Shown here: one piece after another, positions 1 through 41,899 of the stretch
Numbering within the stretch: the stretch's first letter is position 1
Layout: every line of letters starts with the position of its first letter
Source: Candidatus Scatonaster coprocaballi
GTDB taxonomy: Bacteria; Bacillota; Clostridia; Saccharofermentanales; Saccharofermentanaceae
Direction of reading: 5' to 3'
DNA length: 41,899 bases
Assembly (NCBI GenBank): GCA_018064475.1
Contig: JAGHVD010000060.1
Coordinates: forward strand, 1 to 41,899
The notes under the pieces: model-generated
What the model was told of the DNA's origin: nothing
The model's database searches: none
The model's input: only the letters and a program-made list of their open reading frames with translations
Translations under genes and position numbers: made by a program

Positions 1-124
1 TTTGACACTGCTTTGATCCACAGACTTGTTTGTTCCTACGTAACCTCGTGCTAAATGAAACGTCATGCGTTATCTAACTAATTACCGCTTAAACAAACGG
101 CGGTGGTTATTGCCTTTCTTAAAA

Positions 125-360
125 CGTCAAAGCTTTAGGAGGTGAAGACTAATCCACAGCGTCTGATAGCAATTATACGACCTTGATGAGGGTCTATAAA
201 AACTACAAATCTAATAATACGAGGAGGTGACGAAGATGGACAGTACTGATGGCAGTTGTCGAAGGTGTTGCTGTTTCTTAGAAAACGATTCAGATGAGAA
301 CCACTTATGCACCGAATCTTCGTCAACCGGTTCCAATTGATTCTAATCTGAATTGTTTTT
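125..360 (+). promoter_or_regulatory. structured 5' leader of mgtE, candidate Mg2+ (M-box-like) riboswitch
   Basis: The 430 nt before mgtE hold no convincing gene. A perfect 9-bp helix can form between 229-237 (GACGAAGAT) and 316-324 (ATCTTCGTC), enclosing about 80 nt, and it is followed by a terminator-like hairpin at 334-360. Stretches such as AGGAGGTGAAGA (from 138) and GTCGAAGGTG (from about 258) loosely resemble conserved blocks of the M-box (ykoK) magnesium riboswitch, which commonly controls mgtE. The match to the M-box consensus is partial and I could not thread the whole fold, so the class is inferred from the gene it precedes. A promoter was not located with confidence. Confidence 0.4.
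334..360 (+). terminator. possible attenuator hairpin in the mgtE leader
   Basis: CAATT (334-338) pairs with AATTG (351-355), with a possible further short GAT/ATC pairing inside, and five T follow. The stem is short and AT-rich, so it is weak on its own. It sits about 70 nt before the mgtE start, as expected for the expression platform of a transcriptional riboswitch. Confidence 0.4.
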
Positions 361-431
361 CACGAGACGCTTCTTCTTTTGCAGCGGCAGGATAGTGCCG
401 ATTAAATCTAGCAAATGGAGGCGATTTTCGC

Positions 432-1826
432 ATGGATAACGAAAATGAGACAAGAAATGTAGTCGACGAACTCGTGGCCTTGATCCGACAGGATATTCCT
501 GACACGGAACTTCGCGAGAAACTGGAAGACTACCATGAGAGCGACATCGCTGACGCGATCGAGCTGATCACCAAAGAAGAACGTACGAAGCTGTACCATA
601 TAATCGGAGCGGAGAAAGCATCCGATATTTTCGCGTATTTAGAAGATCCGGAAGAGTTCGTCAGTGAACTGGATATTAAGAGTGTCGCGGAGATCCTCGA
701 GAACATGGATGCCGACGATGCGGTCGACGTCTTGGAAGAGGTCGACGAAGAGACACAGGAGAAGATCATCTCCTTGATGGACGATGAGAGTACCCGTGAT
801 ATTCAGTTGATCCAGTCCTACGATGACGATGAGATCGGTAGCAAGATGACGACAAACTTTGTGGTCATTCATAATCAGTTGACGATCAAGCAGGCGATGA
901 AAGAACTCATCCGCCAAGCCGATGAGAACGATAATATCTCTACGATCTATGTTACGGATCAGGAGGACAAATTCTATGGCGTCATCGATCTGAAGGACCT
1001 GATCCGTGCCAGAGATTATGCACAGTTGGAGTCCTTGATCGCTACGAGTTACCCGTACGTACTGGATCATGAGAAGATCGATGCTTCAATCGAGAAGATC
1101 AAGGACTACGCCGAGGATTCTATCCCAGTCCTGAATGAAGAGAATCACGTACTTGGGGTCATCACTTCTCAGGATATCATCGAAGTCGTCGACGATGAGA
1201 TGGGTGATGACTACGCAAAACTCGCTGGTTTGACCGCAGAGGAGGACTTGAAGGAAACTTTGTCCCAGAGCATGAAGAAGAGACTACCGTGGCTGGTGAC
1301 GCTGTTGCTTCTTGGTTTGGGCGTCTCAACTGTGGTCGGACTCTTCGAGACCGTAGTATCGGAACTGGCCATTGTGGTCTGCTTCCAGAGCCTTATTCTG
1401 GATATGGCCGGTAATGTCGGTACGCAGTCCCTCGCTGTTACGATTCGTGTCCTTATGGATGAGCAGTTGAAAGCCAGTGAGAAGGTTAAATTTGTGTTCA
1501 AAGAGATGCGAGTGGGCTTCTTCAACGGCCTACTACTCGGCGCGCTGGCTTTTGCCGGAATTGGCGTCTATGTCATGACGGTGAAGCACTATTCCCCAGG
1601 ATTCTCTTTCGCTGTGGCAGCGTGCGTCGGCGGCTCACTGTGGCTGGCGATGATCGTGTCAAGCCTCGTGGGTACACTGGTGCCGATGTTTTTCCATAAG
1701 ATCAAAGTCGATCCGGCTGTTGCATCCGGACCGCTGATCACCACCGTGAACGATCTGGTAGCGGTCATCACCTACTATGGATGTGCATGGATCTTCTTGA
1801 TCAATCTCTTCCATACTGTGGCGTGA
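432..1826 (+). CDS. mgtE: magnesium transporter MgtE
   Basis: 464-residue homologue of the MgtE magnesium channel of the plasma membrane, a homodimeric Mg2+-selective importer gated by cytosolic Mg2+. The order of parts is the family's: an acidic helical N domain (about 1-125), a tandem CBS pair (about 130-255, including TIYVTDQEDKFYGVIDLKDL and VLGVITSQDIIEVV), a linker helix, then five membrane helices from about residue 283 to the end. The pore-side region near the C-terminus has the expected small and polar residues (SGPLITTVNDLVAVITYY). Length is normal. The ATG at 432 follows a GGAGG 11 nt upstream. The gene is alone, preceded by a long leader that probably senses Mg2+ and followed by a strong hairpin shared with the convergent gene. 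Confidence 0.95.
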   Translation: MDNENETRNVVDELVALIRQDIPDTELREKLEDYHESDIADAIELITKEERTKLYHIIGAEKASDIFAYLEDPEEFVSELDIKSVAEILENMDADDAVDVLEEVDEETQEKIISLMDDESTRDIQLIQSYDDDEIGSKMTTNFVVIHNQLTIKQAMKELIRQADENDNISTIYVTDQEDKFYGVIDLKDLIRARDYAQLESLIATSYPYVLDHEKIDASIEKIKDYAEDSIPVLNEENHVLGVITSQDIIEVVDDEMGDDYAKLAGLTAEEDLKETLSQSMKKRLPWLVTLLLLGLGVSTVVGLFETVVSELAIVVCFQSLILDMAGNVGTQSLAVTIRVLMDEQLKASEKVKFVFKEMRVGFFNGLLLGALAFAGIGVYVMTVKHYSPGFSFAVAACVGGSLWLAMIVSSLVGTLVPMFFHKIKVDPAVASGPLITTVNDLVAVITYYGCAWIFLINLFHTVA

Positions 1827-1866
1827 GTTTCTCTTCCCTACCAAGATAAGTTCTACAGATAGAAAG

Positions 1867-1907
1867 AAGGGCCGTCTCATTGTGATGCTTCACTTCTGAG
1901 ACGGCCT
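1867..1907. terminator. bidirectional terminator between mgtE and the Wzz-like gene
   Basis: GCCGTCTCA (1871-1879) pairs with TGAGACGGC (1897-1905). A second helix lies inside it, GTGA (1882-1885) with TCAC (1890-1893). The hairpin lies between two convergent genes and has pyrimidine-rich flanks rather than a pure T-run. The inner GTGA/TCAC helix recurs in three other terminators of this window. Confidence 0.75.
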
Positions 1908-1940
1908 TCCTGGCTTCTGTTTGGATGTAAATGGTGGTGA

Positions 1941-3422
1941 TCAGAGAAGGATGATACCGAGGATGTCCTTCTTCAGGGACTTGATCTTCGTGATCTCTTC
2001 GGAGATGGAGTCTACGCGGGATTCATTTCTCTTCTCGACCAAGATAACAGTCTGACTCTTCTCAAGGGATGCGACGGCTTTGGCATCAGAAAGGATGTTG
2101 CCGGCGAACTTCACCTTACTATTCATGGCATCCTTCAACGCAGAGAGTGAAGGATCGTCTTTGGCGATGGTACCAATCATGCAACAATCTGTGCCTTCAG
2201 CGGTGACAAGTGCGAGTGTACTTGCTGCGGTTGCGGAGATCACATCGCTATCGGTACTGAGGGAATCGCCTTCGAGCTTCTTGATGGTCTTTCCGAAGAT
2301 ATACTTCTTCGAAGAAGGAACTACACCGAGAATCGGGTATGGGTAACGAGAGATAACTCCATATCTGTTTCTGATCTTTCCGGAGAGGATCTCTCGTACA
2401 TAGACAAAACCACATGCTAATACAAAGCCGACGATTACACCAATCAAACCATATTTGATGACGGCTTTCTTACCGGAACGAACATCCTGAGCATGAGCCA
2501 AGTTGTTCTTTGCACTCTCTAATTCTTCGGTAAGCTTAACAACCTCTTCATTGGCCAGGTTGATGCTATTCGCATTATCTTCCAGATTCTTATTTAAGTT
2601 GTTGAGTGCATCGTTATCAGAAGATAAGTTCTTCTCCGTGGAGAGAAGGCTATCTTCATAGCTGGTGCGCTGATTATACATGTCCCAGTTGATCTCGAAA
2701 CCGTTAAATGTATTGACGATCTTCACCTTGTACTCGGGGTTCATCTCGGCAAGAATCTTCTGAATCTCTGAGAAAAGATAGTCGGCAGCCTGCTGCGCAA
2801 GTGCAGGATCTTGGTAGTAAACATCCAGTCGAACGAGCTGGTTGTCGATCTTGGTGACGGAGATCAATTCTTCGATATAACGAGTCTCGACATCTTCACC
2901 GAGAATATTACGGACATTCTCAAGAATCGAATCAGAAAATGGGTTCAGTGCGGCACATACATTAGCGATGAGTCTCTGTTCGTTCGTGAGATAGTCTGCA
3001 TACTGTTCGTAGGCCTGTTCAGGAATCTGTGTCTCAACAGTGAATGTAATTCTTGCTGTGCCACAGTTGAAAGGATCGATGGTGTAGTAGATGCTGTTCT
3101 CGAGGTAGGATCTACGCTTGTCAAGGAGTACGGTATCTCGTTCGATCTTGCGGTTATAGTATGGAATGCTGATATTTTCCAGAGTCTGGTTCTTCGTCTC
3201 CAAATTGCGAATGGATAGATTCTTCGTATCTATAGATTCTTGTGTCGTATCAATTGTTGCCTGAATTGCGTTGGTGTCGACGGTCGTATGCTTGGCCTTG
3301 TAATAACCAAATGCACCCAAAAGTGCGCCGCAAACTGCAGTAATGACAGCGACTGTAACGATTGATTTCAGAAACGAGGCAAAAATATCTGAAATTCTGA
3401 CTTCGATTTCATTGTTTTCCAT
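1941..3422 (-). CDS. Wzz-type chain-length determinant / polysaccharide co-polymerase
   Basis: 493-residue membrane protein with the topology of polysaccharide co-polymerases (Wzz, and the CapA-like adaptors of bacterial tyrosine kinases). It has one membrane helix near the N-terminus (about 16-38, SIVTVAVITAVCGALLGAFGYY), a long mostly helical extracytoplasmic region with coiled-coil character, a second membrane helix (about 322-342, IGVIVGFVLACGFVYV), then about 150 cytoplasmic residues. The C-terminal part resembles a tyrosine-kinase-like fold but I see no Walker A motif, so it is probably not a kinase. Such proteins control the length or export of capsule or exopolysaccharide. No other polysaccharide gene is in view. 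The ATG at 3422 is preferred because AGGAG ends 7 nt upstream; an in-frame TTG two codons earlier is too close to it. Confidence 0.8.
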   Translation of the reverse strand: MENNEIEVRISDIFASFLKSIVTVAVITAVCGALLGAFGYYKAKHTTVDTNAIQATIDTTQESIDTKNLSIRNLETKNQTLENISIPYYNRKIERDTVLLDKRRSYLENSIYYTIDPFNCGTARITFTVETQIPEQAYEQYADYLTNEQRLIANVCAALNPFSDSILENVRNILGEDVETRYIEELISVTKIDNQLVRLDVYYQDPALAQQAADYLFSEIQKILAEMNPEYKVKIVNTFNGFEINWDMYNQRTSYEDSLLSTEKNLSSDNDALNNLNKNLEDNANSINLANEEVVKLTEELESAKNNLAHAQDVRSGKKAVIKYGLIGVIVGFVLACGFVYVREILSGKIRNRYGVISRYPYPILGVVPSSKKYIFGKTIKKLEGDSLSTDSDVISATAASTLALVTAEGTDCCMIGTIAKDDPSLSALKDAMNSKVKFAGNILSDAKAVASLEKSQTVILVEKRNESRVDSISEEITKIKSLKKDILGIILL

Positions 3423-3490
3423 AATCAAACTCCTGTGTCTTACCCTTCTCCCACATAAGAGAATACTAATGAATTTCTTATCCGTTAAGT

Positions 3491-3518
3491 AGTATATCGA
3501 TTAGAAATGGCGTGTCAA
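3491..3518 (-). promoter_or_regulatory. promoter of the Wzz-like gene
   Basis: On the minus strand, TTGACA (3518-3513), a 16-nt spacer and TATACT (3496-3491). This is a good vegetative promoter about 70 nt upstream of the gene start. Confidence 0.7.
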
Positions 3519-3631
3519 TGGACATACTTCAAACATTATACCATATCAATAGAGCAAACCACGTGGATTCTCCGAATTGCTTTGTCATGGGAAATGCAGG
3601 CTTTGCTACGAATGCTTCTGGTATAGAGGGG

Positions 3632-3660
3632 TTGACAAACCCATTTGTGCAGAGTAATCT
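3632..3660 (+). promoter_or_regulatory. promoter of the T-box asnS-asnA operon
   Basis: TTGACA (3632-3637), 17 nt, TAATCT (3655-3660). The predicted transcription start near 3667 fits the 5' end of the T-box leader. The roughly 200 nt between this and the divergent promoter at 3491-3518 show nothing else I can support. Confidence 0.75.
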
Positions 3661-3666
3661 AACTTC

Positions 3667-4006
3667 GAAATTGAATAGTAAAAGCGATGACGAAGAGAAG
3701 TAGCCTGTTTTATCGTTTCCAGCGAGTGGGGGAGAGTGTGAGCCCTGTAGAGTGAATACCGGTGAATAACACTTCCGAGCTGCGAAATGAAATGCGTGGG
3801 TCCTGAGTGATGAGATGGTCCCGGAAGATTGCGAAGACTGTGATGAGCGGAATTTGCGGTGATGAGCAAAGTAGTGGAAGCCGATAGCCACGCGTCAGGT
3901 GGCAGGGTTTGTTGGAACCCGATAAGGTGGCTGGTCATACAGCAATTCAGGTGGTACCGCGATTGGAAAGTCGTCCTGAAGCAGAAGTTGCTTCGGGGCT
4001 TTTTTT
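3667..4006 (+). ncRNA. T-box leader, asparagine-specific
   Basis: This is a T-box riboswitch that senses uncharged tRNA-Asn. The T-box core AGGTGGTACCGCG lies at 3949-3961. It is followed by a terminator: CCTGAAGCA (3975-3983) pairs with TGCTTCGGG (3989-3997) and seven T follow (4000-4006). The AGAAGTA-like element and the long stem I lie around 3690-3800. A plausible specifier codon is AAC (Asn) at 3768-3770, followed by a purine as is usual. A nearby TAC at 3757-3759 is a less likely choice given the genes downstream. Uncharged tRNA-Asn pairing with specifier and T-box would stabilise the antiterminator and allow transcription of asnS and asnA. Confidence 0.93.
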
Positions 4007-4075
4007 GTTTTCTGGAGAATTTCTGGAAGAACGAGTAAACCGTAAAACGAGAACAAATGTAAAGGAGTTAGAAAG

Positions 4076-5467
4076 ATGGACTTGATTGATGTAAGAGAGA
4101 TTTTCAGAAACAGAGAACAGTATTTGGGCAAAGAGATCACTGTTGGTGGTTGGGTCAGAAGTATTCGTGATTCTAAGACCTTCGGCTTTATCGTACTGCA
4201 CGACGGTACATTCTTCGAGCCAATTCAGATCGTATATCACGATGCACTTCCGAATTTCGAGAAGATCTGTAAGACCAACGTAGGTGCTGCATTGATCGTT
4301 ACCGGTACGCTGGTTGCGACACCGGAGGCGAAGCAGCCATTCGAGATTCAGGCGACCGAAGTAGTTCTGGAAGGCGATTCCACGCAGGATTATCCGCTTC
4401 AGAAGAAGCGTCACAGCATCGAATATCTCCGTACGATCACACATCTTCGTCCGAGAACGAACTTGTTCCAGGCTGTATTCAGAGTAAGAAGCCTCTGCGC
4501 ATATGCGATTCACAAGTTCTTCCAGGAGAGAGACTTCGTCTATGTACATACTCCGTTGATCACAGGTTCAGACTGTGAGGGTGCCGGCGAGATGTTCCAG
4601 GTCACTACACTTGACCTCAATAACCTGCCGAAGACGGAAGACGGCAAGATCGATTACACGAAGGATTTCTTCAACAAGCCGACCAATCTTACTGTAAGTG
4701 GTCAGCTAAATGGTGAGACCTATGCGATGGCTTTCAAGAACATCTATACTTTCGGACCAACATTCCGTGCCGAGAATAGTAACACGACACGTCACGCTGC
4801 AGAGTTCTGGATGATCGAGCCGGAGATTGCTTTTGCCGACTTGAAGGATGACATGATCCTTGCGGAGTCCATGATCAAGTACATCATTAACTATGTACTC
4901 GAGCATGCACCGGAAGAGATGAAGTTCTTCAACGAGTTCGTGGACAAGGGACTCATTGAGAGATTACAGCATGTAGCGAACTCTGACTTCGGACACGTTA
5001 CCTACACCGAGGCCATCGAGATCCTCGAGAAGGTCAACGACAAGTTCGAGTATAAAGTATCCTGGGGTTGCGATCTGCAGACGGAGCATGAGCGCTACCT
5101 CACAGAGGAAGTATTCAAGAAGCCTGTCTTTGTCACGGATTATCCGAAGGAGATCAAGGCGTTCTACATGAAACTCAATGAGGATGGCAAGACGGTTGCT
5201 GCGATGGACTGCCTTGTTCCGGGTATCGGTGAGATCATCGGTGGTTCTCAGCGTGAGGACGATTACGATAAGCTTGCTGCACGTATTACTGAGCTGGGTA
5301 TGAATCCGGATGATTACGGATTCTACATGGATCTTCGTAAGTTTGGTTCTGCACGTCATGCAGGATTCGGTCTGGGATTTGAGCGTTGTGTCATGTACAT
5401 GACCGGTGTGAGCAACATCCGTGATGTCATCCCATTCCCGAGAACAGTTAACAACTGCGAGCTTTGA
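4076..5467 (+). CDS. asnS: asparaginyl-tRNA synthetase
   Basis: 463-residue class II aminoacyl-tRNA synthetase that charges tRNA-Asn with asparagine in the cytosol. The N-terminal OB-fold anticodon-binding domain covers about 1-110 ([19 protein letters not shown] is typical of the AsxRS group). The catalytic domain follows, with motif 2 around [20 protein letters not shown] and motif 3 at the C-terminus ([15 protein letters not shown] ... RDVIPFPRT). AsnRS is favoured over AspRS by its length and by the Asn-specific operon. The ATG at 4076 has AAAGGAG about 9 nt upstream. First gene after the T-box, 51 nt before asnA. Confidence 0.97.
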
Positions 5468-5518
5468 TAAAGGCGAGTGTTTTTGCCGGATATAAAGTGA
5501 AGATAAGGAGAGTTGTAA

Positions 5519-6529
5519 ATGGGTACGATTTATATTCCTGATGGGTACAGAAGCCCACAGACCATTCGCGAGACGGAAATCGCGATCAAGGAAGTGAAGG
5601 ACTATTTCGAACATGCTTTGGCGGATGCGCTCTGCCTGACGCGTGTGTCGGCGCCGTTGTTCGTGAAGCCGGAGTCGGGACTCAATGACAACCTCAATGG
5701 TGTGGAGCGTCCGGTTACTTTTGGCATCAAGGAGCAGGGGGAGCAGCGCGTGGAGATCGTGCATTCTCTGGCGAAGTGGAAGAGACTTGCGTTGAGCGAG
5801 TATGGCTTCCAGCCGGGTGAGGGCCTGTATACCGATATGACGGCCATTCGTCGTGACGAGGAGACGGATAACATCCACTCCATCTATGTGGACCAGTGGG
5901 ATTGGGAGAAGATCATTACCAAGGAGCAGAGAACGCTGGAGACGCTGAAGGAGACGGTGTTCCGCATCTATATGGCAATCAAGCAGACGGAATATTACAT
6001 TTGCGGCAAGTACCACTTCATGGATCCATTCCTGCCGAATGAGATTCACTTCGTGACGTCTCAGGAATTGGAGGATCTGTATCCGGATGCGACGCCAAAG
6101 GAACGAGAGAGCCTGATCACTAAGAAGTATGGTGCAGTGTTCCTGATGCAGATCGGTGGTGCGCTGAAGTCTGGTAAACCACACGATGGCCGTGCACCGG
6201 ACTACGATGATTGGTCACTGAACGGTGATATTCTTGTGTATTACCCAGTTCTGGGTTCCTCTTTGGAACTGTCTTCGATGGGTATTCGTGTGGATGAGGA
6301 AGCGATGGCTCGTCAGTTGAAAATTGCGGGTTGCGAGGATCGAGCGGAGCTACCGTTCCAGAAGAGTGTTCTGGAAGGCCGTGTACCATATACGATTGGT
6401 GGCGGAATTGGTCAGTCCCGTATCTGTATGTTCTTCCTCCAGCGTGCGCATATTGGTGAAGTACAGTCTTCGGTATGGCCGGACGAAGTTGTCCAGAAGG
6501 CAGAGGCGAACGGTATCAATCTGCTTTAA
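5519..6529 (+). CDS. asnA: aspartate-ammonia ligase (asparagine synthetase A)
   Basis: 336-residue AsnA, which makes asparagine from aspartate, ammonia and ATP through an aspartyl-AMP intermediate. It is a homodimer related to class II tRNA synthetase catalytic cores. Family blocks are present along the whole protein: [75 protein letters not shown] and the C-terminal [14 protein letters not shown]. Length is normal. GGAGA lies about 8 nt before the ATG. It is co-transcribed with asnS under the T-box, so asparagine supply and tRNA charging respond to the same signal. It is followed by a strong terminator. Confidence 0.97.
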
Positions 6530-6560
6530 GTGTAAGCGGTAAATGAAACATTGCAAATGT

Positions 6561-6600
6561 AAAGCGGACTGTCTCATATGTTGAGGCAGTCCGCTTTGTA
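6561..6600. terminator. terminator after asnA, likely bidirectional
   Basis: AAAGCGGACTG (6561-6571) pairs exactly with CAGTCCGCTTT (6587-6597), with an extra CTCA/TGAG pairing inside. The AT tails on both sides suit use by asnA and by the convergent lipoprotein gene that ends at 6663. Confidence 0.85.
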
Positions 6601-6662
6601 TTCGATGCTTGTTTTCGTTGTCACTATTTGTCGCGCCAATTGAGAAGTAAGCTGTGGCGAAA

Positions 6663-8429
6663 TCAGTCGTCATACCATTTCAAGGGATGATAGAGGAAAA
6701 CAATATTTCCGTCTTGGTCAAGGATGCGCGTAGCGAAGATAGAATATAAAAAATAATCGGATGTCCGGCCCATCTGGACCAGTTTTCCATCGTAGAAGTC
6801 TTGAATGATGGTGTAAGAAACATCTTCCCGCATCATCGGGATGGTGGTGACGGTTTCACCGGTGGTGATGCTTACGATCGTTCCATCTCCCGCGTGTTCG
6901 TCTGTAGGGAAAATCATTAGGTAGCAGATGTTGGTTGCCTCGTCCACATATGGACTAGCAGATCCACTTCCCTCTGCGATGAGGTGATAATCTTCACTAT
7001 CTAGCAGTCTCCAAAATGGATGTTCCCATTCTCCGTAAGTAACCAGAATTCGATCCGGAAGCAAGGTAAGGTTTAGATCATTCTCGAGGGTAGTGTTTGT
7101 CTGGTTATCCAGATTATGAAGTTCAGTCCGATCTGGAAGGGACAGTAATAAGATGTCATCGTAATCGAATTCGTATCCATATTCCTTAAGGAGGTAATTC
7201 GGTTCTAGGAAACTGGCATATGAGAAGGAATCAGGATCGGTAGCAACGCTCTGGATGAGGTTGAGCTGATCATCGAAAATCGCTATTTCACCGTTATCTT
7301 TATCTTCAACGATGTAGTTACCATAAATAGTAATTTCATGAGGGGGCATGTCTTCCTTCGTTATCTGAATGAGCGGTTGGAGATTTACATCCACTATCAT
7401 GTATTCGTCTGCTGTTTCCAGAAAACATTTGCCATTTGCGAGTTGCTCGATGCAATAGAATCGTTGATCCGATACAGGTTCAAAGTCCTGATCCAGCAGA
7501 GTATAGAAAGTATCCATGTCTTCCGGGGCAGATTCGTCATATGACCGATAGATAATGAGATCTCCTTCTGGTTGAAAGTATGAATGAGAGTCATCACTCC
7601 CTTCGATATCCAATTCAATCCACTCCCCAGTGCTTCCATCGCAGATCAAGTATTCGTCCATCAATTCTATGACCACATAACGATTAGACCTGATGTCGAG
7701 GAGATTGTATAGCAACTCTTCCTTGCTTATCCCTCTGGGAGAATGGTTGACCAGAAGATCATAAGACGTATCGAATTGAAGGCTGGTGCAGTCAAATGGG
7801 GAGACAGTGATTCCTGTATCGTTGCAAGAGATGAAAAGAATCTGTTTCTGTTTGGAATCATACGTACATTCATCAAAAATCAAACCCGTATAGAACGAAC
7901 CATCTAGTGAGACGAAACCGCACTTCCTGTCTCGATTGAGAGTACTTGTCTCGGAGGATTTGGAAAGAATGTAACCATTCGTGACAGGAAAGATACCGTC
8001 AAATACAGGATCACAGACGATTCGACCACTCACATCAACCAAGCCACTCTTGTTATGATATGAGTTTTCGCCTCGCAAATAGATATATTCTGCGCCGACA
8101 AATGGGAAAATTGCCCCGTATTCATCGGAAGGCTGAAAATCATATATGGTCTGATCTGAAAGACGTGTGTACACATCCTTCTCCTGAGGTTTAGGTGTGT
8201 ACTTGGACCAGTCGGTCTTTACTTGAATCGAGGCGGAATTTTCGGAAGAACTGGTGTTTTCCGAAGAAGATTCGGTCGCTTGGTTGCTGGTGAGATCTGT
8301 AGATTCCGACGGGGTGTTCGATCCTTGCTGGGTATCTTGCTTCGAAGTGCGACAGGCGCTTCCCATCCATGAGGTGCCAATCAAGGATAGGAGTAGTAAA
8401 CAGGAAAGTATACGACGAGAATGATTCAT
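6663..8429 (-). CDS. large secreted lipoprotein with WG-like repeats
   Basis: 588 residues with a lipoprotein-type signal peptide: basic start, hydrophobic stretch, then GSAC with Cys26 as the likely lipid site. The -3 residue is Gly, which is atypical for a lipobox. A Ser/Thr/Glu-rich linker (about 27-75) follows, then a long beta-rich region. Parts of this, for example SGLVDVSGRIVCDPVFDGI and KCGFVSLDGSFYTGLIFDE, look like WG repeats (KWG-type, beta-propeller-like). I do not recognise an enzyme motif. It lies 63 nt downstream of the PstS-like gene with no terminator between, so the two are probably one operon. AGGAGGG ends 7 nt before the ATG. The molecular function is unknown. Confidence 0.75.
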   Translation of the reverse strand: MNHSRRILSCLLLLSLIGTSWMGSACRTSKQDTQQGSNTPSESTDLTSNQATESSSENTSSSENSASIQVKTDWSKYTPKPQEKDVYTRLSDQTIYDFQPSDEYGAIFPFVGAEYIYLRGENSYHNKSGLVDVSGRIVCDPVFDGIFPVTNGYILSKSSETSTLNRDRKCGFVSLDGSFYTGLIFDECTYDSKQKQILFISCNDTGITVSPFDCTSLQFDTSYDLLVNHSPRGISKEELLYNLLDIRSNRYVVIELMDEYLICDGSTGEWIELDIEGSDDSHSYFQPEGDLIIYRSYDESAPEDMDTFYTLLDQDFEPVSDQRFYCIEQLANGKCFLETADEYMIVDVNLQPLIQITKEDMPPHEITIYGNYIVEDKDNGEIAIFDDQLNLIQSVATDPDSFSYASFLEPNYLLKEYGYEFDYDDILLLSLPDRTELHNLDNQTNTTLENDLNLTLLPDRILVTYGEWEHPFWRLLDSEDYHLIAEGSGSASPYVDEATNICYLMIFPTDEHAGDGTIVSITTGETVTTIPMMREDVSYTIIQDFYDGKLVQMGRTSDYFLYSIFATRILDQDGNIVFLYHPLKWYDD

Positions 8430-8492
8430 TACGATTCCCTCCTAAAGTTGCCGTGAAAAGATGTGCGTCGGACGTGAAGGTTATGCTGCAAT

Positions 8493-9485
8493 TTACTTGA
8501 CCGGCACGTATCCTTCCATCTCGGCGAGTTTCTGTCCCTCTTCACCGAGGATCCAGTTAAACATGATGCGCGCGGGAGAGTCAGCAGGTTCTTTCTGATT
8601 GATGACGACATAATATGAGGTAAGGAATGGGTACTCCTTGCTGGCAATGGTATCTGCCGAGGGCTCGATACCGTCGATCTTAAGGAGTTTCAGGCCATCG
8701 GCCATCTTCATATTCGTCGCGTAGTAGTAAGGGGTATAACCGATTGCGTTCGCGGAATTGTCGTAGGTTTTGACTGTTTTGATCAAGTCTGACATGCCAC
8801 CCGGTACCATCTCGGTGGGGGCATGCATCATTTCAAGATCACCCATCACGACATGGTGCATCATGACCTGGGATCCTGAGGCTTCATTGCGCTGGATTGC
8901 TGCAATGGGGCAATCCTCGCCGCCGACTTCTTTCCAGTTAGTGATCTCACCTGTATAGATCTTCTGAATTTGTTCAACTGTGAGGGAGTCAACAGGATTA
9001 TTCTCGTTGACGACAAATACCAGACCTTCGTTTGCGAATGGTTCCATCTCGTAATCGAATTTCCGCTCGGCCATACTCTCAAATACGAAGTCTGCCGGTT
9101 CTGCGACGATGAGAATATCTGCTTCGCCGTTCATGAGGTAGTCAAATGCATAGTCTGTCATATGAAATTCCAACATGCTGTCTGCTTCTTCGCGGCTAAT
9201 GCCGAGCAGGACAGAGGTGACAGCGACGCCCATCGGCTTGTTCGCGGTAGAGCCGTCAATCGTGGGGTAGTTCTCTTTGGTGAATTCGAATGTTGCTACT
9301 TCTGTTTCAGATGATGTAGCCGAATCAGTGGCTGAAGTTGCGTCCGTTGTTGGGACTGCGGTCGAGGTTGTGGTGGATGTAGAAGAGGCGTTGGTTTCGC
9401 TACGCTTGCAACTGCTTAGTGTACCTACGGATATAGAGGTGATGAGTGCCAGACTCATCGTAGTGATCGTTCGTCTTGTTTTCAT
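8493..9485 (-). CDS. PstS-like phosphate-type substrate-binding lipoprotein
   Basis: 330 residues. The signal peptide ends in a perfect lipobox (LSSC, Cys26), followed by a Ser/Thr-rich tether to about residue 65. The mature part is a periplasmic-binding-protein-like domain of the PstS group. The block IYTGEITNWKEVGG with the downstream NEASGSQVMM is the family's hallmark, and NEEADILIVAEP-like hinge strands (actual text NGEADILIVAEP) precede it. Near the N-terminus the usual phosphate-loop sequence is altered (PTIDGSTANKPM), so phosphate as ligand is likely but not certain. No pstC, pstA or pstB is in the window. I place the start at the ATG at 9485, which has GAGGG upstream and a correct signal peptide; the open frame continues upstream but shows no signal sequence. 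Confidence 0.85.
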   Translation of the reverse strand: MKTRRTITTMSLALITSISVGTLSSCKRSETNASSTSTTTSTAVPTTDATSATDSATSSETEVATFEFTKENYPTIDGSTANKPMGVAVTSVLLGISREEADSMLEFHMTDYAFDYLMNGEADILIVAEPADFVFESMAERKFDYEMEPFANEGLVFVVNENNPVDSLTVEQIQKIYTGEITNWKEVGGEDCPIAAIQRNEASGSQVMMHHVVMGDLEMMHAPTEMVPGGMSDLIKTVKTYDNSANAIGYTPYYYATNMKMADGLKLLKIDGIEPSADTIASKEYPFLTSYYVVINQKEPADSPARIMFNWILGEEGQKLAEMEGYVPVK

Positions 9486-9522
9486 GATTTCCCTCACTTT
9501 GCTAATTGATTCTTGTATGTAG

Positions 9523-9551
9523 ATACTATCGAAACGGAGTGAAATTGTAAA
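9523..9551 (-). promoter_or_regulatory. promoter of the PstS-like lipoprotein gene
   Basis: On the minus strand, TTTACA (9551-9546), 17 nt, TAGTAT (9528-9523). It ends 38 nt before the ATG at 9485. I saw no clear Pho-box repeat next to it. Confidence 0.65.
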
Positions 9552-9711
9552 CAAAACTTGTGAGAGAAGGCGGGGGACTGGACGCGGACGACCTGAGGAA
9601 AAGTGATTGAAATTTTCGATAAAAATGCAAATCGCGCTTATATCATATTGATTTTGCAGGACAAAAAATCGTTCAATAAGCATACAGTTCTTTTACAAAG
9701 GAGGAATGAGC

Positions 9712-10509
9712 ATGATGGATCGTTTTCAGCGTGAAGTAATGAATCGAAGAATATGCCTTGAACGGGTGATTCGTTCGGCGGAGGACAAGCTTGGCAAAGC
9801 GCCACCAGGCTCGCTTCGTGTCGATGGAAGTAAGAAAGTTCCGGTATTTTATGTGCATGGTGATGATATGAAGAAGCGTGTCTATATTCCTCGGGACAAC
9901 ATGGAGTTGGTGGAGCGTCTTGCGCAGAAAGCATATATGCAAAGTGTGTGGGAGAAGGCCAACAAGGAATTACGAATCCTAAAGAAGTATGAGTGGTTTT
10001 TGCAGAATCAGCGGGCGGATCTTGTGTATGCTGATTTGAGAAAGGTGAGACAGGAACTTGTGACACCGTTGATAGTGGATAATGAGACGTATGCGAGGGC
10101 GTGGGAGCGGGAGAAGTATCCGACGAATCCCTTCCGTACAGAAGAGTTGAAGTACGAGACCAAACGTGGAGAGAAGGTGCGCTCAAAGAGCGAGACGTTT
10201 CAGGCAAACATCTATTATGAACTGGGAATTCCGTATCGGTATGAATGTGAGTTGAGACTTCGGAATGAACACATGTGTTATCCGGACTTTACACTTCTCG
10301 ATGTGCAGAATCGGCAGGTGATTTATCATGAGCATCTCGGGTTGATGGATAATAATGAGTATCGAGAGCGGGCTTTGCGGAAGATCCGTGAGTATGAGCG
10401 GAACGGGATTTATGTGGGGAAGAACCTGATCCTTACTTCGGAAACGGCGGAGTTCCCGTTCAATCCTGAGATGTTCCGGCGGCGCATGAAAGAGACGTTC
10501 CGTGTCTGA
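9712..10509 (+). CDS. orphan PD-(D/E)XK nuclease-like protein
   Basis: 265-residue cytosolic protein. Its N-terminal half (1-150) is highly charged and helical. The C-terminal half carries what looks like a PD-(D/E)XK core: SKSE with E161, then a Tyr/Arg-rich strand, then PDFTLLD with D192, then VIYHEHLG with E207. The closing GIYVGKNLILTSET is a typical last strand. Many restriction and repair nucleases share this core, but the usual Lys of the E-x-K motif is His here (EHL), so activity is uncertain. No methyltransferase or helicase lies beside it. The ATG at 9712 is chosen because AAGGAGG ends 7 nt upstream; the ATG at 9706 is too close. The gene ends 47 nt before the 63-bp hairpin array. 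Confidence 0.6.
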   Translation: MMDRFQREVMNRRICLERVIRSAEDKLGKAPPGSLRVDGSKKVPVFYVHGDDMKKRVYIPRDNMELVERLAQKAYMQSVWEKANKELRILKKYEWFLQNQRADLVYADLRKVRQELVTPLIVDNETYARAWEREKYPTNPFRTEELKYETKRGEKVRSKSETFQANIYYELGIPYRYECELRLRNEHMCYPDFTLLDVQNRQVIYHEHLGLMDNNEYRERALRKIREYERNGIYVGKNLILTSETAEFPFNPEMFRRRMKETFRV

Positions 10510-10556
10510 GTAGACTGGGCTTGGTGAAGACGTTGGGCAGACGAAGGGAAGGAGAG

Positions 10557-10968
10557 TACGACTATAATCGGGAACTTGCGAAAAAGTCGTAGTGTGGAGG
10601 ATGCTGAGTGGCGGAGATTTACGACTTTTCTAGAACAGTTGTAAAAAAGTCGTACTACAAGTTGCGACGGAGCGGGCTTCCGTACGACCAAAATTAAGAA
10701 ATCGTAAAAAAGTCGTACTAATGGAGGCACATAAAGAAAGCAAAGTGCGACTAAAATCGGGAACTTGCGAAAAAGTCGTAATGTGGAGGATGCTGAGCGG
10801 CGGAGATTTACGACTTTTCTAGAACAGTTGTAAAAAAGTCGTACTACAAGTGGCGACGAGGCGGGTTTTCGTACGACTTAAATTAAGAAATCATGAAAAA
10901 GTCGTAATGTTCGAGGTTGTGAGAGGTTTATTGGTACGACGTAATTCGAAATAACGTGAAAAGTCGTA
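10557..10968. repeat. array of seven 35-bp hairpin modules on an exact 63-bp period
   Basis: Modules start at 10557, 10620, 10683, 10746, 10809, 10872 and 10935, always 63 bp apart. Each is 35 bp (the last 34) and is bounded by TACGACT and AGTCGTA, a 7-bp inverted repeat, with a 20-21 nt centre ending in GAAAA or AAAAA. Single end-base changes occur in modules 3, 4 and 7. The 28-bp stretches between modules also repeat. Modules 1 and 4 are nearly identical, 2 and 5 are identical, 3 and 6 are similar, so the array also has a 189-bp higher-order period. It fills the space between two convergent genes. CRISPR is unlikely because the spacers repeat and there are no cas genes. Confidence 0.95.
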
Positions 10969-10990
10969 GTGCATGAATTTGTGATGAACC

Positions 10991-11962
10991 TTACACCACG
11001 ATACGGATGATGATGTTGACGGCGAGCTGGGCGAGAATATAGAAGATGAGATAACTGACGGCCAGCATGTTGAAGGTGGCGTTGTCACTGAGCGCCAATG
11101 TCTGTCGAATGGAGACGAAGTGGGCAATGCCCATGATGACCAGCGCGACAAACAGGAGTGTGAAGGAGCCACGAGTGCCAAATAGAATCGAGATGAAGAT
11201 GAGGATGTCTGCGAAGCACATGTAGATGGAGGAGATGGATACGGTATCCAGGGCCTTCAAGAAAGAGAGCTTGCGATTGGCAAGCCTTGAGATGACGGAG
11301 AAGCATCCGGCGAGAATGAGCACGCTGATCCATAGAATCAGGAACATGACTGCAAACGCTAGGATATGGTGAGAGGAGAACAGGTCGGTCTTTCCGAATA
11401 TCAGTGAGATCAGCATGCCCAGGAATGGAGAACTGGTGTGGGAAGTAACGAGTACCATGCTGGAAGTTAATGCGGCGAAAAGACTGTTCACCAGTAGGCA
11501 TTTGCCAACGGATACAACATGCGGACGGTTCTGTATAGTGGTCACCGGGTGCCAGATGTAGGCCATGACCGGATGAAGGAGTTTCGAGAAGGACGGGAAG
11601 GCAGACCGAACCTGGGTGATAAATGTCGAGAATGTGAATCTCGGCTTGGATTCGGAAGAACCCTGATTCCAGACCTGTTTGCCTTCCTTCTTCTTCTGTT
11701 CTTTCTCTGCTTTGCGAGCGGCTCTTTGTGCTTTCTTGTCGACAGGGTTGGATTCTTTACCAGCGGAAGATGAAGACGAAGCATCATGCGCGGTTGATGT
11801 GGAGGACGTAGAAGTTGCGCTTTGTTGCGAAGAGGTGGATTGTGACGCAGTGGTCTGCGTTGAAGAGGAGTTTCCTCCGCCGAATTTTACGCTTGAACCG
11901 CCGCGACAACTGCAACGTTGTCCCGGTTCTAGCTCTCGGCCACAATAAAAACAAGTCTTCAT
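10991..11962 (-). CDS. zinc-ribbon, Ser/Thr-linker, multi-pass membrane protein
   Basis: 323 residues in three parts. First comes a short N-terminal zinc ribbon (C4-x2-C7, then C17-x-C19). Next is a low-complexity Ser/Thr/Gln stretch (about 23-75) and a Lys/Arg-rich charged segment (KKAQRAARKAEKEQKKK). The C-terminal half has about five hydrophobic helices and resembles Yip1-type membrane domains. The whole resembles zinc-ribbon membrane proteins of unknown role that are common in Clostridia. The ATG at 11962 has GAGAGG about 9 nt upstream. It is convergent with the nuclease-like gene and ends 22 nt from the hairpin array. I do not assign a function. Confidence 0.65.
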   Translation of the reverse strand: MKTCFYCGRELEPGQRCSCRGGSSVKFGGGNSSSTQTTASQSTSSQQSATSTSSTSTAHDASSSSSAGKESNPVDKKAQRAARKAEKEQKKKEGKQVWNQGSSESKPRFTFSTFITQVRSAFPSFSKLLHPVMAYIWHPVTTIQNRPHVVSVGKCLLVNSLFAALTSSMVLVTSHTSSPFLGMLISLIFGKTDLFSSHHILAFAVMFLILWISVLILAGCFSVISRLANRKLSFLKALDTVSISSIYMCFADILIFISILFGTRGSFTLLFVALVIMGIAHFVSIRQTLALSDNATFNMLAVSYLIFYILAQLAVNIIIRIVV

Positions 11963-12100
11963 ATTGGTAAACCTCTCAAATGCCCCATATATCAGCCGTT
12001 GTCAAAACAGACATTTTGCCAGAAATCCGTGAAAAATACAATGCTTCCCAGAATAATTCCTCTTTAGTTGGAGATACAATCGGACAGACTTATTTTTCAT

Positions 12101-12129
12101 TTTACGGACTATGACACATTAGGTATAAT
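12101..12129 (+). promoter_or_regulatory. promoter of the PlsC-like gene
   Basis: TTTACG (12101-12106), 17 nt, TATAAT (12124-12129). The perfect -10 box lies about 100 nt before the ATG at 12232. The remainder of the 270-nt divergent region shows no other clear feature; a TTGACA on the minus strand near 12005 lacks a good -10. Confidence 0.65.
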
Positions 12130-12231
12130 ACTGAATAGATGTTATGAATTTGTGTCGGATTAAAGACTTTTTTACCAACACATACATTTTTCGAAGTATT
12201 TTCATCACTTGATCAGATAAAGGCGGCGTAC

Positions 12232-13605
12232 ATGCATACGAAGGAGAAAGACGAACTGGATAGAACACCAAAGTCCCGTGTTGAACGTTCATCTGACGGA
12301 CAGCCTGACTATGGACGCAAGCCTAGCTTCTTCTGGTACAAGATATTCGGAACCGGACTTCTCATCAACGCGACAAGATTATTCTTCCACGTGAAGATCA
12401 AGACAGATAAACGAATCAAGAATCTCGATGGCCCACTGGTTCTGGTTGGCAACCATCCTTCCTTTATTGATCCCATCATCATGGGTACAACTGTGTATGG
12501 ACGACCGATCAACTTCGTGGCGGGGGCGTTCTTGTTCCGCAACAAAATCATCAGCCATGTGTTGACCAAAGGCGGATGCATTCCCAAGGCGCAGTATCGT
12601 AACGACCTGCGGACTGTGCGTGCAATGTTCAAAGTAATGAACCGCGGCGGGGTGCTGGGCATTTTCCCAGAGGCTACACGACTCGTAGATGGACACTCGA
12701 TTCCTTTCGATTCTGGACTGGCGACGCTTGTCAAACGAAGTGGTGCGAACATAGCTTTCCTTCAGACCCATGGTGCGTACATGACGTGGCCGAGATGGAC
12801 GGAGAGCGGATGGAGACGCGGACGGATCACGGCGGAATATGTACGTGTCATGACGAAAGAAGAAATCGCAAATATGTCCGTACAGGAATTGCAGGATGAG
12901 ATGCAACGGACCATGGTCTACGATGAGTACGCCTATTTCCGTGAGCACCCACAGGTCTTCCGCTCCAAGAAGCCCGCGGCGGGTGCCCAGAATGTAGCGT
13001 GCATCTGCCCGAAGTGTGAAGGGATGAATACGATACACTCGGATGGACATGATTTGACGTGCGAGTCATGTGGCAACCACGTGAAGATGACCCCATACGG
13101 TTTCTTCGAAGCGGCGACAGAGAAAGATCGATGCTTCGAAGATCTACACCAGTGGAATGAATGGGAGCAGGGAATTTTTGAACGCGAAGTTTCACGTCCT
13201 GGATATATGTTGGAAGAACCGGTTGTCGTGCATCATGCACTGGGCGAGTATGACCATGCGAAGACCGGTAGTGGGAAAATCACGATTCGCGATGGTTATC
13301 TGACTTTCGAAGGGAAGCTATGCAAGCCGGAGGAAGGCATCATCTACAAGAAGGGAAAACCGATCCGTGCACATCGGAATCGTGATATTGCGGCGGTGGC
13401 CCAGCCGGTTACCAAGTCATATAACACGAGGAAACTGAAAGGCGTGGTGTACGATCTGGGTGAGAAACTTGAGCTTTACGATTCGGATGGGCAGGTCATC
13501 TACCTCTACCCCGAGCATCCGCAACGCATCCATGAAATCTGTAGTGTGCTGTCTGCGATGCGTAAACTCGAAATAGGCAACGCCGACACAACGACACCAG
13601 ATTAA
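12232..13605 (+). CDS. PlsC-family acyltransferase with C-terminal zinc ribbon
   Basis: 457 residues. The N-terminal half (about 35-240) is a 1-acylglycerol-3-phosphate acyltransferase domain: the catalytic HX4D motif is NHPSFID (H75, D80) and the phosphate-binding motif is FPEATR (145-150, usually FPEGTR). Such enzymes add the second acyl chain to make phosphatidic acid at the membrane. The rest is unusual: a four-Cys zinc ribbon (CPKC at 259-262 and CESC at 277-280), then about 170 residues of beta-rich sequence unlike any domain I recognise. PlsC proteins are normally about 200-250 residues. The ATG at 12232 has AAAGGCGG upstream. It stands alone between divergent and convergent neighbours. 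Acyl transfer is likely; the substrate is uncertain because of the fusion. Confidence 0.8.
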   Translation: MHTKEKDELDRTPKSRVERSSDGQPDYGRKPSFFWYKIFGTGLLINATRLFFHVKIKTDKRIKNLDGPLVLVGNHPSFIDPIIMGTTVYGRPINFVAGAFLFRNKIISHVLTKGGCIPKAQYRNDLRTVRAMFKVMNRGGVLGIFPEATRLVDGHSIPFDSGLATLVKRSGANIAFLQTHGAYMTWPRWTESGWRRGRITAEYVRVMTKEEIANMSVQELQDEMQRTMVYDEYAYFREHPQVFRSKKPAAGAQNVACICPKCEGMNTIHSDGHDLTCESCGNHVKMTPYGFFEAATEKDRCFEDLHQWNEWEQGIFEREVSRPGYMLEEPVVVHHALGEYDHAKTGSGKITIRDGYLTFEGKLCKPEEGIIYKKGKPIRAHRNRDIAAVAQPVTKSYNTRKLKGVVYDLGEKLELYDSDGQVIYLYPEHPQRIHEICSVLSAMRKLEIGNADTTTPD

Positions 13606-13642
13606 GTGATTCACTTTGGATTTGCCGGATAGTGCGTGGAAT

Positions 13643-14656
13643 CTACAGGAATCGATCCATCAATTCTTCTAAGATACAGTCAACATTCTCGTCTGAATAT
13701 TCGATTTCCGATGAGAACATCCGGACAAGTTCAATCTGATCCGCCAGAGTGAAGGTTGAAGCCTCGTGATAGTGCGCGGCCCCCATCCATTCAATAATTG
13801 AGACGGCAAGAACCCCAAACAGAACACGAGCCGTCATCTCATCCGGCGCGGTGTTGAGATGTCGGAAAAGAAAGTATTCGAGAAGATGAATGTATTCTTC
13901 CGTTCGACCTTGATCATGCATGTAATGCCGGAATGCGAAGAGGACATCATCCGAGTTTTCATTATCCGATGCCTGGTTGGTCGAAGCACCTGACTGGATG
14001 AGCCGTGTCAGTTCATCGTCCCAAGTTGGATCGAGACGTTCCAGTGTCAGTAGGAAAGTTCCCCATTCAGCCGGATCGAACGTGGGCATGGGAACATCGA
14101 TGGCGTCACAGATCTGGTTTACGCGCAGGGTCCAGTCGGCGCGCGTGTTCGCTAGGATCTGAAAGAGCATATTGCGGAAAGCGAAGAATTGCGACTCTTC
14201 CTGGGTGACCACTTCCGATGAGGTCACCGGTTCCAGAGGAATGAGCTGAAAGGGTGACTGCTGGGTGAGAACGATCCGCGCGGCTTCTTCACAACAGAGA
14301 CCGAGACCGAGTTCTACGCGGTCGGAATAGAAGTTGCGGAAACGTGGATGGTCACGGCAGATGTTGCAAAGTGAATCTTCGCCAAGATTGAGGATCAGTT
14401 CACAGAGATTTCTCTCATTGAGAAAAGGACATCGCTCGGCTTCGCCTTCGAGCATGAAGTGCGAAGTGGGACCATCTTCTGTGTCTTCGGTAGCAATGCA
14501 TTGGGCCAGCTTCTTACCGAGCGGACCTTCGACCTGCTGATATCGTTTCAGCGCCGCTTCGTCTACATCAATCTCCCAGCCGATGCAACAGCTGTGACGG
14601 CATCGGTCGGCGATGCAGTGAAATTGAGGATAGAAATCAGGAACGAATACGGACAT
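13643..14656 (-). CDS. FliB-like Cys-rich protein (flagellin lysine-N-methylase family)
   Basis: 337 residues. The N-terminal third is rich in Cys in the pattern of the FliB/YkgJ group: C14, C19, C23, C24 (ADRCRHSCCIGWEIDV), then C76, C85, C97, C100 (LCNICRDHPRF) and C121, C122. These probably bind an iron-sulfur cluster. FliB methylates lysines of flagellin in enterobacteria, and homologues in Clostridia are usually annotated the same way without proof. No flagellar gene is in the window, so the target may differ. The C-terminal two thirds are helical. The ATG at 14656 has AAGGTGG upstream. The gene is convergent with the PlsC-like gene, with 37 nt between them and no strong terminator. Confidence 0.75.
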   Translation of the reverse strand: MSVFVPDFYPQFHCIADRCRHSCCIGWEIDVDEAALKRYQQVEGPLGKKLAQCIATEDTEDGPTSHFMLEGEAERCPFLNERNLCELILNLGEDSLCNICRDHPRFRNFYSDRVELGLGLCCEEAARIVLTQQSPFQLIPLEPVTSSEVVTQEESQFFAFRNMLFQILANTRADWTLRVNQICDAIDVPMPTFDPAEWGTFLLTLERLDPTWDDELTRLIQSGASTNQASDNENSDDVLFAFRHYMHDQGRTEEYIHLLEYFLFRHLNTAPDEMTARVLFGVLAVSIIEWMGAAHYHEASTFTLADQIELVRMFSSEIEYSDENVDCILEELMDRFL

Positions 14657-14782
14657 GGAGCCACCTTACAAGTTTTTCTCCATTATACACTTTCACATGG
14701 AAAAACGAATGGAGACGGCGACCGGGATACGATTCACCACGCGTCCAAGATATTTCGCTCCTTACTAAATAGAAAAATGAAA

Positions 14783-14811
14783 TTGAAACACAGCGGATTT
14801 GTTTGTATAAT
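14783..14811 (+). promoter_or_regulatory. promoter of the pgk-tpiA fusion gene
   Basis: TTGAAA (14783-14788), 17 nt, TATAAT (14806-14811), 47 nt before the ATG. A strong vegetative promoter, as expected for a glycolytic gene. Confidence 0.75.
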
Positions 14812-14858
14812 AGTAAGGCTTGGAAAACAAGTAATTTTGCTCAAGGAGTGTGAACACT

Positions 14859-16811
14859 ATGGCTATGGTTCAGAAGAAGAATGTCGAAGACTTAAACGTT
14901 TCCGGCAAAAGAGTAATTGTTCGCGTGGACTTCAACGTACCGCTCGACAAGAAAACAGGTGAAATTACAGACGATAAGAGAATCAAGGGAGCTCTCCCGA
15001 CGATTAAGTATCTCGTAGATAATAATGCGAAGGTTATCCTCGTTTCCCACTTGGGTCGTCCGAAGAATGGACCAGAAGCTGCTTTCTCCATGAAGCCGGC
15101 TGCTGACCGTCTCGCTGAGCTCATTGGTAAGCCGGTAACACTGGCTGCTGATGTCATCGGTGAAGATGCAAAGGCTAAGGCTGCTGCCCTCAAGGAAGGC
15201 GAGATCCTGATGCTGGAGAATGTTCGCTTCCACAAAGAAGAGACAAAGAATGATCCGAAGTTCGCAGCTGAGCTTGCTTCCATGGCTGACCTCTATGTCA
15301 ACGATGCTTTCGGTACAGCTCACCGTGCACATGCTTCTACAGCTGGTCTTGCAAACTTCCTGCCGTCTGCTTCCGGTTACCTGATCGAGAAAGAGATCAA
15401 GTTCATCGGTGGTGCACTGGCAGATCCGAAGCGTCCGTTCGTTGCAATCCTCGGCGGTGCTAAGGTTTCCGATAAGATCGGCGTAATCACAAACTTGATG
15501 GATAAGGCGGATACGATCATCATCGGTGGTGGTATGGCTTACACATTTATCGCTGCACAGGGCGGTTCCATCGGTAACTCCCTCTTCGAGGCTGATAAAG
15601 TAGATCTGGCAAAAGAACTCCTCGCTAAGGCTGCTGAGAAGGGCGTAAAGCTCCTCCTGCCTGAGGATACAGTTGTTGCTGACAACTTCGCTGCTGATGC
15701 AAACAGCCAGGTTGTTCCGACAATGGAGATCCCGGACGGTTGGGAAGGTCTGGATATCGGACCGAAGACCATCGAGAAGTTCTCTGCAGAGATCAAGGCT
15801 GCAAAGACCATCATCTGGAACGGTCCTGCAGGCGTATTCGAGTTCGAGAAGTTCGCTGTTGGTACAAAGGCTTTGGCTCAGGCTATTGCTGAGGCAGATG
15901 CAATCTCCATCATCGGTGGTGGTGACTCCGCAGCTGCTATTGAGAAGCTCGGCTTCGCAGATAAGGTTACACACATCTCCACAGGTGGTGGTGCTTCCCT
16001 CGAGTTCATCGAAGGTAAGGTTCTCCCAGGTATCGATTGCCTGAACGATAAGGAAATCGGCAGAACATTTGCTGCTGGTAACTGGAAGATGAACTGCGGT
16101 ATCCCGGCAGATGCAGTAAAACTCATCGAAGAACTGAAGCCGCTCGTAAAGGACGCTACAGCAAAGATCGCTCTCGGCGTTCCGGCTACTGCTCTCGCTG
16201 CTGCTGTTGAAGCAACTGCTTACACAAACATCAAGATCGCTGCTCAGAACTGCCACTTCGAAGAGAAGGGTGCTTTTACCGGCGAGATTTCTCCACTCTG
16301 GCTCGCTAAGATGGGCGTAACATACTGCATCATCGGTCACTCCGAGCGTCGTGAGTACAACGCTGAGACAGACGAGACAGTCAACAAGAAGGCTCTGGCT
16401 CTTCTGAAGTACGGCGTGAAGCCGATCATCTGCTGCGGTGAGTCCCTGGCTCAGCGTGAAGCAGGCGAGACATTCGACTGGATCAAGAGCCAGATCGTTG
16501 GCGCTTTCAAGGATATCCCGGCTGACAAGCTCTGCCAGATCACGATCGCTTACGAGCCAATCTGGGCAATCGGCACAGGCAAGACCGCGACCGACGAGCA
16601 GGCTGAGGAAGTTTGCGCATTCATCCGTGGCGTTATCGCTGAGCTCTACTGCGACAAGTGCGCTGCTGCAATGACCATCCAGTATGGTGGATCCTGCAAC
16701 GCAAAGAATGCAGAAGGCCTCTTCGCTCAGAAGGACATCAACGGCGGTCTCGTTGGTGGTGCATCCCTCAAGGCTCCGGACTTCGCAGTTATCTGCAACG
16801 CGGGTAAGTAA
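14859..16811 (+). CDS. pgk-tpiA: phosphoglycerate kinase / triosephosphate isomerase fusion
   Basis: 650-residue bifunctional glycolytic protein. Residues 1 to about 396 are phosphoglycerate kinase (1,3-bisphosphoglycerate + ADP to 3-phosphoglycerate + ATP): [29 protein letters not shown] and the C-terminal GGGDSAAA and [10 protein letters not shown] are present. Residues from about 402 are a complete triosephosphate isomerase: AGNWKMN (catalytic Lys), GHSERR (catalytic His), [15 protein letters not shown] (catalytic Glu and loop 6) and YGGSC. The junction is direct ([17 protein letters not shown]) with hardly any linker. The same fusion is known from Thermotoga. It is one uninterrupted frame here. 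The ATG at 14859 is 10 nt after AAGGAG; the GTG at 14850 overlaps the spacing. It has its own promoter and terminator, and gapdh is not adjacent. Confidence 0.96.
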
Positions 16812-16853
16812 TTCTTCCCAACAGGAACCTGAACGTAAATCAGTAAGTCAAGA

Positions 16854-16896
16854 GGATGTCCAAGAAGTGAATCAATCACTTCGCGGACATCCTTTT
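16854..16896 (+). terminator. terminator of pgk-tpiA
   Basis: GGATGTCC (16854-16861) pairs with GGACATCC (16885-16892), then TTTT. Inside is a second perfect helix, GAAGTGA (16864-16870) with TCACTTC (16876-16882). The inner helix matches the one after the YugP-like gene. Confidence 0.85.
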
Positions 16897-17012
16897 ACAT
16901 ACCTAGAAGAAAAATCGAATCTTTAGTTTTTTCTTTAATATTTCTTAATCATAATTTGACTACTAGCATGTATTCTATAACTATAGAATTCTCAGTCTGG
17001 GAGGGGTTGGAC

Positions 17013-17690
17013 ATGGGTGATACGTTTTCAAATCCAATGAAGAAAATTTCTATTATTCTCTTCGTGGTGAATCTATTGTTGGTGATTTATCTAATTGGCT
17101 TGCCGGAATCCTACACAAACGCTGAGGAATTCCATGAGATCAGAGCGTATCCGACCCTATACACACCGAGAACAGACATGACTGTGAAGGATACGCAGGG
17201 GAAAGACGTATTGTTGACGTCGTCTTCCGCACTGACCCGCGTTGACGAAGTGGATATGTCTTTAGAATCACACCACACAGGTGAACCGATACCAGATTGT
17301 ATGGTATGCGTATATTCGTACGAGGATGCTGTCGTAAGCGTGAACTTGAATATGTCTAGCAGGGAATTGGCAGATGAAACGAGATTCCAGCGCCGTGAGG
17401 ACTTGGAGGAAATCACAAGGAGAAATGTACGCGCTAGGGAAGATGAGGAGTTTGACACATACATGCTCCATGCGAGACTGTGGTTCCTGTTTCCCCAGGA
17501 GCAATCAGTGTATTTCTTCAAGTTTCTTGGCCTTGCTCTCGTTATCATGCTAAGCTTCGATTTTATCATCGCGTGGCTTTTCTTCCGAAAAAAAGCCTAT
17601 GTAAAGATGAATGTCTTGTTTGCAATTCTGATTCTGTGCAAGGTTGCATTGATGATTCAAAGACTCGCATTTCCTTCATTCTGCTTGTAA
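17013..17690 (+). CDS. membrane protein of unknown function (paralogue of next gene)
   Basis: 225 residues. There is one membrane helix near the N-terminus (about 11-32, ISIILFVVNLLLVIYLIGL), an extracytoplasmic region of about 125 residues, then two membrane helices near the C-terminus (FFKFLGLALVIMLSFDFIIAWLF and MNVLFAILILCKVALMI; give or take a few residues). It shares with the next gene the order of parts and the blocks TLYTPRTDMTVKDTQGKDV and SRELADETRF. The ATG at 17013 has GGGAGGGG 8 nt upstream; the upstream extension of the frame has no binding site. It lies 34 nt before its paralogue, so they are probably co-transcribed. No known family recognised. Confidence 0.65.
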   Translation: MGDTFSNPMKKISIILFVVNLLLVIYLIGLPESYTNAEEFHEIRAYPTLYTPRTDMTVKDTQGKDVLLTSSSALTRVDEVDMSLESHHTGEPIPDCMVCVYSYEDAVVSVNLNMSSRELADETRFQRREDLEEITRRNVRAREDEEFDTYMLHARLWFLFPQEQSVYFFKFLGLALVIMLSFDFIIAWLFFRKKAYVKMNVLFAILILCKVALMIQRLAFPSFCL

Positions 17691-17724
17691 TGAGCGTACT
17701 TTCGTTTCTCAAGGAGGCTTGGAT

Positions 17725-18345
17725 ATGAGTGATAGTAAAGAGAAGAATATGAAGAAATTGAGTATATGGTTTGGGGTCATTACATCGATTCTCGTTTCGT
17801 GGGCAGTTGGCGTAGCATTGATGAAGTTATCCAATCATCCCATTCCCCTCGAAATGAAGGAACCTAGTTCTATCACCAGAACGGTATATTCTCCTTGTTC
17901 GAATATAACGGTAACTACTGTAGATGGGAAGTCCGTCACCCTGACCACATCGTCTCGACTTTGTATTTCGTCTTTTGATCAGGAACAGGGTGACGTATAC
18001 TTTGTGGTGGATCTTGATACTTCTAATAAGTTTAGTTTTCCTAATAGAGAGCTTAAAGATACAAATCGATTTGTGACTTCGGAAGAGTTGATCACAACCG
18101 AGAAGGAGATGGAGAAGGCTAGGCGTGAAGCGGAGGAGCGATATAACGCGAAAGTGAACAAGCGTGTGTATAGATGCAGATGGTGGATTCTGTGTCAGCC
18201 AATACTCCTCATGTTCACACTTCCTGTAGGGGTAGCGCTTCTTCTGATAGGATACGAGCTTGGCAAGAGAGATTTATACTGGTGGATACTTGGAAGTTCA
18301 TCTCTTCTGTCGATCCTCTGTTTGTGCGAGATTATCTTCATCTAG
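17725..18345 (+). CDS. membrane protein of unknown function (paralogue of previous gene)
   Basis: 206 residues with the same layout as the gene before it: an N-terminal helix (about 12-33), an outside region with TVYSPCSNITVTTVDGKSV and NRELKDTNRF, a charged Glu/Arg helix (about 125-148), and two C-terminal hydrophobic helices (ILLMFTLPVGVALLLIGYEL and ILGSSSLLSILCLCEIIF). The corresponding stretches of the first paralogue align without large gaps, which points to a tandem duplication that has diverged strongly. The ATG at 17725 is 7 nt after a perfect AAGGAGG; a TTG two codons upstream is too near. Function unknown. Confidence 0.65.
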   Translation: MSDSKEKNMKKLSIWFGVITSILVSWAVGVALMKLSNHPIPLEMKEPSSITRTVYSPCSNITVTTVDGKSVTLTTSSRLCISSFDQEQGDVYFVVDLDTSNKFSFPNRELKDTNRFVTSEELITTEKEMEKARREAEERYNAKVNKRVYRCRWWILCQPILLMFTLPVGVALLLIGYELGKRDLYWWILGSSSLLSILCLCEIIFI

Positions 18346-18451
18346 TAGGCGAGGGTAAATTGGATCGAACACGAAAAGATTGAGTCTACTGCTGGGGATT
18401 ATCGAAGGAATATGAGAAGAAGTTGACGATGGTCGGAACGTGGTATTAACG

Positions 18452-18460
18452 TGATATAAT
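18452..18460 (+). promoter_or_regulatory. extended -10 promoter of the YugP-like gene
   Basis: TGATATAAT (18452-18460) is an extended -10 box 64 nt before the ATG at 18524. A TTGACG at 18423 is too far away to act as its -35. The same nine bases precede two other genes in the window. Confidence 0.55.
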
Positions 18461-18523
18461 AGTACTACTATATGCGTACTGATATATCCGCGTGGCGGGT
18501 GCAAATGAGAAAGGAATGACACG

Positions 18524-19252
18524 ATGGGCTTTTGGGATTTCATTTATTCGTTTGGTATTATTCTCTCTTTGATTATGATGGTGGTCAGCTTGATCATCAG
18601 TGCGAGATGCAAATCTGCGTTCAAAAAATACAGCAAAGTAGCGACCAGCAACGGGATGACCGGTGCCATGGCGGCACAGTACATCCTTCAGGCTTATGGT
18701 GTGACGGATGTAAGCATCCAGCACATCAGCGGTGACCTAACAGACAACTATTCTCCGAAGGATAAGACACTGAATCTTTCTGATTCGGTGTACAACACGG
18801 CCTCGGTCGCAGCCGTTGGTGTTGCAGCCCATGAGTGTGGACATGCGATCCAGCATAATGTTGGCTTCATGCCGAACAAGATCCGTTCCCTCCTAGTGCC
18901 ATTTGCCAATATTGGTTCCCGACTTGGGCCATATGTTGCCATTATCGGTGCTGCAATGATGGGATACTTGAATAGCAACTATTCAGACAACGCACTCGGA
19001 TCAACGATCTTCTGGGTGGGTATCCTCATGTTCACTTTTGCCGTGCTGTTCTATCTGGTGACACTTCCGGTCGAACTCGATGCTTCCCGCCGTGCGCTGA
19101 AGATCCTGGAAGGTAATGGGCTTCTTCAGGCTCAGGAGATGAAGGGTGCAAGAAGTGTTCTTTCTGCAGCAGCCATGACCTACGTGGCCGCAGCGGCTTC
19201 CGCAATCCTGACACTGCTCCGCCTGATCTCTTACGGCAAGCGTAGAAACTGA
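18524..19252 (+). CDS. YugP-like membrane zinc metallopeptidase
   Basis: 242 residues. A membrane helix at about 8-27 is followed by a cytosolic or membrane-facing region with the zinc-binding HExxH motif as HECGH (H103-H107, in VAAHECGHAIQHN), then two or three hydrophobic segments (LGPYVAIIGAAMMGYL, FWVGILMFTFAVLFYLVTLPVELDASRRA and a C-terminal one). LPVELDASRRAL is a strong mark of the YugP / neutral zinc metallopeptidase family, whose substrates are not well known. Length is normal. GAAAGGAATG precedes the ATG. Monocistronic: own extended -10 promoter and a terminator after it. Confidence 0.88.
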   Translation: MGFWDFIYSFGIILSLIMMVVSLIISARCKSAFKKYSKVATSNGMTGAMAAQYILQAYGVTDVSIQHISGDLTDNYSPKDKTLNLSDSVYNTASVAAVGVAAHECGHAIQHNVGFMPNKIRSLLVPFANIGSRLGPYVAIIGAAMMGYLNSNYSDNALGSTIFWVGILMFTFAVLFYLVTLPVELDASRRALKILEGNGLLQAQEMKGARSVLSAAAMTYVAAAASAILTLLRLISYGKRRN

Positions 19253-19285
19253 TTACGGATCGAATCGAAACTGTTGAGAAAATGA

Positions 19286-19330
19286 GGGCTGTCTTCCGAA
19301 GTGATGGATCACTTCGAGGCGGCCCTTCTT
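19286..19330 (+). terminator. terminator of the YugP-like gene
   Basis: The inner helix CGAAGTGAT (19297-19305) with ATCACTTCG (19308-19316) is perfect with a 2-nt tip, so a few tip pairs must open. The outer helix joins GGGC (19286-19289) to GCCC (19322-19325), followed by TTCTTCTT. Same two-storey design as the pgk-tpiA terminator. Confidence 0.75.
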
Positions 19331-19356
19331 CTTAGGAGGAAAAGCCGATCGGAAGA

Positions 19357-19430
19357 AACGAACGAACTGTCGGTTATGGTCACTTTATTTTCTAAAAAAG
19401 GGCAACTACTCATATAAAATATAGATTTAC
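19357..19430 (+). promoter_or_regulatory. adhesin control region: dyad plus conserved block
   Basis: An 18-bp dyad at 19357-19374 (AACGA, 8 nt, TCGGT), then exactly 27 nt, then a 29-bp block at 19402-19430 that begins GCAACTACTCATATA and ends GATTTAC. The identical arrangement precedes the sortase gene at 24459-24386: the dyads match at 16 of 18 positions when read on the plus strand and the blocks at 26 of 29. The block probably contains the -10, but no normal -35 is present, which suggests an activator or an alternative sigma factor. The block ends 60 nt before the ATG. Confidence 0.7.
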
Positions 19431-19490
19431 ATTTCTCTTCGCAAGTAAGATACGAACACATTCGAAAAATGCTTAAAGGAGAGAACGATC

Positions 19491-22400
19491 ATGACACATT
19501 TTCAATCGACCAAAACACTGAAATCCAAGCGTTTTCTGGCATTTCTGCTACTTGTGTTCTTCTTGTCCTCGGTGCTTCCATTTGTATGGTTCAGCCGAGC
19601 CCTTCGGGCAGAGGAACCGTTGCCGGAAACCAACAATCATGTCTTCCACGATTCAGAGTATTTCGAACTCTACCATGTGGTGAACGGCGAGACGGTTCCG
19701 AAGAAACTGGAGTATCTCTTTGCCGAGACGACAACGGCAGGGAAGATGACCCCGGTCTATTGCGTGCGCGCCGGTGCGCCGACACCGGAGAACGGAAGCA
19801 TCCAGCCTGCGGTGATGCACGATTCGGCCGCGGCGGCGCTTCTTGGAAAGATCCAGTATATCATCGAGATGGACGAGTCTTCCTTCCAGCTTCCCGACAC
19901 GGTGAATAATCACCCGCACATTCACTATTGCGTGCGGCAGATCCTCATCTGGAACCTGATCCATCTTTACGAAGGCAGCCTGAGCAGTAGTTCCAAGCAG
20001 TACTTCAGTGGAATCGACATTGACACCTTTGTAGATGGGGAAGGGAGTGGTCCGACCGCGGTAAAAATACTTGCGGAGGCGAAGCGGTTGTGGTCTGTCT
20101 ACAATCAGGCAGGACGTCCTTCGAAGGCCGGTGCCTATGTGCCGAACTATCAGGCCAAGATCGAGCAGGCATCGTCGCTCACCTACGATGCAAGTACGCA
20201 CAGCTACTTCGCGAAATTCTCTGTACAGGTGGAAGAGACGGTGCGCGGCAATGCCGGTGGTTCTTTCCGATTCTCTGAAATGACAGGCGGAACTGTCTAT
20301 CTCACAGATGCTACCGGCAAAGCGGTGCGAGTAGTCACGACCAACGAGACATTTCCTTCCGGCAGCACCTTCCAGATTCGGGGAAAGTGGAGTGAACTTC
20401 ACGCGAACGGCCAGTCTCGTGATATGGGCGTGACGGTGGAGGCCGTGGACAATGCTTCTAACACACGATCCCAGCTGATGTATGGTTACTTCTTCGACTC
20501 CAGTCTGACGGCCAGTGGCTTATCACGGCAGACCTATGTGGGCTGGCACGAGAGTTCAGACAAGCGATTCACTGGCACATCTAGAAAATGGGAAATAGGA
20601 ACTAATCGCGTGGAGCTATCCAAACGAGCGGTTTTTCAGGATATGAAGGTGCCGGAAGAAGGCGCGACTTTCGAAATCTATCCTGCCGACTATGCTAATC
20701 TTCAGCAGGCCCAGGCGGACGGCATCGGCTTCCGGTGCGTCTCCAATGCCAAGGGCGAGATCGTCGAAGAGAAGACGGGCACGGCGTTACAGCTTCCTAA
20801 GGGCCAGTACACGATCCGCCAGATCAGCACCCCCACCGGCACAAAGACCATGACCCCGAATCCAAGTGCTTTTACCGTAGTAGATGGGAAAAGCACCTCG
20901 GCCACTTTCGAAGATGAGATGGCGGCGGGAAGACTGGCGATCCTGAAGAAAGTACAGACCGGGTACGATGTGTATGCGGAAACGGCGTCGGAGGATCTGG
21001 CGCCGGAGTCCAATGCGGAATTTCAGGTGTGGAATACAGCCTATGATTCCTATGACCAGGCGCCCGCGGCGTACCGCGATGTGCTGGCCACAGATGCGCA
21101 TGGATATGCGATGTCGAAACTCCTTCCTTATGGCGAATATCGGGTTCACCAGATCGAGTCGGAAGCAACGAAGTACACCTATACATGCGAAGACTCGACG
21201 GTGAGCATTCGTGGAACCGGTTCGCCGGATTCACCGGAAAAAACACTGACGCTCATCGATCGGCAGTATGAGTTGAAGATCCAGATCCGGAAAGTGGATG
21301 AGCGCACGGGTGAGGTGATCCCTGCAGCGGGTGTGAAGTTCCAGGTCCTAGATCAGGAGGAGAACGTACTGAAAGATTGGGACGGATGTGATACATTCGA
21401 GACCACCTCGGACGGCACGGCAAATATTGAGAAACTTGGATTGGCTGTCGGTACCTACTTCATACGTGAAGTGGAAGCGCCTCGAGGATTCGTACGTTCA
21501 GATGAACTGATTCAGATTGACGTACGGAAAGGAGAATCTTTTGTCGGCGTAGGACCACAAAGCGACCTCAAAGCAGTTGATTTTGCCGATGATGAAGTGG
21601 AAGTGTCCGTGGCGCTTCTGAAGAAGGGCGAGGTGCTGACAGGTGCGACCCCGAAGGCAATTGATTGCACGATCGACGTGGACGATAATGGGCAGAACAA
21701 CGATTGGGCGGAACTGACCGGGTACACCTTCGAGTATACCGAGGTTCCGCTGGAAGGCGCTGTCTATGAACTGTACTGCGAGGGTGATGTCCTGGATTTC
21801 TACCGTGACATAGCGCTGCTGGATCCGGCGAAGTATCCAGAGGGTGCAATCGTGATGAGCGAAGATGGAACTACATTTGCACCCTATAAGATGTTTGATA
21901 CAGACGGGGACGGCGAGCGAGAGACACCACTTCGCGCCGGCACGAAATTGGGTGATTTTACCACGGATGAAGATGGTCGGATTCAGGTGGATGGACTTTC
22001 ACTGGACGCCAAGTCGGGCGAAGCCACCTATAAAATGGTGGAGACGATTGCGCCGGAAGGTTTCCTGGTCGATTCCGAACCGGTCATGGTTCATGTGACG
22101 GATGATCGTGAGGACCAGACGATGGAAGTGGTGAGTGTGTCGAAGGAGGTCACTGACCGACGCCAGAAAGCCACACTTCTATGCGAGAAAATCGCTCGCG
22201 ACTATGTGTTCGATTCAGGAAACGGTGAGTTCGTCCCGAGTGAACGAGCGCTTGGGCAGGCGGTGATCGGCATCTATGCGGCCTCGCCGATCTGCGATGC
22301 TTCCGGTGAAGTGATTGTGGAAGAGGATGAGCTGATTGAGGTGATGGTTTCCGGTTCAGACGGTCGGTGCGAGAGCCGAGAAGATTACCCGTTAGGTGCT

Positions 22401-23600
22401 TCCTTCTATATCCAGGAGATTGCGGCGCCTAAGGGATATGTGTTAGATACGGAGAAATACCCTGTTGCGACAGCGACGGAGCCTGGTGACATGACGACGG
22501 AAGTTTTCGTCTTTGCACCGGAGGATGAGATCATTAACGTGCAGTCGAGGGCACATCTGCGTGTGTTGAAAACGGCGGCGGACACGGGACTTCCGATGGA
22601 GAAGGTAGAGTTCGAGGTCTACACGCAGGATGGTCATTTGATCGAGAAACTGGTGACAGATGAAGAAGGCATCGTGGAGACTTCGATGGCATATCCGTAT
22701 GGTACGAAGATCATACTTCATGAGACCAAGACAGATGAACGCTATGCGCTCGGTGAGGACATTGCGGTAGATATCGCGCAATCGCAAGAGACACAAGTGC
22801 TTCTCCCATATCAGGAAATCGATGTGCTGAACTATCCGCTTTCTGAAATCAGGATTGAGAAGCATTGCGGAGATGAGTCGAAAACGCCGATGGACGGTGT
22901 GACGTTCCAACTGTGGATGCGGGGAAATGGTGACGAACCGGATCACCTGATTCAAGAATTGAAGACCGATGCAGAAGGTTTTGCAAGTTTTTACACCGGA
23001 CCCGGCGAGTACTACGTCATCGAGACGGATGTCGGAACTTGGACACGATTCCGCACAATGGACGAGCCGATCTTTGTGACCTGTGAAGAAGAAGGCAGGC
23101 TCTTCCATTACGAAGTGGTCGACGCGCCCACCGAGACCATCGCCGAGAAACGCGCGGCGGCAACCGGTGAATTGCTGGGGCATTGCGGCATCTCGGTGAA
23201 AGATGCGGCGGGTCAACTCTATGACTTTGTCTGGAACGAGGAGACCGGCAGCTACATGAATTGTGCGCCGGATACAGAAGGTGCCACGCAACTTCTCTAT
23301 ACCGGAAATGATCCGGAAGCGCCACAGTTCGGCAAGGTGACGATCCTGGGACTTACGTCCGGTGACTATGAGATCTTCGAAGTGGAAGCACCGGAGGGAT
23401 ATCGCAATGACAGTGAATCCATGCCGGTCAAGGTTCAGAACACCAAGGTGCTGGGCGCCACACGCTTGTACGATACGGTCAAGACGTCTGAGACCGACCT
23501 GATCCGAGGAATCGGCTGGTGTTCCTTCTTCGGCCTATCGAGTAGCACATGTTTCGGTCTCGCCGTTTTGGAGTTTATCCGGATCGGTAAGAAGAGATGA
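19491..23600 (+). CDS. thioester-domain and prealbumin-repeat surface adhesin
   Basis: 1369 residues. Signal peptide 1 to about 41 (hydrophobic stretch, then SRALRAEE). An N-terminal thioester-like domain (about 45-210) follows. Cys91 (PVYCVRAG) and Gln150 (YCVRQILIWNLI) are the expected partners of an internal Cys-Gln thioester, which in streptococcal adhesins forms a covalent bond with the host surface. From about 370 come roughly eight SpaA/Cna-B prealbumin-like modules marked by AP-x-G-F/Y turns (near 661, 852, 976 and 1298), probably with isopeptide cross-links. The C-terminus has a hydrophobic helix and a basic tail (IGKKR), but no LPXTG; the sequence before the helix is KTSETDLIRGIGW. 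AAAGGAG precedes the ATG. A sortase gene converges on it 13 nt away and shares its promoter design. Confidence 0.88.
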   Translation: MTHFQSTKTLKSKRFLAFLLLVFFLSSVLPFVWFSRALRAEEPLPETNNHVFHDSEYFELYHVVNGETVPKKLEYLFAETTTAGKMTPVYCVRAGAPTPENGSIQPAVMHDSAAAALLGKIQYIIEMDESSFQLPDTVNNHPHIHYCVRQILIWNLIHLYEGSLSSSSKQYFSGIDIDTFVDGEGSGPTAVKILAEAKRLWSVYNQAGRPSKAGAYVPNYQAKIEQASSLTYDASTHSYFAKFSVQVEETVRGNAGGSFRFSEMTGGTVYLTDATGKAVRVVTTNETFPSGSTFQIRGKWSELHANGQSRDMGVTVEAVDNASNTRSQLMYGYFFDSSLTASGLSRQTYVGWHESSDKRFTGTSRKWEIGTNRVELSKRAVFQDMKVPEEGATFEIYPADYANLQQAQADGIGFRCVSNAKGEIVEEKTGTALQLPKGQYTIRQISTPTGTKTMTPNPSAFTVVDGKSTSATFEDEMAAGRLAILKKVQTGYDVYAETASEDLAPESNAEFQVWNTAYDSYDQAPAAYRDVLATDAHGYAMSKLLPYGEYRVHQIESEATKYTYTCEDSTVSIRGTGSPDSPEKTLTLIDRQYELKIQIRKVDERTGEVIPAAGVKFQVLDQEENVLKDWDGCDTFETTSDGTANIEKLGLAVGTYFIREVEAPRGFVRSDELIQIDVRKGESFVGVGPQSDLKAVDFADDEVEVSVALLKKGEVLTGATPKAIDCTIDVDDNGQNNDWAELTGYTFEYTEVPLEGAVYELYCEGDVLDFYRDIALLDPAKYPEGAIVMSEDGTTFAPYKMFDTDGDGERETPLRAGTKLGDFTTDEDGRIQVDGLSLDAKSGEATYKMVETIAPEGFLVDSEPVMVHVTDDREDQTMEVVSVSKEVTDRRQKATLLCEKIARDYVFDSGNGEFVPSERALGQAVIGIYAASPICDASGEVIVEEDELIEVMVSGSDGRCESREDYPLGASFYIQEIAAPKGYVLDTEKYPVATATEPGDMTTEVFVFAPEDEIINVQSRAHLRVLKTAADTGLPMEKVEFEVYTQDGHLIEKLVTDEEGIVETSMAYPYGTKIILHETKTDERYALGEDIAVDIAQSQETQVLLPYQEIDVLNYPLSEIRIEKHCGDESKTPMDGVTFQLWMRGNGDEPDHLIQELKTDAEGFASFYTGPGEYYVIETDVGTWTRFRTMDEPIFVTCEEEGRLFHYEVVDAPTETIAEKRAAATGELLGHCGISVKDAAGQLYDFVWNEETGSYMNCAPDTEGATQLLYTGNDPEAPQFGKVTILGLTSGDYEIFEVEAPEGYRNDSESMPVKVQNTKVLGATRLYDTVKTSETDLIRGIGWCSFFGLSSSTCFGLAVLEFIRIGKKR

Positions 23601-23613
23601 TTCCAATGGAAGG

Positions 23614-24339
23614 CTACTCATCCGTAAGAAGGTGACCGCGGAGAATGAGCCGGTGCGATCCAACGCCGGTCGGTGTACAGGTGACGAGGGTGATTCGAGA
23701 AGAGTCGCCCTCGTTCTGTATGTAGCGGGAAAGATCCGCGGGAGAGATGGTCAGGATCTCGTCGACGACGTACTCATAGGACTCGCCGCCGTGCGACACC
23801 AGGATGAGGCTCCCCAATTCCACCTCGCCCAGACGGTTGAAGAGTGAGCCGTATTGCTTCATGCGATGCCCGAAGATCACGAGGTTGCCAAATTCACCGG
23901 CATCAGCGGAGAGCGGCATCCGTCCTGCACCATAGCGGAGTTCCACCACGCCGGCACCGTCCAGAAGCGGAAGTTCGCAGTCGATCGAAGGAATCGAGAT
24001 CGTACCGTAGGCAACAAGGGTATAGCTATCTTCCGCTTCAGTTGAGGGAGAAGAAGCACCAGGCTCGGCGTCCGGTGCGGGGACGGTTTCATGTGGCCGA
24101 ACGGTGGTGGAAGGCCCTTCGTATTCGTCTTCTCCCGATACGGCAAAATCACTCGCATCCACAACAAAGTGGGCTTGGTTTTCGAGGCGGATCCGGTCGA
24201 CCATGTCTCGGACCACGGCTTCTCGCTGGCGCTCGATTCTGTCGTGACGACGTTGTTGCAACCCTAGCAGGCCGGATAGTAGGGTGGCGCCGAGAAGACC
24301 GAGTAATAAGATTCGTGGGAAGATTCGATGAGCTTTCAT
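23614..24339 (-). CDS. sortase
   Basis: 241-residue membrane-anchored transpeptidase that cleaves sorting signals and joins surface proteins to the wall or to pilin. It has an N-terminal membrane helix (about 6-26), a charged helix, a Pro/Glu/Ser/Thr-rich spacer (about 65-105), then the sortase barrel from about 105. The catalytic triad is visible: His158 in FGHRM, Cys221 in LVTCTP and Arg230 in GSHRLILRG. The length and the TLVTCTP form fit a class D- or E-like sortase, but class is not settled. The ATG at 24339 is 8 nt after AAGGAGG; the frame continues 10 codons upstream through the binding site. It converges on the adhesin gene with 13 nt between, and the adhesin is the obvious substrate. 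Confidence 0.92.
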   Translation of the reverse strand: MKAHRIFPRILLLGLLGATLLSGLLGLQQRRHDRIERQREAVVRDMVDRIRLENQAHFVVDASDFAVSGEDEYEGPSTTVRPHETVPAPDAEPGASSPSTEAEDSYTLVAYGTISIPSIDCELPLLDGAGVVELRYGAGRMPLSADAGEFGNLVIFGHRMKQYGSLFNRLGEVELGSLILVSHGGESYEYVVDEILTISPADLSRYIQNEGDSSRITLVTCTPTGVGSHRLILRGHLLTDE

Positions 24340-24385
24340 AGGGGACACCTCCTTCTTGCCACCAAGCATATCGACAGTCGCGGAA

Positions 24386-24459
24386 GTAAATCAATATGAT
24401 ATATGAGTAGTTGCATTTCTGCGGGTGATTTTACCAGATAGACCGAACGAACAGTCGGT
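24386..24459 (-). promoter_or_regulatory. sortase control region: dyad plus conserved block
   Basis: On the minus strand, an 18-bp dyad (24459-24442, ACCGA, 8 nt, TCGGT), 27 nt, then a 29-bp block (24414-24386) that begins GCAACTACTCATATA. It matches the region in front of the adhesin in both parts and in the exact spacing. The dyad fits ACCGAnnGnnCnnTCGGT, with one mismatch in the adhesin copy. The block ends 46 nt before the sortase ATG. The dyad is also 111 nt upstream of the divergent tyrS, but tyrS has its own ordinary promoter. Confidence 0.7.
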
Positions 24460-24481
24460 AAAACCTGAAATGCGGAAGCGG

Positions 24482-24511
24482 TTGACTTCCAAGTAGGTTT
24501 GGAAGTAGAAT
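24482..24511 (+). promoter_or_regulatory. promoter of tyrS
   Basis: TTGACT (24482-24487), 18 nt, TAGAAT (24506-24511), about 60 nt before the tyrS ATG. No T-box core is present between promoter and gene. Confidence 0.6.
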
Positions 24512-24570
24512 AGGCAAGGCTTTCGTGGCAATTTAACGAAAGTATTTATAAAATATAGGAGGAAATATTG

Positions 24571-25815
24571 ATGTCCGAAGAAACGTACCAAAATGTATTT
24601 GATGTGTTGGAGGCACGTGGTTATATTGCGCAGACCACACATCGTGAAGAGATCTACAATCTGTTAAGTAAGCCGGGTGTCACCTTCTATATCGGCTTTG
24701 ACCCAACCGCAGACAGCCTGCACGTCGGCCACTTCGTCCAGATGATGGTTATGAGCCACATGCAGAAGGCCGGCCACCGTCCGATTGCCCTGATGGGTGG
24801 CGGTACCGGTATGATCGGTGACCCGACAGGACGTTCTGACATGCGTCAGATGCTCACGAAGGAGACGATCCATCACAATGTTGAATGCTTCAAGAAACAG
24901 ATGGGCAAAGTCGTTGATTTTTCCGATGGCAAAGCACTCATCGTTGATAACGGTGATTGGCTCCTGGACCTGAATTACATTGATTTCTTAAGAGATATCG
25001 GCCCGCACTTCTCTGTCAACCGTATGTTGACTTTCGAGTGCTACAAGCAGCGTCTGGAGAGAGGCTTGTCCTTCCTCGAGTTTAACTATATGCTGCTTCA
25101 GAGCTTCGACTTCCTGCACCTGTATCAGACATATAACTGCCAGCTCGAGCTCGGCGGTGATGACCAGTGGTCCAACATCCTGGGTGGTGTTGAGCTCATC
25201 CGTCGTAAGGAACAGGGCGAGGCTTTCGGTCTGACATTCACGCTTCTGACCAACAGTGAAGGTAAGAAGATGGGTAAGACTGCAAAGGGCGCGGTATGGC
25301 TCGATCCGAATAAGACAACACCTTTCGATTTCTACCAGTACTGGAGAAATGTAGAAGATGCAGACGTCATCAAGTGCCTGAAGCTTCTCACATTTGTACC
25401 GCTTGAAGAGATTAACGAATATGCAAAGCTGACTGATGCAGCCATCAACGAAGCGAAGAAGAGACTGGCCTTCGAGGTTACGAAGATCGTTCACGGTGAA
25501 GAGACTGCACTGGCTGTGAAGAAGCAGACGGAAGACCTCTTTGAGAAGGGCGGACGTTCTGACGATATGGCGACTACAGCAATTGCTGCGGATCGTCTGG
25601 CCGGCGCTGGACTTTCACTTCTGGATCTTCTTTGCGAAGCGAAGCTCACTCCTTCCAAGGGTGAGGCACGCCGTATGATCCAGCAGAAGGGTATCTACCT
25701 GAACGATGTTGCGGTGGAAGATGTTTACTACATGCTGACCGAGAAAGATTTCACGGATGGCGAAGCTTTCTTAAGAAAGGGCAAGAAGGTTCACCACCGT
25801 CTGACGATTGCTTAA
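24571..25815 (+). CDS. tyrS: tyrosyl-tRNA synthetase
   Basis: 414-residue class I synthetase that charges tRNA-Tyr. The N-terminal Rossmann domain has the HIGH-type signature as HVGH (51-54, in [16 protein letters not shown]), the tyrosine pocket around [30 protein letters not shown], and the KMSKS-type loop as KKMGKT. The C-terminal S4 RNA-binding domain ([21 protein letters not shown]) completes it. Length is typical. The ATG at 24571 lies 8 nt after AGGAGG; the TTG one codon earlier is less well placed. It seems monocistronic or weakly linked to the following zinc-ribbon gene 19 nt downstream. Confidence 0.97.
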
Positions 25816-25834
25816 TATAGCAGGAGACGAAGAT

Positions 25835-26629
25835 ATGAAGACATGTCGATTCTGTCTGAATCAGCAAGAAGGCGGAGAATACTGTGAGGCATGCGGTTCT
25901 CCGATGACAAGTGATTTTCCGGATCCGACGATGCCACTGCCACCCATTACGCAGACGGCACCGGAGACAGTTCCGCAAACTTCCGCTACGCAACCTGCGC
26001 CGGAGGCAGCTACGCAGGATTCCGCTACGCAACCTGCGCCGGAGACAGTTCCGCAAGCTTCCGCTACGCAACCTACAGCTGAAGCAGTTCAGAAGGCTAA
26101 GCCTACCTCGAGTAATCAGGTGATGTACTCGGCAAAACAAGCCGGTGAGACGGTCTATACGAAGAATAAGGGTGTCTATCGTCCGAGTGCCAATGTGCCT
26201 TGGCCAATCCCGGGTATTCCGTTCCAGTCAACTGCGCCAGGCGAAATCCCTTCCGCTCAGGGGTTGCCATTGAGTTCAGGTGCGCCTTCGTCAACGCCGA
26301 TGATGGGTGGCACTTCTGTACCGAACGTTCTGCCGAATCCGCCGCAAGAAGTACTTGCTGGCAGTAACAAGACGAGAACTTTCTCCCTGATAATGCTTAT
26401 TATCACATCTGTTGAGATCGTCTTGTGTTGCGCGACAAACATCGTGTCTCTGATCACAGCTATTCTGGCCTATAAGAAGATCGACAAAGTGGTGAAGCAT
26501 ACTTCTACAAATGAGGAAGCGGACAAGCACTCGGCTGATGTACTGAACTGGGTTACATTTGGGATTACGATCCTCCACTTCATCTTATCGGTGGTCTTCC
26601 TCACTCTACTTGGCCTAGATATGATATAA
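25835..26629 (+). CDS. zinc-ribbon, Pro/Thr-repeat, C-terminal membrane protein
   Basis: 264 residues. An N-terminal zinc ribbon has C4, C7, C17 and C20 (CRFC ... CEAC). A low-complexity Pro/Thr/Ala/Gln linker follows with three 13-residue repeats, then a Pro/Ser/Gly-rich stretch to about 180. Near the C-terminus are two membrane helices (TFSLIMLIITSVEIVLCC and TFGITILHFILSVVFLTLL) joined by a loop with AILAYKKIDKVVKH, a layout that resembles CD225/DUF4190-type small membrane proteins. The ATG at 25835 has CAGGAG 8 nt upstream. Same overall plan as the gene at 10991-11962 (cytosolic zinc ribbon, flexible linker, membrane part) but different membrane domains. Function unknown. Confidence 0.7.
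   Translation: MKTCRFCLNQQEGGEYCEACGSPMTSDFPDPTMPLPPITQTAPETVPQTSATQPAPEAATQDSATQPAPETVPQASATQPTAEAVQKAKPTSSNQVMYSAKQAGETVYTKNKGVYRPSANVPWPIPGIPFQSTAPGEIPSAQGLPLSSGAPSSTPMMGGTSVPNVLPNPPQEVLAGSNKTRTFSLIMLIITSVEIVLCCATNIVSLITAILAYKKIDKVVKHTSTNEEADKHSADVLNWVTFGITILHFILSVVFLTLLGLDMI
25961..26077 (+). repeat. three in-frame 39-bp repeats in the Pro/Thr linker
   Basis: Units at 25961-25999, 26000-26038 and 26039-26077 encode PETVPQTSATQPA, PEAATQDSATQPA and PETVPQASATQPT. They are close at DNA level, so recent expansion by slippage or unequal recombination is likely, and copy number may vary between strains. Confidence 0.9.
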
Positions 26630-26740
26630 GTCTCTACATCGTCGATTTGGTTGCGAATGAAGGTTTTTTATTATATTATTATTAGTGGTTTCACAAGAAA
26701 CGAGATTATCTTGTAAATTCGTAGTAAGGAGAGAAGAACG

Positions 26741-27229
26741 ATGAAAGTATTGAAGAAATTTGCAACAACGATTCTGGTTGCAGCAATGGGTCTGTCTTTG
26801 GTTGCATGCGGTAAGTCTGCAAAGAAGATCACAGGTAAAGAGTTCAAGAAAGCTTTGAAGAGTGATTACGCTGTTCAAGAGAACGAAAATGATGACTGCG
26901 AAGAAGAGTATATCGCGGTGAACGAAGATGGTACGATCATGATCATATACGACCTTTTCGAGTCCAAGAGCGATGCGAAGGCATTCTGGCAGGATGGCTA
27001 CGATACGATCGATGCAGCACTCGACGACGAAGAGTTCGATGGTGACCTCGAGAAGAAGGGCAACAAGATCACTGCGAAGGGTACATTCGAGGATAACGAT
27101 TATTTCGACGGCGATGCTTACATCGTAGTGATTCGTGCAGAAGAGATGGTTATTACTGCATATGCTCAGGACACAAGCAAGTCTACGATCAAAGAAGTTG
27201 ACAAGGCAATCGAGACACTGGGTTACTAA
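26741..27229 (+). CDS. small secreted lipoprotein (paralogue of 27390-27866)
   Basis: 162 residues. The signal peptide has a lipobox (LVAC, Cys23). The mature part is acidic and alternates strands and helices; the block EEYIAVNEDGTIMIIYDLFE is shared with the following paralogue (EYLYAVNEDGTITFEYYLGE), as is the C-terminal VVIRAEEMVITAYAQDTS / VLIKSDDMLIAAYSTSKD. AAGGAGAG precedes the ATG. A strong terminator lies 39 nt after the stop, so the two paralogues are likely separate transcripts. No known function; a surface-exposed lipoprotein of a lineage-specific family is the best description. Confidence 0.75.
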   Translation: MKVLKKFATTILVAAMGLSLVACGKSAKKITGKEFKKALKSDYAVQENENDDCEEEYIAVNEDGTIMIIYDLFESKSDAKAFWQDGYDTIDAALDDEEFDGDLEKKGNKITAKGTFEDNDYFDGDAYIVVIRAEEMVITAYAQDTSKSTIKEVDKAIETLGY

Positions 27230-27267
27230 TATAGGTAACAAAGATCGAGTAAGACAAATGACAAATC

Positions 27268-27308
27268 GCACCTCTTTTGTGATACACTTCACGGAAGAGG
27301 TGCTTTTT
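27268..27308 (+). terminator. terminator between the two small lipoprotein genes
   Basis: GCACCTCTT (27268-27276) pairs with AAGAGGTGC (27295-27303), then TTTTT. Inside is GTGA (27279-27282) with TCAC (27289-27292), the same inner motif as in three other terminators here. Confidence 0.9.
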
Positions 27309-27389
27309 CATTGGGAAAAGCACCTGCACACGCGTGAGAATCGTGTGTTGCGTGTTTATACACTCAATTGTAGTAACAGGAGAAGGAAA

Positions 27390-27866
27390 ATGAAGAAATT
27401 AAGAAAAGTAATCGCAGCAGTGATGATCGCATCCATGGGTCTGTCCCTGGCATCATGTAAATCATATAAGAAGATCTCCAGTGATGAATTTACGAAGATC
27501 ATGGAGGAGAATGACTACGAGGTATATGAAGAAGACTTTAGAGGATATAAGGAATATCTCTATGCAGTCAACGAAGATGGTACGATCACGTTTGAGTACT
27601 ATCTGGGCGAGAAGAAATCAGTTGTTAACGATTTCTTTGATGCTGCCCACGACAATCTTAAAGCGGAAAACAAATCCGGCACGATCAAACAAACCACGAA
27701 CAAGATCACCTTTAAGGGGAAAATGGATGAAGACAGTTCCCTGGCCGATCTGGAGTATGTGGTACTGATCAAATCGGATGATATGCTGATTGCAGCGTAT
27801 TCCACCAGCAAAGACAGCGATTATATAGATGAGGTGGACGACCTCATGAAGGAAATGTGCGGCTGA
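27390..27866 (+). CDS. small secreted lipoprotein (paralogue of 26741-27229)
   Basis: 158 residues. The signal peptide ends in LASC (Cys23). Its sequence parallels the preceding lipoprotein over its length: MGLSLxxC at the signal, KKISSDEFTKIMEENDYEV against KKITGKEFKKALKSDYAV, the AVNEDGTI block, and the C-terminal strand-helix end. AGAAGG precedes the ATG at 27390, though the open frame runs further upstream through the terminator, which excludes an earlier start. A tandem duplicate of unknown function. Confidence 0.75.
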   Translation: MKKLRKVIAAVMIASMGLSLASCKSYKKISSDEFTKIMEENDYEVYEEDFRGYKEYLYAVNEDGTITFEYYLGEKKSVVNDFFDAAHDNLKAENKSGTIKQTTNKITFKGKMDEDSSLADLEYVVLIKSDDMLIAAYSTSKDSDYIDEVDDLMKEMCG

Positions 27867-27889
27867 GTTATAATGTCGCAAAAATTTTA

Positions 27890-27918
27890 TTGCCAACTTG
27901 AAGTTCCGGTGCTATACT
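27890..27918 (+). promoter_or_regulatory. promoter of the str operon
   Basis: TTGCCA (27890-27895), 17 nt, TATACT (27913-27918), about 80 nt before rpsL. Confidence 0.75.
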
Positions 27919-27926
27919 ACTGAATT

Positions 27927-27953
27927 GCCCGACAAAAACGGGGCGTTCTTTTT
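27927..27953 (+). promoter_or_regulatory. GC hairpin with T-tract in the rpsL leader, possible attenuator
   Basis: GCCCG (27927-27931) pairs with CGGGGC (27939-27944, one bulge), and TTCTTTTT follows (27946-27953). It begins only a few nt after the expected transcription start. It could act as an early attenuator or simply stabilise the 5' end. A second T-run lies at 27960-27966. Confidence 0.4.
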
Positions 27954-28000
27954 GCGCGCTTTTTTTGCCGAGACTCATAATTACGAAAGGAGATGTATTG

Positions 28001-28429
28001 ATGCCTACGTTCAACCAATTGGTTAAGTCCGGAAGAACATCGAAGATCTACAAGTCTTCTTCTAAAGCTCTTCAGAGTGGACTGAACACCTTGCGCAAGC
28101 AGGAAACAGACGTTTCTTCCCCGCAAAAGCGTGGTGTGTGCACTGTCGTTAAGACTGTTACCCCTAAGAAGCCGAACTCAGCTTTGAGAAAGGTTGCAAG
28201 AGTACGTCTGACGAATGGCTACGAAGTAACTGCATATATTCCGGGAATCGGACACAACTTGCAGGAGCACTCCGTTGTATTGATCCGTGGCGGACGTGTG
28301 AAGGACCTTCCTGGTGTTCGTTATCACATTATCCGCGGTACTTTGGATACAGCCGGTGTTGCAAATCGTCAGCAGGGCCGTTCTAAGTACGGTGCGAAGA
28401 AGCCGAAGGCCGCTAAGGTTAAGAAGTAA
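28001..28429 (+). CDS. rpsL: 30S ribosomal protein S12
   Basis: 142 residues. S12 sits at the decoding centre of the small subunit. Conserved text includes [41 protein letters not shown] (Lys at the usual streptomycin-resistance position), [23 protein letters not shown] and the basic C-terminus. It carries a short insertion (about 24-40, [16 protein letters not shown]) before SPQKRG, of the kind seen in Clostridia. The ATG at 28001 has AAAGGAG 8 nt upstream; the upstream in-frame extension reads through the leader and is not protein-like. First gene of rpsL-rpsG-fusA. Confidence 0.97.
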
Positions 28430-29105
<676 letters not shown>

Positions 29106-29129
29106 GTTGATGAAGGAGCAATTGACACG

Positions 29130-31199
29130 ATGAACAAGAGAGAGTATTCACTCGAAAACACAAGAAATATCGGTATCATGGCTCACATCGACGCGGGTAA
29201 GACAACGACTACTGAGAGAATCCTCTACTACACGGGTATCAACCGTAAGATGGGTGAGGTTCACGAGGGTGCCGCTACAATGGACTGGATGGTTCAGGAG
29301 CAGGAGCGTGGTATCACGATCACATCTGCTGCGACAACAGCTCCATGGAAGGGTCACCGTATCAACATCATCGATACCCCCGGTCACGTTGACTTTACTG
29401 TAGAGGTTGAGCGCTCTTTGCGTGTACTCGACGGTGCAGTCACAGTTATGTCCGCTCGTGGTGGTGTTGAACCTCAGACCGAGACAGTTTGGAGACAAGC
29501 TGAGCACTACGGTGTACCGCGTATGGTATACGTAAACAAGATGGATATCTTGGGTGCAGATTTCTTCCACGTAGTTGACATGATCAAGGATCGTCTGAAG
29601 AGCAATGCTGTTGCAATCCAGATCCCGATCGGTAAGGAAGACAACTTTGAAGGTATCATCGACTTGATGACACTCCGTGCAGAAGTTTACACAAGTGAAG
29701 ACGGTATGCAGTATGAGGACCGTGAGGTTCCGGCTGATATGGTTGACTTCGTAAACAAGAAGCGTGAAGAGATGGTCGAGGCAATCGCTGAGTCTGATGA
29801 GGAGCTCACCATGAAGTTCCTTGAGGGCGAAGAGATCACAGTTGATGAACTCAAGACTGCACTTCGTAAGGCTACCGTTACCTGCCAGATTATCCCAGTT
29901 ATCTGCGGTACTTCCTTGAGAAACAAGGGTGTACAGATGATGCTGGATGCAATCGTTGATTACATGCCTTCTCCGCTGGATATCCCAGCAATCAAGGGTG
30001 TAAATCCTGACACAGAAGAAGAGGAAGAGCGTCCGGCTTCTGATGAAGGCCCGTTCGCGGCGCTCGCATTTAAGATCATGACTGACCCATTCGTTGGTAA
30101 GTTGTGCTTCTTCCGTGTTTATTCCGGTGTTCTGGAAGCAGGTTCTTATGTTTCCAACGCCACAAAGGGCAAGAAAGAGCGTATTGGTCGTATTCTTCAG
30201 ATGCATGCTAACGACCGTAAGGAAATCACTGAGGTATACTCCGGTGATATCGCTGCGGCAGTTGGTCTGAAAGATACAACAACAGGTGATACGCTGTGTT
30301 CTGATGACGCACCAATCATTCTCGAATCCATGGAGTTCCCGGAGCCGGTTATCGAAGTTGCTATCGAGCCGAAGTCCAGAGCTTCCCAGGAGAAGATGAT
30401 CGTTGCACTTCAGAAGCTTGCTGAAGAAGACCCGACATTCCGTACATTTACGAACCAGGAAACAGGTCAAACCATTATTGCCGGTATGGGTGAGCTTCAC
30501 CTCGACATTATTGTTGACCGTCTGTTCCGTGAGTTTAAGGTCGAGGCTAACGTAGGTGCCCCACAGGTTTCCTACAAAGAGACAATCAGAAAGCCGGTCA
30601 AGGCAGAAGGACGTTTCGTACGTCAGTCTGGTGGTCACGGTCAGTATGGTCACTGTATCCTCGAGCTCGAGCCTCAGGAGCCTGGTAAGGGTTACGAATT
30701 CGTCAACGCAACAGTCGGCGGTTCTATCCCGAAGGAATTTATCGGTCCTATCGATGCCGGTGTTCAGGAAGCTATGCAGAGCGGTGTGCTCGGTGGCTAT
30801 CCGGTAGTTGATGTTAAGGTTACCGTTGTTGACGGTTCTTACCACGATGTCGACTCCTCAGAAATGGCATTTAAGATCGCTGGTTCTATGGGCTTTAAGG
30901 AAGGTATGAAGAAGGCAGATCCTGTTCTTCTCGAGCCTATCATGAGAGTCGATGTTGAAGTTCCGGATGATTACATGGGCGATGTTATCGGCGGCTTGAA
31001 CGCTCGTCGTGGTGTCGTTAAGGGTATCGAAGGTCTCAACGGTACACAGAAGATCCAGGCAGAGGTTCCGCTCTCCAACATGTTTGGTTATGCAACAGCT
31101 CTGCGTTCTACGACACAGGGTCGTGGTACCTTCGTGATGCAGATCGGTCACTTCGCTGAAACACCGAAGAACATTATGGAAACGATCCTCAAGAAGTAA
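29130..31199 (+). CDS. fusA: elongation factor G
   Basis: 689-residue translational GTPase that drives ribosomal translocation and, with RRF, recycling. G1 is [16 protein letters not shown]2 [12 protein letters not shown]3 DTPGHVDF, G4 NKMD. The later domains carry the usual GMGELHLDI and [12 protein letters not shown]. Length and order are complete. AAGGAG lies about 11 nt before the ATG. Codon use is strongly biased, as in other highly expressed genes, which leaves a very long open antisense frame that should not be annotated. Confidence 0.98.
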
Positions 31200-31236
31200 T
31201 TCTTGAAGACCAAACAAGCTTCTTGTTATTTGCATC

Positions 31237-31264
31237 TTGCGATTATGAAAAAACATAGTAAAAT
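31237..31264 (+). promoter_or_regulatory. possible promoter of tuf
   Basis: TTGCGA (31237-31242), 16 nt, TAAAAT (31259-31264), about 73 nt before tuf. No terminator is visible after fusA, so tuf may be read both from here and from the str operon. Confidence 0.45.
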
Positions 31265-31337
31265 AGATGTATCTGACGCGTAGAAGCGAAAACTAAAAAT
31301 TTTCAGCACAATATGCTGAACAAGGAGGAAATTTTAA

Positions 31338-32540
31338 ATGGCAAAGGCAAAATTTGAAAGAAACAAGCCGCACGTTAACATCGGTACCATTGGTCACGTT
31401 GACCACGGCAAGACTTCTCTGACAGCTGCTATCACAAAGGTTCTGTCCTTCCAGGGTAAGGCACAGTACGAAGAGTATGGCAACATCGATAAGGCTCCAG
31501 AAGAAAGAGCACGTGGTATCACGATTAACACAGCTCACGTTGAGTACGAGACAGACGCTCGTCACTACGCTCACGTTGACTGCCCTGGCCACGCCGACTA
31601 TATCAAGAACATGATCACTGGTGCTGCTCAGATGGATGGTGCTATCCTCGTAGTATCCGCTTCTGATGGACCGATGCCTCAGACACGTGAGCACATCCTG
31701 CTCGCTCGTCAGGTTGGTGTTCCTTACATCGTTGTATTCATGAACAAGTGCGATCAGGTTGATGACGAAGAGCTCCTCGAGCTCGTTGAGATGGACATCC
31801 GTGACCTCCTCAACCAGTACGAGTTCCCAGGTGACGATACACCGATCATCCGTGGTTCTGCTCTGAACGCTATCGAGTCTTCTTCTACAGACGTTAACGC
31901 TCCTGAGTATGCTCCAATCATGGAACTCATGAAGGCTGTAGACGAGTACATCGCTACACCTGCTCGTCCGACAGATCTCCCGTTCCTGATGCCTGTTGAG
32001 GACGTATTCACAATCACAGGTCGTGGTACAGTTGCTACTGGCCGTCTCGAGCGTGGTATCGTTAAGGTTGGCGACGCTGCTGAGATCGTTGGTCTCCAGG
32101 ATGAGCCAAAGAGCACCACAGTTACTGGTGTTGAAATGTTCCACAAGCTCCTCGATCAGGCTGAGGCTGGTGATAACATCGGTGCTCTCCTCCGTGGTAT
32201 CGACCGTAAGGAAGTTGAGCGTGGTCAGGTTCTGGCTAAGCCGGGTACAATCACACCTCACACAAAGTTCACAGGTCAAGTATACGTACTGACACACGAC
32301 GAAGGTGGCCGTCATAAGCCTTTCTTCAATGGTTATCGTCCGCAGTTCTACTTCAGAACAACAGACGTTACCGGTGTTGCTCACCTTCCGGAAGGCACAG
32401 AAATGTGCATGCCTGGTGACCACGTAACCATTTCTGTTGAGCTCATCACTCCTATCGCTATGGAGCAGGGCCTCAAGTTCGCTATCCGTGAGGGTGGTCG
32501 TACAGTAGGTGCTGGTACAGTTGCTACAATCATTGAGTAA
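31338..32540 (+). CDS. tuf: elongation factor Tu
   Basis: 400-residue GTPase that brings aminoacyl-tRNA to the ribosome. GTP-binding motifs are [24 protein letters not shown] and NKCD. Domain 2 ([18 protein letters not shown]) and domain 3 ([20 protein letters not shown] ... [10 protein letters not shown]) are complete. AAGGAGG lies upstream of the ATG. It follows fusA by 138 nt with a candidate promoter between, and ends at a strong terminator. Codon use is extreme, giving an unreal antisense frame. Confidence 0.98.
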
Positions 32541-32578
32541 TCTTTGATTGAAATAGCCCACTAAACTGGTTATTTGAA

Positions 32579-32611
32579 GACTCCTGAGGATTTTCCTCAG
32601 GAGTCTTTTTT
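32579..32611 (+). terminator. terminator of tuf
   Basis: A perfect 12-bp stem: GACTCCTGAGGA (32579-32590) with TCCTCAGGAGTC (32594-32605), then six T. Confidence 0.95.
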
Positions 32612-32763
32612 CGTTCGAAGGAAGGCAAAAAAGGATATGTAGGGATGAGGAAACAGATGCAAAGCAAATCAATGAAAGCAAACGATTACACTTGCTCTTG
32701 ATACAATCAAAGATACTAACCAAGAAAAGTGACAGATTTTCGAAAAATCATACGGAAATAGTA

Positions 32764-32792
32764 AAGACATATGCAGAAAAATGTTATATACT
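32764..32792 (+). promoter_or_regulatory. possible promoter of pckA
   Basis: AAGACA (32764-32769), 17 nt, TATACT (32787-32792), 98 nt before pckA. The rest of the 350-nt gap after tuf is AT-rich; it holds the tuf terminator and a short palindrome TTGATACAATCAA (32698-32710), but no gene. Confidence 0.5.
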
Positions 32793-32890
32793 ATTCAAGT
32801 GGAATTTTCGATTTCCGTTCATATTAAGGTTTTTCCCAGATATAAATTGAGTCGATGATTCCGAAAATCTAGAGAAAAGAGAGATATTTT

Positions 32891-34504
32891 ATGGCACAGG
32901 TAGATTTGACCAAGTATGGCATTACAGGCACAACAGAAATCGTCTACAATCCTTCTTATGAGCTGCTCTTCGAAGAAGAGACCAAAGCTGGCCTGGAAGG
33001 TTATGAAGTAGGCAAGGTAACGGAGCTGGATACTGTCAACGTTATGACAGGTATCTTCACAGGCCGTTCTCCGAAAGATAAGTACATCGTTATGGATGCA
33101 AACTCCAAGGACACAGTTTGGTGGACATCCGATGAGTACAAGAACGACAACCACCCGATGTCTGAGTCCACATGGGCTGCTGTAAAGGATATCGCTAAGA
33201 ACGAGCTCTCCAACAAGAGACTGTTCGTTGTAGATGCTTTCTGCGGTGCAAACAAGGACACCAGAATGGCTATCCGCTTCATCGTTGAGGTTGCTTGGCA
33301 GGCTCACTTTGTTAAGAACATGTTCATCCAGCCAACAGAAGCTGAGCTCGCTGATTTCGAGCCGGATTTCGTAGTTTACAACGCTTCTAAGGCTAAGGTT
33401 GAGAACTATCAGGAGCTGGGCCTCAATTCTGAGACATGCGCAGCTTTCAACATCACATCTCGTGAGCAGGTTATCATCAACACATGGTACGGCGGAGAGA
33501 TGAAGAAGGGTATGTTCTCCATGATGAACTACTACCTGCCGCTCAAGGGCATCGCTTCCATGCACTGCTCTGCAAATACAGACCTCGAGGGCAAGAACAC
33601 AGCAATCTTCTTCGGTCTGTCCGGTACTGGTAAGACAACATTGTCCACTGACCCGAAGCGTCTCCTCATCGGTGATGACGAGCACGGTTGGGATGACAAC
33701 GGCGTATTCAACTTCGAGGGTGGCTGCTATGCTAAGGTTATCAACCTCGATAAGGAATCCGAGCCAGATATCTATAACGCAATCAAGAGAAACGCTCTGC
33801 TCGAGAACGTAACTGTTGCTGAAGACGGCAAGATCGACTTCGCTGATAAGTCTGTTACAGAGAACACACGTGTTTCTTACCCGATCAACCACATCGAGAA
33901 CATCGTTCAGAAGGTTAACCCTGTATCTGCTGGTCCGGATGCAAAGAACGTTATCTTCCTGTCCGCTGATGCTTTCGGCGTTCTGCCACCGGTTTCTATC
34001 CTGACACCGGAACAGACAAAGTACTACTTCCTCTCAGGCTTCACAGCTAAGCTGGCTGGTACAGAGCGTGGTATCACTGAGCCGACTCCTACATTCTCCG
34101 CTTGCTTCGGTCAGGCATTCCTTGAACTGCACCCGACAAAGTACGCTGAGGAACTCGTTAAGAAGATGGAGAAGACTGGTGCAAAGGCTTTCCTCGTTAA
34201 CACAGGTTGGAACGGCACAGGCAAGAGAATCACAATCAAGGATACACGTGGAATCATCGACGCAATCCTGAATGGTGACATCCTCAAGGCTCCAACAAAG
34301 AAGATCCCGATGTTCGATTTCGAAGTACCGACAGAACTGCCGGGCGTTGATCCGAAGATCCTCGATCCTCGTGACACATACGCTGATGCTTCCGTTTGGG
34401 AAGGCAAGGCTCAGGATCTCGCTTCCCGCTTCATCAAGAACTTCGCGAAGTACGAAGGCAACGAAGCTGGTAAGGCTCTCGTAGAGGCTGGCCCGAAGCT
34501 CTGA
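32891..34504 (+). CDS. pckA: phosphoenolpyruvate carboxykinase (ATP)
   Basis: 537-residue ATP-dependent PEP carboxykinase, which interconverts oxaloacetate + ATP and PEP + CO2 + ADP. In anaerobes it often works in the carboxylating direction toward succinate. The P-loop is GLSGTGKTT (242-250). The metal-binding GDDEHGW is at 261-267, and the substrate region RSPKDKYIV (59-67) is present. HCSAN (225-229) and the C-terminal [11 protein letters not shown] also fit the family. Length is typical. The ribosome binding site is weak (AGAGAG). The codon bias indicates high expression. It is alone between its own promoter and terminator. Confidence 0.97.
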
Positions 34505-34537
34505 TTTCTGAATAAGAATCTGACTGATGCTTAATCG

Positions 34538-34574
34538 AATCCCGATGTGGAATTACGCCACATCGGGATTTGTT
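34538..34574 (+). terminator. terminator of pckA
   Basis: AATCCCGATGTGG (34538-34550) pairs with CCACATCGGGATT (34558-34570), followed by TGTTATTT. Confidence 0.9.
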
Positions 34575-34585
34575 ATTTCAGTTAG

Positions 34586-34614
34586 TTGACAGACGGGAAG
34601 GGCCATGTTAGGAT
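34586..34614 (+). promoter_or_regulatory. promoter of the MFS transporter gene
   Basis: TTGACA (34586-34591), 17 nt, TAGGAT (34609-34614). The start of transcription near 34621 gives a leader of about 205 nt. Confidence 0.65.
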
Positions 34615-34696
34615 TGTGATATCTTAAGAAAAGGCGCAGGGACGAGAATCGATGCACTGGATCACAGTCAATATTCATCTCATGAATGGTTATGAT

Positions 34697-34728
34697 GTAG
34701 TCTCCCAAGGGGTTACTGCGTCTTTTTT
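34697..34728 (+). terminator. attenuator-like terminator in the MFS gene leader
   Basis: GTAGT (34697-34701) pairs with ACTGC (34715-34719), and CCC with GGG inside, then TC and six T. It lies between the promoter and the gene, so it would stop transcription early unless it is prevented. CGCAG upstream (34630-34634) can instead pair with CTGCG (34716-34720) and disrupt it, which is how an attenuator works. No known riboswitch class was recognised. Confidence 0.45.
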
Positions 34729-34827
34729 CAGAAAGTAAGGTTGGATGATTAAGTCTTAGAGAGACTTTCATATACGACTTGCGCAGAACTCCGATGAACG
34801 ATGAAATACGTTATAAGGAGATTTTTT

Positions 34828-35988
34828 ATGTCTAAAAATAATTCAAATCCAATAAATATCGACGAACCAATGGAAGGGAAGACGCAAAGCCGGGAAGCGA
34901 GTCTGCGTTCGGTGAGAAGTCAGCTTCGCAAACTCTATGGTTCGAATTTTCTAAGTAATATTTCTATCGCGGGTGCCGCCTGGGTGGCACTTCTGGCATC
35001 GCGTGGATTCTCGATGCAGGCCATTATGGGCGCGGAGACGGTGTTTCATATCGTGAGTCTTCTAAGTGAGATTCCATCCGGCATACTGGCCGATGTAGTC
35101 GGGCGGAAGAAGTGCCTGATCCTGTCCTGTCTATCGGGTATTGCGAGCGCGATCATCATGGCTTTTGTCGATTGTTATGCCGGTGTGCTGCTGTCGATTG
35201 GATTGAGCGCGTGGGCATATAACTTCGCATCCGGTTCCGATGCGGCGCTGGCCTTCGATTCTCTGAAAGAAGTGAATCAGACGAAAGAATATGATCACTA
35301 TGCTTCCATGCAGTCGATTTTCTACCGTGTGGCCAATGGGCTCGCTTCTCTTTCCGCCGGTCTTGCCTTGTGGATGGGATATGTGAAAGCGGAGATGATC
35401 TCGGTCGGACTGGGGTTGATCCAGCTTGTGATTCTTTCCACACTGAAAGAGAATAAGGTGGTCCTCAATAAGCGGAATGATTCTTTCGGTAAGCGTGTGC
35501 TGGATTGCTATAAAGAGAGTCTCGGTTTCTTGCGGACGCATCACGATGCGACTGCGCTAATCTTCCGAAATGCAGTGGTCGGGGCGGTGGATGTGCTCCT
35601 ACTGTTTGCCCTACAGGAGAAACTACAGGAGGCCGGTGCCGGACTTCTCGTACTTGGGCCGATGCTCTTCATCACGTACTTAGGTGGTGTATTTGGATCG
35701 CTGATGGCGGAGAAAGTGAAGAATGTGAAACTGATACGGATATTCTATTTCTCGCTCATTATGGTACTTGCCGGAGCGGCGTGTGCTTTTACCAATTATC
35801 CTTGGTTCATGACGTTGGGCGGATTCATCGCGGCCTTCTCGGATGACCTGATTCAGATCCGGTCTGACGTGACACTGAATAACATGGTGCCGGAGCGCGC
35901 GCGTGCTACGTTGATCTCGGTGAACTCGTTCTGCTTCTCAGTGGTCATGATCGTGATGTCGCCACTTGCGGGAATCGTCTTCGGCTGA
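34828..35988 (+). CDS. MFS transporter
   Basis: 386-residue major facilitator superfamily permease with a soluble N-terminal stretch (about 1-35) and about 11-12 membrane helices. The short loop after helix 2 has the family's motif A in the form GILADVVGRKKCLIL (usual GxLaDrxGrkxxl). Its nearest look is with drug or small-molecule efflux carriers of the DHA1 type, but the substrate cannot be read from sequence. The ATG at 34828 is 7 nt after AAGGAG; a frame-open ATG at 34801 lacks a site. The leader carries an attenuator-like terminator, which would fit induction by a small molecule or by ribosome pausing. Confidence 0.8.
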   Translation: MSKNNSNPINIDEPMEGKTQSREASLRSVRSQLRKLYGSNFLSNISIAGAAWVALLASRGFSMQAIMGAETVFHIVSLLSEIPSGILADVVGRKKCLILSCLSGIASAIIMAFVDCYAGVLLSIGLSAWAYNFASGSDAALAFDSLKEVNQTKEYDHYASMQSIFYRVANGLASLSAGLALWMGYVKAEMISVGLGLIQLVILSTLKENKVVLNKRNDSFGKRVLDCYKESLGFLRTHHDATALIFRNAVVGAVDVLLLFALQEKLQEAGAGLLVLGPMLFITYLGGVFGSLMAEKVKNVKLIRIFYFSLIMVLAGAACAFTNYPWFMTLGGFIAAFSDDLIQIRSDVTLNNMVPERARATLISVNSFCFSVVMIVMSPLAGIVFG

Positions 35989-36108
35989 TTACGAAACATC
36001 GAAACTTTTTGCAAGAATGCGTGATTTTCGTAGGCTCGTGGGCTACTAGACAGCAGTGAATTGTGATATCATAAAATAGTTAAAGATATTACGAAAGTGA
36101 GATTCGGT

Positions 36109-37080
36109 ATGAAAGAAAGAACACCACTAGTAACACATATTTTTACTGCAGATCCTTCTGCTCATGTTTTTAACGGTAAGATCTATGTCTATCCGTCACA
36201 CGATATCGCTCATGATGGCGAGGACAACGACGATGGTGATGAGTACAGAATGGAAGATTATCATATTCTTTCTCTGGATAACCTCGACGCAGACTGTGTC
36301 GACAACGGTGAAGCACTTCACATGAAGAATGTACCGTGGGTCAGCAAGCAGATGTGGGCACCGGATTGTGCCTACAAAGATGGCAAGTACTACCTGTATT
36401 TCCCAGCACGCGACAAGGATGGCATCTTCCGTGTAGGTGTAGCGGTAGGTGATAAGCCGGAAGGACCTTTCGAACCAGAAGAGAGTTATATCCCAGGTTC
36501 TTACAGTATTGACCCGGCTGTACTCGTAGATGACGACGGACGTGCATATATGTACAACGGCGGACTCTGGGGCGGTCAGCTCGAGATGTGGCAGACCGGC
36601 AAGTTCGATGAGAATACACCGCGTCCGGCCGGCAAGGATAAGGCTTTGGGACCAATCTTTGCAGAACTCAACGATGACATGAAGACATTCAAGACAGCGC
36701 CGAAGATGATCACGATCTTGGATGAGAATGGCGAACCATTGAAGGCAGAAGACGAAGACCGTCGTTATTTCGAGGGCCCTTGGATGCACAAGTACAATGG
36801 ACTTTACTACCTCTCTTATTCAACCGGTACGACTCACTATCTCGTATACGCAACGGCGGAGACACCGGACGGACCTTTCACCTATCGTGGAAGAATCATG
36901 GAGCCGGTTATCGGTTGGACGACTCACCACTCGATCGTAGAGTATAACGGCAAGTGGTATCTGTTCTATCACGACTGTGAACTCAGTAAGGGTATCAACC
37001 ACCGTCGTACAGTCAAGTACACCGAGTTGAAGTACAACGAGGATGGAACGATTCAGACGATCCATCCATACGAGAAGTAA
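36109..37080 (+). CDS. glycoside hydrolase family 43 protein
   Basis: 323-residue single-domain GH43, without signal peptide, so cytosolic. Five-bladed propeller repeats are visible and the three acidic residues are in place: Asp15 in FTADPSA (base), the Asp in SIDPAVLVDDDG (pKa modulator) and the Glu in YFEGPWMHKYNGLYYLSYS (acid). GH43 enzymes are beta-xylosidases or alpha-L-arabinofuranosidases that act on plant xylan or arabinan fragments; which bond is cut here is not determined. The ATG at 36109 follows AAGTGAG; an upstream in-frame GTG at 36097 is possible. No transporter for xylo-oligosaccharides is adjacent, apart from the unrelated MFS gene. Confidence 0.9.
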   Translation: MKERTPLVTHIFTADPSAHVFNGKIYVYPSHDIAHDGEDNDDGDEYRMEDYHILSLDNLDADCVDNGEALHMKNVPWVSKQMWAPDCAYKDGKYYLYFPARDKDGIFRVGVAVGDKPEGPFEPEESYIPGSYSIDPAVLVDDDGRAYMYNGGLWGGQLEMWQTGKFDENTPRPAGKDKALGPIFAELNDDMKTFKTAPKMITILDENGEPLKAEDEDRRYFEGPWMHKYNGLYYLSYSTGTTHYLVYATAETPDGPFTYRGRIMEPVIGWTTHHSIVEYNGKWYLFYHDCELSKGINHRRTVKYTELKYNEDGTIQTIHPYEK

Positions 37081-37114
37081 TCTTCTTTCTCGACACCATT
37101 TAAGTTTCGTAAAG

Positions 37115-37154
37115 AAAGCTGCCTCAAAACGATTATGTTTCTGGGGCAGCTTTT
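37115..37154. terminator. bidirectional terminator after the GH43 gene
   Basis: AAAGCTGCC (37115-37123) pairs with GGCAGCTTT (37145-37153), with T-rich and A-rich flanks. It overlaps the end of the convergent PH-domain gene, which stops inside the hairpin at 37133. Confidence 0.85.
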
Positions 37155-37639
37155 CTGCGCATCTGGGATTGCAGTTCGAATATTCTTGTTGCGCGTTCTT
37201 CAGCGTAGTATATGTGACGGAGTGTGACACGTTTCCCGTGTTCTGGGTAGATGATCAGGTGGGCGTACTTGAAGAATCGGGTGCCAAGGGTCGCGCGAAT
37301 CTCGAGATCCTGAATCTCTTCCAAGGAGAACTCGATCTGACGGGAAGAAGGACGGAGCTTGAAGTGTTGCCCGTAGACACGGTATTTCGTTACCAGGACC
37401 AGTGTGCTGCGCCAATCGATCATGGCGAGAAAGAAAGCACATAGGGCCAGCGGTGAGAGTCCGATTGCCAGAAGACGGATCAGATAATGGAAACGGTTGT
37501 GCTGATGGAAATAGAGCATGAGGAAGACGAGAACGATACATAGGAAGAAGTCAATGAAGATCGGAATCATGGACGCGCGAAGAGAGAACTGAACCGAAGT
37601 GTCTCTTCTTTCATCATTCTCAGTAGGTTCAAATTTCAC
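37133..37639 (-). CDS. membrane-anchored PH-domain (bPH2/YdbS-like) protein
   Basis: 168 residues. Two membrane helices lie in the N-terminal half (about 24-43, IPIFIDFFLCIVLVFLMLYF, and about 53-75). The C-terminal half is a bacterial PH domain: STLVLVTKYRVYGQHFKLRPSSRQIEFSLEEIQDLEI ... FKYAHLIIYPEH is the usual bPH2 course with its start strand, central helix-loop and end strand (only part quoted). Function of such proteins is unclear. The start is a GTG at 37639 with a weak site. The C-terminus overlaps the terminator hairpin. Confidence 0.7.
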   Translation of the reverse strand: MKFEPTENDERRDTSVQFSLRASMIPIFIDFFLCIVLVFLMLYFHQHNRFHYLIRLLAIGLSPLALCAFFLAMIDWRSTLVLVTKYRVYGQHFKLRPSSRQIEFSLEEIQDLEIRATLGTRFFKYAHLIIYPEHGKRVTLRHIYYAEERATRIFELQSQMRRKAAPET

Positions 37640-38006
37640 AAGGATACTCGCTTTCTGTTTTTTCTGTTCCTATGATATCAGATTGGAAGAATGGGAAGTA
37701 GCCGTGAAGACAGATTTTTGGATTTAGACAAGAAAAAAGCTGCCTTGGGATCAAGACAGCCGGAACTATATTATGATCAGCAATGTAAGTAAGATGTTCG
37801 TGAAAACCTTTAACAAACAAACTCAACACTCAGGTCTCACATCTGCCATACATAGAACCGGTCTCTCCCCGCTTCCATGGTTATTGTACCAATCATGTTC
37901 AGATAAAAAAACCATTATTCTGTAAACGGTTGCGGAGGAAAAGTGAAATCTTTGCCACAATTGAACACAATTCGGACTAAATTTGTCAGTGAACCCTGAT
38001 TTTATA
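37640..38006 (-). other. 367-nt gap, no gene seen, with terminator at 37738-37762
   Basis: I found no protein with a binding site here on either strand. On the minus strand a terminator is clear: GCTG and CTTG pair with CAAG and CAGC (hairpin within 37738-37762), followed by six T (37737 and below). It lies about 245 nt after the proB stop, so either the proB mRNA has a long tail or a separate small transcript ends there. A weaker hairpin with seven T lies at about 37913-37945 on the same strand. Confidence 0.5.
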
Positions 38007-38855
38007 TTAGTTCGTCCAAGCAGGTTCTTTGGCCACAGAGGGAACAAAGAGTGTACCGATATCGTCACCCTCGAGAATTTCTTCAAGGATCTGGGACTGT
38101 GAACCTTCTGCAATTACGCCTGCGATGCCGTGACGCATGAGCATGGACATGGCCGTGATCTTGGTAGACATACCGCCGGTACCCAGTGCAGAACCGGCAC
38201 CGCCTGCTCCTTGAATCAGGGCTTCATCTACTTCTGTGACAACGGAAATGCGCTTCGCATCCGGATTCTCGCGTGGATTGGAATCATATACAGCATCAAT
38301 ATCCGAGAGGATAATGAGCAAGTCTGCATTGACCACACGTGCGACCAAGGCAGAAAGTGTATCGTTGTCACCGAATGTACCGGCATGAGGGATCTCGGCG
38401 GTAGATACGGTGTCATTCTCGTTTACGATTGGGAGAATACCCTTCTCGAGAAGAGACTCCATTGTGTTAGAAATGTTTGCACGGGTACGTGGATCGTCGA
38501 TGCCATCCTTCGTAAGCAGAATCTGTGCCACGACACGGGAGTACTCGGCAAAACAACGGCTATATACATTCATCAGTTCGCACTGACCGACTGCGGCGAC
38601 GGCCTGCTTGTCACGCATCTCGCTCGGTCGCTCAGGAAGATCCAGACAACCGACACCAACGCCGATGGCACCGGATGTAACCAGAACCACCTCGCGGCCG
38701 GAATTCATCAGATCGGCAATGGCTCTTGCCAGACGATCCATATTACGCATATTCATACGGCCATTCCCGTATGTAAGTGTGGATGTACCAACTTTCACCA
38801 CGATGCGGTGTGCATTGGTTACAAGATTGCGGCCCTGTTTCTCTTCCTCGCTCAT
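38007..38855 (-). CDS. proB: glutamate 5-kinase
   Basis: 282-residue amino acid kinase family enzyme, first step of proline synthesis (glutamate + ATP to gamma-glutamyl phosphate). Family blocks: IVVKVGTSTLTYG at the N-terminus, VTSGAIGVGVGCL, AAVGQCELMNVY, INENDTVSTAE (here VNENDTVSTAE), GDNDTLSALVA, DIDAVYDSNPR and GTGGMSTKITAM. It lacks the C-terminal PUA domain of longer ProB enzymes, as many Firmicutes forms do. The ATG at 38855 has TGGAGT upstream; the frame extends 13 codons further without a site. proA is not adjacent. Confidence 0.95.
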   Translation of the reverse strand: MSEEEKQGRNLVTNAHRIVVKVGTSTLTYGNGRMNMRNMDRLARAIADLMNSGREVVLVTSGAIGVGVGCLDLPERPSEMRDKQAVAAVGQCELMNVYSRCFAEYSRVVAQILLTKDGIDDPRTRANISNTMESLLEKGILPIVNENDTVSTAEIPHAGTFGDNDTLSALVARVVNADLLIILSDIDAVYDSNPRENPDAKRISVVTEVDEALIQGAGGAGSALGTGGMSTKITAMSMLMRHGIAGVIAEGSQSQILEEILEGDDIGTLFVPSVAKEPAWTN

Positions 38856-38899
38856 GTTTGCTATAACTCCATTTAATATTGTCGTGAAAACCACAGATA

Positions 38900-38928
38900 A
38901 GAATAACCCCTATATGGGGAAAAAGCAA
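38900..38928 (-). promoter_or_regulatory. promoter of proB with palindromic spacer
   Basis: On the minus strand TTGCTT (38928-38923), 17 nt, TATTCT (38905-38900). The spacer contains CCCCATATAGGGG (about 38907-38919), a palindrome that could be an operator placed between the two boxes. The -35 box lies in the tail of the preceding terminator. Confidence 0.45.
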
Positions 38929-38959
38929 GAAGGTGTCCCAGGACGAGCCTGAGACACCT
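38921..38959 (-). terminator. terminator of the asparaginase-like gene
   Basis: On the minus strand AGGTGTC (38959-38953) pairs with GACACCT (38937-38931), with CAGG/CCTG inside, and a T-rich tail (TCTTGCTTTTT) follows. Confidence 0.85.
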
Positions 38960-39004
38960 AATTGTTTCGATTGATTCTAGTTGTGGGACGAAAGAAGATA
39001 TCGA

Positions 39005-40000
39005 TTACTTCTTTGCAAGTTTACCAAGCCAGGTAGAGAGCATGAGGTACGCCCATGCAGCCTCGAAAGGCATGTCGTAGAGTGGCTTGATCTTCGCGGC
39101 CAGAATTGCCTCCGTCGAAGCCGAAGGAACGAGTTTACTATCGATCGGTGCGACGAAGATCTGCTTATCGTAGCGTGCACATGCATTTCTCAAATAGAGG
39201 ATGGAGAAAGGATTCTCTTCGGAAAGCGTGTTGACTGTTCCATCGTAATGCAGACGCTGCAGAACGTATTTATAGTCGGATCTTGCTACACTGAAGTTCG
39301 CATAGTTAACACAAACCGGAGCGTCAATCGTCAGGATGGTGTCTTCTTTCGGAAGTGTCATGAGTTTACTCAATGCGCGAAGATTCTTCATGGCATTTGG
39401 ACATTCATCCGGTACCGGCACATCCTCTGAAGGGACAAACTTCTTTCCGGAGATCCTTCCTGCGACACGATTCTTATAACTTGCGTAGTCATCCGTCTTG
39501 CGGTTCGCGCTCATCATGTATGCGGCATAGTGAACATAGATCTTGCCATCGGCATGCTTCCCAACAACGTAAATGCCTTTATCGATCTGCATCGCGAGTG
39601 CATAGGCCGCCTTGAGATTCGCCACGGCATCTGAATCAGGCTCGGTAGGGGAGATCTTGCTTCCGAAGAATACGATCGGAAGTTCATAGCCGGAAAGAAG
39701 AAGTTCAGCGAGTTGTGCGGTGTAAGCCATGGTATTCGTACCATGTGCAATCAGGACACATCCATAGATCTTCTTATCCAGTTCCTGCTTCAATGCATCA
39801 AAGAGCACTTTGTACATAGGGGGAGTGAAATTCTCGGAGCAAACACTTACAGGTTCGAGGATGGTGAAATCCTTGCCAAGATTTCCGGCGGCATCCAGTA
39901 GAGCATATGGTGCAACACCTAACTCAAGTGCCTTCTTCGAAAGACGTGTGGAGATGTCTCCACCTGTAAAAACCATTAGGACCTTCTTACTGTCTGCCAT
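39005..40000 (-). CDS. asparaginase-like protein with altered catalytic motifs
   Basis: 331 residues of the type I asparaginase fold (cytosolic AnsA-like length; N-terminal catalytic domain, smaller C-terminal domain). In active enzymes the first motif is TGGTI, whose second Thr is the nucleophile, and the second is HGTDTM with Thr-Asp. Here they read TGGDI (T12-D15) and HGTNTM (H86-N89): the nucleophile Thr is Asp and the catalytic Asp is Asn. The rest of the fold is well kept (GCVLIAHGTNTMAYTA, LPIVFFGSKISP, ADGKIYVHYA), so it is not a decayed gene. It may have another activity, or bind but not cleave. GAGGAGG precedes the ATG at 40000. Confidence 0.8.
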   Translation of the reverse strand: MADSKKVLMVFTGGDISTRLSKKALELGVAPYALLDAAGNLGKDFTILEPVSVCSENFTPPMYKVLFDALKQELDKKIYGCVLIAHGTNTMAYTAQLAELLLSGYELPIVFFGSKISPTEPDSDAVANLKAAYALAMQIDKGIYVVGKHADGKIYVHYAAYMMSANRKTDDYASYKNRVAGRISGKKFVPSEDVPVPDECPNAMKNLRALSKLMTLPKEDTILTIDAPVCVNYANFSVARSDYKYVLQRLHYDGTVNTLSEENPFSILYLRNACARYDKQIFVAPIDSKLVPSASTEAILAAKIKPLYDMPFEAAWAYLMLSTWLGKLAKK

Positions 40001-40115
40001 GCGTGATACCTCCTCGAATATTGGCTGTGGAGAAATCTGTAAATCGGTCGTGTGACTAGATTAACGCAGATTCACCATCTAAAAATATTATATCGCGCGA
40101 AAACTATATTTTCTC

Positions 40116-40124
40116 TGATATAAT
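40116..40124 (+). promoter_or_regulatory. extended -10 promoter of exonuclease III gene
   Basis: TGATATAAT (40116-40124), 39 nt before the ATG at 40164; no -35 of quality. Another TATAAT lies on the minus strand (40092-40087), which may serve the divergent asparaginase-like gene. Confidence 0.5.
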
Positions 40125-40163
40125 ACACAAGAAAGATAAAAGAAATAGTGAGGAAATGTTAAC

Positions 40164-40928
40164 ATGCGGTTAATTAGTTGGAATGTAAACGGAATCCGTG
40201 CTGTAGCCAAGAAGGGCTTCCTTGAGACTGTCCAGGACCTCGATGCGGATGTGCTCTGCATTCAAGAGACCAAGGCGTCGGTCGACCAGCTTGGTGATGA
40301 GTTGTTGAACATTCCCGGGTACCAGAGTTATTTCTCTTCCGCTGAGCGAAAAGGCTATTCCGGTACCGCCGTCTATACGAAGAAAGAACCGCTCTCTGTC
40401 TCCTACGGATTGGGTGAAGATGAATTCGACCATGAAGGCCGTACCATCGAATTGGACTTCGGAGATTTCATCCTCTACAATATCTATTTCCCAAACGGCG
40501 GCCAGGGACCGGAGCGTGTGGACTTCAAGCTCCGTTTCTACGACTGTTTTCTGGCGAAAGTGAAGAAACAGATGGACGCCGGTCGCATGGTTCTGGTGTG
40601 TGGCGATGTCAATACGGCGCACAAAGAAATTGATCTTTCTAACCCGAAAGCGAACAGTAAGATCTCTGGATTCTTGCCGGAGGAACGAGTGTATATGGAT
40701 CATTTTGCCGAGCACGGACTGGTCGACTCCTTCCGTATGTTGTATCCGGATGTGAAGGAGAAGTACAGCTGGTGGTCATACAAGACTTTTGCCAGAGAGA
40801 GAAATGTGGGCTGGCGGATCGACTATTTCTTCATCGATGAGGCCCATAAGGATAGGATCATCGAATCTGAGATGTTGTCAGATGTCATGGGCTCCGACCA
40901 CTGCCCAATCTATGTGGACATCAAGTAA
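40164..40928 (+). CDS. exoA: exodeoxyribonuclease III / AP endonuclease
   Basis: 254-residue Mg2+-dependent DNA repair enzyme of the exonuclease III/APE1 family, which cuts at abasic sites and trims 3' ends in base-excision repair. Catalytic blocks: ISWNVNGIRA, CIQETKA (metal Glu), YSGTAVYTK, GDVNTAHKEIDL (Asp and Asn), WWSYKTFARERNVGWRIDYFF and the end motif SDHCPIYVDI (Asp-His). Length is typical of the family. GAGGAAAT precedes the ATG. It stands alone between divergent and downstream promoters. Confidence 0.96.
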   Translation: MRLISWNVNGIRAVAKKGFLETVQDLDADVLCIQETKASVDQLGDELLNIPGYQSYFSSAERKGYSGTAVYTKKEPLSVSYGLGEDEFDHEGRTIELDFGDFILYNIYFPNGGQGPERVDFKLRFYDCFLAKVKKQMDAGRMVLVCGDVNTAHKEIDLSNPKANSKISGFLPEERVYMDHFAEHGLVDSFRMLYPDVKEKYSWWSYKTFARERNVGWRIDYFFIDEAHKDRIIESEMLSDVMGSDHCPIYVDIK

Positions 40929-40972
40929 GTCGATGAGGTGACAGTTCGGTTAGTGAAAGTATATCTTGACTG

Positions 40973-40981
40973 TGATATAAT
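40973..40981 (+). promoter_or_regulatory. extended -10 promoter of the PrsA-like gene
   Basis: TGATATAAT (40973-40981), 43 nt before the ATG at 41025. The third copy of this nine-base extended -10 in the window. Confidence 0.5.
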
Positions 40982-41024
40982 GCGTCTGATATGCAGAGGT
41001 ATCGATAAAAGAGAGGAATAGAAT

Positions 41025-41899
41025 ATGAAGAGAAAAAGAATCGTTGCCGTATTGATGGCAGTTATGATGATGACCGGTGCGCTCTTGGCCGGATGTGATA
41101 AGAAAAATAGTGAGACATCTGTTTCGGGTAGCGACGTATCTTCAGATACGGGACTGAGCATCGACTTTGATCCGAATGCACCGACTACTGTGGAAACAGC
41201 AAAGAAGATGTCTTTCGAGAATAACTACGACCAAGCAGCCATTGAACAAATGAATAAGGTTGTGACGATCCACGGCATGACTTTTACCAAGTTGGAATAT
41301 AACTATTATTACGCAAATGAGTACACCAATATCTACAGCATATATATGCAATCTCCTCAGAGTGTGCCGATGACAGATGCTGGTTTCATTGATTTGTCTG
41401 CAGAGATGACAGAGGGTGAGACACTTGGTGACTACTTGAATGACGTAGTTGTTTCTGATCTGCAGGGAGAAGTGTATTTGCTTGAGTATGCGCAGAAGTT
41501 CAATCTGGAGTTGGACGATGAGATTAACAAGAAAATTAATGAGATGATTGACGCAACGAGGGAAACTGCAGAGGGTTATGGTATGACACTCGATGACTAT
41601 TTGAAGTCATACTATGGACCAGATGCAACAGAAGCCGGTATTCGTGAAGTTCTGCAGCGCTATGAACTTGTGAACGTTGCCATGAAGCATTATGTTGAGA
41701 ACTGCAAGTTTGCTGAAGGTGAAGACCAGCTCCCTGTGGTATACCATGTACTTTATACGACAATGGATCTGGCGACCGGTACAGATCTGCCGGAAGATCA
41801 GCAGGAAGAAGCAAAGAAGAAAGCGGATGCATTACTGGCAGCTGTGAAGACTTTGGATGATATGAAGACAAAGGGCGAAGAAGGAAAAACAGCCGGTGA
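41025..41899 (+). CDS. PrsA-like foldase lipoprotein (partial, runs off the window)
   Basis: 291 codons are visible and the frame is still open at the window end; the TGA in the last three bases is out of frame. The signal peptide has a lipobox LAGC (Cys24), then a Ser-rich tether to about residue 45. The next 180 residues are acidic and helical, as in the N-terminal chaperone part of PrsA/SurA-type foldases. At about 245 the text VVYHVLYTTMDLATG resembles the first strand of a parvulin (PPIC) prolyl isomerase domain, followed by a helix EEAKKKADALLAAVKT that is typical of it. It would help fold exported proteins outside the membrane. GAGAGGAA precedes the ATG. Confidence 0.75.
   Translation, partial: MKRKRIVAVLMAVMMMTGALLAGCDKKNSETSVSGSDVSSDTGLSIDFDPNAPTTVETAKKMSFENNYDQAAIEQMNKVVTIHGMTFTKLEYNYYYANEYTNIYSIYMQSPQSVPMTDAGFIDLSAEMTEGETLGDYLNDVVVSDLQGEVYLLEYAQKFNLELDDEINKKINEMIDATRETAEGYGMTLDDYLKSYYGPDATEAGIREVLQRYELVNVAMKHYVENCKFAEGEDQLPVVYHVLYTTMDLATGTDLPEDQQEEAKKKADALLAAVKTLDDMKTKGEEGKTAG

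Follow-up and report, generated by a model that had tools for sequence, protein, structure and literature searches.

A regulon box before adhesin, sortase and DNA-related genes of rumen Clostridia, with a Spo0A_C-domain protein as its candidate reader

A site just upstream of the -35 element is the usual position of a class II activator, and spoIIG of B. subtilis has a class II activator-dependent sigma-A promoter. The ComK regulon of B. subtilis includes rpsF-ssb. The core motif of the 0A box is TGTCGAA (PMC3485338), and spo0A carries a site of its own regulator (PMC12090719).

We analysed a stretch of DNA of 41,899 nucleotides (the window), which is the entire contig C102 of a Candidatus Scatonaster coprocaballi genome (G000; 2.23 Mb, 105 contigs). 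The regulon described below resembles the Spo0A/0A-box regulon of Bacillus and Clostridioides in the Spo0A_C DNA-binding fold of its candidate reader, in a regulator gene that bears the regulon's site, as spo0A does (PMC12090719), and in having surface and DNA-related genes among its targets, which in the Spo0A regulon stand besides development. It differs from it in a shorter protein (about 200 against about 260 aa), without a recognisable receiver or phospho-acceptor domain, and in a box of the form AA-N5-[CG][AT]TATA[AT][AC]AT instead of TGTCGAA (PMC3485338). As in sigma-A promoters that depend on a class II activator (e.g. spoIIG), the site abuts a poor -35 and is followed by a near-consensus -10; unlike promoters of the spoIIG type, the conserved box is very long and the spacer is 17 or 18 bp according to gene class. 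A single activator is proposed for the rpsF-ssb operon and DNA-handling genes, as in the ComK regulon, but com genes were not seen among the targets and the candidate reader is no relative of ComK.

Adhesin and sortase genes and their upstream elements

The window contains a gene for a surface adhesin of 1369 aa with six SpaA/prealbumin-like domains (19491–23600, plus strand; PF17802, 3.7e-64) and a gene for a sortase of about 241 aa, counted from the ATG at 24339 (23614–24339, minus strand; PF04203, 4.3e-24). Among the sortase class models class C scored best, yet under every class-specific cut-off. The N-terminus of the adhesin (TPVYCVRAG...HYCVRQILIWN) is similar to a thioester adhesion domain of the Cys-Gln type, with no thioester domain match in Pfam, and its C-terminal anchor, without an evident LPXTG, consists of SETDLIRGIGW, a hydrophobic stretch and IGKKR.

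Both genes are preceded by an 18-bp dyad, a linker and a 29-bp block, and direct comparison of the sequences reproduced the figures that a first-pass annotation had given for this layout. Read on the plus strand, the dyads AACGAACGAACTGTCGGT (19357–19374, adhesin, plus strand) and ACCGAACGAACAGTCGGT (24442–24459, sortase, minus strand) are identical at 16 of 18 positions; in gene orientation only 11/18 positions agree, because the dyad is an imperfect palindrome that is read in opposite senses. The linkers (19375–19401 and 24415–24441) are each exactly 27 nt long and share 7/27 positions, which is the chance level, and the blocks (19402–19430, plus strand; 24386–24414, minus strand) agree at 26 of 29. 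At one fixed offset, the chance probability is 2e-8 for at least 16/18 and 4e-13 for at least 26/29 identical positions. The low identity of the linkers (7/27) rules out that dyad and block make up a single duplicated segment; the first-pass annotation had rejected such a segment on the same ground.

When the whole genome was searched with a 26-mer pattern of the block, the adhesin and sortase sites were recovered together with one site with three mismatches, located before rpsF. The dyad pattern had two perfect matches, those of the adhesin and the sortase, and all other matches had at least three mismatches. No wider dyad regulon was found: in G000, the three-mismatch matches lay, with one exception, within open frames 100 or more codons long. 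Across the 23 genomes of the genus, perfect matches to CGAACGAAnnGTCGGT were restricted to the adhesin and sortase of G000 and the adhesins of G010 and G016, and the one-mismatch matches, among those listed, were all without the box (the regulator site within the block, described below). In G010 and G016, the adhesin dyad CGAACGAAACGTCGGT is likewise separated from the box by 29 nt, with a different linker sequence; the sortase gene of G010 has the box and lacks the dyad. In several further species, the adhesin gene has a terminator-like hairpin at the position of the dyad. For the dyad itself a role as terminator was ruled out, given a separate hairpin terminator at about 19285–19335 and no T run after the dyad.

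Judged by sequence and occurrence, the dyad is a real element that, unlike the box, is lineage-specific. The simplest reading, which we consider rather probable, is that it serves as a separate operator for a second regulator; before the adhesin, the centre of this candidate operator lies about 92 bp upstream of the predicted start. An operator of a lineage-specific TetR-type repressor or activator would agree with an imperfect palindrome of 18 bp whose arms are ACCGA/TCGGT and which occurs in both orientations, and with the three TetR_N proteins of G000, but we regard this assignment as doubtful; in the upstream stretches that were read, none of the three tetR genes showed a dyad-like sequence.

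The first-pass annotation had taken dyad and block together as one dedicated control element of the adhesin and the sortase, possibly served by a special sigma factor. The exact 27-nt spacing, the paired occurrence and the preservation of the spacing before the adhesins of G010 and G016 speak for a two-part element. Against it, all the other sites consist of the block without the dyad, as does that of the G010 sortase, and against a special sigma factor stand the sigma-A -35 and -10 hexamers of 95/96 sites. We consider this explanation highly improbable: the block precedes many other genes and the dyad is an add-on. Occurrence before many unrelated genes, which the first-pass annotation itself had named as a refuting result, thus disproves the specificity of the block for the two surface genes, and leaves the combination of dyad plus block standing.

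The box, its promoters and its distribution

Searches of the 23 genus genomes with AACTACTCATATA[AT][AC]ATnWG, allowing up to two mismatches, returned 57 matches, and the reversed control pattern returned 6; for a second form (AATCGCGCTTATATCATATWG and variants) the corresponding figures were 50 and 15. As the two forms coexist in one genome and precede orthologous genes, we treated them as one motif with the consensus AA-N5-[CG][AT]TATA[AT][AC]AT. The sites were curated by hand, with manual exclusion of matches inside genes (e.g. L008:1503, L004 and L238), and 96 of them were kept.

In these 96 sites, positions 18–23 counted from the box start read TWGnTT (positions 18–20: T in 85%, W, and G in 98%) and correspond to the -35 element. 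At least four of the six bases of TATAAT were present 17 or 18 bp from TWGnTT in 95/96 sites, and the same test at other offsets gave 6.25%. By the presence of -35 and -10 hexamers 16–18 bp apart, 95/96 sites are of the sigma-A type, and the conserved downstream hexamer of the 96 sites, being TATAAT-like, does not indicate an alternative sigma factor (ECF or other), for which a -10 unlike TATAAT and a characteristic -35 such as AAC, spaced by 16–17 bp, would be expected. The 3' end of the block is itself the -35 (TAGATT before the adhesin, TTGATT before the sortase, with the -10 18 bp downstream), so the earlier statement that a normal -35 is absent was wrong, and the special sigma factor proposed with it finds no support in promoters of sigma-A type with spacers of 17–18 bp (95/96 sites). 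Two other ways of placing the promoter were rejected. TAWMAT inside the block would make an extended -10, but 95/96 sites have their -10 signal 24–25 nt further downstream; an ECF-type promoter with AAC as its -35 is excluded by that position in the same proportion of sites. The box proper spans about -54 to -38 and adjoins the poor -35 on its upstream side.

In the adhesin promoter, the candidate regulator site AACTACTCATATAAAAT (19404–19420, plus strand) is followed by the -35 TAGATT (19422–19427), assigned from the position profile of the 96 sites, and, after an 18-bp spacer, by the -10 TAAGAT (19446–19451), with a predicted start near 19458. The sortase promoter, on the minus strand, comprises the candidate site AACTACTCATATATCAT (24396–24412), the -35 TTGATT (24389–24394), assigned from the same profile, and the -10 TATGCT (24365–24370), again with an 18-bp spacer and with a predicted start near 24358. 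This predicted -10 covers the ATG at 24369 with which the mechanical ORF begins, which makes the start at 24339, behind GAAGGAGG, the more likely one. A third site of the window, the class B box AATCGCGCTTATATCAT (9630–9646, plus strand), was recovered in the search with the second form and has a -35 TTGATT at 9648–9653 and a -10 TTCAAT at 9672–9677.

Downstream of this third site lies a gene (9706–10509, plus strand; start at 9706 or 9712) for a PD-(D/E)XK-nuclease-like protein, whose orthologues also carry the box and of which at least three further paralogues with a site are found elsewhere in G000 (contigs C72, C74 and C49). The protein had no match in Pfam or NCBIfam. Its C-terminal half was modelled as a PD-(D/E)XK fold, with Bax1 (Z 8.4), the catalytic domain of I-Bth0305I (8.1), Vsr (7.0) and a VRR_NUC domain (6.5) as best structural matches, and with invariant residues E..PDF..E.H. 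Since these Z values are middling, we call the fold of the model likely, and nuclease activity putative.

At least ten genes or operons of G000 carry a site. Besides the adhesin, the sortase, the ORF at 9706 and its three paralogues, these are hfq (C84; Hfq identified by Pfam), NAD kinase-argR-recN (C67), rpsF-ssb-rpsR-rplI-dnaB (C32) and the gene of a Spo0A_C-domain protein (C48). Across species, the targets recurring among the 96 curated sites were the nuclease-like genes (28 sites), the Spo0A_C gene (19), the sortase (11), the NAD kinase (11), the adhesin (at least 9) and rpsF (8). In the sister genus g15, a box of the sister type was likewise found before rpsF, hfq and the Spo0A_C gene. 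The box was also seen near the rpsF operon before a gene for a Phd-like antitoxin with a VapC-like gene behind it (L032 and L144; genomes G022 and G002).

The left half of the box varies inside G000 itself (AACTACTC and AATCGCGC), so a single reader must tolerate variation. In the clade of G014, G017 and G019, the left half is AAGTTCGG, AAGTGTGG or a close form, and this change is common to the Spo0A_C gene, the adhesin, the sortase and the nuclease-like genes, as would be expected if one reader had altered its specificity. Taken together, the block is almost certainly a regulon box adjoining a sigma-A promoter. The shared control of adhesin and sortase that the first reading had put forward is supported, with the block as the regulator site, and on the evidence of these predicted sites the regulon is common to this genus of rumen Clostridia and to sister genera.

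Candidate reader of the box

The box-carrying gene on contig C48 encodes a protein of about 200 aa that matches the Spo0A C-terminal domain (PF08769; E 2e-12, 47 bits against a cut-off of 25), and it is the single protein with this domain in G000. Its model aligned with 1fc3, the Spo0A C domain (Z 14.9, rmsd 1.9, 98 aligned), and with 1lq1 (Z 14.1), and the next unrelated chain had a Z of 4.9. The Spo0A equivalog model TIGR02875 gave 30.3 and 28.7 bits, against a cut-off of 200, and was matched solely at model positions 131–217 and 144–216. No Response_reg (receiver) match was found in Pfam; the N-terminal 80 residues contain a conserved IACDD...LIDGRRG stretch and were modelled with low confidence. 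Of 148 genomes from the order, 141 encode the protein, almost always in a single copy, and a second, full-length protein of the Spo0A type was detected in none of them. We found no description of a receiver-less Spo0A regulon in the literature searched, most subscription journals lying outside it.

The box stands before the Spo0A_C gene in 22 of the 23 genus genomes, the exception being G020, which has the protein and no clear box upstream of its gene. All 6 sister-genus genomes (g3, g14 and g15) have the right half, TATATC[AC]T-RTTG, in place before this gene, and no evident box precedes it in the more distant genomes (L219–L233: genus g2 and other families). The presence of the box before its own gene in 22/23 genomes makes the Spo0A_C protein the best candidate for reader and autoregulator, and the position of the box in the gene's own promoter suggests that this autoregulation is positive. 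These observations are strong, if circumstantial, evidence for autoregulation, in which the protein would bind the box. Around the 96 sites, the 0A box TGTCGAA was present in 2 exact and 38 one-mismatch copies, against an expectation of about 27 for zero or one mismatch; it was not clearly enriched there, and the regulon box has no likeness to it.

This lack of likeness would also fit a box that is read by another DNA-binding protein, for instance a small HTH_3/XRE regulator, with the Spo0A_C gene as a mere target. Genes for HTH_3-type regulators carry the box in g15 and g3 (L284, L287, L290 and L291), which makes another reader possible, and a class B box precedes an HTH-like gene in G021 (L165). 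Genus-wide, however, G021 is alone in having a box before an HTH gene, there without the -35 G that is conserved in 98% of sites, as opposed to the 22/23 genomes with the box before the Spo0A_C gene. Operators of XRE regulators are usually palindromic, and the box is not a clear palindrome. We therefore consider a different reader unlikely; the HTH_3-type genes of g15 and g3 may represent a second regulatory layer or a rival reader.

The position of the box also bears on the mode of action. A repressor bound at -54 to -36 would cover the -35 and hold the promoters off; the end of the box does fall within the -35 hexamer, and in the spo0A promoter of B. subtilis the Spo0A boxes act mostly in repression (PMC12090719). 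On the other side, the poor -35, the often 18-bp spacer and the imperfect -10 resemble activator-dependent promoters, and the location of the box just 5' of the -35 is the typical position of a class II activator, so that repression appears quite unlikely. An activator, as the first-pass annotation had suggested, appears to be the likeliest kind of reader. On these comparisons, the Spo0A_C protein probably reads the box and probably acts through it as an activator.

Proposed regulation and its meaning

As a class II activator, the Spo0A_C protein would bind the box and contact RNA polymerase at the -35; this is the most likely mode since the sigma-A promoter has a poor -35, which the box touches, and a spacer of 17–18 bp. 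Through the box before its own gene it would promote its own expression, and it would switch on the adhesin and the sortase jointly with ssb (in the rpsF operon), NAD kinase-argR-recN, hfq and several nuclease-like genes. The dyad 27 nt upstream of the block may be the operator through which a second regulator tunes surface display.

We tentatively propose, with slightly less than even confidence, that a regulator descended from Spo0A, without its former receiver (phosphorylation) domain and with a different DNA box, has been retained in an order of Clostridia. It would control its own gene and serve as the master switch of a programme other than sporulation, in which surface display (adhesin and sortase) is combined with single-stranded DNA binding and repair (ssb, recN), Hfq and a nuclease-like family. 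If this is true, these uncultured gut bacteria show how a master regulator of sporulation can lose its phospho-switch and be redirected to another box and another set of functions, and the target genes listed here, with the defined box, offer a means of testing it. Whichever protein reads the box, the regulon bears on the timing of adhesin and sortase display in rumen Clostridia and groups a PD-(D/E)XK-like family, itself uncharacterised, with ssb, recN and hfq.
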